Assembly: GCA_947488235.1 (NCBI GenBank)
Contig: CANLAQ010000002.1
Location: 38,190 to 102,189, forward strand
Source of the DNA: Flavobacteriales bacterium
GTDB lineage: Bacteria > Bacteroidota > Bacteroidia > Flavobacteriales_D > Crocinitomicaceae
Direction of reading: 5' to 3'
DNA length: 64,000 nt
The notes under the pieces were generated by a model, which saw only the letters and a program-made list of their open reading frames with translations, searched no databases and was not told the DNA's origin. This document shows positions 1 to 64,000 of this stretch, in pieces (within the stretch, counting starts at the first letter, position 1; every line of letters begins with the position of its first letter). The translations under genes and the position numbers were made by a program.

Positions 1-769
1 ATTCATGATGTGGAAATTTTAAATCCATTCCACCACCATGTATATCAAATGTTTCTCCCAGATATTTTGTACTCATGGCGGAACACTCTAAGTGCCAACC
101 TGGAAATCCAATTCCCCAAGGCGATGCCCATTTCATGATATGCGAAGCACCAGCTTTTTTCCAAAGTGCGAAATCTAGCGGCGCTCGTTTTTCTTCTTGT
201 CCGTCAAGGGCCCGAGTATTAGCAATTAAATCTTCTATTTTCCTTCCTGAAAGTTCACCATAAGGATAAGATTGGTTGTATTTTTCAACATCAAAATATA
301 CGGATCCGTTAGAAACATAGGCAAAGCCAGAAGAAATAACACCTTCAATAAATTCTATTTGTTCAATAATATGTCCGGTTGCAGTAGGCTCTATATTCGG
401 CGGTAAAGTATTAAAGGACTCCATAACACGATGAAAATCGACAGTATATTGTTGAACTATTTCCATTGGCTCAACCTCATCTAATCTTGCTTTTTTCCCA
501 ATTTTATCCTCACCATCATCTCCATCACTTTCTAAATGACCAACATCTGTAATGTTTCTTACATAGCGCACTTTAAACTCCAAATGTTTTAAGTAGCGAT
601 TTACTAAATCAAAAGAAATAAAGGTGCGGCAATTTCCTAGGTGAACAGCATTATAAACAGTTGGTCCGCAAACATACATACCTACAAAATTGCTGTTGAT
701 AGGGGTAAAAGCCTCCTTTTTACCACTTAAACTATTGTATATAAATAAATTTCCTTGACGAGCTGACAT
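1..769 (-). CDS. cysS: Cysteinyl-tRNA synthetase, C-terminally truncated by window edge
   Basis: Reverse strand from ATG at 769 reads [50 protein letters not shown]...[32 protein letters not shown]; CysRS signatures. Open at window start, so absent from the ORF track. Confidence 0.95.
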
Positions 770-868
770 TTCTTTAATTTTATACAAATGTAAAAAACAT
801 CTGCTATAGATGGCTCATTTGTAAATTCAAGACGAATCAACTTGTTCAATTAAGACAAATCCTTATTT

Positions 869-1543
869 TTGAGCATGGTAAAACGCACAGTAATTATTAC
901 AGCAGGTGGAATGGGTACTAGGATAGGGGCTTCTTTACCAAAACAATTTTTATTACTAAAAGGCCAACCCATTTTAATGCACACATTGGCTGTGTTTTAT
1001 TCGCTCGATAGTGAAATGCAATTGATTATTACCTTACCTATTGACTGGATGGATTATTGGAAATCATTGCTTGCAGCATATAACTGTGAAATACCTCATG
1101 AGCTAGTTGCTGGAGGAGATACGCGTTTCGCTTCCATTCAAAATGCTTTGATATATGTTAAGGGCGATGAGGTTGGAGTTCATGATGGAGTAAGACCCTT
1201 TGTAAGTCACGATACAATTTCTCGATGTTTTAATGCTCTTACCATTTCAGATGCGGTTGTTCCTTGTTTGCCAGTTAAAGATTCTATTAGAAAAACAACT
1301 CCTAATGGATCAATAGCAATTGACAGAAGTGATTTAAGAGTTGTTCATACCCCTCAATGCTTTAGTAGTGCGCTACTAAAGGCGTCCTACAATACGGTAT
1401 TTTCAGGTTTATTTACCGATGATGCAAGTGTAGTAGAAGCATATGGGGCAAGTGTATTAATGGTTGACAGTAACGAAGAAAATATTAAAATCACGAGTAG
1501 CATAGACCTTGATATCGCTGCATTACTTATAGAAAAGAAATGA
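869..1543 (+). CDS. ispD: 2-C-methyl-D-erythritol 4-phosphate cytidylyltransferase (true start probably the ATG at about 875)
   Basis: VIITAGGMGTRIGASLPKQFLLLKGQPILMHTL, VHDGVRPFVS, TPQCF, TDDASVVEAYG motifs. Confidence 0.93.
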   Translation: MSMVKRTVIITAGGMGTRIGASLPKQFLLLKGQPILMHTLAVFYSLDSEMQLIITLPIDWMDYWKSLLAAYNCEIPHELVAGGDTRFASIQNALIYVKGDEVGVHDGVRPFVSHDTISRCFNALTISDAVVPCLPVKDSIRKTTPNGSIAIDRSDLRVVHTPQCFSSALLKASYNTVFSGLFTDDASVVEAYGASVLMVDSNEENIKITSSIDLDIAALLIEKK

Positions 1544-2439
1544 TAAACCCACCACTTTTAGTTAATGGAGATTTAATTTATATCACTGCGCCAGCAAAGT
1601 TTGCCGATGAAGCTTCCGTATTTTATGCTAAAAATTTATTGGAGCAATCTGGCTTCCGGGTTTTACTAAGTGAACATTGTTTGGGAAAAAACAATTATTT
1701 TTCTGGAACCGATGCGGAACGATTAAGTGATTTACAGTATGGTATTGATCACCCTGAAGTTCGTGCCATTATATGTGCTAGAGGAGGCTATGGCTGCGTG
1801 AGAATCGTAGATCAAGTCAACTGGGCCAATATACTATTAGAACCAAAATGGTTAATTGGATTTAGTGATATTACAGTTTTTCATCATCGTTTAATTAAAT
1901 TGGGAGTCCAATGTATTCATGGAACAATGCCTTTGAATTTTGAAACCAATACCGTAGAAGCAATCGACACTTTATTGCATAATTTATGTAAGGCCCCGGT
2001 CGATATTAATCTTGCTGCAAATAGTTTTAATAAAGAAGGTATAGCAACGGGAATTTTACTAGGCGGCAACCTAAGTATTGTTCACAGCATGCTAGGAACT
2101 GATGACCAATTCAACTTTGAAGATGCTATTTTATTTATAGAAGATCTTGGAGAACATTTATATCAAATAGACAGAATGATCTTCGCTTTAAAAAAATCTG
2201 GCGCGCTGCACAAAATAAAGGGCTTAATTATAGGCGGTATGACTGATCTTGAAGATACAGATCCTTCTTTCGGCCATGCTATTAATTCAATAATTAAATC
2301 CCAATTTGAATTTTCAAAAATTCCTTTACTCTTTGATTTTCCCGCGGGTCACATCTCAGATAATCGCGCTTTGATATTTGGAAAAAGGGTTTCATTAGAA
2401 GTAGGGAAAGAGAATTCGCGCCTGCGCTATTTAAACTAA
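1540..2439 (+). CDS. LD-carboxypeptidase (peptidase family S66)
   Basis: ARGGYGCVRIVD, GFSDITVFH, LLGGNLSIVHSMLGT, FIEDLGEHLYQIDRM; start overlaps ispD stop. Confidence 0.9.
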   Translation: MINPPLLVNGDLIYITAPAKFADEASVFYAKNLLEQSGFRVLLSEHCLGKNNYFSGTDAERLSDLQYGIDHPEVRAIICARGGYGCVRIVDQVNWANILLEPKWLIGFSDITVFHHRLIKLGVQCIHGTMPLNFETNTVEAIDTLLHNLCKAPVDINLAANSFNKEGIATGILLGGNLSIVHSMLGTDDQFNFEDAILFIEDLGEHLYQIDRMIFALKKSGALHKIKGLIIGGMTDLEDTDPSFGHAINSIIKSQFEFSKIPLLFDFPAGHISDNRALIFGKRVSLEVGKENSRLRYLN

Positions 2440-2512
2440 TTCTAAATAAGAACATTTTAGTGTTTTAGATTGTTCAAAGATGTAAATTTGCACTCAATAA
2501 ACCACAATAATT

Positions 2513-3355
2513 ATGAGTAATTCAGCACTGCTTAAATCATCAATTTCTAAAAAGTATTGGATGGCCTTAACGGGTTTATTCCTTTGCACTTTTTTAGTTG
2601 GCCACCTCTTAGGAAATTTACAATTGATTTTAAAAACGGGAGAAGAGGGAAGACGAGCCTTTAACGAATATGCCTATTTTATGTCCCATAATCCGGCAAT
2701 AAAAATTCTTTCTTGGGTGACTTATATTTCAATTTTATTTCATGCAATAGATGGAATATTATTAACGATTCAAAATAAGAAAGCGAGACCAATTCCTTAT
2801 GCTCGTAATAATCCATCAAAAAACTCTTCTACTCCAGCGCGTTATATGGCAGTTCTAGGAACTTTAGTTTTGGTTTTCATTGCTACACACATGGCTAATT
2901 TTTGGTATAAGATGAAAATTTCAGAAGAAGTCCCAATGCATAGCTTCATAGTGAGTGTCCCTGATCAAAACGGACAAGTTCAAAGTCAGGAATTTTATTA
3001 TACGCACAACCTACAATTAATTCCAAAAGATGACAATTTTTCTGTTAAGAACGGGACGGATTTGTATATGTCTAAAATGAATATAAAAATAGGCGAAGGC
3101 TATAGAGATTTACATACTGTTGTAATGCAATTTTTCAGTAAGGACAATGACAGCGCTTTATTTGCGGTCTTATTTTATGTATTATCGATGTTTGTTTTAT
3201 CCTTTCACTTATGGCATGGATTTGCTTCGGCATTTCAATCTTTAGGACTGAATCATAAAAAATACAATGCAGCAATTGGCTATATAGGTAAGGGTTTTGC
3301 AATATTAGTTCCTTTACTTTTCGCCATCATTCCAATTATTATTTATTTAAAGTAA
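2513..3355 (+). CDS. sdhC: Succinate dehydrogenase/fumarate reductase cytochrome b subunit
   Basis: Membrane protein with [15 protein letters not shown] and [18 protein letters not shown]; directly upstream of flavoprotein and Fe-S subunits. Confidence 0.92.
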
Positions 3356-3374
3356 CAAGTTAAAAACGCAGTAT

Positions 3375-5387
3375 ATGTCAGTTTTAGACTCAAAAATACC
3401 CACAGGCCCCATAGCGGAAAAGTGGACCAACCATAAAAACCACATGAACTTGGTGGCACCAAATAATCGCCCCAAGATTGATGTTATAGTAGTTGGTACA
3501 GGCTTGGCAGGTGCTTCAGCCGCGGCTTCATTAGGAGAGATGGGATATAATGTTAAAGCGTTTTGTTTTCAAGACTCCCCAAGAAGGGCGCATTCAATTG
3601 CCGCACAGGGTGGAATAAATGCCGCTAAAAATTATCAAAATGACGGTGATAGTGTATATCGTTTGTTTTACGATACCATAAAAGGGGGTGATTATCGCGC
3701 AAGAGAAGCAAATGTTCATCGTTTGGCGGAGGTCTCCGGAAATATTATTGATCAATGTGTTGCGCAAGGCGTTCCATTTGCAAGAGAATATGGTGGTTTA
3801 TTGGATAACAGATCTTTTGGAGGAACTCAAGTTCAAAGAACATTTTATGCTGCCGGTCAAACGGGGCAACAATTATTATTAGGTGCGTATTCAGCGCTTT
3901 CTAGACAAATTGGTTTAGGAAGAGTTAAAATGTATCACCGTCATGAAATGATGGATTTAGTAAAAATAGATGGAAAGGCAAGAGGAATAATTGCTAGAAA
4001 TTTAGTGACAGGAGAAATAGAAAAACATGCTGCACATGCAGTTGTTATTGCTTCCGGAGGATATGGAAATGTTTATTTTCTATCTACTAATGCCATGGGA
4101 AGTAATGTCTCTGCAGCGTGGAAAGTTCATAAAAGAGGCGCTATGTTTGCCAATCCTTGTTTTGTACAAATTCACCCGACATGTGTTCCTGTTCACGGAA
4201 CCAATCAATCAAAATTAACCCTGATGTCAGAGTCATTAAGAAATTCTGGCCGTATTTGGGTTCCAAAAAAGAAAGAAGATGCTGCAGCAATTAGAGCAGG
4301 ACAATTAAAGCCAACTCAGATTGCAGAGGATGATAGAGATTATTTTTTAGAAAGAAGATATCCTGCTTTTGGTAACCTAGTTCCTCGTGATGTTGCTTCT
4401 AGAGCAGCAAAAGAAAGATGTGATGCTGGACATGGAATTGAAGCAAACGACACCAACGAAGGGGTGTATTTAGATTTTGCTACTGAAATTTTATCAAAGG
4501 GAAGACAATCAGCATATGCTTTGGGAGATCATAACCCAACGGAAGAAAAGATGCAGGAATTGGGTAAAAAATGGATTGAGGAGAAGTATGGTAATTTATT
4601 TCAAATGTATCAGAAAATCACAGATGAAAATCCATATGAAACACCAATGAAAATATACCCGGCGGTACATTATACTATGGGAGGTGTTTGGGTAGATTAT
4701 AATTTACAAAGTACTATTCCAGGTTGTTTTGTGACGGGCGAGGCTAATTTTTCTGATCATGGTGCCAACAGATTAGGCGCCTCTGCTTTAATGCAAGGTC
4801 TAGCAGATGGTTATTTTGTTCTTCCTTATACCATTTCGGACTATTTATCGAATGAAATTAGAACGGGAAAAATTTCTACAGAAAGTCCAGAATTTGATGA
4901 AGCTGCAGAAAGCGTTAAGGCGTCTATTGAAAAAATTCTATCTAATAATGGCACCCATACGGTTGATCATTTCCACAAACGATTAGGACTAATCATGTGG
5001 AACAAGGTGGGAATGGGAAGAAATGAAAAGGGTCTTAAAGAAGCAATTGAAGAAATTGGACTATTGAGAGAAGAGTTTCATAACAATGTTTATGTTCCAG
5101 GAACAGCAGAGGAATTGAACCAAGAATTAGAAAAAGCACTTCGTGTAGCAGATTTAATAGAACTAGGACAATTAATGGCAGTTGATGCATTGCAGCGCAA
5201 GGAGTCTTGCGGCGGGCATTTTAGAGATGAATATCAAGATGCCGAAGGAGAAACTTTGCGCGATGATGAGAATTTTAAATTTGTCGCTGCATGGGAGTAT
5301 CAGGGATCAGATTCCACAAAATCTACTTTACACAAAGAAGATTTGAAGTATGAGTTTATTAAAATCGCAGCAAGAAATTACAAATAA
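3375..5387 (+). CDS. sdhA: Succinate dehydrogenase/fumarate reductase flavoprotein subunit
   Basis: [66 protein letters not shown]. Confidence 0.96.
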
Positions 5388-5401
5388 TTAAAGCAACTAT
5401 A

Positions 5402-6169
5402 ATGGCAGCAAAATCCATAAATATTACCTTAAAAATCTGGAGACAAAAGAACGCAAACACTAAAGGCGCTCTAGAGACATATTCCTTAAATGAAGTTTCT
5501 ACCGACAGTTCGTTTTTGGAAATGTTGGATCAGTTAAATGAACAATTGATAAATGATAGAAAAGAACCTGTAGCTTTTGATCATGATTGTCGCGAAGGAA
5601 TTTGCGGGATGTGTTCCTTATATATTAATGGTCGCGCTCATGGACCAGAAACAGGCACAACCACCTGTCAATTGCATATGCGTATGTTTAGCGATGGAGA
5701 CACGATTTATGTTGAGCCATGGAGATCTCGCGCTTTCCCAATTGTTAAAGATTTAGTTGTGGATCGTTCTGCCTTTGACCGCATTCAACAAGCCGGAGGA
5801 TTTGTTTCTGTTAACACTTCAGGAAATACGATGGATGCCAATTCTTTACCAATTCCAAAAGATGATGCTGATAAGGCGTTTGAAGCAGCCGCATGTATTG
5901 GTTGTGGCGCTTGTGTTGCAAGTTGCAAAAACGGTTCAGCCATGTTGTTTGTAGGGGCTAAAGTTTCTCAATATGCTCTTTTACCTCAAGGAAAAGTAGA
6001 GGCAAGAGACCGCGTATTAAACATGGTGCGTCAAATGGATGAAGAAGGATTCGGAAACTGTACAAATACAGGAGCATGCGAAATAGAGTGTCCCAAGGGA
6101 ATTTCCTTAGAGAATATTGCTAGAATGAATAGGGAGTTTTTAAAAGCAGGGCTTTCCTCAGAAAAATAG
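5402..6169 (+). CDS. sdhB: Succinate dehydrogenase/fumarate reductase iron-sulfur subunit
   Basis: [56 protein letters not shown]. Confidence 0.96.
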
Positions 6170-6202
6170 TAGTATTAGAAATTAAAAAGACTAAAGGAGC
6201 TG

Positions 6203-6436
6203 TTATTTAAGCTTTTTACCTTCATTATCTTTATACCAACCAACATTTTCAGCCGGATCTAAAGGAACCGTAGCTTTTTTATTGAATTTATTCTGGATAT
6301 TCATCCAATAGATAAAACCAAAGAACCCTACAAATAGAAGAAGCGTGTTGAAGTAATTTTGTACCACTTCAAAAAACAAAAATATTTGATTTTTAAAAAG
6401 GTCTCCTATTGAATAAATCATGTCCGTCCAGCTCAT
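6203..6436 (-). CDS. Small membrane protein of unknown function (77 aa)
   Basis: One hydrophobic segment (YFNTLLLFVGFFGFIYWM) and a basic C-terminus; resembles small conserved Bacteroidota membrane proteins. Confidence 0.65.
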   Translation of the reverse strand: MSWTDMIYSIGDLFKNQIFLFFEVVQNYFNTLLLFVGFFGFIYWMNIQNKFNKKATVPLDPAENVGWYKDNEGKKLK

Positions 6437-6491
6437 ATCTTTAATTTTATTTTACAAAGTAAATGATTTTTTTTTAAATAACATTCAACTT

Positions 6492-7208
6492 TTAAATTTC
6501 GCCCATTAATTGCAAGGTTTCCTTAGAGGCTAATTGTTCGGCTTCTTTTTTAGTGCTTCCTTTACCTTCGCCATATTCTTTTTTATTGATGGCAACACGA
6601 ATCGTATAGAGCCAAGACCCCTCTATATTTTCTTCGCTATGCAATACAAATTCTAAAGTCAATCTTTTTTTCTGACACCAAATAAATAAGCGTGATTTAA
6701 AATCGATTTCAACTTCTAGTAATTTATTTATGTCCACAAATTTTCTAAAAATAAAATTTTGAAGACTCACTTTAGCTTTGTTAAATCCACCATCTAAATA
6801 TATAGCACCAATGAGCGCCTCGAAGGCATTCCCCTCAATAGCGGATAGATTAATGGTTCTGCTCTGACTGTATTTAATAACTTCTCGTAAACCCATTTTT
6901 TCTCCGATTTCGGAAAGGGTCTTCCGGTTTACAATTTTGGATTTTAATTTGGTTAAATATCCCTCATCGTCCCCTGGAAACTTATTATATAGATATTCTG
7001 CAACTACTGCATCAAGTATGGCATCACCTAAAAACTCAAGACGCTCATTTGAATTTATGTCCCCGCTACTTAATGATTTGTGTCTTAAGGCTTTTTTAAA
7101 GATATTTAAATCAATAGGGCGATACCCAAAATTTTGAATAATAAATTTGATTATAATGAGATCCTTCTCAGATTTTTTAGCAGAAATAAAGGGCAGTCTA
7201 AGCGCCAA
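6492..7208 (-). CDS. rnc: Ribonuclease III
   Basis: NERLEFLGDAILDAVVAEYLY signature and C-terminal dsRBD (GEGKGSTKKEAEQLASKETLQ); adjacent to fabF-acpP. Confidence 0.95.
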   Translation of the reverse strand: MALRLPFISAKKSEKDLIIIKFIIQNFGYRPIDLNIFKKALRHKSLSSGDINSNERLEFLGDAILDAVVAEYLYNKFPGDDEGYLTKLKSKIVNRKTLSEIGEKMGLREVIKYSQSRTINLSAIEGNAFEALIGAIYLDGGFNKAKVSLQNFIFRKFVDINKLLEVEIDFKSRLFIWCQKKRLTLEFVLHSEENIEGSWLYTIRVAINKKEYGEGKGSTKKEAEQLASKETLQLMGEI

Positions 7209-7211
7209 GGA

Positions 7212-8462
7212 TTAAGCGAATTTTTTTACAATTACGCTTGTGTTGTGGCCTCCAAATCCAAAGGTATTGGATAATGCGACATTAACCGTGCGTTTTTGAG
7301 CTTTATGGAAAGTGAAATTTAATCTTGTATCCAACTCTGGATCATCTGTAAAATGATTGATTGTTGGAGGAACGATATCGTTTTTAACACTTAAGATACA
7401 TGCAATCGCTTCAATAGCACCAGCAGCACCTAATAGGTGACCTGTCATGGACTTTGTTGAGCTAATGTTAATGTTGTAGGCATGTTCACCAAATACTGCC
7501 TGTATGGCTTTAACCTCAGCTATATCTCCAAGTGGGGTTGATGTACCATGAACATTGACATAATCAATTTGATCTGCTGTCATCTCAGCATCTTCTAATG
7601 CGGCTAACATGGTATTTCTTGCGCCAATTCCTTCTGGATGAGGTGCAGTCATATGATAAGCATCGCCTGACATTCCTCCTCCCGCAACTTCTGCGTAGAT
7701 TTTAGCGCCACGCTTAAGAGCATGTTCTAATTCTTCTAAGATAATAGCTCCTGATCCTTCCCCTAAAACAAAACCATCACGGTCTAAATCAAAAGGTCTT
7801 GAAGCCGTTAACGGAGCATCATTTCTGGTTGATAATGCTTTTAAGGCATTGAATCCACCCATACCCATTTGATTTACCGCAGCTTCTGAACCACCTGTTA
7901 CAATGGCGTCCGCTTTACCGAGACGAATCAAGTTAAAAGCATCAATGATTGCATTTGTTGATGAAGCACAGGCCGAAACGGTGACATAATTAGGTCCTCG
8001 TAAACCAAATTTGATTGAAATATGACCAGAGGCTATATCTGCAATCATTTTTGGAATAAAGAAAGGATTAAATCTAGGCGTTCCATCTCCCGAGAAGAAA
8101 TTTTCAGCTTCATCTTGAAAAGTTTTAAGTCCTCCGACTCCAGATCCCCATACAACCCCTATGCGATCACAATTGGGGTTTGACTCCATTATGCCAGAGT
8201 CTGCAATTGCCTCTGTAGCAGTGACAACTGCATACTGGGAAAACTGATCTAATTTACGCCCTTCTTTTTTATCCATGTGATCCTCCACATTAAAGCCCTT
8301 AAGCTCACATGCGAAGTGTGTTTTGAATAAAGAAGCGTCAAACTGCTGAATTTCGGCAGCGCCACTTTTACCTGCTAATAATGCCTCCCAATAAGAAGAC
8401 ACATCATTTCCAATTGGCGTAAGCGCACCAAGACCGGTTACAACAACTCGTTTTAATTGCAT
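7212..8462 (-). CDS. fabF: Beta-ketoacyl-ACP synthase II
   Basis: VVVTGLGALTPIGND, VSACASSTNAIIDAF, NVHGTSTPLGD, STKSMTGHLLGAAGAIEA, SNTFGFGGHN. Confidence 0.96.
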   Translation of the reverse strand: MQLKRVVVTGLGALTPIGNDVSSYWEALLAGKSGAAEIQQFDASLFKTHFACELKGFNVEDHMDKKEGRKLDQFSQYAVVTATEAIADSGIMESNPNCDRIGVVWGSGVGGLKTFQDEAENFFSGDGTPRFNPFFIPKMIADIASGHISIKFGLRGPNYVTVSACASSTNAIIDAFNLIRLGKADAIVTGGSEAAVNQMGMGGFNALKALSTRNDAPLTASRPFDLDRDGFVLGEGSGAIILEELEHALKRGAKIYAEVAGGGMSGDAYHMTAPHPEGIGARNTMLAALEDAEMTADQIDYVNVHGTSTPLGDIAEVKAIQAVFGEHAYNINISSTKSMTGHLLGAAGAIEAIACILSVKNDIVPPTINHFTDDPELDTRLNFTFHKAQKRTVNVALSNTFGFGGHNTSVIVKKFA

Positions 8463-8486
8463 AATATTTTAAAAAAGACTTAAGTC

Positions 8487-8723
8487 TTATTGTACGTTGC
8501 TTTCTATATAAGCAATTGCATCACCAACTGTTTGAATTCCTTCAGCTTTATCGTCTGGAATAGAAATGTTAAATGATTTTTCAAACTCCATGATTAATTC
8601 TACGGTGTCTAATGAATCCGCACCTAAATCATTTGTGAAGCTCGCTTCGTTTGTAACTTCTGTTTCTTCAACATTAAGTTTATCTACAATAATTGCGATA
8701 ACTCTACTTTTGATTTCTGACAT
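8487..8723 (-). CDS. acpP: Acyl carrier protein (ORF track extends upstream; probable start MSEIKSRV)
   Basis: [27 protein letters not shown] phosphopantetheine site; next to fabF. Confidence 0.95.
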
Positions 8724-8860
8724 TTTATAAAATTTAAAAGGTTTTAAGTGTGCAAAGAAAAAAACAATCATTCAATTAACAAAATTAATACAAGGGTTTT
8801 TATGAACTTAATAGTATGGACTTCTTTTTATAAGTCCTAACTAATCCTTAATTTTGTCAA

Positions 8861-9433
8861 GTGAACACTACTATAAACATAGCAATATTTATTTCAGGAA
8901 AGGGTACAAATGCTAAAAATATAATTAATTATTTTTCTGCAAAAAAGTTAATAAAGGTCGTTTTAGTGCTTTCAACTAAGGAAAATCAGACCATTTCTAA
9001 CTTATGTCAAGACAATAACATAGCGTTTCTTGTGCCCAATACCACACAATTATCACCAACATTTTATTTACAACAACTACAAGCATTAAAGACAGATTGG
9101 ATTATTTTAGCTGGTTTCCTTCGTAAAATTCCACAGGAGTTAATATCCCACTATCCAAATAAAATAATAAATCTTCATCCTTCATTGTTGCCTTCTTTTG
9201 GTGGAAAAGGCATGTATGGTGATTTTGTGCACCAAGCGGTATTGGCCTCAGGGATAGACAGGTCTGGCATAACCATTCATTATGTTAATGAGGAATTCGA
9301 TAAAGGAGAAATTATAGCACAATTTAGTTGTGAGGTAGACCCATCCGATACGGTTTCAATGCTTTCAGCTAAAGTACATTTATTGGAGCAACAACATTTT
9401 CCACAGATTATTGAAAAAACTATTTTTGAATAG
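8861..9433 (+). CDS. purN: Phosphoribosylglycinamide formyltransferase (GTG start)
   Basis: IFISGKGTNAKNIINYF, INLHPSLLPSFGGKGMYG, GITIHYVNEEFDKGEIIAQ. Confidence 0.9.
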   Translation: MNTTINIAIFISGKGTNAKNIINYFSAKKLIKVVLVLSTKENQTISNLCQDNNIAFLVPNTTQLSPTFYLQQLQALKTDWIILAGFLRKIPQELISHYPNKIINLHPSLLPSFGGKGMYGDFVHQAVLASGIDRSGITIHYVNEEFDKGEIIAQFSCEVDPSDTVSMLSAKVHLLEQQHFPQIIEKTIFE

Positions 9434-10697
9434 CTTGATCTAATAAATAACCAAACCTCCAACAATCTTCATAACTATTATAAAGGGGCGCTGGCGCAAC
9501 TCGAATTACATTCGGCGCTCTCCAATCAGCAACTACACCAAGTTTACTTAAGGCATCAAATAATTCTTTTCCTTGTCCTTTAGTCATAATGGATAATTGT
9601 GCACCTCTTTGGCTTTTGTCTTTGGGTGTAATTAATTCGAAGGTGCAGTTTTCCAGATTTCTTTCTGAAACTTTTTCAATAATAAATTGAAGGTACGCCG
9701 TCATTTGATCTCTCTTTTCTCCAATTGCTTTCATTCCAGCAGCTTCGAATAATTCTAGTGAAGCAAGATGCACCGCCATTCCTAAAACAGGCGCATTACT
9801 CAGTTGCCACCCTTCTGCTCCAGGAATTGGATCAAAAACAGATTCCATTTTAAAGCGTTCTTCTTTATTGTGTCCCCACCACCCTGCAAATCGTTTTAAG
9901 GCCTTATTATAAGCATGTTTTTCATGTACAAACATTCCAGCAACGCCACCAGGGGAGGAATTTAAATATTTATATCCGCACCAAGCGGCAAAATCAACAC
10001 CCCAATCATGCAAGTTTAAATTAATATTTCCCGCAGCATGAGCCAAGTCAAATCCAGCTATTGCGCCAACTGCATGAGATGCATCAGTAATGGCTTTCAT
10101 ATCAAACAATTGTCCAGAGTAATAATTTACACCGCCAATCATTACTAATGCAAGTTCATCACCTAAAGAATTAATTTTAGCAAGAATATCTTCTAAATGA
10201 ATTAATTGTTCTCCTTCTCGCGGACCAATTTCTACTAAATTATCCTTACTTAATCCATGAAATTCTACCTGAGAAGCCAGAGCGTATTGATCACTAGGAA
10301 AGGCTTTTGCCTCGCATAATATTTTAGTCCTTTTTCCTTTGGGCTGGTAAAAAGATACCATTAATAAATGTAAATTGGTCGTAAGGGAATGAGTAACGAC
10401 AACTTCAGAGGCTTTAGCACCGACAACTTTTGCCGCCATAGCACTTAAATTCTCATGGTAGGAGAACCAAGGCCTTCTCGAAACAAAATGACCTTCTACT
10501 CCAAATTTACCCCAGTCCTCTAATTCCTCCAATATATAAGTCTTCGCTTTTTTCGGTTGTAATCCTAATGAGTTACCGGTAAAATAAACTAATGCATCAG
10601 AATGATAGTTAGGAAAGATAAACTCGTCCCTAAAATGTCTTAAGGGATCCTTGTTGTCTAATTCTTTTGCAAAGGCAAAGGAGTCGTCGAAAAACAT
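9420..10697 (-). CDS. kynU: Kynureninase (ORF track extends to 10754; MFFDDSF start at 10697 more likely)
   Basis: YFTGNSLGLQPKKA, GFDLAHAAGNINLNLHDWGVDFAAWCGYKYLNSSPGGVAGMFVHEKH PLP-lysine motif. Confidence 0.93.
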   Translation of the reverse strand: MFFDDSFAFAKELDNKDPLRHFRDEFIFPNYHSDALVYFTGNSLGLQPKKAKTYILEELEDWGKFGVEGHFVSRRPWFSYHENLSAMAAKVVGAKASEVVVTHSLTTNLHLLMVSFYQPKGKRTKILCEAKAFPSDQYALASQVEFHGLSKDNLVEIGPREGEQLIHLEDILAKINSLGDELALVMIGGVNYYSGQLFDMKAITDASHAVGAIAGFDLAHAAGNINLNLHDWGVDFAAWCGYKYLNSSPGGVAGMFVHEKHAYNKALKRFAGWWGHNKEERFKMESVFDPIPGAEGWQLSNAPVLGMAVHLASLELFEAAGMKAIGEKRDQMTAYLQFIIEKVSERNLENCTFELITPKDKSQRGAQLSIMTKGQGKELFDALSKLGVVADWRAPNVIRVAPAPLYNSYEDCWRFGYLLDQAIQK

Positions 10698-10745
10698 AAG
10701 CGCTCGAATTTTGTTATTTTTGTAAAAACAAAGATAAACAAGATA

Positions 10746-12053
10746 ATGAGTCAATTGAATAGAAGTAATTCGGAAAAGTTATTTGAGACCTCTAGCCGCT
10801 ATTTCCCGGGCGGTGTAAACTCACCAGTGCGCGCCTTTCGTTCAGTAGGAGGGACGCCAATATTTATTAAAAGGGGTGATGGATGTACTTTGTGGGATGA
10901 GGACGATAATCAATATATTGATTTTTGTTGTAGTTGGGGGCCTTTAATTCTTGGTCACAATCACCCTAAGGTTTTTTCTGGTATTGTTTCCACTTTACAA
11001 AATGGATCAAGTTTCGGAGCTCCTACGCGTAAAGAAAATGAGTTGGCGGCATTAATTCTAGATAGAATTCCTTTTATAGATAAGTTGCGTTTTGTTTCTT
11101 CGGGTACTGAAGCGGTGATGTCTGCAATTCGATTGGCAAGAGGGGCTACTGGAAAATCAAAAATCGTGAAATTTGATGGGTGTTATCATGGTCATGTTGA
11201 TTCACTTTTAGTTAAAGCCGGCAGTGGATTAATTACTTTTGGAACATCCTCAAGTGCAGGGGTTCCAGAAGCATTAGCGCAAGAAACTATTGTTTTACCT
11301 TTAAATGATATCGCGCTTTTAACGCAATGCTTAGAACAAAATAAAGCGGAAATCGCTTGTGTTATTATCGAGCCTGTACCAGCAAATAATGGACTCCTTT
11401 TACAGGACAAAGTTTTTTTAGAGGCACTCAGGGCTCTTTGTACAAAAAATGACATTTTATTAATTTTTGATGAGGTAATATCAGGTTTTAGAGTTGCCTT
11501 TGGCGGGGCGTCTATGTTGTATGGAATTCATCCTGACATTGTTACTTATGGGAAAATTATGGGTGGAGGCTTACCCGTTGGAGCCTACGGAGCAAAAAGA
11601 GAAATTATGTCTTTTGTTTCTCCAGAAGGACCTGTTTACCAAGCCGGGACACTTTCTGGAAATCCCGTTGCAATGGCCGCAGGTATTGCACAATTAACCG
11701 AGTGCTCAGCTCCAGGATTTTATGAAGGTCTTGCAGATAAAACAAAAACATTTGTATCAACAATTAATAAACACGCTTCAGAAAAACAATATCCATTTGA
11801 GATTGTGTCTATTGGTTCTATATTTTGGCTCTCGTTTGATGGTAAAAAAAGAATAATTGCAGCATCTGACATTAATCCCGACATGCATTATTTTAACCTC
11901 TTACATCATGCTTTGCTTGAAAAAGGTGTTTATTTAGGCCCAAGCGGGTACGAGGTAGGTTTCATTTCTGCTGCCCATGACGAACAAACGCTGTCAATTG
12001 CCGCAATAGCTTTTTGTGAAGTACTTGATTTTATATTTATCAATACAAAATGA
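10746..12053 (+). CDS. hemL: Glutamate-1-semialdehyde 2,1-aminomutase
   Basis: FPGGVNSPVRAFRSVGGTP, FVSSGTEAVMSAIRLARG, FDGCYHGHVDSLLVKAGSG, TYGKIMGGGLPVGAYG, AGTLSGNPVAMAAG. Confidence 0.96.
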   Translation: MSQLNRSNSEKLFETSSRYFPGGVNSPVRAFRSVGGTPIFIKRGDGCTLWDEDDNQYIDFCCSWGPLILGHNHPKVFSGIVSTLQNGSSFGAPTRKENELAALILDRIPFIDKLRFVSSGTEAVMSAIRLARGATGKSKIVKFDGCYHGHVDSLLVKAGSGLITFGTSSSAGVPEALAQETIVLPLNDIALLTQCLEQNKAEIACVIIEPVPANNGLLLQDKVFLEALRALCTKNDILLIFDEVISGFRVAFGGASMLYGIHPDIVTYGKIMGGGLPVGAYGAKREIMSFVSPEGPVYQAGTLSGNPVAMAAGIAQLTECSAPGFYEGLADKTKTFVSTINKHASEKQYPFEIVSIGSIFWLSFDGKKRIIAASDINPDMHYFNLLHHALLEKGVYLGPSGYEVGFISAAHDEQTLSIAAIAFCEVLDFIFINTK

Positions 12054-13057
12054 TTTTAGTAACGGGCGCTAGTGGATTAGTTGGAAGTCATTTGCTTTGC
12101 CAATTGACTCAAGAAGAGCCTATTGTCCGCGCTTTATACCGATCTGAAAACAGAAAACAAGATGCTAAGGAAATCTTTAATTTTTATTTTAAGGAAAAAG
12201 CAGATCTATTTTTCAATAAAATAGAGTGGATAAAAGGAGATATTCTTTCTCTTACTGATCTAGTGTTAATGTTTAATGATATAACGCATGTTTATCACTG
12301 TGCAGCATTAGTGTCTTTTCATAAAGCTGACTTTCATCGTTGCCTGCAGGTAAACAGAGAAGGGACTGCTAATATTGTTAATTTCTGCTTAAAACATAAG
12401 GTTGAAAAACTATGTTATGTCAGCTCAACCGCTGCACTATCGTACAATACAATTGGATTAACGGATGAATCATTTAAGTGGACGCCTGGGCCAGAAGTAA
12501 GTGGATATTCAATTTCAAAATTTGCAGCTGAAAAAGAAGTTTGGAGAGGAGTTGAAGAAGGATTGAAGGCAGTAATTATTAATCCCTGTGTAATTCTTGG
12601 GCCTGGATCTTGGAAAGAAAGTTCTCTTTCAATTTTTAAATCAGCCTCTAAAGGAATAGGATTTTATCCAAGTGGATCTAACGCCATTGTAGATGTTAGA
12701 GATGTGGTTTACTCTATGCACTTTTTAATGAACTCTGAAATTTCAAGCAAGAAATTTTTATGTACAGGCCCAAATATTACCTTCAAAGAATTGCTAGAAG
12801 CCCTTGCGGTTCTGTTCAATAAAAGCGCTCCTAAAATTAAGTCCCCCCGCTTGTTGTCTTTAATTGTTGCTGCATTTTCCGAAGTAATAAATTTAATATT
12901 GCGGAAAAGAGCTGGTTTAACGATAGAATCTGTATATTCAGCCTATAAGAATATAACTTATGATAACCGATTGATTTGTGAAACAACAGGGGTAAAATTT
13001 CATTCTTTGTCCGACACATTAGAGCATGCCATAAAAGGAAAAATAGAAAGAAATTGA
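12050..13057 (+). CDS. NAD-dependent epimerase/dehydratase, dihydroflavonol-4-reductase-like (extended SDR)
   Basis: MILVTGASGLVGSHLLCQL, VYHCAALVSF, YSISKFAAEKEVWR; ATGA overlap with hemL. Confidence 0.88.
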   Translation: MILVTGASGLVGSHLLCQLTQEEPIVRALYRSENRKQDAKEIFNFYFKEKADLFFNKIEWIKGDILSLTDLVLMFNDITHVYHCAALVSFHKADFHRCLQVNREGTANIVNFCLKHKVEKLCYVSSTAALSYNTIGLTDESFKWTPGPEVSGYSISKFAAEKEVWRGVEEGLKAVIINPCVILGPGSWKESSLSIFKSASKGIGFYPSGSNAIVDVRDVVYSMHFLMNSEISSKKFLCTGPNITFKELLEALAVLFNKSAPKIKSPRLLSLIVAAFSEVINLILRKRAGLTIESVYSAYKNITYDNRLICETTGVKFHSLSDTLEHAIKGKIERN

Positions 13058-13058
13058 G

Positions 13059-13697
13059 ATGACATTTCAAAAAATAAATAGGGAGCTTTTTGTAATAATC
13101 ATTCTGATTATTTTATATAGCGTTGGACTATTTGGTATTTTATCCCCAACATGGAAATCCGTTATTTTACCTTTATCGTCGATAAATTTGACGCTGTCTT
13201 TTCTCGCTATAATTTTTACCATTGAAGCACCAAGGGGAAAGATAATTAAATTTTTATTTCTTGCTTTCTTAATCGGTTGGTTGTCTGAATGGGTTGGCGT
13301 CAATACAGGCTATCTTTTTGGCGTTTATCATTATGATGTAAACTTGGGAGCAAAAATATTCGGCGTTCCTTTAGTGATTGGATTGAATTGGGCTTCTTTA
13401 ACAGTTGGCGCTTCTTATTGGGCTTCTAGACTTTCAAAGCAAAGATTCCTTAGAATATTAATTGGCGCCTTAATCATGGTTCTTTTTGATATATTAATGG
13501 AACCCGTTGCTATTAGAAATGAATATTGGACTTGGGATAACAATTATATCCCAATTTATAACTATGTTTCTTGGCTGTTTGTTTCTTTATTATTACAGAC
13601 TATTTATTTTTATTGGATAAAAGAATCAATGAACAAAGTAGTAGGAGTCTTGTTTATTTTGATGAGTTTATTTTTTATAATTTTAAATTTATTTTAA
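13059..13697 (+). CDS. Carotenoid biosynthesis protein, DUF422/CruF-like membrane protein
   Basis: GWLSEWVGVNTGYLFGVYHYDVNLGAKIFGVPLVIGLNWASLTVGASYWASR and FDILMEPVAIRNEYWTW; multi-TM; followed by crtZ and lycopene cyclase. Confidence 0.85.
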   Translation: MTFQKINRELFVIIILIILYSVGLFGILSPTWKSVILPLSSINLTLSFLAIIFTIEAPRGKIIKFLFLAFLIGWLSEWVGVNTGYLFGVYHYDVNLGAKIFGVPLVIGLNWASLTVGASYWASRLSKQRFLRILIGALIMVLFDILMEPVAIRNEYWTWDNNYIPIYNYVSWLFVSLLLQTIYFYWIKESMNKVVGVLFILMSLFFIILNLF

Positions 13698-14176
13698 TGT
13701 TCTGGATAGGCCCCCTAATTTTAATTGCAACTTTTTTCCTAATGGAATTTGTCGCTTGGTGTACGCATAAATTTCTCATGCACGGCATAATGTGGTATTT
13801 CCATAAAGACCATCATCAAATTGAGCCGGGATTTTTCGAAAAAAATGATGTCTTCTTTCTAATCTTCGCAATTCCATCTTGGTTGTTCATCATGTTGGGT
13901 ATGATGTCAAAAAATTATGTATTGGTTTGGATTGGTTTTGGAATTGCTTGTTATGGAGCTTCTTATTTTTTGGTTCACGATGTCTATATTCACAGGAGAT
14001 TTTCCTGGTTAAGAAATATTGATCACCCTTATTTTTATGCGATCAGAAAAGCACATAAAATTCACCACAAAAACATCGGAAAAGAAGAAAGTGAATGTTT
14101 CGGAATGCTTTTGGTACCTAGGAAATTTTATAGAGAGGCGCGTACAGCGTATTTACGAAACACCCAAACCAAATGA
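13697..14176 (+). CDS. crtZ: Beta-carotene hydroxylase (ORF track call extends upstream; ATG at 13697 overlaps previous stop)
   Basis: Fatty-acid-hydroxylase-type His clusters HKFLMHG, HKDHH, HDVYIHRR, HKIHH. Confidence 0.92.
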   Translation: MFWIGPLILIATFFLMEFVAWCTHKFLMHGIMWYFHKDHHQIEPGFFEKNDVFFLIFAIPSWLFIMLGMMSKNYVLVWIGFGIACYGASYFLVHDVYIHRRFSWLRNIDHPYFYAIRKAHKIHHKNIGKEESECFGMLLVPRKFYREARTAYLRNTQTK

Positions 14177-14856
14177 GTCTTTATGCTATTTTAATTATCG
14201 GTGTTTTTATAGGGCCCCTCGCTTTAAGTTTTGATAAAAAGGTGGCATTCTATAAAGAAATTCGCTTTTTAATTTTAGGCTTGTTTGTAACGGGGGCTAT
14301 TTTTTTAATTTGGGATGAATATTTTACAATAAAAGAAGTATGGGGCTTTAATCCTAAGTATTTATTAGGGATTTATTTAGGTCACCTTCCCCTTGAGGAG
14401 GTCTTGTTTTTTATAATAGTTCCTTATAATTGTGTCTTTGTGCACCAAGTATTAAAAGCTTATTTTCCAAGTATTAAACTTAAAAATATTTCCAGTGTCT
14501 TTTTGGTAAGTATTGCGATAAGCGCTTTATCTCTAGCTTTATTTAATTATCATAATTGGTATACCTTTTCTACTTGCTCGTTGGCATTTATATTATGCAC
14601 AATTGCTATTCTATTGAAACCAAGATGGTTAAATAATTTTTCTTTTACTTATCTCGTTTGTCTGATCCCATTTTTATTTGTTAATGGAATTCTAACAGGA
14701 GCAGCTACTAGTGCGCCAATTGTCTGGTACTCGGAATCTCACATTATTGGCCTGCGGATACTTACGATTCCATTAGAGGATATCTATTATAATTTTTCCC
14801 TTTTAATTTTGGTTATTGCTTTTTTTGAATGGCAAAGAGGAAAATCACTTTCCTAA
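14173..14856 (+). CDS. Lycopene beta-cyclase, fused CrtYc-CrtYd type
   Basis: Two homologous halves: LGHLPLEEVLFFIIVPYNCVFVH and IIGLRILTIPLEDIYYNFSLLI; multi-TM; ATGA overlap with crtZ. Confidence 0.9.
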   Translation: MSLYAILIIGVFIGPLALSFDKKVAFYKEIRFLILGLFVTGAIFLIWDEYFTIKEVWGFNPKYLLGIYLGHLPLEEVLFFIIVPYNCVFVHQVLKAYFPSIKLKNISSVFLVSIAISALSLALFNYHNWYTFSTCSLAFILCTIAILLKPRWLNNFSFTYLVCLIPFLFVNGILTGAATSAPIVWYSESHIIGLRILTIPLEDIYYNFSLLILVIAFFEWQRGKSLS

Positions 14857-15354
14857 TATTGCTGTAGTAGAATGCCCAGGAACCAAATCAATAGTGATTA
14901 CAGCTCCCCCAGATTTTTTAATTAGTGTTGATCCAACAATGAACTTTGTATTTTCCGGATTTTCTTCCTTTGCATCATAATCCCCACCTTTTACAAGAAC
15001 ATCTGGCAGAAGTGATTCAATACAATGAATAGGAGTGGGGTCATTAAATAAAATTACGCCGTCAACACAGCCCAATCCCGCCACAACGAGCTGTCTGTCC
15101 AATTGATTATGAATGGGTCTATTAGGAGCTTTATTTAAAATTTTTACAGATTCATCGGTGTTTAAAGCAACGATTAATTTAGTGCCAAGACTTGCAGCTT
15201 TAGTTAAATAAGTAACATGTCCAAGGTGCAATATATCAAAACAGCCATTGGTAAAAACAATTTTATCCCCTTTACTTTTCCAAGATTGGGCTTTAATAAT
15301 CGCCTCATCAAGAGATAAAATTTTATCATTTAAAATCTTCCAATGGTCGCTCAT
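14845..15354 (-). CDS. rfaE2: D-glycero-beta-D-manno-heptose 1-phosphate adenylyltransferase (RfaE domain II-like)
   Basis: KIVFTNGCFDILHLGHVTYLTKAASLG, RQLVVAGLGCVDGVILFNDPTP, VLVKGGDYD. Confidence 0.9.
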   Translation of the reverse strand: MSDHWKILNDKILSLDEAIIKAQSWKSKGDKIVFTNGCFDILHLGHVTYLTKAASLGTKLIVALNTDESVKILNKAPNRPIHNQLDRQLVVAGLGCVDGVILFNDPTPIHCIESLLPDVLVKGGDYDAKEENPENTKFIVGSTLIKKSGGAVITIDLVPGHSTTAILGK

Positions 15355-15383
15355 GTTTTTTTATTAAAGTTAGCCATTAAGTT

Positions 15384-15734
15384 TTAGTCCAACAGGTTCG
15401 TTGTCTCATTTGGAAACACAAGTGATGGTTTAAAAGATTTTGCTTCTTCAAAGTCCATACTTGCGTAGGAGATGATTATAATAAGGTCATTGATTGCTAC
15501 TCTTCTAGCGGCTGGCCCATTTAGACAAATGTTTCCACTATTCGCCGCTCCTTTTATTACATAGGTTTCAAAGCGTTCACCATTATTAATATTAACTATT
15601 TGAACTTTCTCGCCCTCAATAATATTGGACGCATTCATGAGGGTTTCATCTATGGTGATACTCCCAATATAGTTCAAGTCTGCCTGAGTAACGCGAACTC
15701 TATGAATTTTAGATTTTAAAATCTGGATGTGCAT
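15384..15734 (-). CDS. panD: Aspartate 1-decarboxylase
   Basis: [24 protein letters not shown] with the G-S autocleavage site; [20 protein letters not shown]. Confidence 0.95.
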
Positions 15735-15773
15735 ATACTTATTTTAATATGCCGCAAAATTAAGCGAAATGTA

Positions 15774-16619
15774 TTAATTAAGCACTAAATTATCAATCAA
15801 TCGTACCTTTCCGCAGAAAGCGGCTATACAGCAAACGCAATCTTGCACCCAGTCTTTAACAGGAGAAAGGTCTGCCGCATTAACAATTTCAAGATATTCT
15901 AAAGATAGACCCCCTTCATTAAAAAAGGCCGTTGCTAATTTTTGTAGCTCATTAATCGAATATTTATCTTTGTTTTCTTGAACAAAACAAAGGGTTTTCC
16001 AAATAATTTCAGCAGCGTTGATTTCTTGTTCATTAAGCAAGAGATTTCTGCTGCTCATCGCAAGCCCATTGAACTCGCGCTTTGTTGGACAGGCAATAAT
16101 TTCAATAGGCAATTCTAGCACCTTTACAAGCTGTTTAACTACTAAAACTTGCTGATAGTCTTTTTGTCCGAAAAAGGCTTTTTGAGGCTGCACGATATTA
16201 AATAAAATTTCTACCACCTGAGCTACTCCGTCGAAATGCCCAGGGCGAAATTTTCCCTCAAGGCGCTCACAAATAGAATCGAAATCAATTTTTGAGGGCT
16301 CAACATTATTTTGATATATTTCACTTACTTCTGGTACAAAAATTATAACATCAGTAAAATTATTAAGCAGTAAAAGATCAGCCTCTAATGTTTTAGGATA
16401 TTGAGCTAAATCCTCTGCTTTATTAAATTGGGTGGGATTGATGAAAATACTTACTACAACCACATCACAAGTCCCTACGGCCTCATGAATAAGGGAAATA
16501 TGTCCAGCATGCAAGGCCCCCATTGTTGGAACAAAACCAATTGATTTATCAGCCTTACGCCAAGCTAAGAGCGCTGTGTTAAGTTCGTTTCTGCTGGCTA
16601 CAATTGTTGGAGGTATCAT
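15774..16619 (-). CDS. panC: Pantothenate synthetase
   Basis: IGFVPTMGALHAGHISLIHEA, FINPTQFNKAEDLAQYP, FFGQKDYQQ, AMSSRN. Confidence 0.95.
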   Translation of the reverse strand: MIPPTIVASRNELNTALLAWRKADKSIGFVPTMGALHAGHISLIHEAVGTCDVVVVSIFINPTQFNKAEDLAQYPKTLEADLLLLNNFTDVIIFVPEVSEIYQNNVEPSKIDFDSICERLEGKFRPGHFDGVAQVVEILFNIVQPQKAFFGQKDYQQVLVVKQLVKVLELPIEIIACPTKREFNGLAMSSRNLLLNEQEINAAEIIWKTLCFVQENKDKYSINELQKLATAFFNEGGLSLEYLEIVNAADLSPVKDWVQDCVCCIAAFCGKVRLIDNLVLN

Positions 16620-16718
16620 TCAGTCTTCTTCTTTTGAGGGAACAAAGCTATTTGTTTTTATGAAAGTACGTTATTTTTCCGTAAATTTGCCTTCACTACT
16701 ATGTAAGTTAACTGTTCA

Positions 16719-17540
16719 ATGGAAAAAAAGAAAGTACTGTTTATTTCCCAAGAAATTTTCCCGTTTTTACCGAAGTCTGAGATTTCTTCTGTTGCAAGAA
16801 GACTTCCTCAAATTACGCAAGAAGAAGGAAAGGAAATTCGTGTGTTCACTCCTCGTTATGGTGTGATTAATGAAAGGAGACATCAATTACATGAAGTAAT
16901 TCGTTTGTCTGGTCTAAATTTATCTATTGATGATCAAGATCACCCTTTAATTATTAAGGTCGCTTCTGTAAGTGCTGCAAAAATGCAGGTATACTTTATT
17001 GACAACGATGATTTTTTTAAGAGAAATACAACCTTGACTGACGATAACAATGTTTTTTTTAAGGACAATGACGAAAGAGCCATGTTCTTTTGTAGAGGGG
17101 TTCTAGAAACAGTTAAAAAACTTGGATGGCAACCCGATGTGATTCATTGTAATGGTTGGTTTACCGGAATTATGGCATTGTACATTAAGCACATTTATAA
17201 TAAAGACCCACACTTTAAAAACACAAAGGTGGTTTATAATTTATTTAACGATTCTTTTGATGTTCCTTGGGATGCGCGTTTTGCTGAAAAATTACAGATG
17301 GATGGCTTCTCAAAAGCAATTGCTCAAAAGTTTGTTGATACAAGTTTTGAAAATATTACCAAAGTTTTCATTGAAAACTCTGATGGTGTTTCAATTTCAG
17401 CAGAAACGCTTGATGCACCATTGCAAGATATTTACGATGCTTATTCTGGGCATAAATTGGATTACACAGTCGAGGAAAATCAATCAAAAGCTTTTTCAGA
17501 ATTTTTTGATAAAGTGATTGATGAGCCTGTTCTTGCTTAA
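16719..17540 (+). CDS. Glycogen/starch synthase catalytic-domain-like protein, N-terminal domain only (273 aa)
   Basis: KKVLFISQEIFPFLPKSEISSVARRLPQ, PDVIHCNGWFTGIMALYIK; no C-terminal glycosyltransferase domain before the stop. Confidence 0.8.
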   Translation: MEKKKVLFISQEIFPFLPKSEISSVARRLPQITQEEGKEIRVFTPRYGVINERRHQLHEVIRLSGLNLSIDDQDHPLIIKVASVSAAKMQVYFIDNDDFFKRNTTLTDDNNVFFKDNDERAMFFCRGVLETVKKLGWQPDVIHCNGWFTGIMALYIKHIYNKDPHFKNTKVVYNLFNDSFDVPWDARFAEKLQMDGFSKAIAQKFVDTSFENITKVFIENSDGVSISAETLDAPLQDIYDAYSGHKLDYTVEENQSKAFSEFFDKVIDEPVLA

Positions 17541-17552
17541 ATATTCATACTA

Positions 17553-18842
17553 ATGAACAAGAACATTCTTATTAAATGTTGTGCGCTCTTGCTATTATTA
17601 GCAGTGGTTTCTTGTAAGAAAAAGGACAGTATTTTAGGAAAAGATGTAATTGACCCCTACGCTTATTTAAACGGCACCACTACAGATACTTTTGATATCA
17701 TTACCACCATAATTGAAGAAGATTCTATTATTACAGATAATGCAGCAAATGTTGTTCTGGGAAGTTATAATGATCCAAAATTCGGAAAGTTTGACGCTTC
17801 TTTTTATACGCAATTAAGATTGGCCGGGGTCAACCCAAATTTTGGAGTTGCATCAACTATTGTTGTTGATTCCTTTGTATTGGCTTTAGAATATGTTGGA
17901 TATTATGGAGATTTATCCCCCCAAACCTTCGAGGTATACGAATTAAATGAAGATTTGTATTTGGATTCCACCTACTATGGCTTCACGAATAAGAATACCA
18001 AGCCAGGTAATTTGGTTCCTGTGGGGACGGAACTTATGACGCCCGATCCATTCAATAAAGCGGTAGTTGGGGGAGACAGTTTATTACCTCAATTAAGAAT
18101 TCAATTAAATACAAGTTTAGCCACTGCTTTAATTAACGAGGCAACAAGTGGAAGCGCAACATTTGCAAGTAATGAAAGCTTTTTAACCTATTTTAAAGGA
18201 CTAAAGGTTAGAACTAATAATGGAACTCAAGCATCAGGAACGGGTGGAATTTTATACTTCAATATAAACAGCCCAGCTTCTAAAGCTACTATTTATTTTA
18301 CGCAAGACGGGGTTCAAAAAACATACGACCTTTTGATCAATACTTCTTGTGCAGATTTCACACATGTAGAAAAAGACATTACAGGGAAGCCACTCGAACA
18401 ATTATTACAAAATGAATCCCTAGGAAATATTGAATTTTATGCCCAAGCATTTAATTTTAGGGCTTTGGTAAAAATACCAGGATTGAACAACTTAAAGAAA
18501 AATCAATTAATTCACCGCGCGAATTTACATTTACCGATTCAGTTCCAGTCAAATTATCGATACAAACCCGGCTTGAATATTTCTGTAGCAACACGCATTA
18601 AAGAATCCGTCCAAACCTATACCAATTTAGGTGTTTTAGGGTCTTACGATGATTACACAAAAGAATACAGCGTGGACTTAAAACAATACACGCAGGCAAT
18701 AATTAACAAGGACATTGAAAATACAGGAGTAATTCTATCTCCTAGATATTTTATAAATTCAGCTGAAAGAATTGTGTTTAATGGAAAAAACACCATTAAT
18801 AAAGCTAAACCTCGTTTAGTAGTAACCTATACAACTTACTGA
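17553..18842 (+). CDS. DUF4270-type lipoprotein
   Basis: Lipobox LLAVVSCKKKDS; characteristic position between glgA-like and glmS genes in Bacteroidota. Confidence 0.8.
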   Translation: MNKNILIKCCALLLLLAVVSCKKKDSILGKDVIDPYAYLNGTTTDTFDIITTIIEEDSIITDNAANVVLGSYNDPKFGKFDASFYTQLRLAGVNPNFGVASTIVVDSFVLALEYVGYYGDLSPQTFEVYELNEDLYLDSTYYGFTNKNTKPGNLVPVGTELMTPDPFNKAVVGGDSLLPQLRIQLNTSLATALINEATSGSATFASNESFLTYFKGLKVRTNNGTQASGTGGILYFNINSPASKATIYFTQDGVQKTYDLLINTSCADFTHVEKDITGKPLEQLLQNESLGNIEFYAQAFNFRALVKIPGLNNLKKNQLIHRANLHLPIQFQSNYRYKPGLNISVATRIKESVQTYTNLGVLGSYDDYTKEYSVDLKQYTQAIINKDIENTGVILSPRYFINSAERIVFNGKNTINKAKPRLVVTYTTY

Positions 18843-18845
18843 TTT

Positions 18846-20690
18846 ATGTGTGGAATTGTCGCATATCTAGGCAAAAAAGAAGCCTTTCCAATAATATTAA
18901 AAGGATTGAAGCGCTTGGAATATCGTGGATATGACAGTGCTGGAATCGCTCTTATCGATGGCGATGATTTAAATGTATACAAGTGCGCAGGAAAAGTAAG
19001 CAATTTAGAAGCTTTTACAGAAGGAAAAAACATTAATGGTCACAACGGAATTGGCCATACGCGTTGGGCTACTCACGGACCTCCAAATGATGTAAATGCT
19101 CACCCTCATGTTTCTATGGACGGATCATTGGCCTTAATACACAATGGTATTATTGAAAATTATGATGCTTTAAAAAAGGAGTTGATCAAACAGGGATATG
19201 TTTTTAAAAGTGATACGGATACTGAGGTATTGGTTAACTTGGTGGAGCATATTAGTAAAAAGGAAAATGTTTGGTATGGTGAGGCTTTACGCTTAGCATT
19301 ATTTCATGTAGTAGGAGCCTATGCTATTGTAGCCACTTCAAAAAATCATCCCAATCAAATGGTGGCTGCTAGAAAAAGTAGCCCTTTGGTAATTGGAATA
19401 GGAGCAGATGGAGATTTTTATTTAGCATCTGATGCCACCCCAATAGTTGAGTATACCAAGCAGGTTGTTTATTTGGAAGATGAAGAAATTGCAGTCCTCA
19501 AATTAGGCGAAAAATTAAAGATTTATAACATAGCAGATCAAGAGAAAACGCCTTATTTTCAGCAGTTAGAAGTTGAATTAGAGGCGCTTGAAAAAGGTGG
19601 TTATGAGCATTTTATGTTAAAAGAAATTCACGAACAACCAAGATCTATTCATGATTGTTTCCGCGGTAGGTTAAATGCTGCTGAAGGCTGGGTTTCATTA
19701 GGTGGAATTAAAGACTACGAACAAAAGATGATTCAAGCGAATCGTTTAATTTTAATTGCTTGTGGCACCTCTTGGCATGCAGCATTGGTTGGAGAATATT
19801 TAATTGAAGACCTAGCTCGAATTAATGTTGAAGTAGAATACGCCAGTGAATTCCGTTACAGGAATCCAATATTAAGTGAAAACGATGTCGTTATTGCAAT
19901 TTCTCAATCTGGAGAAACAGCAGATACTATGGCAGCACTTGAATTAGCAAAATCAAAAGGAGCTACCATTTTAGGTATTTGTAATGTAGTAGGTTCTTCT
20001 ATTTCTCGTATTACAGACGCTGGTTCCTACACCCATGCTGGCCCCGAAATAGGAGTAGCATCTACTAAGGCTTTTACAGCTCAAGTAACGGTTTTAATAT
20101 TAATGGCCTTATCACTTGCCAAGCAAAAAGGAACGATCCCTGAAGCAAGTTTCAGGAATCTTTTAGCAGAATTAGAAGCAATTCCAGAAAAGGTGAAGCA
20201 AGTTTTAGCTACCAATGATAAAATAGAAAAAATAGCAAGAGAATATAAGGACGCCACTAATGCTTTGTACTTGGGGAGAGGAAGTTCTTTTCCAGTTGCT
20301 TTGGAAGGCGCTTTAAAACTAAAAGAAATATCCTATATCCACGCGGAAGGTTATCCTGCAGCCGAAATGAAACATGGCCCGATTGCACTAATCGATGAAA
20401 ACATGCCGATTTTCGTTATTGCTACCCAAGGAAATTCCTATGAGAAAGTTGTTTCTAACATTCAAGAGGTAAAAGCTCGCAAAGGAAAGGTAATTGCTAT
20501 TGTAACCGAAGGAGATGTACAGGTAAGAGAGATGGCAGATCATGTGATTGAAATACCTGAAACGAACGAATATCTAGTGCCCTTATTGGCAACAATTCCA
20601 TTCCAGTTACTTTCTTACCATATTGCTGTAATGCGAAACTGTAATGTTGACCAACCAAGAAATTTAGCGAAGTCCGTAACGGTGGAGTAA
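18846..20690 (+). CDS. glmS: Glutamine-fructose-6-phosphate aminotransferase (isomerizing)
   Basis: MCGIVAYLGKKEAFPIILKGLKRLEYRGYDSAGIAL, GHTRWATHGPPNDVNAHPH, DQPRNLAKSVTVE C-terminus. Confidence 0.97.
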   Translation: MCGIVAYLGKKEAFPIILKGLKRLEYRGYDSAGIALIDGDDLNVYKCAGKVSNLEAFTEGKNINGHNGIGHTRWATHGPPNDVNAHPHVSMDGSLALIHNGIIENYDALKKELIKQGYVFKSDTDTEVLVNLVEHISKKENVWYGEALRLALFHVVGAYAIVATSKNHPNQMVAARKSSPLVIGIGADGDFYLASDATPIVEYTKQVVYLEDEEIAVLKLGEKLKIYNIADQEKTPYFQQLEVELEALEKGGYEHFMLKEIHEQPRSIHDCFRGRLNAAEGWVSLGGIKDYEQKMIQANRLILIACGTSWHAALVGEYLIEDLARINVEVEYASEFRYRNPILSENDVVIAISQSGETADTMAALELAKSKGATILGICNVVGSSISRITDAGSYTHAGPEIGVASTKAFTAQVTVLILMALSLAKQKGTIPEASFRNLLAELEAIPEKVKQVLATNDKIEKIAREYKDATNALYLGRGSSFPVALEGALKLKEISYIHAEGYPAAEMKHGPIALIDENMPIFVIATQGNSYEKVVSNIQEVKARKGKVIAIVTEGDVQVREMADHVIEIPETNEYLVPLLATIPFQLLSYHIAVMRNCNVDQPRNLAKSVTVE

Positions 20691-20805
20691 AACTTCCCCT
20701 AGCTTTATTAAGGCCACAAATTTTATATAAAACATTCCTATATTATTACCGATTTTTATCTATTCTGATTTAATAAAATTGGCAATTCAAGCTTAAGTTA
20801 AGGAA

Positions 20806-20842
20806 ATAAAAAAGGGCAAAAATGAAAACATTTTTGCCCTTT
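20806..20842 (-). terminator. Intrinsic terminator for the rhodopsin gene
   Basis: 14-bp perfect stem AAAGGGCAAAAATG/CATTTTTGCCCTTT with AAAA loop; T-rich tract follows on the minus strand. Confidence 0.85.
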
Positions 20843-20861
20843 AATCGAATTGTAGATTAAA

Positions 20862-21578
20862 TTAATCTTCTTTTCTAGATAATGCATAAATAACTAAACC
20901 GAAACCGATTTTGTTAATAGCATCAGCAATGTTATAAACGATGTCCATTGCTCTTACTGCAGCTTCAGGATCTGATACTAACTTGATTCCAAACAATCCA
21001 CCTGGAGTTCCAAGAATATATCCTAATGGATAAATTGCCCATCCAACCAATACAAACCAAGCAAGGATTTTTGTTGCTTTAGCAACTTGTGGTCCAGCAG
21101 TTTGTGCTAGTTTTGCAACTTCACCGAACCAAACTAGGTAAGCAATGTAGAAATAAGCTGCTCCTGAAAGAACACCCCACATTACACTGTTTCCTCTGTC
21201 AATTGTTTCACCGAAGTAACCTGTAACTAACATTACAAGTGAAGCGAAAATCAATTTCCAAAGTAAGCCTATTTTAGCTCCAGCTTTTTTGGTAATTAAA
21301 TAAAACTCAACACACATTAATGGCACCGTTAAGATCCAGTCAACATATCTGAAGAATGTTGGTGAATCACCAGTTTCTAGGTTGTACCCTCTCATGTAGT
21401 AGTAATGTACTGCTGCAATGAAGGTAATTAGTCCTGAAACTAATACGGATGTTCTCCATTTTTGAGGTGTGTTGTTTAACTCAAAAAAGAAGAATACTGA
21501 AGCGGCCATCATGGCCATTGTACCGATAAAAAACGTAAACGCTACGTAATTATCACTTGCAATCTTTAAATGTTCCAT
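20862..21578 (-). CDS. Proteorhodopsin, predicted light-driven H+ pump (DTE motif; green-type Met; Gly at fenestration position)
   Basis: HYYYMRGY, RYVDWILTVPLMCVEFYLI (D..T......E), SVMWGVLSGAAYFYIAYLVWFGE, GWAIYPLGYILG, IADAINKIGFGLVIYAL (Schiff-base Lys). Confidence 0.97.
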   Translation of the reverse strand: MEHLKIASDNYVAFTFFIGTMAMMAASVFFFFELNNTPQKWRTSVLVSGLITFIAAVHYYYMRGYNLETGDSPTFFRYVDWILTVPLMCVEFYLITKKAGAKIGLLWKLIFASLVMLVTGYFGETIDRGNSVMWGVLSGAAYFYIAYLVWFGEVAKLAQTAGPQVAKATKILAWFVLVGWAIYPLGYILGTPGGLFGIKLVSDPEAAVRAMDIVYNIADAINKIGFGLVIYALSRKED

Positions 21579-21866
21579 AGTTAAAAAGTTTTAGTTTGTC
21601 CTACTCTTAAGGATTTTCGGTTTCTCCATTACTAAAGGTTGGTTGGAACTCCAACTTTTATCATCGCAATTATAACAAATACAGATAAATTTTTGTTCAA
21701 CTTTTGTTAAAAAAAGTTTTCAACATTTATTTATTTATATATAATTACTATACAGGTAGGGCATTTTAAATTAATCTTGAGGTGATTTTCTATTGAAAAG
21801 AGACAATAAATTAAAGGTCTTTTTTTTGAATTGGAGGGAAATAGTAGGACTCTTTAGCTAGCCTAA

Positions 21867-22517
21867 TTAATGGAAAGGGTAGTACCAATTGCATAAAAAA
21901 GTTACTAAACAAGCCAGGCTCCAGCCCGAATATACTTCGATAGGCTTATGTTTATTTAGGTATAATCGTGCACTTATGGTTAACCCGGACGCTAAAATTG
22001 CTAAAGCAATAATCCAAATAGGAGCTGTGGTTTGGGTTAAGTAATATGCGCACAAATACCCAACCAATATTCCGCCACCAGCGGCATGCATCGATATTTT
22101 TATCCAACGATTGATCAATAAGAAGAGCGCAGTTACGAGTGCTCCTGAGAGTGGCAGGGCCATTAAATATTTGGGCAAGTAAGCGTCTGGGTCTTTGTAA
22201 CTAAAAAGCATGAATAATAAGGCGCAATAGGTAAACATGATAATCAGCGGGAGCGATCTTTCTCCTTGTTGCTCCATGTCTATTGTTGTTATTACTTTTC
22301 GTTTATGCAACATTACAAATGATAAGCCTGGGGCAAGACAACTGAAAATAATAAATAAAGTCAAGAGTTGTGTTTTTACCATTTCTGGTAGTAAATACAG
22401 TGTAATTAAACTTATATCAATTCCCTTCGATGGATAATATAAAGTAATTATCAAACCAATGCTTGGCATAAATAAGGGTAAAAATACCCATGATATAAGG
22501 TGGGATAGTGCTCTCAA
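21867..22517 (-). CDS. Multi-TM membrane protein with PAP2-like motif remnants
   Basis: About 6 hydrophobic segments; ISMHAAGGG and ARLYLNKHKPIEVYSGW resemble the PAP2 SGH and R...H motifs. Confidence 0.6.
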   Translation of the reverse strand: MRALSHLISWVFLPLFMPSIGLIITLYYPSKGIDISLITLYLLPEMVKTQLLTLFIIFSCLAPGLSFVMLHKRKVITTIDMEQQGERSLPLIIMFTYCALLFMLFSYKDPDAYLPKYLMALPLSGALVTALFLLINRWIKISMHAAGGGILVGYLCAYYLTQTTAPIWIIALAILASGLTISARLYLNKHKPIEVYSGWSLACLVTFLCNWYYPFH

Positions 22518-23960
22518 TTATAGTTCTTTTCGTAATCGTGCTACAGGGAGGTTCAGTTGTTCTCTATATTTTGCAACAGTTCTCCGCGCAATGTTATATC
22601 CTTTTTGTTGCAAAAGGGCCATTAATTTCTCATCAGGAAGGGGTGTTTTCTTATCTTCTCCACTAATAGCATCTAATAAAATTTGCTTTACCTCTCTTGT
22701 AGAGACTTCTTCTCCAGCATCTGTAGATAATGATTCAGAGAAAAAATATTTTAAAGGGTAAACGCCAAAATTGGTCTGTACATATTTGCTATTGGCAACA
22801 CGAGAAATGGTGGAAATATCCATTTCTACTATTTCTGCAATGTCTTTTAATATCATTGGCTTCAGCTTGGTTTCGTCTCCACTTAGAAAAAATGCTTCTT
22901 GATAATGCATCATTGCATTCATGGTGAACAGCAAGGTTTGTTGTCTTTGCTTAATGGCATCAATAAACCAAAGGGCATTGTCTAATTTTTGTTTTACGAA
23001 ACCCACTGCTTGTTTATCAGATTTCGAGGTCTTGGCCCCCTCCGAATAATTTCGCAACAGGTCTTTATATTCTTTGCTAACTTTTAATTCTGGTGCATTC
23101 CTACTGTTTAATGATAGAACTAAGCCTACTTCATTTTCGACAATGATAAAGTCTGGAATAATTTGTTGAAAATTCTTAGCAGATTCTTTCATTGATCCAC
23201 CGGGCTTTGGATTTAATTTTAAAATTTCATCAATAGCAGCCTTAAGTGTTACCTCATCAATAGATAATTTTTTAACAATTTTATCGTAATGTTTCTTGGT
23301 AAATTCCTCGAACAAATCGCGCAAAATTAATTTAGCCTTCTTTCTAATTTCGGATCCATCCTGTCTTCTTTCAATTTGTAATAAAAGACATTCCCTTAGG
23401 TTTCTTGCTCCTACTCCAGCGGGATCTAATTCTTGAATTAAGTGAAGAATAACCTCAATTTCTTCTTCTGTGGCAATCACATTCATTGAAAAAGCCAAGT
23501 CGTCGACAATCGCATCTAAAGCTCTTCCTATGTAACCAGATTCATCAAGATTTCCAATTAAAATATCTGCAATGGCAAATTCTCTATCGTCTAAATCGAG
23601 TAAATGAAGTTGTTCGCTCAGCTTTTCTTGAAAACTTTGTTCTCCAGAAAGTGGAATTACCCGTTCTTCATCATCTTTAGATTGATTGTTTGCTTGAGTT
23701 TTGTAATCTGCAACATCATCATCCATGTAGTCAGAAATATCAAAATCATCTTCGTTGTCATCGTCATCGAACTCCTCTTGATCATCAAACTCATCCTCAT
23801 TATCTTCACTCCCTTCTTCTAAGGCTGGATTTTCTTCAATTTCTTGTTTGATGCGTTGATCTAACTCTATGGTAGGAACTTGCAACAATTTCATAAGTTG
23901 AATTTGCTGCGGGGAAAGTCGCTGTTCTAGTTTTAAGGAAAGATGTTGCTTAAGCGCCAT
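22518..23960 (-). CDS. rpoN: RNA polymerase sigma-54 factor
   Basis: LEQRLSPQQIQLMKLLQVPTIELDQRIKQEIEENPALEE N-terminus, ARRTVAKYREQLNLPVARLRKEL RpoN box. Confidence 0.96.
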   Translation of the reverse strand: MALKQHLSLKLEQRLSPQQIQLMKLLQVPTIELDQRIKQEIEENPALEEGSEDNEDEFDDQEEFDDDDNEDDFDISDYMDDDVADYKTQANNQSKDDEERVIPLSGEQSFQEKLSEQLHLLDLDDREFAIADILIGNLDESGYIGRALDAIVDDLAFSMNVIATEEEIEVILHLIQELDPAGVGARNLRECLLLQIERRQDGSEIRKKAKLILRDLFEEFTKKHYDKIVKKLSIDEVTLKAAIDEILKLNPKPGGSMKESAKNFQQIIPDFIIVENEVGLVLSLNSRNAPELKVSKEYKDLLRNYSEGAKTSKSDKQAVGFVKQKLDNALWFIDAIKQRQQTLLFTMNAMMHYQEAFFLSGDETKLKPMILKDIAEIVEMDISTISRVANSKYVQTNFGVYPLKYFFSESLSTDAGEEVSTREVKQILLDAISGEDKKTPLPDEKLMALLQQKGYNIARRTVAKYREQLNLPVARLRKEL

Positions 23961-23962
23961 AA

Positions 23963-25417
23963 TTAAAATGCTGCATTTAATGGTGTCCTTGGAAATGGTA
24001 TTACATCTCTAATATTAGTCATTCCGGTAACAAACATAATCATCCTCTCAAAACCTAGGCCAAATCCTGCATGGGGCACTGTACCTAATTTTCTGGTTTC
24101 AATATACCACCACAAATCTTCTTCAGGGATATTAAATGCTTTGCATTTTTCAAGTAAGATATCGTAACGCTCTTCTCGTTGAGATCCACCAACGATTTCG
24201 CCAATACCCGGGAATAAGACATCCATGGCAGCTACCGTTTTTTGGTCGTCATTTTGTCTCATGTAAAACGCCTTGATGCCCGCAGGATAATCGTATAAAA
24301 TCACCGGGCATTTAAATTCTTTCTCTACCAAATAGCGCTCATGCTCACTTTGCAAGTCAACTCCCCATTCAATTGGATATTGAAATTTCTTTTTCTTGTT
24401 GTGGTTACAATTTAAAAGTACTTCAATCGCTTCTGAATAAGACAAGCGTTTGAAAGGGTTTTCAATTACAAATTTTAGACGATCAATCAATCCTAATTCA
24501 TTTCTTTCATGCTGTGGCTTTTGACTCTGTTCTTGAGCTTCTCTTTGATTTAAAAACTCTAAATCTTCACTACACTTATCCAAGACATAGGCGCATATAT
24601 ACTTTAAAAATTCTTCAGACAAGTTCATATTGTCCTTTAAATCATTAAAAGCAACCTCTGGTTCAATCATCCAAAATTCTGCTAAATGTCTTGATGTATT
24701 TGAGTTTTCAGCGCGAAAAGTAGGGCCAAAGGTATATACTTGACCAAGCGCAAGCGCCGCTAATTCAGCTTCCAATTGACCAGAAACAGTAAGGTTTACA
24801 GCTTTTCCAAAGAAATCTTCTTTATAGTCAACTTCACCTGCATCATTTAATGGTGGATTTTTAGCATCTAAGGTGCTTACTCTAAACATTTCTCCTGCCC
24901 CTTCAGCATCTGAACCAGTTATAATGGGCGTGTGAAGATAGACAAACCCATTTTCATTAAAATAATGGTGAATGGCATAGGCTACCGCATGTCTAATACG
25001 AAAAACGGCACTGAAGGTCTGCGTTCTAAATCTTAAATGAGCCTGTTCTCTTAAAAATTCTAAGCTGTGTTTTTTAGGTTGTAATATGGTTTGTTGCACT
25101 TTATCGGGATGCGCAAGACCGAGGATTTCAATTTGTTCTACTTGTAGCTCTACATTTTGTCCTGCTCCAATGGATGCAATGAGCGTACCAATTAAAGAAA
25201 CTGATGCGGCGGTAGTAATATTTTTTAGCTGTTCTTCAGGAAATTTTTCAAAGTCAACCACGGCTTGAATACTTGCAAGACATGACCCGTCATTTACTTG
25301 GATAAATCTATTGCTTCGGAAGGCGCGAACCCATCCTTTTACAATAATTTTTTCTCCAATCAATGCTTTGCCCTCAGGACTTAGTATGTGTTTTATTTTA
25401 AATCGTTCCATGAACAC
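23963..25417 (-). CDS. asnS: Asparaginyl-tRNA synthetase
   Basis: [83 protein letters not shown]. Confidence 0.96.
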
Positions 25418-25535
25418 AAAAATAAGACATTCCTATTAAATAATGCAGCCGCCGACTTTAATTCCTTATCAATATTCATTCTTAATGTTTAGGTTGCTTT
25501 TATACCTAATTTTATTAAAAATTAAAACCACTCTT

Positions 25536-25985
25536 ATGTTTAATGCTGCCCATACCCATTTACTCGTAAATCACCTTCCAATTATCCTCCCTTTTATTGG
25601 AGTTTTTATTGTGATCTTAGGTTTAATCTTTAAGTCAGACTTGGTTCAAAGAATTGGCCTGCTTTTATTTGTTTTAACCGGAATAGCAGCATTTATTTCC
25701 ATGAATACAGGAGGAAATGCAGAGCATTTTTTGGAGCGCTTGGATGAAAGTAAAGAGCATTTAATGCACGAACATGAAGAAGTAGCAGAGACATTTTCGG
25801 TGATTGCTTATGTACTGTCAATAATCTCCCTTGTAGCAATCTATTTGTCTTGGACAAAGAATAAAGCAAGCAAATTCTTTATTGGAATTGCCATTTTAGC
25901 GTCCTTTATTCTTTTGTATTTTTCAAAAGAGACCGGCACATCAGGCGGAGAAATCACGCATCTTGAGATACGAAATGAAAAGTAA
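25536..25985 (+). CDS. Small membrane protein, DUF2231-like (ORF track starts upstream at 25443)
   Basis: MFNAAHTHLLVNHLPIILPFIGVFIVILGL; four hydrophobic segments. Confidence 0.6.
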   Translation: MFNAAHTHLLVNHLPIILPFIGVFIVILGLIFKSDLVQRIGLLLFVLTGIAAFISMNTGGNAEHFLERLDESKEHLMHEHEEVAETFSVIAYVLSIISLVAIYLSWTKNKASKFFIGIAILASFILLYFSKETGTSGGEITHLEIRNEK

Positions 25986-26055
25986 TCAAATTTTTTTTGA
26001 TTTAAATCTTTCAATTTTAAGTGTAAATCATTAAATTCGAGTTAATTATACTTGG

Positions 26056-28452
26056 ATGAATTACACTTTTCGACTTTTATTTTGTCTTGTTCTTGGTACT
26101 TTACCATTCTTTTTTACTGCTCAAAAAATTGGCGACTCCGCGCCATTATTATCTGAAAATAAAGAAAAAGAATTTCTATTAAAGGATACAACGCAGTGGA
26201 GAGAAATCATTGAACAACGAACAGAAACAGGCGCATTTTATAAGAATTATAAAGGCGACACAAAGTCAGTTTTCAATAAAAAGCCAATTCATTATAAAGA
26301 TTCTTCAGGAAACTGGCAGCAAATCAACTCAGTTTTAGCACTAGAATCTAATGGAATTTGGTCAGCTCCCGCACAACAAAACCCCTGTTATTTATTTCCA
26401 TTGGGAGCTGTTGGAATTAATAATATAGTATTGGGAGCGGAAATTAAAGAAAATGAAAAAAGTTGTTCAGGCTTATTATTAATGGATGGCAATCATGCAA
26501 GCATCAACTATAATGCTAACTTAAGCAGAGAAATTCAGTTTTATGAGAATGCGATTAAAAGTAATTATATACTTCAAGCTCCTCCTGTAATTACTGAGGA
26601 TTATTATATCATAGAAGAATCTATATCGCTTCCAAAAGGCAGCTTTTTTACTTATGAATTTAATATGCAAGCTTTTGATACCATTACCACTAGGGGTATA
26701 AACGGCGGCTTATTTATTGATGGATTTAATTTTGGGGACATTATTTTTCTTTCTGAAGAGGGAAAAGATATCGCAAGAATAGTCCAACCCTTATATTACG
26801 ACCAAAGTAAAATACAAGTTCCCGGAACGCACCGGATTATTGAAAGAGAAACAGGATGGTATATTCAAACAGCTGTTCCAAATTCATGGCTGCATGCGCA
26901 GGAACGGGTTTACCCAGTTGTTATTGACCCCTTACTTAATGGTCCTATGTCTACTTGGGCAGGGGGATATATGAACTCTTGTCTTACCCCAACTTATAAT
27001 ATAGATAGTTTGCAAGTTACAATTCCCGCAGGCGTTACCGTAACAGGATTATATGTTTCATCAAGTTTTTATGCCGATCCATTTTCCGGAGCAACGATGA
27101 ATAAGGGTTCGATGTATTTCAGCACTACATGCGGAAGTTCTCAAATTTTCACAGTAACTGGAGCTACCGCAACTTTAGCAGGCACGGCATATTTGGATAG
27201 TTTTAACATGTTGTCACCTTTGATTTGTTGTTATCCAGAATCTTGTTCAAGCACTAATATTTATGTTCGTTTTCACCTTGGAAGAACCACTTACGGTACA
27301 GGATGTAATCTCACCTATATTCGATATGATCCATTCACCACACTTTGGCCATTTCAAGTAATCGTTTATGGGAAAACTCCAGAAAGTTATGGAAATGAGT
27401 GGTATGTCCCTCAAACCCCAATTTGTTCGAATGTTTGTACCGTTCCCGCAACTGCGTATGTTAGATTTGGTGTGGCCCCTTACACTTTTTCACATGCATG
27501 GAGTTCCGGCTCTTTCACGGCGGGGGTTAATACGGGCTGTAGTGTAGGCTCTACCAATCATTACTTTGATTTAGAAATTCCAAATTGCCCTAATTACTGT
27601 GATTCTAATTTCACTAGTTTAAGCATTCCACCACCACTTATTGTTGATGCCTGTGGAAATAGTGTTGTTGGTATTCCGTTTGCAACTGTCCCAATCAAAC
27701 CCGCAACAAATGTTGATATTGTTTATGATTCTGTCATTTGCGCTGGGGAAACATATACCGTTTCTTTAAATTCGTGTTTGTCAGGCGGCACTGTAAATTA
27801 TTGGGGGGATAATATGTCGGGACAAGGTTCTTTTTCTGCTCAATTTAATCCTAGTACAAGTCCTGATTCATTGACTTATTATGCTTATGCCTATGGAAAT
27901 GGTTGTACTTCAGACACCAGTATCATTAATGTAGTAGTTCATCCAAATCCTATCGCTTCTTTTCAAATAAATCCGGCCATGGCAATAGTTTCTTTGCCAA
28001 TTGCCTTTAACAGTACCTCAACAAGTCCAGCCTCTCAGATTACTGCTTGGAATTGGTATTTGAATGATACGCTAGCCAATACCTCAATTTCTTGGGGCGA
28101 GACCATCAATACTACCGGAGTCTATCCTCTCTGTTTAATTGTACAAGATGAATTTGCTTGTGTAGATACTGCGTGTTCAACATTAATTGTAGCTCCCGCT
28201 GAGGTGCACATTCCAAATGTAATCACTCCCAATTCAGATGGAATTAATGATAATCTAGCCTTCGAATACCTAGATTTTTATCCAGACAATCATTTAAAGA
28301 TATTTAATCGATGGGGGAATTTAATCTTCGAACAAAATAATTATCAAAATAATTGGGACGGAGGAGATTGTTTAGACGGCACCTATTTTTTCCTATTAGA
28401 GATCGTAGATAAAGATGTTGTTTACAGTGGATTTATCCAAATCGTACATTAA
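26056..28452 (+). CDS. Large secreted protein with gliding-motility-associated (T9SS type-B/CHU_C-like) C-terminal domain
   Basis: Signal peptide; Cys-rich central region; C-terminal ITPNSDGINDNLAFEYLDFYPDNHLKIFNRWGNLIFEQNNYQNNWDG...DGTYFFLLE. Confidence 0.85.
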   Translation: MNYTFRLLFCLVLGTLPFFFTAQKIGDSAPLLSENKEKEFLLKDTTQWREIIEQRTETGAFYKNYKGDTKSVFNKKPIHYKDSSGNWQQINSVLALESNGIWSAPAQQNPCYLFPLGAVGINNIVLGAEIKENEKSCSGLLLMDGNHASINYNANLSREIQFYENAIKSNYILQAPPVITEDYYIIEESISLPKGSFFTYEFNMQAFDTITTRGINGGLFIDGFNFGDIIFLSEEGKDIARIVQPLYYDQSKIQVPGTHRIIERETGWYIQTAVPNSWLHAQERVYPVVIDPLLNGPMSTWAGGYMNSCLTPTYNIDSLQVTIPAGVTVTGLYVSSSFYADPFSGATMNKGSMYFSTTCGSSQIFTVTGATATLAGTAYLDSFNMLSPLICCYPESCSSTNIYVRFHLGRTTYGTGCNLTYIRYDPFTTLWPFQVIVYGKTPESYGNEWYVPQTPICSNVCTVPATAYVRFGVAPYTFSHAWSSGSFTAGVNTGCSVGSTNHYFDLEIPNCPNYCDSNFTSLSIPPPLIVDACGNSVVGIPFATVPIKPATNVDIVYDSVICAGETYTVSLNSCLSGGTVNYWGDNMSGQGSFSAQFNPSTSPDSLTYYAYAYGNGCTSDTSIINVVVHPNPIASFQINPAMAIVSLPIAFNSTSTSPASQITAWNWYLNDTLANTSISWGETINTTGVYPLCLIVQDEFACVDTACSTLIVAPAEVHIPNVITPNSDGINDNLAFEYLDFYPDNHLKIFNRWGNLIFEQNNYQNNWDGGDCLDGTYFFLLEIVDKDVVYSGFIQIVH

Positions 28453-28454
28453 TC

Positions 28455-29018
28455 TTATTTTCCGTTCCACTGTGTCATGGTGAGTTGAACCCCAATGGCA
28501 CAGAAACTTAAGATAAAAGATTTCGCCGTTTCAATTCTTTCAGGCAAGGATAAAGACTCTTCTTTCCCCCATTTATTAAGCACATAATCGCTTTGTTTTC
28601 CTTTTGAAAAATCACTTCCAATACCGAATCTAAGTCGCGTATATTGGTTGGTATTCAGAGTAGCTTGAATGTCTTTTAATCCATTATGACCACCATCACT
28701 TCCATTACTCTTCATTCTTAGTTTACCGAATGGCAGCGCTAAGTCATCTGTAACGACTAATATGTTTTCTATTAAAACATTTTCTTTTTGCATCCAATAG
28801 TTCACTGCTTTACCAGATAAATTCATGAAGGTAATGGGTTTTATAAGGACTAAAGTTTTGCCCTTATATTTTGCATGTGCTACAAAAGCAGTACGGTCTA
28901 AGGAGAAGTCTACTTTTAATTCTTTAGCAAGTTCATCCAAAACATTAAATCCAATATTGTGTCTAGTGTTTTCGTATTCACTACCTGGATTTCCCAAACC
29001 AATTATGAGGTACTTCAT
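28455..29018 (-). CDS. pth: Peptidyl-tRNA hydrolase
   Basis: KYLIIGLGNPGSEYENTRHNIGFNVLDEL, PITFMNLSGKAV, SDGGHNGLKDIQ. Confidence 0.96.
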   Translation of the reverse strand: MKYLIIGLGNPGSEYENTRHNIGFNVLDELAKELKVDFSLDRTAFVAHAKYKGKTLVLIKPITFMNLSGKAVNYWMQKENVLIENILVVTDDLALPFGKLRMKSNGSDGGHNGLKDIQATLNTNQYTRLRFGIGSDFSKGKQSDYVLNKWGKEESLSLPERIETAKSFILSFCAIGVQLTMTQWNGK

Positions 29019-29035
29019 AGTATAAAATTACTCAA

Positions 29036-30043
29036 TCAAATTAAATCAAAGCCATTCACAAAAATCAATTCCTTTTCTTTTATTTCTTGGCCTAAAGATT
29101 TTTGAACCAAAGCAAGAGGATTATTCCCCAATAGGAGGTTTAACAAACCCCAATTAACTTGGGTTTTAGCTGCTTGATAAACGAGCTGATTTTCATCAGT
29201 CCACCAAATAATGGAATTACAAGCATAATGATTTAGGGCAGCATTAAATAATTCAGTAAGTAGGGCTGGATTATTTCTATCTATCCAAACAATGTCAGGA
29301 ACCAAAAACGAAAACATTTTAGGATTAATAATTTTTTTTAATAGAGGAATATAGGGCAGTATCTTTGGAATTAATTTTCCATATTTCCCAGGAAAGCGTT
29401 CTATTTCCCATGTGGCCTTATTGAATTTTGCAAAGGCTATAATTTCGTCATGTTCATCGTATACTGCTCCGAAGGGACCTTGACAAATATGTGTATCGGT
29501 ATACCCAAACTGCCCTCCATAAGTGGTTTCTGCAGCGTCTTTAATTTCCTTCCAATCTTCAATTAAGCGAAATCTTTTGCTTCTTTTCGGAAAAAACCTA
29601 CTATAAGCCTGTGTAGTAAGTAAACTTTTAATTTCCAGTCCAAAAGTCTCCGCCATATTCAAACTTCTTTTGTTTTTAGGATCAATATAGGCATAAAGCA
29701 GTCCATTTTTATTAAGACAAGTTTCAAAAAATTGATGAATTTCGTTCTTGATGGGAGAATTTACTTTTGATTTTTTTAATGAATTACCTGAACTTTGAAA
29801 AAGGGAGTCAAAAGTAAAATAGCGTAGATAAAAACCGAAGGCTCTTTCACAAAAAGTAACATTACCAATTAATTTGTGATTTCTAAAGAGCAAAAGAGAA
29901 AGCGGATTATCGGCAAGTAAAGCCTGTTTTTTAATGTCCAAATGCTTATAAACAGCTCCATTGGTCCCGAGACTTGTTTTCTCTAGTAAAGAAATTAGTT
30001 CCTCAGAAATATACCGTTCTGTTTTAAGTTCCATTAACAACAA
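29036..30043 (-). CDS. Uncharacterised protein (335 aa)
   Basis: Long ORF with an aminoacyltransferase-like flavour (RNHKLIGNVTFCERAFGFYLRYFTFD); no confident family. Confidence 0.65.
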   Translation of the reverse strand: MLLMELKTERYISEELISLLEKTSLGTNGAVYKHLDIKKQALLADNPLSLLLFRNHKLIGNVTFCERAFGFYLRYFTFDSLFQSSGNSLKKSKVNSPIKNEIHQFFETCLNKNGLLYAYIDPKNKRSLNMAETFGLEIKSLLTTQAYSRFFPKRSKRFRLIEDWKEIKDAAETTYGGQFGYTDTHICQGPFGAVYDEHDEIIAFAKFNKATWEIERFPGKYGKLIPKILPYIPLLKKIINPKMFSFLVPDIVWIDRNNPALLTELFNAALNHYACNSIIWWTDENQLVYQAAKTQVNWGLLNLLLGNNPLALVQKSLGQEIKEKELIFVNGFDLI

Positions 30044-30133
30044 AGTTAATTTCTTTACTTGTTATTCCTATTATTCATTGGGAGCTACTTAATAAAGTAA
30101 AAAAGCACTAACTTAGCGCTCTTAAAAATAAGA

Positions 30134-30221
30134 GGAGAGGTGGCAGAGTGGCTGAACGCGCACGCTTGGAAAGCGTGTTTACGGTAACGTAACGGGGGTT
30201 CGAATCCCCCTCTCTCCGCCA
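30134..30221 (+). tRNA. tRNA-Ser (anticodon GGA)
   Basis: GGAGAGGTGGCAGAGTGGCTGAACGCGCACGCTTGGAAAGCGTGTTTACGG...GGGGGTTCGAATCCCCCTCTCTCCGCCA; anticodon stem-loop CTTGGAAAG, long variable arm, encoded CCA. Confidence 0.95.
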
Positions 30222-30233
30222 AAATAATTAAAG

Positions 30234-30260
30234 CCAAGCATTTATGCTTGGTTTTTTTTT
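30234..30260 (+). terminator. Intrinsic terminator downstream of tRNA-Ser
   Basis: CCAAGCA-TTTA-TGCTTGG followed by TTTTTTTTT. Confidence 0.85.
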
Positions 30261-30274
30261 GAAACAAACCTAAA

Positions 30275-30314
30275 GCTTGCTTTAAGGTGAAGTTGAACAA
30301 AAAAAGCCAGCCGT
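30275..30314 (+). repeat. About 40-bp direct repeat, copy 1
   Basis: GCTTGCTTTAAGGTGAAGTTGAACAAAAAAAGCCAGCCGT. Confidence 0.85.
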
Positions 30315-30774
30315 CGCAAAGCGGCATGGCTTTAATTATTATGAAGCTAACCCCCTCCCGGGATCACGCGTCCATTCAGACGCGTAATCCTCGCTTGCTT
30401 TATGGTGCTTATTTCTTTACTTTTTTTGAGCTAAAAAAAAAGAGCTGACTGTGCAATGCACCTTACTTCGATGGACAAGTATTCTTCTCAACCATGAGTA
30501 AGTTCGAAGTATTTTCAATCCCCACCAAATTTGGATGCTAGCGATTGATCTTTCAGATAATCTTAGCATATACCAAATTCAGCGGGTTTCAAAAACCACC
30601 TATTGCAAGGTCTAAACTAGAAAGTTATTATTATTTTCTTTTTAGTTGGCGCATTTTTTTTAATCAAGAATAGCGCATTGAAAGACGGGTACCATGGCTT
30701 TCGGCTACGCTCAATCCACTTTTAAAGCTCATCGAGCGAAGTCGAGATGTGCGGAAAAAAAGTAGAGAGAACTG

Positions 30775-30815
30775 GCTTGCTTTAAGGTGAAGTTGAACAA
30801 AAAAAAGCCAACCGT
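30775..30815 (+). repeat. About 40-bp direct repeat, copy 2
   Basis: GCTTGCTTTAAGGTGAAGTTGAACAAAAAAAAGCCAACCGT; 500 bp after copy 1. Confidence 0.85.
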
Positions 30816-30821
30816 ATCCTT

Positions 30822-31847
30822 CTATAAACTCATTTCTCCAACAATATTCTTCTGAAGGATTTCGATTCTTTCTGAATGACTTTCATATCTTCCCAGTACA
30901 TACATCAATTTTGCTAGCGCCGCCTCTGTGGTCATGTCTTTTCCGCTAAGCACTCCAATTTTTTCAAAAAAGGAGCTGGTCTGATACTGACCTTGTCGCA
31001 CCGAACCAGAAGAACATTGCGTCACATTTAGAATAATTCCCCCCTCGGCGATATAGTTGCTAATTAAATCAATCATATCTTGATTATTGGGAGCGTTACC
31101 AGCGCCGAATGTTTCTAATACAATCCCTTTAAACTGATGGATGTTAAACAGGAATTCATATTGTTTAAAAGGAATACTCGGATATATTTTTAATAATCCT
31201 ATTCGTGTTTCTAAATTTTTATAAACTTGAAGCACTTCATTTTTTTCAATATTTTGATGCTCAAGTTGGTATTCAATGGTAACCCCAGCAATAGCCAACG
31301 GGGGATAATTCGGCGAGGAAAACGCCTCAAATTGATTGGCAGAAATTTTCGTGCAACGATTTCCTCTATAAAGTGAATACTCAAAGTAGATGGCAACTTC
31401 TTGAACAGTTGCCGAACCATCCGTGTTTTTTGCTGCAGCAATTTCAACCGCCGTAATTAAGTTCTCTTTGCCATCTGTACGAATAGTTCCTATGGGTAAT
31501 TGTGACCCCGTAAGGATAATGGGTTTATTTAATCCTTGTAACATAAAGCTTAAAGCAGAGGCTGTATAAGCCATGGTGTCTGATCCATGGAGTACAACAA
31601 AGCCATCATAAGTTTCATAATTATCATTGATAATGTCTACCAATTGTTTCCAATGTGCGTTGGTCATATCTGAAGAATCGATAGCTTTTTCAAAACTAAT
31701 GCTGCTTAAATCTACATGAAGCCTTTCCAATTCTGGAATGTGATCAAACACATAATTAAAATCGAGACTTTTGAGTTCCCCAGTTCTGAGATCCTTAATC
31801 ATTCCAATGGTGCCACCCGTGTAGATGAGCAATATTTTAGCTTTCAT
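30822..31847 (-). CDS. ansA: Type I L-asparaginase
   Basis: ILLIYTGGTIGMIKD, FVVLHGSDTMAYTASALSFML, ILTGSQLPIGTIRTDGKENL. Confidence 0.93.
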   Translation of the reverse strand: MKAKILLIYTGGTIGMIKDLRTGELKSLDFNYVFDHIPELERLHVDLSSISFEKAIDSSDMTNAHWKQLVDIINDNYETYDGFVVLHGSDTMAYTASALSFMLQGLNKPIILTGSQLPIGTIRTDGKENLITAVEIAAAKNTDGSATVQEVAIYFEYSLYRGNRCTKISANQFEAFSSPNYPPLAIAGVTIEYQLEHQNIEKNEVLQVYKNLETRIGLLKIYPSIPFKQYEFLFNIHQFKGIVLETFGAGNAPNNQDMIDLISNYIAEGGIILNVTQCSSGSVRQGQYQTSSFFEKIGVLSGKDMTTEAALAKLMYVLGRYESHSERIEILQKNIVGEMSL

Positions 31848-31848
31848 A

Positions 31849-32634
31849 TTAAAATCGATTTAATTGAAAAAGTTCTTCCGCATTTTGAGTGCTTATTCGA
31901 GCAATTTCCTCTAAAGGAACCTGATAGAGATCTACTAATTTATAAGCAACCTCTAACATATAAGCAGATTCATTTCTTTTGCCTCTGAATGGAACAGGGG
32001 GTAAATAAGGGGCGTCTGTTTCTAAAACCAAATCATTTAAATCGGCAGCTTCTACCAGCGTTGATCCTAGATTTGTGTTTTTGTAGGTAAGTACACCGCC
32101 AATTCCTAATAAAAACCCACCATAACTTTTTATATGTTGCACCTGCTCTTTATTTCCAGTAAAACAATGAAATACCCCCCTGAGCTTAGCATCATTTTCT
32201 TTATCTAATATTTCGAAGATTTCATTAAAGGCATCGCGCGCGTGAATAGCAATGGGTAAGTCAAGTTTTTTAGCCCATTGAATCTGTTTAATAAAGGCGG
32301 TTTTTTGTTCCTCAATGTAAGTTTTATCCCAATAAAGATCCATGCCGATTTCTCCAATGGCACAAAATCTAAGAGGATCGGCAAATAAATAATTTTCAAT
32401 TTTTTCTAACTGTTGCTCCCAATCCTCTTTTACATAGGCGGGATGTAAACCCATCATAGGGATACAATTTGAATACTTTTCTTGAATGGCTAACATAGGC
32501 TCAACGCTCTCCACATCAATATTGGGCATTAATATTTTGGCGATACCTGCTTCTTTTGCACTAGAAATAGTTGCGTCTAAATCACCTAGAAAAGCTTCAT
32601 CATAGGTGTGAGCATGTGTATCTATAAATTGCAT
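31849..32634 (-). CDS. tatD: TatD family hydrolase
   Basis: FIDTHAHTYDEAF, CAIGEIGMDLYWD, GVFHCFTGN, LVLETDAPYLPPVPFRGKRNE. Confidence 0.92.
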   Translation of the reverse strand: MQFIDTHAHTYDEAFLGDLDATISSAKEAGIAKILMPNIDVESVEPMLAIQEKYSNCIPMMGLHPAYVKEDWEQQLEKIENYLFADPLRFCAIGEIGMDLYWDKTYIEEQKTAFIKQIQWAKKLDLPIAIHARDAFNEIFEILDKENDAKLRGVFHCFTGNKEQVQHIKSYGGFLLGIGGVLTYKNTNLGSTLVEAADLNDLVLETDAPYLPPVPFRGKRNESAYMLEVAYKLVDLYQVPLEEIARISTQNAEELFQLNRF

Positions 32635-33663
32635 TTAGAGTTCTTTCTGTTTATTGGAGATTTCCCAATTCCATGCGTCTTTTATAGCATCTTTATAGGA
32701 AAATTGTGCTTGCCAGTTTAATATTGATTTCGCAAGATCTACATTTGCGTATATTTCTATTACATCACCAGTTCTCCTTGGAGCAAATTCCCATGGAAGT
32801 TTTGTGCCACTAATTTCTTCAAAGGCATCAATCATTTGCAGGACGCTAGTACCTTTCCCGGTACCGACATTAATATATTCACAAGATGTTATTGAATTAT
32901 TTCCCAATGCCTCGACTGCTTTAATGTGCGCGTCCGCCAAATCCATCACATGAATATAATCTCTTATACAAGTCCCATCTATTGTGGGATAGTCATTCCC
33001 AAAAACTAATAATTTACTATGTTTCCCAATTCCAGTTTGTGTAATAAAGGGTAATAAATTATTTGGTTTCCCAATAGGCAATTCACCTATTAAACCACTA
33101 GGATGTGCACCAATTGGATTAAAATAACGCAAGCAAATAACTTTAAAACTACTATTTGCTTTAGCATAATCAGATATAATTTGCTCGGCCATCCATTTGG
33201 TATATCCGTATGGTGAAGTTGGGAGTTGCTTTGGAGTTTTTTCGTTTACTTCTTTTACTGAATCTGGTTCTCCATAAACGGTACAAGAGGAAGAAAACAC
33301 CAATTCATGAACCTCAAATAATTCCATGCACTCAATAATATTCAGTAACCCGATAAGGTTGTTTTGATAATATTTCAAAGGTTCTAGAACAGATTCACCC
33401 ACAGCTTTAAAGGCAGCGAAATGAATGACAGCATTAATTTGATGCTGCGCAAAAATTTCTTTTAATGCTGGTTTATCACAGATGTCTAAATTGAAAAACA
33501 AGGGTTCGAAACCAATTAATTTATTTAAATCTTGAATTACGCTCGGTTTGCTATTGCGGAAATCATCAACAATAATTGGACTGTAACCGCTCTTTACTAA
33601 TGCATTAACGGTATGTGCGCCAATATACCCGGCCCCACCCGTTATTAAAACCTTTTTAGACAT
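32635..33663 (-). CDS. galE: UDP-glucose 4-epimerase
   Basis: KVLITGGAGYIGAHTVNALVKSGY, SSSCTVYGEP, PTSPYGYTKWMAEQI, RYFNPIGAHPSGLIGE. Confidence 0.94.
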   Translation of the reverse strand: MSKKVLITGGAGYIGAHTVNALVKSGYSPIIVDDFRNSKPSVIQDLNKLIGFEPLFFNLDICDKPALKEIFAQHQINAVIHFAAFKAVGESVLEPLKYYQNNLIGLLNIIECMELFEVHELVFSSSCTVYGEPDSVKEVNEKTPKQLPTSPYGYTKWMAEQIISDYAKANSSFKVICLRYFNPIGAHPSGLIGELPIGKPNNLLPFITQTGIGKHSKLLVFGNDYPTIDGTCIRDYIHVMDLADAHIKAVEALGNNSITSCEYINVGTGKGTSVLQMIDAFEEISGTKLPWEFAPRRTGDVIEIYANVDLAKSILNWQAQFSYKDAIKDAWNWEISNKQKEL

Positions 33664-33735
33664 GCCTCAAAGGTAGCAGAAAATCAATTAATTTTGTACC
33701 AATAAAAAGGACTAACATTATTTAGAACTGTTATA

Positions 33736-34149
33736 ATGAAATATATCTTACTTCTAATTATTTCTTTTGCTATCAATAAGGATCATCCGGCAGTTAATTT
33801 AACTGTTCAAACTTCGGGTTTTTCTTCTAGTCAAGGAAGTGTTTACATTGCTGTATATCGCGAAAAAGATGAATTCCCAGTTTTTGGCAAGCAATTCAAA
33901 GGAAAAATTGTTGCCATTGATGGAAAAACAACAAAAGTTGTTTTTAATGATTTGCCCACAGGGAAATATGCCATTGCTGCCTATCATGATAAGAATAATA
34001 ATAAAAAACTAGATAAAAATCAATTGGGAATTCCACAAGAAAATTATGGCTTCTCCAACAATGCTCGTCGAACCTTTAGCGCACCTAGTTTTGAGGAGGC
34101 GTCTTTTATGGTGAGCACCCACAAGACTATTAATATTAACTTAAAATAG
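33736..34149 (+). CDS. DUF2141-like secreted protein
   Basis: GSVYIAVYREKDEFPV, DLPTGKYAIAAYHDKNNNKKLDKNQLGIPQENYGFSNNAR. Confidence 0.85.
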   Translation: MKYILLLIISFAINKDHPAVNLTVQTSGFSSSQGSVYIAVYREKDEFPVFGKQFKGKIVAIDGKTTKVVFNDLPTGKYAIAAYHDKNNNKKLDKNQLGIPQENYGFSNNARRTFSAPSFEEASFMVSTHKTININLK

Positions 34150-34243
34150 TCATTTTCAGGTTATTAAAATTTAACATGGAATAAATATAAACCACAAAAA
34201 TTTAATAGTAAAGAAACAAGGAATCTTAATATAACGAGGAATT

Positions 34244-37200
34244 TTGTACAACCAAAATTTCTGTTTTATGAACTCAAAATTACTCCTTTCTTTTATCGGC
34301 ATTTTCTTATCAACATTCGTTGTACAATCACAGATTGCTCTTTGGAATTATAATTCAATTGTTGGTGCTCCAACCACAAACAATGCAGATTTAGGCGTGG
34401 GAACTTCATCTATAGTTGGTTCTCTAGTTGCTACCACAGCTGCTACAGGCATGGATCCATTGATAAATAATGGCTGTGGCGCTCAAAATGGAACCAATCC
34501 TGGGGCTTGGTCTTTTACAGCCACTCCCGGAGCATCGAATGAGTCAAGCGGTGTGCAATACAATGTTTCGACCTTAGGGTTTCAAAATATCAAGTTTACT
34601 TGGGATCAGCGGTGGTCTAACACTTCAACGAATACAATACGCTTAAAATATACAACAGACGGAACAACATGGAATGACTTTGTAATGACAGACCAAAACA
34701 CTACTTATTGCGGGGGTGTTTTAGATGCAGGTCGTTTTCAAAATAACGCTGGAGACTTTTATAGAAGAATATCTACGGATTTTGTTTCCATTCCAGCGGT
34801 AAACAATAACCCTAATTTCGCAGTCCGAATTTTAGCTGCACACTATCAAACATCAGGACAATTTAGGCAAGCAACTAATCCTACATTAATTGCAACAGGT
34901 GGTACTTGGCGTTTTGATAATGTTATTGTTGACGGTGGAGCAAACGCATCCATTGCTGCTGCAAATAATTTTATTCAAGTGTCAGAAAATATAGGTTCAG
35001 TGAATGTTCCCATATTAATCGCCAATGCTAATGCCAACCCAATTACATTGAATTTAGGGTTTTCTGTGTATTCAAACGCTACCGATAATGTTGATTTTAC
35101 ATGGACAAACACAGTAACAATACCTGCCAATACTAATGGGATCACCAATAATGTAATTTCAATTATCGACGACTTATTACCTGAAAAAGCGGAAAGAATT
35201 ATTGTGAAAATACTATCAGGAACCAATACACGAATATCAGCAACGGAGAATTACCAAATCATTTTTATAAAAGACAATGATTACCAGGCTCCTTCGCCAT
35301 CAAACGCTTTAAACTTAACTCTTTTAACGAGTTTCAGTAATGGTGTGGCGGGAACAAACTCCGCTGAAATAGTTGCGTTCGACGAAGATGTTGATCGTTT
35401 ATTTATTGCAAATAGCATTGGAGCAAAATTAGATATTGTGAATTTTTCCAATCCGTCTCTACCTGTTTTAATATCGTCGATTTCTACTACGACTTATGGG
35501 AACATTAACTCGGTAGTTGCACATGACAGCATTGTAGCATTGGCTATAGAAAATAGTAATCCACAACTTAATGGCTCTGTCGTATTTTTGGATTACAACG
35601 GGAATTTCTTGAGCCAAGTGACGGTTGGTGCAATGCCAGACATGATCACATTTAATAAAAACTACACTAAAATCCTCACAGCGAACGAAGGAGAGCCAAA
35701 TGCAGGCTACACTGTTGATCCTGAGGGATCGGTTTCAGTTATTGATTTAACACCAGGAATTGCTAATCTAACAAATACGAATGTGACCACAATAGGTTTA
35801 ACCGCCTATAATGGACAACAGGCCACATTGACTGCGCAAGGAATTCGCATTTTCTCAACAAGTGCAACTGTAGCACAGGATTTAGAACCAGAATACATCA
35901 CCATTTCGGATGATAATACAAAAGCCTATGTGGGAATTCAAGAAGCAAATGCACTTTTGACCATAGACCTTACAAATAATACTATCATCAGCCTAGCGCC
36001 TTTAGGTTATAGCCCCTATGGAAATGGATCGAATAATGCTTTAGACGCCTCCGATCAAAGTGGCGCTGTTTTAATTACTGGAGACTTACCAATTAAAGGA
36101 GCTTATATGCCTGATGCACTAAGCTTTGGAACAATAGGTGGACAAGGGTATATTTTCACTGCCAATGAAGGCGATTCGCGTGAGTTCGGGTCAGTAGTAG
36201 ATGCTAACAGAATTAATTCGGCAACCTTTACTAATTTGGATCCATTGGCCTTTCCAGATGCAAGCATTCTTAAAAACAGTAAGTTTTTAGGTAGGCTTAG
36301 TGCTTTAAAATATTCTGGGGATACGGATGGGGATGGCGATTATGACGAATTACATGTTATGAGTGGTAGGTCTTTTAGTATTCGTAACGCTACTACTGGT
36401 GCTATTGTTTATGATTCCAAAGATTTAATCGAGCAAATAATAGCAAATCATCCAACTTTCGCCGCTATTTTTAATGCATCAAATTCTAGCGGAACGCCAT
36501 CTTTAAAAAACAGAAGTGATGATAAAGGTCCAGAGGTTGAAGGAATATATTTTCAGACAATAAATGGAAAGCCCTATGTTTATCTAGCATTAGAAAGGAT
36601 TGGCGGGGTTATGGTTTTTAATGTGGAAAACCCTACATCACCAGTTTTTGTTGCATATCGGAATAATAGATCAACAACACTTAGCGGTCCAGATTTAGGC
36701 GCAGAGGGAATTGTTACCATCCCCGCAGCGAGTTCGCCTAATGGCAATGATATTGTTATTTTGGCAAACGAGGTTAGCTCAACCTTATCTATTTATCAAG
36801 TAAATACCTGTGCTACTGCAGCAGGCGCAGTTGTTGCAGCTGCTTCCAACTCTTTTTGTGTTGGAGCGAGCACAACCCTTTCGATTCCAGGCTCATTGGG
36901 TAGCTCTTACCAGTGGTTGCTAAATGGGCAGCCAATAATTGGAGAGATATCGACACAATTGACAGCAAGCCAAGCGGGCTCATATTCTGTTATGGTAAAT
37001 AGTTTATCATTAGCCTGCTCAGATACCTCTTTAATAAAAGTAATTACAACAACACCTGCACCAATTGTTTCTGCAAGTATAGATCAATCAGTATGTTCCG
37101 GATCACCAGTAACCCTTAATGGAAGTGGTGCTTTAACATACGCATGGAATAATGGCGTAACAAATGCTGTAAGCTTTATACCGACCACAACAACAACTTA

Positions 37201-38371
37201 TACCGTAACAGGTACTGATCTACAAGGCTGTATTAATACTGCTGCGACAACCGTAACAGTTAATGCACTTCCAATTGTTTCTGCAAGTATAGATCAATCA
37301 GTATGTTCCGGATCACCAGTAACCCTTAATGGAAGTGGTGCTTTAACATACGCATGGAATAATGGCGTAACAAATGCTGTAAGCTTTATACCAACCACAA
37401 CCGCAACTTATACCGTAACAGGTACTGATCTACAAGGCTGTATAAATTCTGCTACGACAACCGTAACAGTTAATGCGCTTCCAATTGTTTCCGCGGGCGT
37501 TGACACTTCGATTTGTATCGGTCAATCATTAGTTTTGATGGGGAATGGAGCTCAAACCTACTTGTGGAATAATGGCGCTGTGAATGGGCAATCGTTTATC
37601 CCATCTTCATCTCTCAATTATACTTTGATAGGAACCAATGAGTTTGGCTGCGAAAATCAAGACGAAATATTAATCACGGTTAATAGTTTGCCTACGATTA
37701 ATGCTGGGTCTAATGCAACAATTTGTGAAGGAGAATCAATTGTAATTCAGGCTACTGGAGCCTTAACTTATACTTGGGATAATGGAGCGCCAAATGGGGC
37801 CGTAATTTATCCATCATTTCCTTCAAATCTTTATAATGTGATTGGTGTAGATGCTAATAATTGTCAAGACTCAGCAACGCTTCTTGTTACAGTAAATCCT
37901 TTGCCAGTTGTTAACACTATATCAGATACGGTTGTATGTGACTACAATTTACCACTTCAATTAAATGTTGATGGCAATGCGACTTCATTTACTTGGAGTA
38001 ATGGTACTATTGGCCTTTCTACATCGATTTCTCAAGCGGGCACCTATACAGTTACAGGAGAATTAAATGGTTGTATAGATTCGAGTAGCATTGTGGTGGT
38101 GCTTGACCCTTGTGCGGGAATTTATGAAGAAGATTTATTCAAACTATCCTACTATCCTAATCCAACTCAAAAGGAAGTATTTGTAACTTTTAACATCCCT
38201 ATATCAGGAACCATCTCTATTTTAAGCATGGACGGAAGGACCTTATTTATCGATGAGCTTATTAATCATTCGGAAATAACATTAGACTTATCTTTATTGG
38301 CGTCTGGATCTTACATAATAAAAGTAGATCAGAAAGGCACCACTAATTTAATTAAGGTAATAAAACAATAA
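34244..38371 (+). CDS. Large secreted choice-of-anchor-I-type protein with Ig-like repeats and T9SS type-A sorting domain
   Basis: TANEGEPNAGYTVDPEGSVSVIDL, FTANEGDSREFG, DKGPEVEGI; repeated SASIDQSVCSGSPVTLNGSGALTYAWNNG modules; C-terminal LSYYPNPTQKEVFVTFN...GSYIIKVDQKGTTNLIKVIKQ. Confidence 0.88.
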   Translation: MYNQNFCFMNSKLLLSFIGIFLSTFVVQSQIALWNYNSIVGAPTTNNADLGVGTSSIVGSLVATTAATGMDPLINNGCGAQNGTNPGAWSFTATPGASNESSGVQYNVSTLGFQNIKFTWDQRWSNTSTNTIRLKYTTDGTTWNDFVMTDQNTTYCGGVLDAGRFQNNAGDFYRRISTDFVSIPAVNNNPNFAVRILAAHYQTSGQFRQATNPTLIATGGTWRFDNVIVDGGANASIAAANNFIQVSENIGSVNVPILIANANANPITLNLGFSVYSNATDNVDFTWTNTVTIPANTNGITNNVISIIDDLLPEKAERIIVKILSGTNTRISATENYQIIFIKDNDYQAPSPSNALNLTLLTSFSNGVAGTNSAEIVAFDEDVDRLFIANSIGAKLDIVNFSNPSLPVLISSISTTTYGNINSVVAHDSIVALAIENSNPQLNGSVVFLDYNGNFLSQVTVGAMPDMITFNKNYTKILTANEGEPNAGYTVDPEGSVSVIDLTPGIANLTNTNVTTIGLTAYNGQQATLTAQGIRIFSTSATVAQDLEPEYITISDDNTKAYVGIQEANALLTIDLTNNTIISLAPLGYSPYGNGSNNALDASDQSGAVLITGDLPIKGAYMPDALSFGTIGGQGYIFTANEGDSREFGSVVDANRINSATFTNLDPLAFPDASILKNSKFLGRLSALKYSGDTDGDGDYDELHVMSGRSFSIRNATTGAIVYDSKDLIEQIIANHPTFAAIFNASNSSGTPSLKNRSDDKGPEVEGIYFQTINGKPYVYLALERIGGVMVFNVENPTSPVFVAYRNNRSTTLSGPDLGAEGIVTIPAASSPNGNDIVILANEVSSTLSIYQVNTCATAAGAVVAAASNSFCVGASTTLSIPGSLGSSYQWLLNGQPIIGEISTQLTASQAGSYSVMVNSLSLACSDTSLIKVITTTPAPIVSASIDQSVCSGSPVTLNGSGALTYAWNNGVTNAVSFIPTTTTTYTVTGTDLQGCINTAATTVTVNALPIVSASIDQSVCSGSPVTLNGSGALTYAWNNGVTNAVSFIPTTTATYTVTGTDLQGCINSATTTVTVNALPIVSAGVDTSICIGQSLVLMGNGAQTYLWNNGAVNGQSFIPSSSLNYTLIGTNEFGCENQDEILITVNSLPTINAGSNATICEGESIVIQATGALTYTWDNGAPNGAVIYPSFPSNLYNVIGVDANNCQDSATLLVTVNPLPVVNTISDTVVCDYNLPLQLNVDGNATSFTWSNGTIGLSTSISQAGTYTVTGELNGCIDSSSIVVVLDPCAGIYEEDLFKLSYYPNPTQKEVFVTFNIPISGTISILSMDGRTLFIDELINHSEITLDLSLLASGSYIIKVDQKGTTNLIKVIKQ
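37061..37480 (+). repeat. Two near-identical 210-bp (70-aa) tandem repeats
   Basis: CCAATTGTTTCTGCAAGTATAGATCAATCAG... begins at 37061 and again at 37271; a divergent third unit starts at 37481. Confidence 0.95.
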
Positions 38372-38528
38372 ATAAATCCGATCCAAGCCTAATTTTATTG
38401 GTCTTTTCCGAGTCAAGTTCTAGCCTGGACCCGTTATAAACAATTAGGCATTAATATCTATTTACCTCTTAATAATGCCTTAAAATACAGGCAACATCAA
38501 AGGGCCACCTTTGTTGTAAATTAAGAAA

Positions 38529-39371
38529 ATGAGAAGAGAGGTAGATATGGTTGTCATTTCAGATGTGCATTTAGGGACTTATGGATCTAGAGCCGAAGAA
38601 TTGGTAAAATACTTAAGGAGTATAAAGCCAAAAACGCTTGTGTTAAATGGAGATATTATTGATATATGGCAATTTAATAAGCGTTATTTTCCTGCATCTC
38701 ACATGCAAGTGATAAGAGAAATCACTTCCTTCCTAAGTCAAGGAACCATGGTGTATTATGTCACCGGGAATCACGACGAAATGTTACGAAAATTTACAGG
38801 CTTTAAAATCGCCAATTTTGAAATTGTAAATAAAATAGTTTTAACCCTACCTACAGGGCGCGCATGGATCTTTCATGGAGATGTATTTGATACAACCATG
38901 CGTCATTCTAAGTGGCTTGCCAAGTTGGGAGGTAAAGGGTATGATTTACTTATCATGATAAATACCCTTATGAATTGGGTAAGCGAAAAATTTGGCAAGG
39001 GTAGAATTTCACTATCAAAAAAAATCAAAAATAGTGTTAAGGGGGTCGTTAGTTTTGTAAGTAATTTTGAAATTACAGCCGCTGAATTGGCTATAGCAAA
39101 TGGTTTTGACTATGTGGTTTGTGGTCACATTCATCAACCAGAGATTAAGGAAATTCAAAACAAGGATGGTGAAAAGGTTCAATATTTAAACTCAGGGGAT
39201 TGGGTTGAAAATTCTACTTCTTTAGAATATCACGATGGAAAATGGGTATTGCATTATGAGCAACAAAGCAAAGCATCGAGTAATAAAAATGCAATTCACG
39301 AAACCCGAAAAGAAGCTATGTCCTTTGATGTTTTGTTAGCTGAAATCACACAAAATTTTGTAAAAGTTTAA
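38529..39371 (+). CDS. UDP-2,3-diacylglucosamine diphosphatase-like metallophosphoesterase
   Basis: VVISDVHLGTYGSRAEEL, LVLNGDIIDIWQ, YVTGNHDEML, VVCGHIHQPEI, YLNSGDWVEN. Confidence 0.88.
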   Translation: MRREVDMVVISDVHLGTYGSRAEELVKYLRSIKPKTLVLNGDIIDIWQFNKRYFPASHMQVIREITSFLSQGTMVYYVTGNHDEMLRKFTGFKIANFEIVNKIVLTLPTGRAWIFHGDVFDTTMRHSKWLAKLGGKGYDLLIMINTLMNWVSEKFGKGRISLSKKIKNSVKGVVSFVSNFEITAAELAIANGFDYVVCGHIHQPEIKEIQNKDGEKVQYLNSGDWVENSTSLEYHDGKWVLHYEQQSKASSNKNAIHETRKEAMSFDVLLAEITQNFVKV

Positions 39372-39374
39372 AAT

Positions 39375-40409
39375 ATGAAAGTATTGTATGCAATTCAAGG
39401 AACTGGTAATGGCCATTTAAGTCGCGCAGAAGACATTGTCCCTTATTTACAAAAACGATGTGATGTTGATATTTTAGTGAGCGGCACGCAGTCTCAGTTA
39501 ACCCCATCTTTCCAAATCGATTATCAACTTAGAGGCATGAGTTTTATGGCTTCTAAGAAAGGAAAGGTGGCACTTTTAAAAACTGCTGTTAATACTAATA
39601 TTTTTACATTTTTTAAGGAGATAACCCAATTTCCAGCTAAAAATTATGATTTAATAATTAGCGATTTTGAGCCTATTTCTGCATGGTCAGCAAAATACCA
39701 TGGCGTTAAGTCGGTTGAATTAAGTCATCAAGCAGCCGTTGCTCATCCAAATGCACCAAAGCCTCTCGAAAAACACAGGGTGGGTAGTGCGATTTTAGGT
39801 AATTATTGCCCTAGTCACCGGAAATATGGTTTTCATTTTGAGTCTTATGCCCCTTCTATTTTTACGCCAGTGATCCGTGAAAAAATCCGTGAATTGAATT
39901 CAGAAAATTTAGGACATTATACCGTTTATCTGCCAGCTTATCACGATGATTATATAATTCAGACTTTAATGCACTTTCCGGTTGAATGGCAAATTTTTTC
40001 AAAGTATGCGCAATCGCGTTATCGCGTAAATAATGTTTGGGTTAATCCTATTGATTCAACTAAATTCACAGAAAGTTTGCGCACTTCTGAAGGGGTGCTT
40101 TGCGGCGCTGGATTCGAATTGCCAGCCGAAGCCTTATTTCTGGGTAAAAAATTAATGGTTATTCCAATGATGGGTCAATATGAACAATTGTGCAATGCGG
40201 AAAGTCTAAGGAGTTTAGGCGTAGTTGTATTGGACAAACTATGTTTGTTACAAAGAAGAACAATTAGCTCTTGGATTTTAAATACTAAAAGAATTGAAGT
40301 CTATTATCCTAATAGAACTGAAAACATAATTGACACTATTTTTAATGATCTAAGGCCAAGTCAAGAAGGGATTTCTTCACCGCAATTATCTGATCTTGTA
40401 GGGATTTAA
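39375..40409 (+). CDS. Glycosyltransferase (UDP-glycosyltransferase/MurG-like GT-B)
   Basis: KVLYAIQGTGNGHLSRAEDIVPYLQK, LIISDFEPISAWSAKYHGVKSVELSHQ, GVLCGAGFELPAEALFLGKKLMVIPMMGQYEQLCNAESL. Confidence 0.85.
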   Translation: MKVLYAIQGTGNGHLSRAEDIVPYLQKRCDVDILVSGTQSQLTPSFQIDYQLRGMSFMASKKGKVALLKTAVNTNIFTFFKEITQFPAKNYDLIISDFEPISAWSAKYHGVKSVELSHQAAVAHPNAPKPLEKHRVGSAILGNYCPSHRKYGFHFESYAPSIFTPVIREKIRELNSENLGHYTVYLPAYHDDYIIQTLMHFPVEWQIFSKYAQSRYRVNNVWVNPIDSTKFTESLRTSEGVLCGAGFELPAEALFLGKKLMVIPMMGQYEQLCNAESLRSLGVVVLDKLCLLQRRTISSWILNTKRIEVYYPNRTENIIDTIFNDLRPSQEGISSPQLSDLVGI

Positions 40410-42451
40410 CTTAAATCAGCATAATATTTATAGGTTTCAAGCTGTGCGTGAAACGGAGGTAAATCATTTTTACGGTATTCATTTTTAAAATCTTTAGAAA
40501 CCAGTCTTGACTTGACACTACCTCTCCATTGAAAATCAAATACCTGTAATAATTCAGCTTGAATTTTCTTATCTAAAATAGGCACTCCGACTTCAATTCT
40601 GTAATCTAAGTTGCGTTCCATGAAGTCCGCGCTCAAAATAAAGATAAGTGGTTCGCCTGCATTCTCAAATACCATTAATCTCGCGTGTTCTAAGTATCGA
40701 TCTACAATACTAATGGCTGTAATGTTTTCACTCATTCCTTTTACGCCAGGAATTAAGCAGCAAATGCCCCTAATGATTAATTCTATTTTCACTCCTGCAT
40801 TGCTTGCTGCGTATAATTTTTCGATCATAACCTCATCGGTCAAATTATTTAATTTCAATTTGATACCGGAGCTTAAACCCTTTTTGGCATTGATGATTTC
40901 TTGATCAATCCATTTAATTATTTTTCTTCTCGTATTGATAGGAGACACTATTAAATGTCTAAATTGACCACGATCTAGGTTGTTCTCTAATAAGCGAAAC
41001 ACTTTATTTATTTCTATTGAAATCGTTGGATTGGATGTTAATAGCCCGAAATCAGTATAAATTTTGGAGGTCTTTTCATTAAAATTTCCAGTCCCTACAT
41101 AACTGATATAATCTATTTTTTTATCTTCAACGCGTTTGATTTGGAGTAATTTGGAATGCACCTTTAAATTTGGAATACCATGAATTACTTTCGCCCCATT
41201 TTCCCTAAGTCTATTTGACCAATACAAGTTATTTTCTTCATCAAATCTGGCCTGTAACTCCATTACTACAGTTACTTCTTTACCGTTAAATATTGCAGCC
41301 AATAAGGCATTCATTATTTGAGATTCTTTCGTAACACGATATATATTGATGTTAATTTCTTTTACAAAGGGATCAATAGCGGCCTCTCGAAGTAAGTCCA
41401 CCACATAATCAAAGCGTTGATAGGGGAAGTATAGTAAGACATCCTCTTTAAGTATGGTTTCAATTAAACTATGCGTTTTTTCAAGTTGAATTTGCTTTGA
41501 AGGAACTTGTTTTTGAAAAATAAGGTTTTGTTTCCCGAAATCTGGAAAGCCAATAAAGTCTTTGAAATTATGGTATTTCCCTCCAGGTATGGTATTAACA
41601 CCTTTCTTTAATTCAAGTGAACCTAATAAATAATCCAAAAGGTCATTGGGCATTTTTTCATCATAAACAAATCGGACAGGCGAACCTTTTTTTCTTTGCT
41701 TCAAGCCCTTTTCAATTTTATCGAAAAAAGATGTTGAAATATCATCATCTAAATCTAAATCCGCATCTCGTGTAAATTTAAAAGTGAATGCTTCAATTTT
41801 TGAATTGATGAAAATAGAAAAAATCTCTTCAAGATGTATTCGGATGACATCATCGATTAAAATAAAAAATTGTTTATCTCCCTCCTTTAGTAGAAAAAAC
41901 CGGGACAGTACCCTAGGAATTTCAATTAATGAATATTTATTAGACTTTCCTTTAGTACTGATCTTCACGGCAAGATATATGGAATAATCTCTTAATCTTG
42001 GGAACGCATTTTTTTTATTAAGCATGATTGGAAATATAGCATGCTTTAACTCTTTGTGGAAAAAATCACTTAAGATGTCATTTTGATTTTGAGTTAAGTG
42101 TTTATCGCTTAAATGGAAAATATCATCGTTTTCTAATTCACTAACAATTTGCTGATAAGCCAGCTCAACTTTTTCCTGCTGTTTATTGACTGTTTTTCTA
42201 ATTTCCTTATATAAATCTTCTGCATTTCCGTTAAAGCCAGCAATGTTTTTCTTTTTTAGATGAAAGATTCTTTGCAGGTTGGCCACACGGACACGATAAA
42301 ATTCATCCATGTTATTGGAATAAATCCCTAAGAATCGCATCCTTTCTATAAGTGGTACTTTTGAATCTAATGCTTCTTGTAAAACACGATCATTAAAACA
42401 CAACCAACTTAATTCTCTATTGACAATTCTCATATTTTTTTTCTTGACCAC
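40406..42451 (-). CDS. ppk1: Polyphosphate kinase 1
   Basis: NRELSWLCFNDRVLQEALD, VVMELQARFDEENNLYWSNRLRENGAKVIHG, LKVHSKLLQI, YVGTGNFNEKTSKIYTDFGLLTSN. Confidence 0.96.
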   Translation of the reverse strand: MVKKKNMRIVNRELSWLCFNDRVLQEALDSKVPLIERMRFLGIYSNNMDEFYRVRVANLQRIFHLKKKNIAGFNGNAEDLYKEIRKTVNKQQEKVELAYQQIVSELENDDIFHLSDKHLTQNQNDILSDFFHKELKHAIFPIMLNKKNAFPRLRDYSIYLAVKISTKGKSNKYSLIEIPRVLSRFFLLKEGDKQFFILIDDVIRIHLEEIFSIFINSKIEAFTFKFTRDADLDLDDDISTSFFDKIEKGLKQRKKGSPVRFVYDEKMPNDLLDYLLGSLELKKGVNTIPGGKYHNFKDFIGFPDFGKQNLIFQKQVPSKQIQLEKTHSLIETILKEDVLLYFPYQRFDYVVDLLREAAIDPFVKEININIYRVTKESQIMNALLAAIFNGKEVTVVMELQARFDEENNLYWSNRLRENGAKVIHGIPNLKVHSKLLQIKRVEDKKIDYISYVGTGNFNEKTSKIYTDFGLLTSNPTISIEINKVFRLLENNLDRGQFRHLIVSPINTRRKIIKWIDQEIINAKKGLSSGIKLKLNNLTDEVMIEKLYAASNAGVKIELIIRGICCLIPGVKGMSENITAISIVDRYLEHARLMVFENAGEPLIFILSADFMERNLDYRIEVGVPILDKKIQAELLQVFDFQWRGSVKSRLVSKDFKNEYRKNDLPPFHAQLETYKYYADLS

Positions 42452-42494
42452 GAATTTAGTCTGCTTATGTTAAGTTATTGTAAAGTCGTGACAC

Positions 42495-42962
42495 TTATTC
42501 AAATTCAATAAGGACAGCTCCCTTATCAACTACCGCTCCTTTTTCAATACAGATTGCTTTTACAATTCCTACCCCCTCTGACTTAAGGGCGTTTTCCATT
42601 TTCATGGCCTCAAGTGAAATTAAAATATCACCAGGTTGAACTTCTTGTCCGAGCACAACATTTATATCTATTACCCTTCCTGGCATTGGGGATTTAAATT
42701 CTTTGATCTTCTTTATTTTAACTTTATCTAAGCCCAAAGCACTAATTAAATCATCTAATTCATGTTTTCTTCTGATATGAAAAACACGGTGATTTATTTT
42801 AATAACCAAGCGGTTTTCTTCTGATTTTTCTTCCTGGATTTCTCCATGAAAGACTATTCCATTATAGGTCAAATCGAAAAACTTATGATTGTGCCAAACA
42901 ACGAAGGCACCATCACCTGTTTGTACTTTTTCATCATCAAAAAACCACTGATTTGTCTCCAT
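42495..42962 (-). CDS. Biotin/lipoyl attachment-domain protein (biotin carboxyl carrier-like)
   Basis: FKSPMPGRVIDINVVLGQEVQPGDILISLEAMKMENALKSEGVG. Confidence 0.9.
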   Translation of the reverse strand: METNQWFFDDEKVQTGDGAFVVWHNHKFFDLTYNGIVFHGEIQEEKSEENRLVIKINHRVFHIRRKHELDDLISALGLDKVKIKKIKEFKSPMPGRVIDINVVLGQEVQPGDILISLEAMKMENALKSEGVGIVKAICIEKGAVVDKGAVLIEFE

Positions 42963-42967
42963 GTTCT

Positions 42968-45900
42968 TTATTTTTTACTATGTCCTAGACTCATTTGTGT
43001 ATCATTATCCTCCTCTATACTGAGTGAAATATGAGGTGAATTTACCTTACTACAAAACAAATTATCTGCTAAAACTTCTGCACAGATATAAGCCATGTTT
43101 TCTTGTATCGCACTTTCAATATTTTCTGTTGATTTTATATAAACATCAATCCGATCTGTGACCTCTAATCCACTATCTTTTCTGGCGTTTTGAATACGAT
43201 TTACAATTTCTCTTGCAATACCTTCAGCGCGTAGTTCTGGCGAAATATTAATATCTAAGGCCACTGTTATTTCACCATCTGACGCAACCAACCACCCAGG
43301 AATGTCTTTCGCAGTGATTTCAAAGTCTTCTTTTAATAAAGTGATTTTTTCATTTTCCACGGCACCTTCCCAAGAGCCTGATTTTTCGATGCTGCTTATG
43401 TCATCTTGATTAAATGTGCCAACAATTAAAGCGATTTGCTTCATCTGTTTCCCGTATTTAGGTCCAATAGTTTTAAAATTCGGTTTAATAGTTTTAACCA
43501 ACAATGTTCCATCATCTTCTACTAAATCAATGCTTTTTACATTAACTTCTGAAAGTACTAAGTTTTGAATATGGTAAAGATTTTCTTTAAAATTTTCATC
43601 TAATGCTGGAACCATAATGCGCTGTAATGGTTGTCTCACACGAAGCTTCTCTTTCTTTCGTAAGCCCAAAACAAGTGAAGATAATTTTTGCGCTAATTCC
43701 ATTTGAACCTCAAGTCTAGCATTGATTTCATTTTCATTTGACTTAGGAAAATCGCATAGATGAACAGAGTCTTTTTTGTTTAATTGTGTCACTGTATTTA
43801 AATCCGAAAATAGTCGATCCATAAAAAATGGTGCAATTGGCGACGCTATTATGGAAATTGTTTCTAGACATGTATATAAGGTTTGATAAGCCGAAATTTT
43901 ATCTTCCGCATCATCACTTTTCCAAAATCTTCTTCTACACAAACGCACATACCAGTTTGATAAATGATCGCTCACAAATTCTTGAATTAATCTTCCAGCT
44001 TTAGTGGGTTCATATTCATCAAATGCAGCATCAACATTTTTGATAAGGGTGTTCAATTTCGAAATTACCCATCGGTCAATTTCAGGTCTTTTCTCCAGAG
44101 CTATGGCTTGCTGACTAAAATCAAATCCATCGATATTAGCATACAATGCGAAAAAGGAATATGTGTTATAGAGTGTCCCGAAAAATTTTCTTTGCACTTC
44201 AACAATTCCTTCCGTATCAAATTTTAAATTATCCCAAGGCTGAGCATTGGTAATCATATACCAACGGGTTGCATCTGGGCCATATTTCTCTAATGTTTCA
44301 AATGGGTCAATACCATTTCCCAATCGCTTAGACATTTTTAAGCCATTTTTATCCAATACCAATCCGTTTGAAATAACATTTTTATATGCCACCTTACCAA
44401 ACACCATGGTTGAAATTGCATGCAATGTATAAAACCATCCCCTTGTTTGATCCACTCCCTCAGCAATAAAATCCGCAGGATAGGCTTTACCTGAATCGAT
44501 TAAGTCTTTATTTTCAAAAGGGTAGTGCCATTGAGCATAAGGCATAGATCCAGAATCAAACCAGACATCAATTAAGTCCGACTCTCTTTTCATGGGTTTG
44601 CCAGATGGAGACGCCAAAATAATCTGATCAACCTTGTGTTTGTGCAGGTCTATTTGGTTATAATTTTCCTTTGACATATCATCAACTACAAAACTATCCA
44701 AAGGATTAGAGGACATTAATCCAGCTTTTACAGCAGCCTCACTTGCAGCTTTCAGTTCCTCTAAAGAGGAAATACAAACATGTTCGGCCCCATCTTCAGT
44801 GGCCCAGATAGGAATAGGAATCCCCCAATATCTTGAGCGGGATAAATTCCAGTCGTTAGCATTTTCTAACCATTTTCCAAAGCGCCCCGTCCCAGTGGAA
44901 GCAGGTTTCCAATTAATCGTTTTATTCAAGGCAACCATTTGATCTTTTTGTCCGCTGACACGAATAAACCAAGAGTCTAATGGATAATATAAAATGGGTT
45001 TATCAGTCCTCCAACAATGTGGGTAAGTGTGATCATACTTTTCCACTTTAAAGGCTTTATTCTGTTCTTTTAATAAGATAGCAATTTCAACATCAACTGA
45101 TTTATCGGGCGCTAAACCATCGTCATAATATTCATTTTTAACATATTTCCCCGCCAAATCACCCATCTCGTTACGGAATTTCCCTTGTAAATCCACTAAA
45201 GGAACAAGATTATTGAATTCATCACGCACCAATAAACCCGGGACACCCGCTTCAGCAGCTACTCGCGCATCATCTGCGCCAAAGGTCGGAGCGGTATGCA
45301 CAATTCCAGTTCCGTCTTCTGTGGTAACAAAATCGCCACCGATTACAACAAATGCAGCTTCGGGGTTTTCTGCAGGCAAACAATAAGGAAGTAGTTGTTC
45401 GTAACGAATTCCGACGAGGTCTTTCCCAATACATTTTCCGCGAATTAAATAAGGAATAACTTTCTCTCCTTTAATGTAAGCTTCTAATTCATCATCATTT
45501 TCAATTGCTTGATATCCTTTAGAAAATTGATTTTTAACAAGATTTTCAGCAAGAAGCACATTTATTTTTTCAAAAGTATATTGATTGAAGGTGCTTACCA
45601 ATACATAGGTAATTTTTGGTCCTACCGTGAGTGCTGTATTGGAAGGCAAGGTCCAAGGCGTAGTAGTCCAAGCTAAAAAATAAGTTGCTTCTATTTCAAT
45701 ATCTTCTACCCCCAAGCTAGAGGGTAAAATAGTTTCTTTTGTCACCTTAAACTGAGCGACAACAGTAGTATCTTTTACTTCTTTATAGCAACCTGGTTGA
45801 TTGATTTCGTGTGATGATAATCCCGTTCCAGCTTTTGGTGAATAGGGTTGAATAGTGTATCCTTTATAAAGCAAGTTTTTCTGATAAAGTTGTCCAATCA

Positions 45901-46396
45901 ACCACCAAACAGATTCCATATATTTGGTTTCATAGGTTACATAAGCACCTTCTTTATCAACCCAATAACCCATTTTAGTGGTCAAATCATTCCACACATC
46001 TGTGTAACGCATAACTGCTTTACGACATGCTGCATTATATTCATCTACACTAATTTTCTTTCCTATATCCTCTTTGGTAATTCCAAGTTCTTTTTCTACT
46101 CCAAGTTCAACAGGTAAACCATGGGTGTCCCATCCAGCTTTCCTTTTAACTTGAAATCCTTTAAGGGTCTTATATCTACAAAAAATATCTTTTATGGCAC
46201 GACCCATTACATGGTGTATTCCGGGCATACCATTAGCTGAAGGCGGCCCTTCATAAAAAACAAATGAAGGAGATCCCTCTCTATTTTCAATGGATTTTTC
46301 GAATACCTTATTTTGTTGCCAATTGGTGAGGACCTCACTGGCGACAGTAGTTAAATTTAATCCGCTATATTCTTTGTATTGTTGAGACATTTCCAT
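42968..46396 (-). CDS. ileS: Isoleucyl-tRNA synthetase
   Basis: YEGPPSANGMPGIHHVMGRAIKDIFCRYKTLKGFQVKRKAGWDTHGLPVE, NGLVLDKNGLKMSKRLGN. Confidence 0.97.
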   Translation of the reverse strand: MEMSQQYKEYSGLNLTTVASEVLTNWQQNKVFEKSIENREGSPSFVFYEGPPSANGMPGIHHVMGRAIKDIFCRYKTLKGFQVKRKAGWDTHGLPVELGVEKELGITKEDIGKKISVDEYNAACRKAVMRYTDVWNDLTTKMGYWVDKEGAYVTYETKYMESVWWLIGQLYQKNLLYKGYTIQPYSPKAGTGLSSHEINQPGCYKEVKDTTVVAQFKVTKETILPSSLGVEDIEIEATYFLAWTTTPWTLPSNTALTVGPKITYVLVSTFNQYTFEKINVLLAENLVKNQFSKGYQAIENDDELEAYIKGEKVIPYLIRGKCIGKDLVGIRYEQLLPYCLPAENPEAAFVVIGGDFVTTEDGTGIVHTAPTFGADDARVAAEAGVPGLLVRDEFNNLVPLVDLQGKFRNEMGDLAGKYVKNEYYDDGLAPDKSVDVEIAILLKEQNKAFKVEKYDHTYPHCWRTDKPILYYPLDSWFIRVSGQKDQMVALNKTINWKPASTGTGRFGKWLENANDWNLSRSRYWGIPIPIWATEDGAEHVCISSLEELKAASEAAVKAGLMSSNPLDSFVVDDMSKENYNQIDLHKHKVDQIILASPSGKPMKRESDLIDVWFDSGSMPYAQWHYPFENKDLIDSGKAYPADFIAEGVDQTRGWFYTLHAISTMVFGKVAYKNVISNGLVLDKNGLKMSKRLGNGIDPFETLEKYGPDATRWYMITNAQPWDNLKFDTEGIVEVQRKFFGTLYNTYSFFALYANIDGFDFSQQAIALEKRPEIDRWVISKLNTLIKNVDAAFDEYEPTKAGRLIQEFVSDHLSNWYVRLCRRRFWKSDDAEDKISAYQTLYTCLETISIIASPIAPFFMDRLFSDLNTVTQLNKKDSVHLCDFPKSNENEINARLEVQMELAQKLSSLVLGLRKKEKLRVRQPLQRIMVPALDENFKENLYHIQNLVLSEVNVKSIDLVEDDGTLLVKTIKPNFKTIGPKYGKQMKQIALIVGTFNQDDISSIEKSGSWEGAVENEKITLLKEDFEITAKDIPGWLVASDGEITVALDINISPELRAEGIAREIVNRIQNARKDSGLEVTDRIDVYIKSTENIESAIQENMAYICAEVLADNLFCSKVNSPHISLSIEEDNDTQMSLGHSKK

Positions 46397-46516
46397 TTTG
46401 TTAGGAGCTCAAAAATAGCAAGAATAAAACAATTTTTACTGCTTGTTGGTTGAAAACTATTGAAATTACTAGCGCTATCCCAAGGACTTTCGTAATTTTG
46501 ATGAAAACTATTTCAC

Positions 46517-47524
46517 ATGAAATCTCTAACAGCACTATTAATTTTAATTACTGTAGCTTTTAATTCTAATGCTCAAGTCTATAAATTACCTGAATTAGGT
46601 TATTCTTATCAAGATTATGCACCTTATATAGATGCAAAAACCATGGAAATTCATCATTCAAAACACCATCAAGCGTATGTAAATAATCTAAATAAAGCCA
46701 TTGCTGGTACTGCAATGGAAACGCAATCTTTAATGGATTTAATGTTTTATGCTAGTTTCCGCTCAGATGTTGTAAGAAACAACGCAGGTGGGCATTTTAA
46801 TCATACTTTATTTTGGGACAACCTTGCTCCAGTGGTTGCTCAATCAGAAATCTCACCTGAATTGAGTTTGGCAATAACGGAACAATTTGGAGCATTAGAC
46901 TCTCTTAAAGTTAAATTGAATCAAGCCGCCATTAGTCGATTTGGCTCTGGTTGGGCATGGTTGATGGTTACTCCAGATAAGAAGTTAGCCATTTCTACTT
47001 CTGCAAATCAAGACAACCCAATTATGGATGTTAGCAAGGAAAGAGGAATTCCAATTTTAGGAATTGATGTTTGGGAACATGCTTATTATTTAAGCTATCA
47101 AAATAAAAGAGCAGATTATTTAACTGCCTTATGGTCCTTAACAAATTGGGGTTCAGTTTCCGCAAAATACGCTGCGGCGATTAAAGATTCTCTTTTAATT
47201 GAACTTGAAAAAGATTCTTGGCCTGCTTTAAAAGATTTTCATAAAGTAATGGCGCAAACTTTTCATCCGTCTGAGTCTGGGAATTTACAACCCCTAAGAA
47301 CTAGAAGTACAGAATTATTGACCAAGTCGATGCTATTAAGAATTTCTATTCCACCAAAAAGCTTGGATAAAAAAGAACTGCATGATGCCTTATCTAGATT
47401 AGAAAAAGCTTGTTATTACATTAATGAGCAGGTAAATAAAAATGCTAAAGATGCTGCTTTGACAAAAGCTATTGCTGGTGCTCATGATATTTTTCATGAA
47501 GTGCAGGGTCTTTGTCATGACTAA
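46517..47524 (+). CDS. Secreted Fe/Mn superoxide dismutase with extra C-terminal domain
   Basis: Signal peptide; HHSKHHQAYVNNLNKAI, NNAGGHFNHTLFWDNLAP, FGSGWAWLMV, GIDVWEHAYYLSYQNKRADYLTALWSLTNW; about 110 further residues. Confidence 0.92.
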   Translation: MKSLTALLILITVAFNSNAQVYKLPELGYSYQDYAPYIDAKTMEIHHSKHHQAYVNNLNKAIAGTAMETQSLMDLMFYASFRSDVVRNNAGGHFNHTLFWDNLAPVVAQSEISPELSLAITEQFGALDSLKVKLNQAAISRFGSGWAWLMVTPDKKLAISTSANQDNPIMDVSKERGIPILGIDVWEHAYYLSYQNKRADYLTALWSLTNWGSVSAKYAAAIKDSLLIELEKDSWPALKDFHKVMAQTFHPSESGNLQPLRTRSTELLTKSMLLRISIPPKSLDKKELHDALSRLEKACYYINEQVNKNAKDAALTKAIAGAHDIFHEVQGLCHD

Positions 47525-47568
47525 CCCACATTTGTCGGGCCTCTTTTTTATTCTTAATTGAGATGCCT

Positions 47569-47576
47569 TACCTTTG
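47569..47576 (+). promoter_or_regulatory. Bacteroidota -7-like box (TAnnTTTG) upstream of mgtE
   Basis: TACCTTTG, 15 nt upstream of ATG. Confidence 0.5.
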
Positions 47577-47591
47577 TATAAAATATAGGAA

Positions 47592-48944
47592 ATGCGCTTT
47601 GAATTAACGAAAGATTTTCTTGGATTAATTCGCGTTAAAATCGCGGAAAGAGATGAACTTTGGTTGGCAGAGAATGTCCTAGAATTACATTACGCTGATG
47701 TTGCTGAAATCTTAGATAAACTTACTAATGATCAAGCAAAATTCATATATTTTCTAGTAGACGAGGATACTCAGGCGGATATTCTAATGGAATTAGAAGA
47801 AGAAGTCCGTGATCGTTTTATTGCTTCGCTCTCTACTAAAGAAATCGCTGACCAGTTAGAAAATTTAGATTCTGATGACGCTGCAGATATTTTAGGAGAG
47901 TTAAGTAGCCGCCAAATTCAAGAGGTCATTTCTCAAATGGAGGACGACGAAGCGGCGGAAGACATTGTAGACCTATTAAATTACGATGAGGATACTGCGG
48001 GAGGATTAATGCAAAAAGAGTATTTTCAGGCGCAGCTTGATTGGCCGGTAAATCGCGCCCTTCTTGAGTTGCGAAAGCAAGCCGAAGATGTTGAAAAGGT
48101 ATATAATATATTTGTGGTAAATGAATCTGATCAATTGGTTGGTGTCTTATCCTTGAAGCGCTTACTTTTTGCCGGTGTTAAAACCAAAATTGCAGACTTA
48201 TACCAATCTAAAAATATAATTTCCGTAAACACAAGTGATTCCGCTGAAGAAGTTGCAGATGTAATGGAAAAATATGATTTGGTTTCTGTCCCAGTAGTCG
48301 ATTATCAGAAGAAACTTGTGGGTAGAATTACCCTGGATGATGTTGTAGAATATATAAAGGATGGTGCCGATAAAGATTTCCAATTTGCAACCGGTATTAC
48401 AGAACCTCTAGAAAAAGATGCAAGTATTTGGCGCATTTCTCGAAAAAGATTACCCTGGTTAATCATTGGGTTGATTGGTGGCGCCTTTGGCGCTAAAGTA
48501 CTATCGGGATTTGAAGGGGGGATCACCAAAATTCCAGCACTTGCATTTTTTATCCCAATGATTACTGCAATGGGTGGAAATGTAGGCGTTCAATCTTCTG
48601 CGATTGTTGTTCAATCTTTAGCCAGAGGCAACAAGATGATGGGAGGTTATTTAAATAGAATATTAAAAGAATCATTGATTGGCATATTAAACGGTCTACT
48701 CTTATCCTCCACTATTTTTGTAATTGCCTACTTCATTGGGGACATAAAACTAGGTATGGTGGTGAGCGTCTCGTTATTGACGGTTATTATTTTCGCCTCT
48801 ACGATCGGGACAATTATACCTTTACTTTTACATAAGTATAAGATTGATCCAGCGATTGCAACAGGCCCTTTTATTACGACACTAAATGATGTTGTGGGCC
48901 TATTTATCTATTTCACTATTGGAATGTTGCTCTATGGCATGTAA
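47592..48944 (+). CDS. mgtE: Magnesium transporter MgtE
   Basis: N-terminal helical repeat domain, CBS pair, FFIPMITAMGGNVGVQSSAIVVQSLARG, TLNDVVGLFIYFTIGMLL. Confidence 0.95.
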   Translation: MRFELTKDFLGLIRVKIAERDELWLAENVLELHYADVAEILDKLTNDQAKFIYFLVDEDTQADILMELEEEVRDRFIASLSTKEIADQLENLDSDDAADILGELSSRQIQEVISQMEDDEAAEDIVDLLNYDEDTAGGLMQKEYFQAQLDWPVNRALLELRKQAEDVEKVYNIFVVNESDQLVGVLSLKRLLFAGVKTKIADLYQSKNIISVNTSDSAEEVADVMEKYDLVSVPVVDYQKKLVGRITLDDVVEYIKDGADKDFQFATGITEPLEKDASIWRISRKRLPWLIIGLIGGAFGAKVLSGFEGGITKIPALAFFIPMITAMGGNVGVQSSAIVVQSLARGNKMMGGYLNRILKESLIGILNGLLLSSTIFVIAYFIGDIKLGMVVSVSLLTVIIFASTIGTIIPLLLHKYKIDPAIATGPFITTLNDVVGLFIYFTIGMLLYGM

Positions 48945-49006
48945 GTCCAAGTAAAAAATTATTACGCTAATTTCTTGGGATCACGCTCTAATATTACAGA
49001 AGACCT

Positions 49007-49014
49007 TATCTTTG
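49007..49014 (+). promoter_or_regulatory. Bacteroidota -7-like box (TAnnTTTG) upstream of lysS
   Basis: TATCTTTG shortly upstream of lysS. Confidence 0.5.
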
Positions 49015-49021
49015 AATAAAA

Positions 49022-50740
49022 TTGAACTATCTAATGAGTTTACACGAACTGTCTGAACAAGAATTACAAAGAAGAGAATCACTTGAAAAATTAAGAGATT
49101 TAGGTGTTGAGCCTTATCCCGCTGCTCTTTTTCCAGTAGATACCTGCGCAATAGAAATAAAAGAATCTTATCAAGAAGGTAAACAGGTCTGCATTGCAGG
49201 CCGCATGATGAGTCAACGCGTTATGGGAAAAGCTTCTTTTGCTGAATTGCAAGATGCAAGTGGAAGAATACAATTGTATATCAATAGAGATGAAATTTGT
49301 CCGGGTGAGGATAAAACACTCTACAATGAGATCTTTAAAAAACTATTAGATTTAGGTGACTTTATTGGAATCAATGGCACTTTATTCAAAACTCAAGTCG
49401 GTGAAATCAGCGTGCATGTTAAAGAATTAAAGCTCTTAAGTAAGTCACTAAAACCACTTCCATTACCTAAAACTGATACTGAAGGTAAAATTCATGACGC
49501 TTTTACGGACCCAGAATTAAGGTATCGTCAGCGTTATGTAGATTTAGTTGTAAATCCAAAGGTGAAGGAAACATTTGTCAAAAGATCCAAAACGATTGGC
49601 TCTATGAGACAATTTTTTAACGATTTTGGATATTTAGAGGTGGAAACACCCATTCTTCAACCGATTCCTGGAGGGGCAGCTGCACGACCTTTTATTACCC
49701 ATCACAATGCTTTAGACACTACACTTTATCTTCGAATTGCTAATGAACTTTATTTAAAAAGATTAATAGTTGGAGGATTTGATGGGGTTTATGAATTTGC
49801 CAAGGACTTTAGAAATGAAGGAATGGATAGAACGCATAATCCTGAGTTTACAGTAATGGAGATGTATGTAGCCTACAAAGATTACAACTGGATGATGGAT
49901 TTCACAGAAAAATTGTTAGAACATGTAGCAGTTCAAGTCAATGGATCGAGTGATGTACTCATGGGAGATAAAACAATTTCTTTGAAAGCGCCCTATAAAA
50001 GAATTACAATGCGTGATGCCATTATTGAGCATACAGGATTCGACATTAAAGGCAAATCAATTGATGAAATTCGCCAGGCATGTGAAGCCAATGGAATTGC
50101 AACCAATCCAAGTATGGGGATCGGTAAATTGATAGATGAATTATTCGGCGAAAAATGTGAGGGGAATTATATTCAACCGACATTTATTACAGATTATCCG
50201 ATTGAAATGTCGCCCCTTTGTAAAAAACATCGTGAGGATCCATCGCTTACTGAGCGTTTTGAATTAATGGTTAATGGTAAAGAAATTGCAAATGCTTATT
50301 CTGAATTAAATGATCCAATTGATCAAAGAGAACGCTTTGAAGAACAGTTAACTCTTTCAGAAAAAGGGGATGATGAAGCTATGTTTATTGACCAAGATTT
50401 TTTACGCGCTTTAGAATATGGAATGCCTCCAACCTCGGGTATTGGAATTGGTATTGACCGTTTGGTAATGCTATTAACCAACAATGCTTCTATTCAAGAA
50501 GTGTTATTCTTCCCTCAAATGCGTCCAGAAGCAACTCAAACTACCGTTCATTTGTCACCTGAAGAATTGCTAATAATGAATGTGCTTAAGCAGGAATCTC
50601 CTATTGATTTACCAATATTGAGAACTAAAGTAGAAATGAGTAATAAGCTTTGGGATACGAGCGTGAAAAACTTGAGTAAACTAGGGCAATTGAAAGTTGA
50701 AAAAATAGGGGAGCAAGTTCGAGTTACCTTACTTCACTAA
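49022..50740 (+). CDS. lysS: Lysyl-tRNA synthetase, class II (ATG at 49034 may be the true start)
   Basis: [85 protein letters not shown]. Confidence 0.97.
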
Positions 50741-51207
50741 TCTTCCCTTATTCCACATTTAAAGATATCATCTAATTGATATCCTTTGCTGAGTAAATAA
50801 CGAATTATTTTTGCTTCTTTCTTGTAGCTCTCTTTTTCAGCGGAAAGTAATCTTTTTTTCTTTTCTATTAATAGGGTTAAATCCTCTAAGTAAACTGATT
50901 TATCAATAGTTTCAAGTGCTTTATCGATAAGAACGGTAGCTATTTGTTTTGCCCGTAGGCCAGCCTTAATTTTACTAATTCCCCACTTTTTTATACGCTG
51001 TTTACCTTGGGCAAATGAAAGCGCAAATCTTTCGTCATCAATAAATTTAGCTTGAATGAGTTCGGCAATTAACTGCTCTTTCTTCTCCTCAGATAGCAGG
51101 GATGCTTTTAGTTTCTTTTTTACATCAAAAATGCAACGATCTTGATAAGCACAAAAGCCTTCTAATTTTAATTTTTCCGATAAATAGAAGTCGGAATCGC
51201 CAAACAT
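50737..51207 (-). CDS. recX: Regulatory protein RecX
   Basis: [40 protein letters not shown]. Confidence 0.88.
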
Positions 51208-52760
51208 TACATCGGAATTTCTTCGTTGTCTTTATCTACAAAAACATAATCTAATAAATTCAATGCGGTCACACCATGAACAGGAATCCATTTCTTAAAT
51301 TTAAAATACCAAGCCCATTGTTTAGAACGAAGAAATCCACCTTTTTTGAAATATCCTTCCAAATAGGGGTGAACATGCAAGGAAACGCCACTAACTTTTC
51401 GGTCTAAAACCAAATAAGACAAGCTCGCCTCAATTTCTTCAGCAAATAATATACTGGCTTGAATTTCACCTGTTCCATTACATGTTGGACAAGACTCAGA
51501 TGTTTTAATTTGTGTTACTGGTCGAACGCGTTGACGGGTAATCTCAATGATACCAAATTTTGACGGAGGGATAATATTATGCTTAGCACGGTCAGATTTC
51601 ATGAATTCTTTCATCTTTTCAAAAAGAATTCTATTATTTTCTTTATCATGCATATCGATAAAATCGATACAGATAATACCGCCCATATCACGCAATTGTA
51701 ATACACGCGCCACTTCTTCAGCCGCCTCTATGTTAGTTGCTAAAGCATTAGACTCTTGTCCGTCAGCACCTTTTCTATTGCCACTATTGACATCAATAAC
51801 ATGCATTGCTTCCGTATGCTCAATGATGAGGTAACCTCCAGTAGGCATTGGAACTTTCTTTCCGAATAATGTTTTAATTTGTTTATTGATTCCAAAACGC
51901 TCGAAAATTGGAATTTTCCCGTCGTAAAGGTTTAATATTTGTTCTTTTCCAGGAGCAATTCCAATAATATAATCTTTCATTTCACCATGCAGCACTTCCT
52001 CATTTACATGGATATTTTTAAAATCTCCATTCAATAAATCACGCAACATAGAAGTTGTGGTATTCAATTCCCCTAAGACTCTTTTTGGCGCTTCTGAACC
52101 CAATGCATTGGCATGAATTTTTTTCCACTTTTCTAGTAAGTCATTTAAGTCTTGCTCTAAGTCTTCGGTTTTTTTATGTTCAGCAACAGTTCGAATAATT
52201 ACCCCAAAATTCTTCGGTATAATTCTTTCCATTAATTCTTTTAAGCGAGCTCTTTCCTCGGGTTCTTTGATTTTTTGCGAAATCGAAATCTTATTAGAAA
52301 AAGGCGCTAAAACCAAATATCGACCAGCTAATGTAATTTCTGAAGATAATCTTGGTCCTTTTGTGGAAATAGGTTCTTTGGCAATTTGTACTAAAATAGA
52401 TTGTGAAGATGATAAAACAGCATCAATTTTACCGTTTTTGTCAAGTTCTTTTTCAAATTTAAAATACATTAAATCCGGAACACTTTGTTTATTTCGTAAG
52501 GTGTCTTTGGTGAATTTACTTAGGGAATTAAATTGTTGTCCAAGATCTAAATAATGAAGGAAGGCATCTTTTTCATACCCAACATCGACAAATGCCGCGT
52601 TAAGACTTGGGGAGAGACGGCGAACCTTTCCTAAGTATACATCACCAACAGCAAAGTCAGAATTTCCTCTTTCTTCGTGCAGTTCAATTAGTTTTCCGTC
52701 TCGAAGTAACGCTATCCAAACTCCGTTGGAGCGCGCATCTACGACTAGTTCTAAGCTCAC
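51207..52760 (-). CDS. rng: Ribonuclease E/G family protein
   Basis: GDVYLGKVRRLSPSLNAAFVDVGYEKDAFLHYLDLG, MHVIDVNSGNRKG, GGIICIDFIDM, CPTCNGTGEI. Confidence 0.94.
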   Translation of the reverse strand: MSLELVVDARSNGVWIALLRDGKLIELHEERGNSDFAVGDVYLGKVRRLSPSLNAAFVDVGYEKDAFLHYLDLGQQFNSLSKFTKDTLRNKQSVPDLMYFKFEKELDKNGKIDAVLSSSQSILVQIAKEPISTKGPRLSSEITLAGRYLVLAPFSNKISISQKIKEPEERARLKELMERIIPKNFGVIIRTVAEHKKTEDLEQDLNDLLEKWKKIHANALGSEAPKRVLGELNTTTSMLRDLLNGDFKNIHVNEEVLHGEMKDYIIGIAPGKEQILNLYDGKIPIFERFGINKQIKTLFGKKVPMPTGGYLIIEHTEAMHVIDVNSGNRKGADGQESNALATNIEAAEEVARVLQLRDMGGIICIDFIDMHDKENNRILFEKMKEFMKSDRAKHNIIPPSKFGIIEITRQRVRPVTQIKTSESCPTCNGTGEIQASILFAEEIEASLSYLVLDRKVSGVSLHVHPYLEGYFKKGGFLRSKQWAWYFKFKKWIPVHGVTALNLLDYVFVDKDNEEIPM

Positions 52761-52790
52761 AATAAATATTTTTATGATAAAACAATGAAA

Positions 52791-52813
52791 GCTCAGTAAT
52801 ACTATTACTGAGC
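52791..52813 (-). terminator. Perfect palindrome, probable terminator/processing hairpin between the small basic ORF and rng
   Basis: GCTCAGTAAT-ACT-ATTACTGAGC, 10-bp stem, 3-nt loop; weak T-rich sequence on minus-strand 3' side. Confidence 0.55.
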
Positions 52814-52836
52814 CTCACATCAAATAATGATTAAGC

Positions 52837-52929
52837 TTATTTTTTCTTCTTGTGGCGATTCTTTCTAAGTCTCTTCTTACGCTTGTGCGTCGCCATTTTA
52901 TGTCTTTTTCTTTTTTTACCGCTTGGCAT
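52837..52929 (-). CDS. 30-aa highly basic protein, AURKAIP1/COX24-domain-like (candidate small ribosomal protein)
   Basis: Reverse strand reads MPSGKKRKRHKMATHKRKKRLRKNRHKKKK*; absent from the ORF track because it is short. Confidence 0.85.
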   Translation of the reverse strand: MPSGKKRKRHKMATHKRKKRLRKNRHKKKK

Positions 52930-53030
52930 ATGCTATATATTTTTCTTGTTATCTGAAATACTGGTATTATCTTACCACCCTTTTGGGGAGGGCAAAGATA
53001 ATGAAATTAATTGAATCACCAAACCGAATA

Positions 53031-53321
53031 TTAACCAACCTTTACTTGTGATTTTACTTGCTCCACAAATGTTTTTGCTGGTTTGAATGATGGAATGTTA
53101 TGTGCTGGAATGATAATGGTTGTGTTTTTTGAAATGTTTCTTCCTGTTTTTTGTGCTCTTTCTTTCACAATAAAACTTCCAAATCCTCTTAAATATACAT
53201 TATTTCCTTTAGCCAATGATGTTTTGATGGAGTTCATAAACGATTCAACAGCTCTTAATGCTTCATTTTTTTCTAGTCCCGTTTCTACTGCGATGTCGGT
53301 TACAATATCTGCTTTTGTCAT
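53031..53321 (-). CDS. hup: HU family DNA-binding protein
   Basis: MTKADIVTDIAVETGLEKNEALRAVESFM, LRGFGSFIVKERAQKTGRNISKNTTIIIPAHNIPSFKPAK. Confidence 0.94.
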   Translation of the reverse strand: MTKADIVTDIAVETGLEKNEALRAVESFMNSIKTSLAKGNNVYLRGFGSFIVKERAQKTGRNISKNTTIIIPAHNIPSFKPAKTFVEQVKSQVKVG

Positions 53322-53430
53322 TATTATTAGAGTTTAAGTTTTTACAATTAGTATTTTCGCGCTACAAAAGTATATTAGATATCTTAATTGGAACGATTTT
53401 AATTAAAATATTTCAAATAAAAATTTACAA

Positions 53431-54474
53431 ATGGCTAATTTTCAAGAGGAAATTATAAATTGGTATTTAATAAATAAGCGTGATTTACCCTGGAGAAATA
53501 CTCAGGACCCTTATAAAATCTGGTTAAGCGAAATAATCTTGCAACAAACTAGAGTTCAACAAGGCCTACCATACTATCTAAAATTCTTAAATGCCTTCCC
53601 TACTATTTATGATTTTGCCCAGGCAAGTGAACAGGAAGTTTTATCCCTATGGCAAGGATTAGGGTATTATTCTAGGGCAAGGAATATGAGAAAAACTGCT
53701 ATTCAAATCGTCGACTTTTTTAATGGTGAATTTCCAAAAACAGAAAAGGAATTACTGTCTTTATTTGGTGTAGGTAAATATTCTGCTGCGGCCATCGGAT
53801 CCTTTGCCTTTAGACTTCCCTTAGCAGTTGTAGATGGAAATGTTTACCGCGTCTTGTCTAGGGTATTTAATATGGACACCCCCATCGATACTCCTCAAGG
53901 TCAAAGAGCGTTTCAAGAATTAGCTTCTACTCTCCTTCCTATACATACGCCTGACACTTATAATCAAGCCATTATGGAATTTGGTGCTTTACAATGTACT
54001 CCCAAAAGTCCAGACTGCCCCAATTGTGTTTTGTTTGCCAGTTGTTTAGGTAGGATTGACAAAAACATAGATGCCTTACCGGTAAAAATTAAAAGTATTA
54101 AAACGCGCAATAGATTTTTTGCTTATCAAGTTTTTATCGATGATGAAAACAGAACGATTATTCAAGAGAGGGGGCCAAAAGATATTTGGCAAGGACTATT
54201 TGAATTCCCCTTACTTGAATTTGAAACGGAGGAATTAACCATGAATTTTATGAATACTGAAGCATCAAAAATAAGAGAGGTCTCTAATGTTATAAAGCAT
54301 AAATTAACCCATCAGTTGATTTTTGCTTATTTTATTGTTTATAGAAAAACTAATTTGCCAAATGACTTAAAACCCAATCAAAAGGTAATGACTTTTTCAA
54401 ATATTGACTCACTTCCCAAGTCTCGATTGATGGAGAAATTTTTAGAATCTGTCAATCCTATTCTTTTTGCTTAA
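53431..54474 (+). CDS. mutY: A/G-specific adenine glycosylase
   Basis: DLPWRNTQDPYKIWLSEIILQQTRVQQG, GLGYYSRARN, FGVGKYSAAAIGSFAF, VVDGNVYRVLSR, C-x6-C-x2-C-x5-C cluster. Confidence 0.95.
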   Translation: MANFQEEIINWYLINKRDLPWRNTQDPYKIWLSEIILQQTRVQQGLPYYLKFLNAFPTIYDFAQASEQEVLSLWQGLGYYSRARNMRKTAIQIVDFFNGEFPKTEKELLSLFGVGKYSAAAIGSFAFRLPLAVVDGNVYRVLSRVFNMDTPIDTPQGQRAFQELASTLLPIHTPDTYNQAIMEFGALQCTPKSPDCPNCVLFASCLGRIDKNIDALPVKIKSIKTRNRFFAYQVFIDDENRTIIQERGPKDIWQGLFEFPLLEFETEELTMNFMNTEASKIREVSNVIKHKLTHQLIFAYFIVYRKTNLPNDLKPNQKVMTFSNIDSLPKSRLMEKFLESVNPILFA

Positions 54475-54525
54475 GTAGAGAAGAATGTTATTAACTTTGA
54501 AATCTAAATTAATGAAGCCTTCAAA

Positions 54526-55896
54526 ATGATTTTTACGCCAACAACATCAAACACTGCTAATAAAATCCATTTTTGGAATGGAAAAACAGCGTCTCTTTCG
54601 AATGAACTTAAAGCTTTAGGGAATTCTATTATTGAAAAAAAGGGGAAGTGGGACTTTGAAAAATCAAGTTCATCTTTTATAATTTTGGTGAATTGTGATC
54701 AAATGACCCCGGAACTTTATAGAAAAACTGCCTTTGAAATTTATGAGTTAATTAAGAAGGAACTAATTTCAATTTCAATCGAAGAAGCCAACGATGCGCT
54801 CTATCCATTTATCGAGGGATTGGCATTGTCATCTTATCAGTTTGATCGCTTTTTAAGTAAAAAAAATAAACCGAAATTAACGGAAGTATTTGTTCCTGGA
54901 ATGGATGCTAAACAATTGGAAGAATTAGAGGCAACAACAAAAGCAGTCTTTTGGGCACGGGATATGGTTAACACGCCTGTTTCTCATCTAAATGCAGAGC
55001 AATTTTCAACAGAAATAAGTGATCTTTTGGGTTCTGTTGGTGTGCTTGTAGAAGTGTTAGAAAAATCAAAGATTGAAGCACTAAAAATGGGGGGTTTGTT
55101 GGCTGTCAATAAAGGCTCAATTGATCCGCCAACATTTACAATTGCTGAATATAAACCTGCAAACGCTAAGAACCAACAAGCGATTGTTTTGGTTGGAAAA
55201 GGAGTTGTATATGATACAGGAGGATTGAGTTTAAAGCCAACTCCAGGATCAATGGATGTTATGAAAAGTGATATGGCAGGAGCTGCTGGAGTAATTGGCG
55301 CTTTATATTTAGCCGCTAAACAAAAACTACCCGTTCATGTAATTGCTTTAATCCCGGCTACGGACAATAGACCAGGATTAAATGCCTATACTCCGGGAGA
55401 TGTTATAACCATGTTTAATGGATCTACTGTCGAAGTCCTGAATACAGACGCTGAAGGCAGAATGATTTTAGCAGATGCCTTATCTTATTCAGCAAAATAT
55501 AATCCTGCTCTTGTAATTGATGCAGCAACTTTAACCGGCGCCGCTTTAAGGGCAATTGGAACTCACGCAGCAATAATTATGGGCAACGCGGATGATACCA
55601 TTTTTAATCAATTAGAATCTGCTGGCAATCAAGTTCATGAACGGGTTGTTCGTTTCCCATTCTGGGAGGAGTATAAAGAAGAAATGAAATCAAAAATAGC
55701 AGACTTAAAGAATATTGGAGGTCCAAACGGAGGAATGATATCAGCAGGAAAGTTCCTCGAAACCTTCGTGTCTGCTCCCTATGTGCACATGGATGTTGCT
55801 GGACCAGCTTGGCTTGACGCTAAAGAAAACTATAAAGGCATCTCGGGAACTGGATACGGGGTTAGATTGTTATATACATTCTTAAAAAATTATTAA
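54526..55896 (+). CDS. Leucyl aminopeptidase (M17)
   Basis: VGKGVVYDTGGLSLKPTPGSMDVMKSDMAGAAGV, NTDAEGRMILADALSY. Confidence 0.95.
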   Translation: MIFTPTTSNTANKIHFWNGKTASLSNELKALGNSIIEKKGKWDFEKSSSSFIILVNCDQMTPELYRKTAFEIYELIKKELISISIEEANDALYPFIEGLALSSYQFDRFLSKKNKPKLTEVFVPGMDAKQLEELEATTKAVFWARDMVNTPVSHLNAEQFSTEISDLLGSVGVLVEVLEKSKIEALKMGGLLAVNKGSIDPPTFTIAEYKPANAKNQQAIVLVGKGVVYDTGGLSLKPTPGSMDVMKSDMAGAAGVIGALYLAAKQKLPVHVIALIPATDNRPGLNAYTPGDVITMFNGSTVEVLNTDAEGRMILADALSYSAKYNPALVIDAATLTGAALRAIGTHAAIIMGNADDTIFNQLESAGNQVHERVVRFPFWEEYKEEMKSKIADLKNIGGPNGGMISAGKFLETFVSAPYVHMDVAGPAWLDAKENYKGISGTGYGVRLLYTFLKNY

Positions 55897-55897
55897 A

Positions 55898-56971
55898 ATG
55901 GACAGAGAGCCAACAAGTATAAAAGTGGGAATTTCTATTGGTGATATCAATGGAATAGGGGTAGAAATAATTATAAAAGCGCTTAAAGATAATCGAATCT
56001 TAAATGAATTCACGCCAGTCATTTATGGCTCAAGTCTTGCCCTTTCACACTATAAGAAAACATTAGAAATGCCCGATTTTTCTTATTTAATTTGCAAAAC
56101 AGCAGATGAAATTCAAGAGAAGAAAATCAATGTACTTAATTGCATAGACGATGAGGTAATAGTTCAAGAGGGAACATCAACCCCATTGTCTGCAAAATTG
56201 GCGATTAAAAGTCTTGAAAAAGCGGCGGGAGACTTAGCTTCAGGTAAAATCGATGTGCTTGTAACAGCGCCCCTATCTAAAGAAAGTGTACAGCAAGCAG
56301 GCTTTGAATTTCCAGGGCACACTGAATTTTTAGCTGAAATGGCGGGAGTAAATGAAGCGTTAATGCTTCTTGTTTCTCCATTTTTAAAAGTGGCTTTGGT
56401 TACAAGTCATGTTCCCCTTAAGGAAGTTCCTGCGTTATTAACGAAGGAAAAAATAGTAGAAAAAATCCATACACTAGAAAAATCCTTAACAAAAGACTTT
56501 GGAATATCTAGACCAAAAATTGCAGTATTGGGACTCAATCCGCACGCGGGAGAAAATGGGAAGATAGGCTTGGAAGAACAAGAAATTATTTCTCCAGCAA
56601 TACAATTAGCAAAAAACGATGGGTCCTTAGTATATGGCCCTTATGCTGCAGATGGCTTTTTTGGTTCTGAACAAAGAAGTAAATTTGATGGTGTTCTTGC
56701 TATGTATCACGATCAAGGTTTAGCGGCTTTTAAAGCACTGTCTTTTGAAGAAGGAGTTAATTTTACCGCTGGATTACCAATTGTAAGAACTAGTCCAGAT
56801 CATGGTACCGCTTTCGATATCGCAGGTAAAAATATCGCCGAAGAACAATCCTTGAGAAGCGCAATTTATTTGGCTATTGAAATATATAAGAATAGAAAAT
56901 TTGAGAAGGAAATTAGTCAAAATCCCCTCGCAATTACCGTTGGAGAAAAAGACACCCACAACTCTAGGTAA
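55898..56971 (+). CDS. pdxA: 4-hydroxythreonine-4-phosphate dehydrogenase
   Basis: VGISIGDINGIGVEIIIKAL, LVTAPLSKESVQQAGFEFPGHTEFLAEM, GLNPHAGENGKIG, MYHDQGLAAFKAL, RTSPDHGTAFDIAGK. Confidence 0.95.
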   Translation: MDREPTSIKVGISIGDINGIGVEIIIKALKDNRILNEFTPVIYGSSLALSHYKKTLEMPDFSYLICKTADEIQEKKINVLNCIDDEVIVQEGTSTPLSAKLAIKSLEKAAGDLASGKIDVLVTAPLSKESVQQAGFEFPGHTEFLAEMAGVNEALMLLVSPFLKVALVTSHVPLKEVPALLTKEKIVEKIHTLEKSLTKDFGISRPKIAVLGLNPHAGENGKIGLEEQEIISPAIQLAKNDGSLVYGPYAADGFFGSEQRSKFDGVLAMYHDQGLAAFKALSFEEGVNFTAGLPIVRTSPDHGTAFDIAGKNIAEEQSLRSAIYLAIEIYKNRKFEKEISQNPLAITVGEKDTHNSR

Positions 56972-57013
56972 CTTCTTCTTTGAATTCTCGTTTTTTGTTT
57001 GAAAAAAAAGTAG

Positions 57014-57021
57014 TAACTTTG
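57014..57021 (+). promoter_or_regulatory. Bacteroidota -7-like box (TAnnTTTG) for the DUF177-rpmF-plsX-fabH-accBC cluster
   Basis: TAACTTTG 27 nt upstream of the first CDS, with a T-rich/TTG element about 16 nt further upstream. Confidence 0.6.
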
Positions 57022-57048
57022 TGCCCCTAAGTTTTAGGCAACTGTGAA

Positions 57049-57567
57049 ATGAAAAATAAAAATCAGTTTTTGATTCCTTTTGTAGGCCTTAAAATAGGGG
57101 AGCATCAGTTTGCTTTTGAATTGAATGAAAAGTTCTTTGAAGATTTACCACATTTATCCCTTGGAAAAGGGCAATTAAATGTTGAATTATCTCTTGACAA
57201 AAAAGAAACTATGCTGGTAGCATCGTTTTCTGTAGAGGGAGAGATAAATATGTTATGCAGTAAATGCAATGAGGAAGTAGTCACTGAAATATATGACGAA
57301 CTCGATTTGATTTACAAATTTGGATTAGAGCAAGAAGACAATGAAGCCTTGATTGTTTTACACCCTGACACCTATGAATTGGATGTATTTCAGCCGATTT
57401 ATGAAATGATAGTAATGGCACTTCCAACAAGGCCATTGCATGAAGAAGGGGAGTGTGATGAGGAAATGGTGAAGCTAATCCAAAAATATATGCAAACTGA
57501 AAGTATAGTAATAGAAGCACAAAAAGAAGAAGACCCTCGATGGTCAGCATTAAAAAATTTGAATTAA
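57049..57567 (+). CDS. DUF177 (YceD-like) protein
   Basis: CSKCNEEVVTEIYDEL motif; immediately upstream of rpmF. Confidence 0.88.
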   Translation: MKNKNQFLIPFVGLKIGEHQFAFELNEKFFEDLPHLSLGKGQLNVELSLDKKETMLVASFSVEGEINMLCSKCNEEVVTEIYDELDLIYKFGLEQEDNEALIVLHPDTYELDVFQPIYEMIVMALPTRPLHEEGECDEEMVKLIQKYMQTESIVIEAQKEEDPRWSALKNLN

Positions 57568-57585
57568 AATTAAGTAATATAGATT

Positions 57586-57777
57586 ATGGCACATCCTAAA
57601 CGGAAAATCTCCAAAACCAGAAGAGATAAAAGAAGGACTCATATCAATGCAGTAGCAAAGAATATCGCTACTTGTCCAACAACAGGACAACCTCACCTTT
57701 TTCACCATGCGCATTGGCATGAGGGAAAATTATACTACAAAGGAAGAGTTGTAGCTGAAAAAGAAGTTGCGGCTTAA
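57586..57777 (+). CDS. rpmF: 50S ribosomal protein L32
   Basis: [56 protein letters not shown]. Confidence 0.97.
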
Positions 57778-57792
57778 TCCCGTAAACTTTTT

Positions 57793-58731
57793 ATGAGGGT
57801 AGGCATAGATATTTCCGGCGGAGACTTCGCCCCTCTCGCAAACATAAGAGGAGCAATTCTTGCTAAAAAAACACTCAAAGAAAGTGTTACTATTGTCTTG
57901 ATTGGAAATCAAGATGAGATCGCTATTGCCTTAGAATCTGAGAATACAGATCAGTTACAATTTGAAATTGTACACGCCCCCGATGTCATAACAATGCATG
58001 ATCACCCAGCCCGAGCTTTTACTCAAAAACCACAAAGTTCTATTTCTGTAGGTTTTGAAATGTTAGCCAAGGGTAAAATAAACGCTTTTGCAAGTACTGG
58101 AAATACCGGCGCAATGTTAGTGGGTTCTATCTATAAAATAAAAAATATTCCGGGGATTATTCGCCCATGTATCACATCTACTTTACCTGCAATAAATGGA
58201 GCTAATACCATTCTTTTGGATGTTGGGTCTAATGCAGACTGTAGAGCAGATGTTTTATATCAATTCGCTGTTTTAGGTTCTTTATATAGCAAACATGTTC
58301 AGGGTGTCAAAAAGCCTCGTGTTGCATTATTAAATATCGGAGAAGAAGAGACCAAGGGAAATTTAGTAACGCAAGCCACTTATAAACTAATGGAGGAATC
58401 CGAAGAGATTTTCTTTATCGGAAATATTGAAGGTAGAGATATTTTTCAGGGTCTTGCAGATGTAATTGTTTGTGATGGATTTACCGGAAACATTGTATTA
58501 AAAGAAGCTGAAGGCATTTATACTTTGTTAAAACAAAGGGGCATACAAGATGAATATTTCGAGCGCTTTAATTATGAAAATTATGGCGGAACTCCTATCT
58601 TAGGGGTTAAAGGAAATGTAATTATTGGACATGGTATTTCTAATGATATTGCTGTGAAAAATATGCTTTTACTTGCTTTTGATGTTGCGAAATCGAATCT
58701 TTCAAGAAAAATAAATCGAGCATTTAATTAA
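57793..58731 (+). CDS. plsX: Phosphate acyltransferase PlsX
   Basis: MRVGIDISGGDFAPLANIRGA, FASTGNTGAMLVGS, NIEGRDIFQGLADVIVCDGFTGNIVLK. Confidence 0.95.
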   Translation: MRVGIDISGGDFAPLANIRGAILAKKTLKESVTIVLIGNQDEIAIALESENTDQLQFEIVHAPDVITMHDHPARAFTQKPQSSISVGFEMLAKGKINAFASTGNTGAMLVGSIYKIKNIPGIIRPCITSTLPAINGANTILLDVGSNADCRADVLYQFAVLGSLYSKHVQGVKKPRVALLNIGEEETKGNLVTQATYKLMEESEEIFFIGNIEGRDIFQGLADVIVCDGFTGNIVLKEAEGIYTLLKQRGIQDEYFERFNYENYGGTPILGVKGNVIIGHGISNDIAVKNMLLLAFDVAKSNLSRKINRAFN

Positions 58732-58734
58732 TTT

Positions 58735-59724
58735 ATGAAGAAAATATCAGCCGCAATAACAGGTGTTCATGGTTTTGTTCCAAAGGACATATTGAGTAAT
58801 GAAGATTTATCTAAAATTGTAGATACTTCTGATGAATGGATATTGTCTAGAACCGGAATCAAGGAACGACGCATTATGAAGGACGGAGCTTCGTCTGATA
58901 TGGCGATGGAAGCGGTAAACGCACTTTTACGCAAAAAAAAAATTGACCCCCTAGAAATAGAATTGGTTATAGTGGGAACTGTTACTCCTGACCATCCTTT
59001 TCCAAGTACAGCGAATATACTTTGTGATAAAACTGGAATGAAGAATGCTTGGGGATTTGATTTAAATGCAGCATGCTCAGGGTTTTTATTCGCACTTTCT
59101 ACAGGAGCGCAATTTATTGAGACCGGTAAATATAAAAAAGTGTTGGTTGTAGGAGTTGATAAAATGACATCAATTGTTGATTATCAAGACCGCACAACCT
59201 GTGTGATTTTTGGCGATGGAGCCGGTGTAGTGCTTTTAGAACCAAATGAAGAAGGTTTAGGAATTCAAGATTTTATACTTAGAAGTGATGGTTCTGGCCG
59301 TGAGTTTTTAGTACAGCCAGCGGGCGGTTCTGCTATGCCACCTTCTCATGAAACTATTGATCAACGCATGCATTATGTAAAGCAAGAAGGTAAGCAAGTT
59401 TATAAATTTGCTGTTACTAATATGGCTGAGGTTTCTGCTGAAATAATGGAAAAAAATAATTTAACAAGCGATGATGTTGCCTGGTTAGTTCCTCACCAAG
59501 CCAATCTTCGCATTATCGATGCTACTGCAAATCGCATGGGACTTCCTAGCGAAAAGGTGATGATCAATATTCAAAAATATGGAAATACGACCGCGGGTAC
59601 TTTACCTTTGTGTTTGTGGGACTATGAGAGTCAACTTAAAAAAGGAGATAATATAATTCTTTCTGCTTTTGGCGGTGGCTTTACTTGGGGAGCTGTTTAT
59701 ATCAAATGGGCATATAATTCTTAA
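58735..59724 (+). CDS. fabH: Beta-ketoacyl-ACP synthase III
   Basis: [65 protein letters not shown]. Confidence 0.96.
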
Positions 59725-59753
59725 TTTAGCAATAATTTTTTAATCAAATAAAA

Positions 59754-60233
59754 ATGAATACAGACGAAATCAGAGAATTAATCAAGCTTGTGTCTAAAGC
59801 AGGCATTGGTAGAGTGGAAATTGAAAGAGACGGTTTCTACATAAATATTGAAGGCGGAATGACACACAATGGTGATCAACCCATCTATGTTCAGGCGCCA
59901 CAAAATCAAGTAATGCAAACACCTGCAGCTGTTGCTCCTCAGGCAGCAATTCCAGCTCCTGTTGCTGCACCTGCAGCGGTAGAAGAATCTAATGCTGTAG
60001 TAATAAAATCTACTATGATCGGTACTTTTTATCGTTCATCAGGTCCTGACAAAGATTCTTTTGTTTCAGTAGGGTCCATGATTCAAAAAGGCGATAAAAT
60101 TTGTATCATCGAAGCAATGAAATTGTTTAATGAAATTGAAGCTGAAATTTCTGGTAAAATTGTAAAAATATTGGTTGACGATGCTTCTCCTGTAGAATAT
60201 GATCAACCCCTATTTCTTGTTGAGCCAGCATAA
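59754..60233 (+). CDS. accB: Acetyl-CoA carboxylase biotin carboxyl carrier protein
   Basis: [51 protein letters not shown]. Confidence 0.96.
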
Positions 60234-60253
60234 TTTACCCCAAAACTTTTACA

Positions 60254-61588
60254 ATGTTCAAAAAAATATTAATTGCCAATAGAGGTGAAATTGCCATGCG
60301 AATTATTCGCACCTGTAAAGAAATGGGAATTAAAACCGTTGCTGTTTATTCAACAGCAGATAAAGATAGTTTGCCCGTTAGATTTGCAGATGAAGCGGTT
60401 TGCATTGGACCTCCAGTTTCTTCTAAATCATATCTTTCAATACCCAATATTATTGCTGCGGCTGAAATCACAAATGCAGATGCAATTCATCCAGGATATG
60501 GTTTTCTTTCTGAAAATGAAAAATTTTCAAAGGTTTGTCAAGAGCACGGAATTAAATTTATTGGCGCCCTGCCGGAACAAATTGCCGGAATGGGAGATAA
60601 AGCAACAGCAAAAGCAACAATGATTAGTGCAGGTGTTCCATGTATTCCAGGGTCTGTTGGCTTGCTAAAGGATGTTAAGGATGCTATTGCAAATGCAAAA
60701 ATTGTAAAATACCCAGTAATTCTAAAAGCTACAGCCGGAGGAGGTGGAAAAGGAATGCGTATCGTTTGGAAAGAGGAGGATATTCAAGATGCTTGGGACT
60801 CTGCGCGACAAGAAGCAAAAGCCGCCTTCGGAAATGATGGAATTTACATGGAAAAATATATTGAGGAGCCAAGACATATCGAAATTCAAATTGCTGGAGA
60901 CCAATATGGAAATGCTTGTCATTTATCAGAAAGAGATTGTTCCATTCAAAGACGCCATCAAAAACTAGTGGAAGAAACTCCTTCACCATTTATGACGCCC
61001 GAATTGCGTGAAAAAATGGGAGAAGCTGCGATCAGAGCGGCCAAAGCGGTTAAGTACGAAGGTGTTGGAACTGTTGAGTTTTTAGTAGATAAAAACAGAG
61101 ATTTTTATTTCATGGAAATGAACACCCGTATTCAGGTTGAGCATACTATTACTGAAGAGGTAATTAATTATGATTTAGTAAAAGAGCAAATTAAACTAGC
61201 TGCAGGTGAAAAAATTTCCGGTAAAAATCATTTTCCTTTACTACACGCTATTCAGTGTCGCATCAATGCGGAAGATCCTTACAATGATTTTAGACCAAGC
61301 CCCGGAAAGATTACACAATACCATTCTCCAGGTGGACATGGAGTAAGAATTGATACGCATGTTTATGCTGGTTATACTATTCCATCGAATTATGATTCTA
61401 TGATTTCAAAATTAATTGTCGTTGCACAAACTCGTGAGGAAGCAATTTTAAAAATGAAACGCGCACTTGATGAATACATAATTGAGGGCGTGAAAACTAC
61501 CATCCCTTTCCATCAAAAATTGATGATGGATAAAGATTTTAGATCTGGTAATTTTACTACAAAATTCATGGAAACATTCGAAATGTAA
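60254..61588 (+). CDS. accC: Acetyl-CoA carboxylase biotin carboxylase
   Basis: [92 protein letters not shown]. Confidence 0.97.
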
Positions 61589-61612
61589 TTTAAACAGTAG
61601 GTTTGTTCATTT

Positions 61613-61640
61613 AGCCGGAGTTTTTCCGGCTTTTTTTTTA
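61613..61640 (+). terminator. Intrinsic terminator after accC
   Basis: AGCCGGA-GTTTT-TCCGGCT followed by TTTTTTTT. Confidence 0.88.
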
Positions 61641-61742
61641 TCTTCAACTTTGTAAATTAGGCAACTATGCCCTTTTTTTTCGTCTATAATTTATTAAATT
61701 TAACTTAATATTTGGCGTAAAGAATTTTTTATACAAGTGTAA

Positions 61743-64000
61743 ATGAAGAAACTTTTACTTTTATTTATTATTTTTTTAGCGAGCCTTAGTCAGCTTTCTG
61801 CCCAGTTTTGCCTTGCCCCGTCTTCTACTTTGGCAATTGTGCCAAATGGAACCATTCAATATACGCCTTATTATTCTTCAGGTGCTAGGGTTTTCTCTTT
61901 TACAGGAACGGCAGGCTGCGTTTATACTTTTTCTACTTGTGGACAAAGTACGGTTGATACCTATCTTCGTTTACACAATTCCGCATTAACCTTAATAGCA
62001 GCCGCAGATGATCAATGCGGACCTTTTCAGTCTAATATGGTTTGGACCTGTCCGGCAACCGGCACCTATTACATGCACCTTTCGAGATGGACATGTTTTG
62101 GCTTGACTTCCTCCACTCGAATGAGTTATACCGTGTCTTGCCCAACACCTTGCACGCAAACTAGCGTTACATTAAATATGTTTGATTCGTGGGGAGACGG
62201 ATGGAATGGAGCCACATACACCTTGACCAATTCTGCCGGGGCAGCTGTTGCATCGGGTACTTTACCTACAGGTAGTTTCGGTACGGCCGTACTTTGTTTA
62301 GCTCCAGGTTGTTATTATATGAATGTAACAGGGGGAACTTATCCTTGGGAATGTTCATGGAATTTATCTGTAGCCGGCGGAACGGTTGCAAATGGCGGCG
62401 CTCCCGCCACAAATATTGTCGTCCCTGTGGGTGTTTCATCTTGCACGGTCCCCAATCCCCCCACCTCTATAAGCGCAACAGCTCAAACAATTTGTTTAGG
62501 GGGTTCTACTACATTAACGGCAAATGGTGCCGTTGGAACAGTTTATTGGTTCGCTGGAGGCTGTAATACAACAGGTCAAATTGGAACTGGTAATACCATT
62601 ACCGTTAGTCCAACGGTTACTACTACCTATTATGCAAGAAATTTTCAAAATGGTAATTTTAGCAACACTTGTGTTTCTTACACGGTTATAGTTAATAATG
62701 CTACTACCCCTACCTTTAATGCTTTACCAAATATTTGCAGTGGTACCACAGCTCCGGTCTTACCTTCCTCTTCTGTGAATTCAATTAATGGAACATGGAA
62801 TCCCGCCAATATTTCTACCGTTGCGGCGGGAACTTCTAATTATGTATTCACACCAAACGCAGGACAGTGTGCTGTAGCAGCAACAGTTGCGGTTACCGTT
62901 AATCCAAGTCCAACAATGGCTGTAACGCCGACACCCGCTGGCTGCGCAACAGTCTCCAACGGAGCTCTTAATGTTACTGCAACAGGTGGTTTGGCAGCTT
63001 ATAATGTTAGTTGGACGGGAACAAGTTCAGGAAATCCGGCAGGAACAGAAATAGCTGCAAGTGGAGGGTCTTATGCGATTAGCAACCTTTCCGCAGGCAC
63101 TTATAATGTTACTCTTGCTGGGTCAAATTCATGTCAAGCAACTGCAAGCGCAACGATAAGTTCTTTGCCTGCAATTACAACAACAGCCATACCTACCGCC
63201 GTAACTTGTAACGGATTAAGCAATGGCTCTATTTTGCTTAGTGCTGCAAATGGTACAGCACCATATAATGTTAGTTGGACAGGGCCAAGTTCAGGAAATC
63301 CAAGCGGAACAGAAATTGCTTCTGCAGGAGCCTCCTATTCAATACCTGCTCTTGTAGCAGGGGTTTATTCCATTACCGTAACAGATGCAGTTGGTTGTAC
63401 AAGCACAATATCTGCAACCGTTTCTCAACCTACAGCCTTATCCCCAAGTACCTCTCAAGTTAATGTTTTATGTTTTGGAAATAGTTCTGCAAGTATTAAC
63501 CTTACCCCAACAGGTGGAACAGCACCTTACACTTATTTGTGGAGTAATACTGCTACTACTGAAGATTTAGCCAATCTCGCATCTGGAACTTATACCGTTA
63601 CTACAACTGATGCCAATGGTTGTACAAGTTCCAATTCAGTAACCATTACACAACCAACAGCGGCATTAAGTTTATTGGAAACCCATACGAATGTGCTGTG
63701 TTTTGGTAATACAACGGGAGGGATTGATTTAATTCCAGCAGGCGGTACAGCGCCTTATACTTATTTATGGAGCAATACTGCTACTACGGAAGACATCGCT
63801 AATATCGCATCTGGAATTTATACTGTTACGACTACTGATGCTAATGGATGCACCGCAACTTTGAGTGTAACTATTACACAACCAGTTGCCGGAATGAACT
63901 TAACAGAAACGCATTCAAATGTTTTGTGTTTTGGAGCTTCAACGGCCTCAATAGATCAGACAGTTACCGGTGGAACAGGCCCTTATACTTATTTGTGGAG
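61743..64000 (+). CDS. Large secreted adhesin-like protein with SprB-like repeats; 3' end beyond window
   Basis: ATG at 61743: MKKLLLLFIIFLASLSQLSAQFCLAPSSTLAIV...; GGTAPYTYLWSNTATTEDLANLASGTYTVTTTDANGCTSSNSVTITQP repeats; open to window end so not in the ORF track. Confidence 0.85.
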   Translation, partial: MKKLLLLFIIFLASLSQLSAQFCLAPSSTLAIVPNGTIQYTPYYSSGARVFSFTGTAGCVYTFSTCGQSTVDTYLRLHNSALTLIAAADDQCGPFQSNMVWTCPATGTYYMHLSRWTCFGLTSSTRMSYTVSCPTPCTQTSVTLNMFDSWGDGWNGATYTLTNSAGAAVASGTLPTGSFGTAVLCLAPGCYYMNVTGGTYPWECSWNLSVAGGTVANGGAPATNIVVPVGVSSCTVPNPPTSISATAQTICLGGSTTLTANGAVGTVYWFAGGCNTTGQIGTGNTITVSPTVTTTYYARNFQNGNFSNTCVSYTVIVNNATTPTFNALPNICSGTTAPVLPSSSVNSINGTWNPANISTVAAGTSNYVFTPNAGQCAVAATVAVTVNPSPTMAVTPTPAGCATVSNGALNVTATGGLAAYNVSWTGTSSGNPAGTEIAASGGSYAISNLSAGTYNVTLAGSNSCQATASATISSLPAITTTAIPTAVTCNGLSNGSILLSAANGTAPYNVSWTGPSSGNPSGTEIASAGASYSIPALVAGVYSITVTDAVGCTSTISATVSQPTALSPSTSQVNVLCFGNSSASINLTPTGGTAPYTYLWSNTATTEDLANLASGTYTVTTTDANGCTSSNSVTITQPTAALSLLETHTNVLCFGNTTGGIDLIPAGGTAPYTYLWSNTATTEDIANIASGIYTVTTTDANGCTATLSVTITQPVAGMNLTETHSNVLCFGASTASIDQTVTGGTGPYTYLW
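63531..64000 (+). repeat. SprB-like tandem repeat array, 228-bp period
   Basis: ACTTATTTGTGGAG(T/C)AATACTGCTACTAC(T/G)GAAGA unit recurs at 63531, 63759 and 63987. Confidence 0.9.

Follow-up and report, generated by a model that had tools for sequence, protein, structure and literature searches.

Fenestrated proteorhodopsins of the 3-hydroxyxanthophyll type are already known. According to Das et al. (2025; PMC12308411), 3-hydroxyxanthophylls are bound by KR1 from Dokdonia eikasta and by EinA29G6, both of which carry Thr where Kin4B8 has Ser208, and the title of PDB entry 9JOU names a 'zeaxanthin-bound light-driven proton pumping rhodopsin, NM-R1'. A search of the literature for a paper on NM-R1 and its carotenoid found none, many journals and preprints lying outside its coverage. 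Das et al. take a Gly at the fenestration, where bacteriorhodopsin has a bulky Trp (PMC13093654), as the primary criterion of a carotenoid-binding site. Tyr204 (Kin4B8 numbering) is conserved in the known carotenoid-binding rhodopsins, Ser208 is crucial for 3-hydroxycarotenoids (S208A leaves 2% binding), and Y209F retains binding while energy transfer is halved, from about 40% to 18% (PMC12308411). The Gly fenestration is also found in Salinibacter ruber xanthorhodopsin (XR, 3DDL; Met211/Ala212) and Gloeobacter rhodopsin (GR, 6NWD; Met/Leu), which bind 4-ketocarotenoids and belong to a different family from the rhodopsin described here. Going by its title as cited in PMC11855829, a 2024 preprint (Fujiwara et al., 10.1101/2024.11.08.622755) deals with carotenoids that enhance rhodopsin phototrophy and may cover the present case.

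The rhodopsin gene lies on a 64,000-nucleotide stretch of DNA from a Flavobacteriales bacterium of the Crocinitomicaceae (the window; features are listed in Table 1). It is an intact open reading frame, from ATG to stop, and is the single rhodopsin gene found in the host assembly (2.45 Mb, 89% complete). A profile search matched the 238-residue product to PF01036 (Bac_rhodopsin) at 1.5e-42, and this match, the retinal lysine K223 and an AlphaFold model that matches solved rhodopsins together indicate the seven-helix microbial rhodopsin fold. Helix C reads RYVDWILTVPLMCVEF. Alignment placed its D80, T84 and E91, invariant in 109 aligned relatives, on the D97/T101/E108 triad of green proteorhodopsin (GPR), and Met88 in the column of GPR residue 105, the green/blue tuning position; both the D/T/E pump motif and the Met that an earlier, sequence-only reading had pointed out were thus confirmed. 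Within the proteorhodopsin clade of Bacteroidota, the protein is predicted to be a pump that moves protons outward in the light, and it probably absorbs green light. Because a strong intrinsic terminator stands just after the gene, it is probably transcribed alone.

Table 1. Coordinates of the features discussed, numbered within the window except for the last row.
Feature	Position	Strand	Basis or remark
cruF-like carotenoid 1,2-hydratase	13059..13697	+	PF04240; below NCBIfam CruF cut-offs, Pfam-level assignment
crtZ, beta-ring 3-hydroxylase, overlaps cruF and crtYcd	13697..14176	+	58% identity to L054 CrtZ, His motifs, start checked
crtYcd, lycopene cyclase	14173..14856	+	PF18916, TIGR03462
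1,173-bp insertion with rhodopsin gene and terminator, between convergent glmS and PAP2-like gene	20691..21863	.	absent in G100
Intrinsic terminator, 14-pair stem and T tail	20811..20842	-	directly 3' of rhodopsin gene
Proteorhodopsin CDS, 238 aa	20862..21578	-	PF01036, D80/T84/E91, K223, AlphaFold pLDDT 88, best PDB match 9JOU
Pro192 codon, = Kin4B8 Tyr209; Pro in NM-R1, Asp/Glu in KR1/EinA29G6	21003..21005	-	alignment
Thr191 codon, = Kin4B8 Ser208; Thr in KR1, EinA29G6, NM-R1	21006..21008	-	alignment, PMC12308411
Tyr187 codon, = Kin4B8 Tyr204, conserved in carotenoid-binding rhodopsins	21018..21020	-	alignment, PMC12308411
Gly135 codon (GGT), = XR Gly156 / Kin4B8 Gly153 / GPR Phe152	21174..21176	-	alignment, invariance in relatives
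Met88 codon, green/blue tuning position (GPR 105)	21315..21317	-	alignment
CrtY-Blh fusion, 675 aa	L112:235-2262 = G000:C11:31125-33149, outside window	+	PF05834, PF15461

The residue at the fenestration was assigned from an unforced MAFFT alignment with the sequences of PDB entries 3DDL (XR), 7YTB (Kin4B8), 6NWD (GR), 9WFA, 5AZD, 9JOV, 4JQ6 and 7B03, in which the XR residues agree letter for letter with 3DDL. Gly135 (in MWG135VLSG) shares its column with XR G156, Kin4B8 G153 and GR G178, and the same column holds Phe in GPR (F152, full-length numbering) and Trp in 4JQ6. The hand alignment of the sequence-only reading, which had put Gly at the XR Gly156 site where green proteorhodopsin has Phe, was therefore correct, and no bulky residue occupies that site. 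Misalignment was rejected, the alignment being unforced and the hexamer MWGVLS being common to this protein and Kin4B8. Gly stands at this position in all 109 aligned relatives (~59–99% identity), and its codon varies among GGT, GGA and GGC across 120 loci (a few of which are the same gene fetched twice). Since Gly is constant while the codon drifts, the amino acid is kept, as a property of the clade rather than a peculiarity of this host genome; a chance Gly was rejected on the same ground.

Among solved structures the nearest relatives are 9JOU/9JOV, 4JQ6 and GPR; XR, ClR and NaR score far lower. An AlphaFold2 model built from 33 homologues (pLDDT 88, pTM 0.85) had 9JOU as its best PDB match in Foldseek (63% identity, TM 0.88/0.91, rmsd 2.0), with zeaxanthin-bound Kin4B8 (8I2Z) and XR also matched. 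Together with the alignment and the clade-wide conservation of Gly135, this best match to a homologue that carries zeaxanthin according to its entry title supports the fenestration predicted earlier. NM-R1 (62–63% identity) is alike in the D/T/E residues, the Met tuning residue and the pocket, where G135, S138, G139, Y142, Y187, T191 and P192 correspond to its G142, S145, G146, Y149, Y194, T198 and P199; the sole mapped pocket difference is Ile188 in place of Met195. It also differs in a shorter loop before helix G, and its host's pigment may be different. By their published residues, KR1 and EinA29G6 share the proteorhodopsin family, the Gly, Tyr204 and a Thr at the Ser208 position, and EinA29G6 has Ile at 205 like Ile188 here, but both have Asp or Glu where Pro192 stands. 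Kin4B8 (7YTB/8I2Z) likewise has Gly153 in MWGVLS, Tyr204 and, against Thr191 here, Ser208, but it is an XR-family protein of only ~30% identity with Tyr209 against Pro192 and Thr157 against Gly139. XR and GR share a Tyr (Tyr207) with the present protein, but membership of the XR family was rejected on ~30% identity to XR as against 62–63% to NM-R1 and on Thr/Pro at the 211/212 positions. Green proteorhodopsin (7B03; 41–42% identity) is of the same family with the same pump residues, but its window is closed by Phe152 and it has Leu105 instead of Met88.

Of the further pocket features described for Kin4B8, the Tyr204 equivalent is present as Tyr187, yet it also occurs in non-fenestrated GPR and does not discriminate. 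The polar Ser/Thr feature is present as Thr191 (Thr in 106/109 relatives). The position of Tyr209 holds no polar residue (Tyr, Asp or Glu) but Pro192 (Pro in 101/109 relatives). Since NM-R1, zeaxanthin-bound by the title of its entry, also has Pro, a polar residue at this position seems dispensable for binding, and binding is to be expected here as well.

An overlapping cruF-crtZ-crtYcd operon (13059–14856) lies within the window, 6 kb from the rhodopsin gene, and contig C14 of the assembly carries crtB adjoining a CrtI/D gene that matches NF058655 (bifunctional phytoene/3,4-desaturase) with 728 bits against a cut-off of 640. No Pfam or NCBIfam model matched the CrtZ of the window, and a genome scan with PF04116 returned a sterol-desaturase-like protein only; that the host has no crtZ was rejected when CrtZ from L054, a Bacteroidota metagenome-assembled genome (MAG), was used as the query and found the gene inside the window. 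Family scans can thus call crtZ absent where a Bacteroidota CrtZ is present. Corresponding genes cloned from Nonlabens make myxol when combined with CrtD and CrtA-OH (PMC11855829), and Algoriphagus uses cruF, crtYcd and crtZ for flexixanthin (PMC10784355). From its gene content the host is predicted to make a 3-hydroxylated carotenoid, probably of the monocyclic saproxanthin type if the host has no CrtA-OH, with zeaxanthin as a possible product; a saproxanthin-type pigment would resemble salinixanthin in having no second ring (PMC12308411). The native 3-hydroxycarotenoid that had been proposed without reference to these genes gains support from crtZ, cruF and crtYcd in the window and from crtB and CrtI/D elsewhere. 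CrtZ was found in 34/34 rhodopsin-positive genomes of the family and in 94/115 others (Fisher p 0.004, uncorrected for relatedness). A near-identical operon is present in G100, a close relative that has no rhodopsin. Carotenoid operons in rhodopsin-less relatives imply that here the pigment predates the pump and must have another use, so that its presence speaks only weakly for an antenna. In the L054 MAG (L054:6001-11141), rhodopsin, crtI, crtB, an unknown gene, crtZ and crtYcd stand in one run, linking the same pump directly to 3-hydroxycarotenoid genes.

The rhodopsin gene appears to be a newcomer to its site. In G100, where the region is 94–95% identical in DNA, the stop codons of glmS and the PAP2-like gene abut and positions 20691–21863 are missing (junctions taken from blastn blocks between the window and G100), and in five further relatives without rhodopsin these two genes are direct neighbours. 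The protein is 98.7% identical to its counterpart in another genome, G084, compared with 77% for the neighbouring rpoN; its GC content is not aberrant (0.33 vs 0.36). The simplest account is that a segment with a single gene was gained horizontally in recent times; its loss from the relatives would be less parsimonious. The rhodopsin has thus probably not co-evolved with the pigments of this host. A plasmid search returned only rhodopsins of <30% identity, and no plasmid vehicle was seen. One contig filed as viral (IMGVR_UViG_3300046323_000337) encodes a 61% identical rhodopsin, the lone match among viral contigs. Three MAGs titled Polynucleobacter, Methylotenera and Proteobacteria (L013, L014 and L081) carry this Bacteroidota rhodopsin, probably through binning errors on short contigs and less probably through transfer.

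The reading we favour, with a probability of roughly 0.7, is that of a fenestrated proton pump in which a native 3-hydroxyxanthophyll is docked as an antenna and passes blue-light energy to retinal. Gly135 on helix E would leave a hole beside the beta-ionone ring of retinal; the 3-hydroxy-beta-ring of the xanthophyll, most likely monocyclic and saproxanthin-like, possibly zeaxanthin, would enter this hole and dock near Tyr187 and Thr191, from where blue-light energy could be handed to retinal. We infer carotenoid binding, the identity of the carotenoid, energy transfer and its efficiency from the comparisons above. By analogy with Kin4B8, where changing Tyr209 to Phe halved transfer, Pro192 at this position would speak against efficient transfer. 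It could accordingly be argued that the pocket binds the host carotenoid mainly for stability, photoprotection or a quicker photocycle, and that little energy is passed on, Pro192 being unable to hold the ring geometry in place. Pro is usual at this position in the relatives, and Kin4B8 Y209F still binds; ketocarotenoids bound in Kin4B8 transfer poorly (PMC12308411, PMC13093654), Gloeobacter rhodopsin gains pH stability on binding canthaxanthin (PMC9151804), and the preprint title cited in PMC11855829 names photocycle acceleration beside light-harvesting. However, KR1 and EinA29G6, which are of the proteorhodopsin family and combine Thr with an acidic residue, were reported to have antenna function (PMC12308411), and we regard binding with little transfer as a minority prospect, clearly less probable than a working antenna.

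Less probable again is that the pump runs on retinal alone, Gly135 being a leftover of the clade's ancestry and the host's own carotenoid remaining in the membrane. Such a situation would fit a gene in a recent insertion, with its high identity to the G084 protein, and a carotenoid operon shared with relatives that lack rhodopsin. Purifying selection on Gly135, Tyr187 and Thr191 across the clade argues against it, as do the tolerance of a plain pump for Phe or Trp at the fenestration, as in GPR/BPR (PMC9151804), and the occurrence of CrtZ in every rhodopsin-positive genome of the family. That the protein is no proton pump at all, but a sensor or an opsin acting as a scramblase, is very improbable: apart from lipid scrambling by opsins in general (PMC12805836), no support for it was found, while the D/T/E triad and retinal lysine are complete, no transducer gene adjoins the rhodopsin gene, the closest solved relative (NM-R1) is a proton pump, and the host genome has a gene for retinal synthesis. 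If the antenna reading is true, antenna-assisted rhodopsin phototrophy would extend to a large group of near-identical proteorhodopsins, mostly from lake and pond Bacteroidota, and the locus would offer a testable case of a horizontally acquired pump recruiting an antenna pigment that its host was already producing for another purpose.

The gene for retinal synthesis, linked to rhodopsin in related genomes, is a more novel item than the pump itself. The assembly encodes a single Blh, as the C-terminal half of a 675-residue protein in which a CrtY-type lycopene cyclase makes up the N-terminal half (PF05834 at 2e-40, PF15461 at 2e-29). Many Bacteroidota have kept this fusion, as a rule beside their rhodopsin gene. 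Eighteen CrtY-Blh proteins could be aligned, with conserved His and acidic residues in both halves, and a structure model of the fusion reached pLDDT 88. The fusion was found in 26 genomes of the family sample, 23 of them with rhodopsin (Fisher p 9e-16, uncorrected for relatedness), and in 13 of these 23 the two genes are neighbours, 106–162 nt apart; in 48/80 named loci of close rhodopsin relatives, the fused ORF lies <400 nt away on the same strand. Among the 26 fusion genomes, 25 have CrtYcd and all 26 have CrtZ. No description of a bacterial CrtY-Blh fusion was found in a literature search that left many journals and preprints outside its coverage, and the only comparable fusion it returned was the eukaryotic CrtI-CrtB-CrtYc/d-Blh protein of Thecamonas (PMC10016063).

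The presence of two cyclases suggests separate duties, one feeding xanthophyll and the other feeding retinal. A wider proposal, which we put forward tentatively and hold at somewhat less than even odds, is that in this Bacteroidota clade each of the two chromophores of the pump has a lycopene cyclase of its own: together with CrtZ, CruF and CrtID, CrtYcd would give a 3-hydroxylated monocyclic xanthophyll serving as membrane pigment and antenna, CrtY-Blh would channel lycopene via beta-carotene to retinal, and the genes for fusion and rhodopsin would travel together among freshwater Bacteroidota as a cassette of two. Through such presumed channelling, the fusion suggests a way for a cell to form retinal while sparing its beta-carotene from hydroxylation. 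In one genome (G046:C1:238360-238900), remnants of a rhodopsin (residues 146–238) and of the start of a CrtY-Blh gene were found, apparently a decayed cassette, and in a Cryomorphaceae MAG (L056) two copies of the rhodopsin gene stand side by side with fragments of a second CrtY-Blh.
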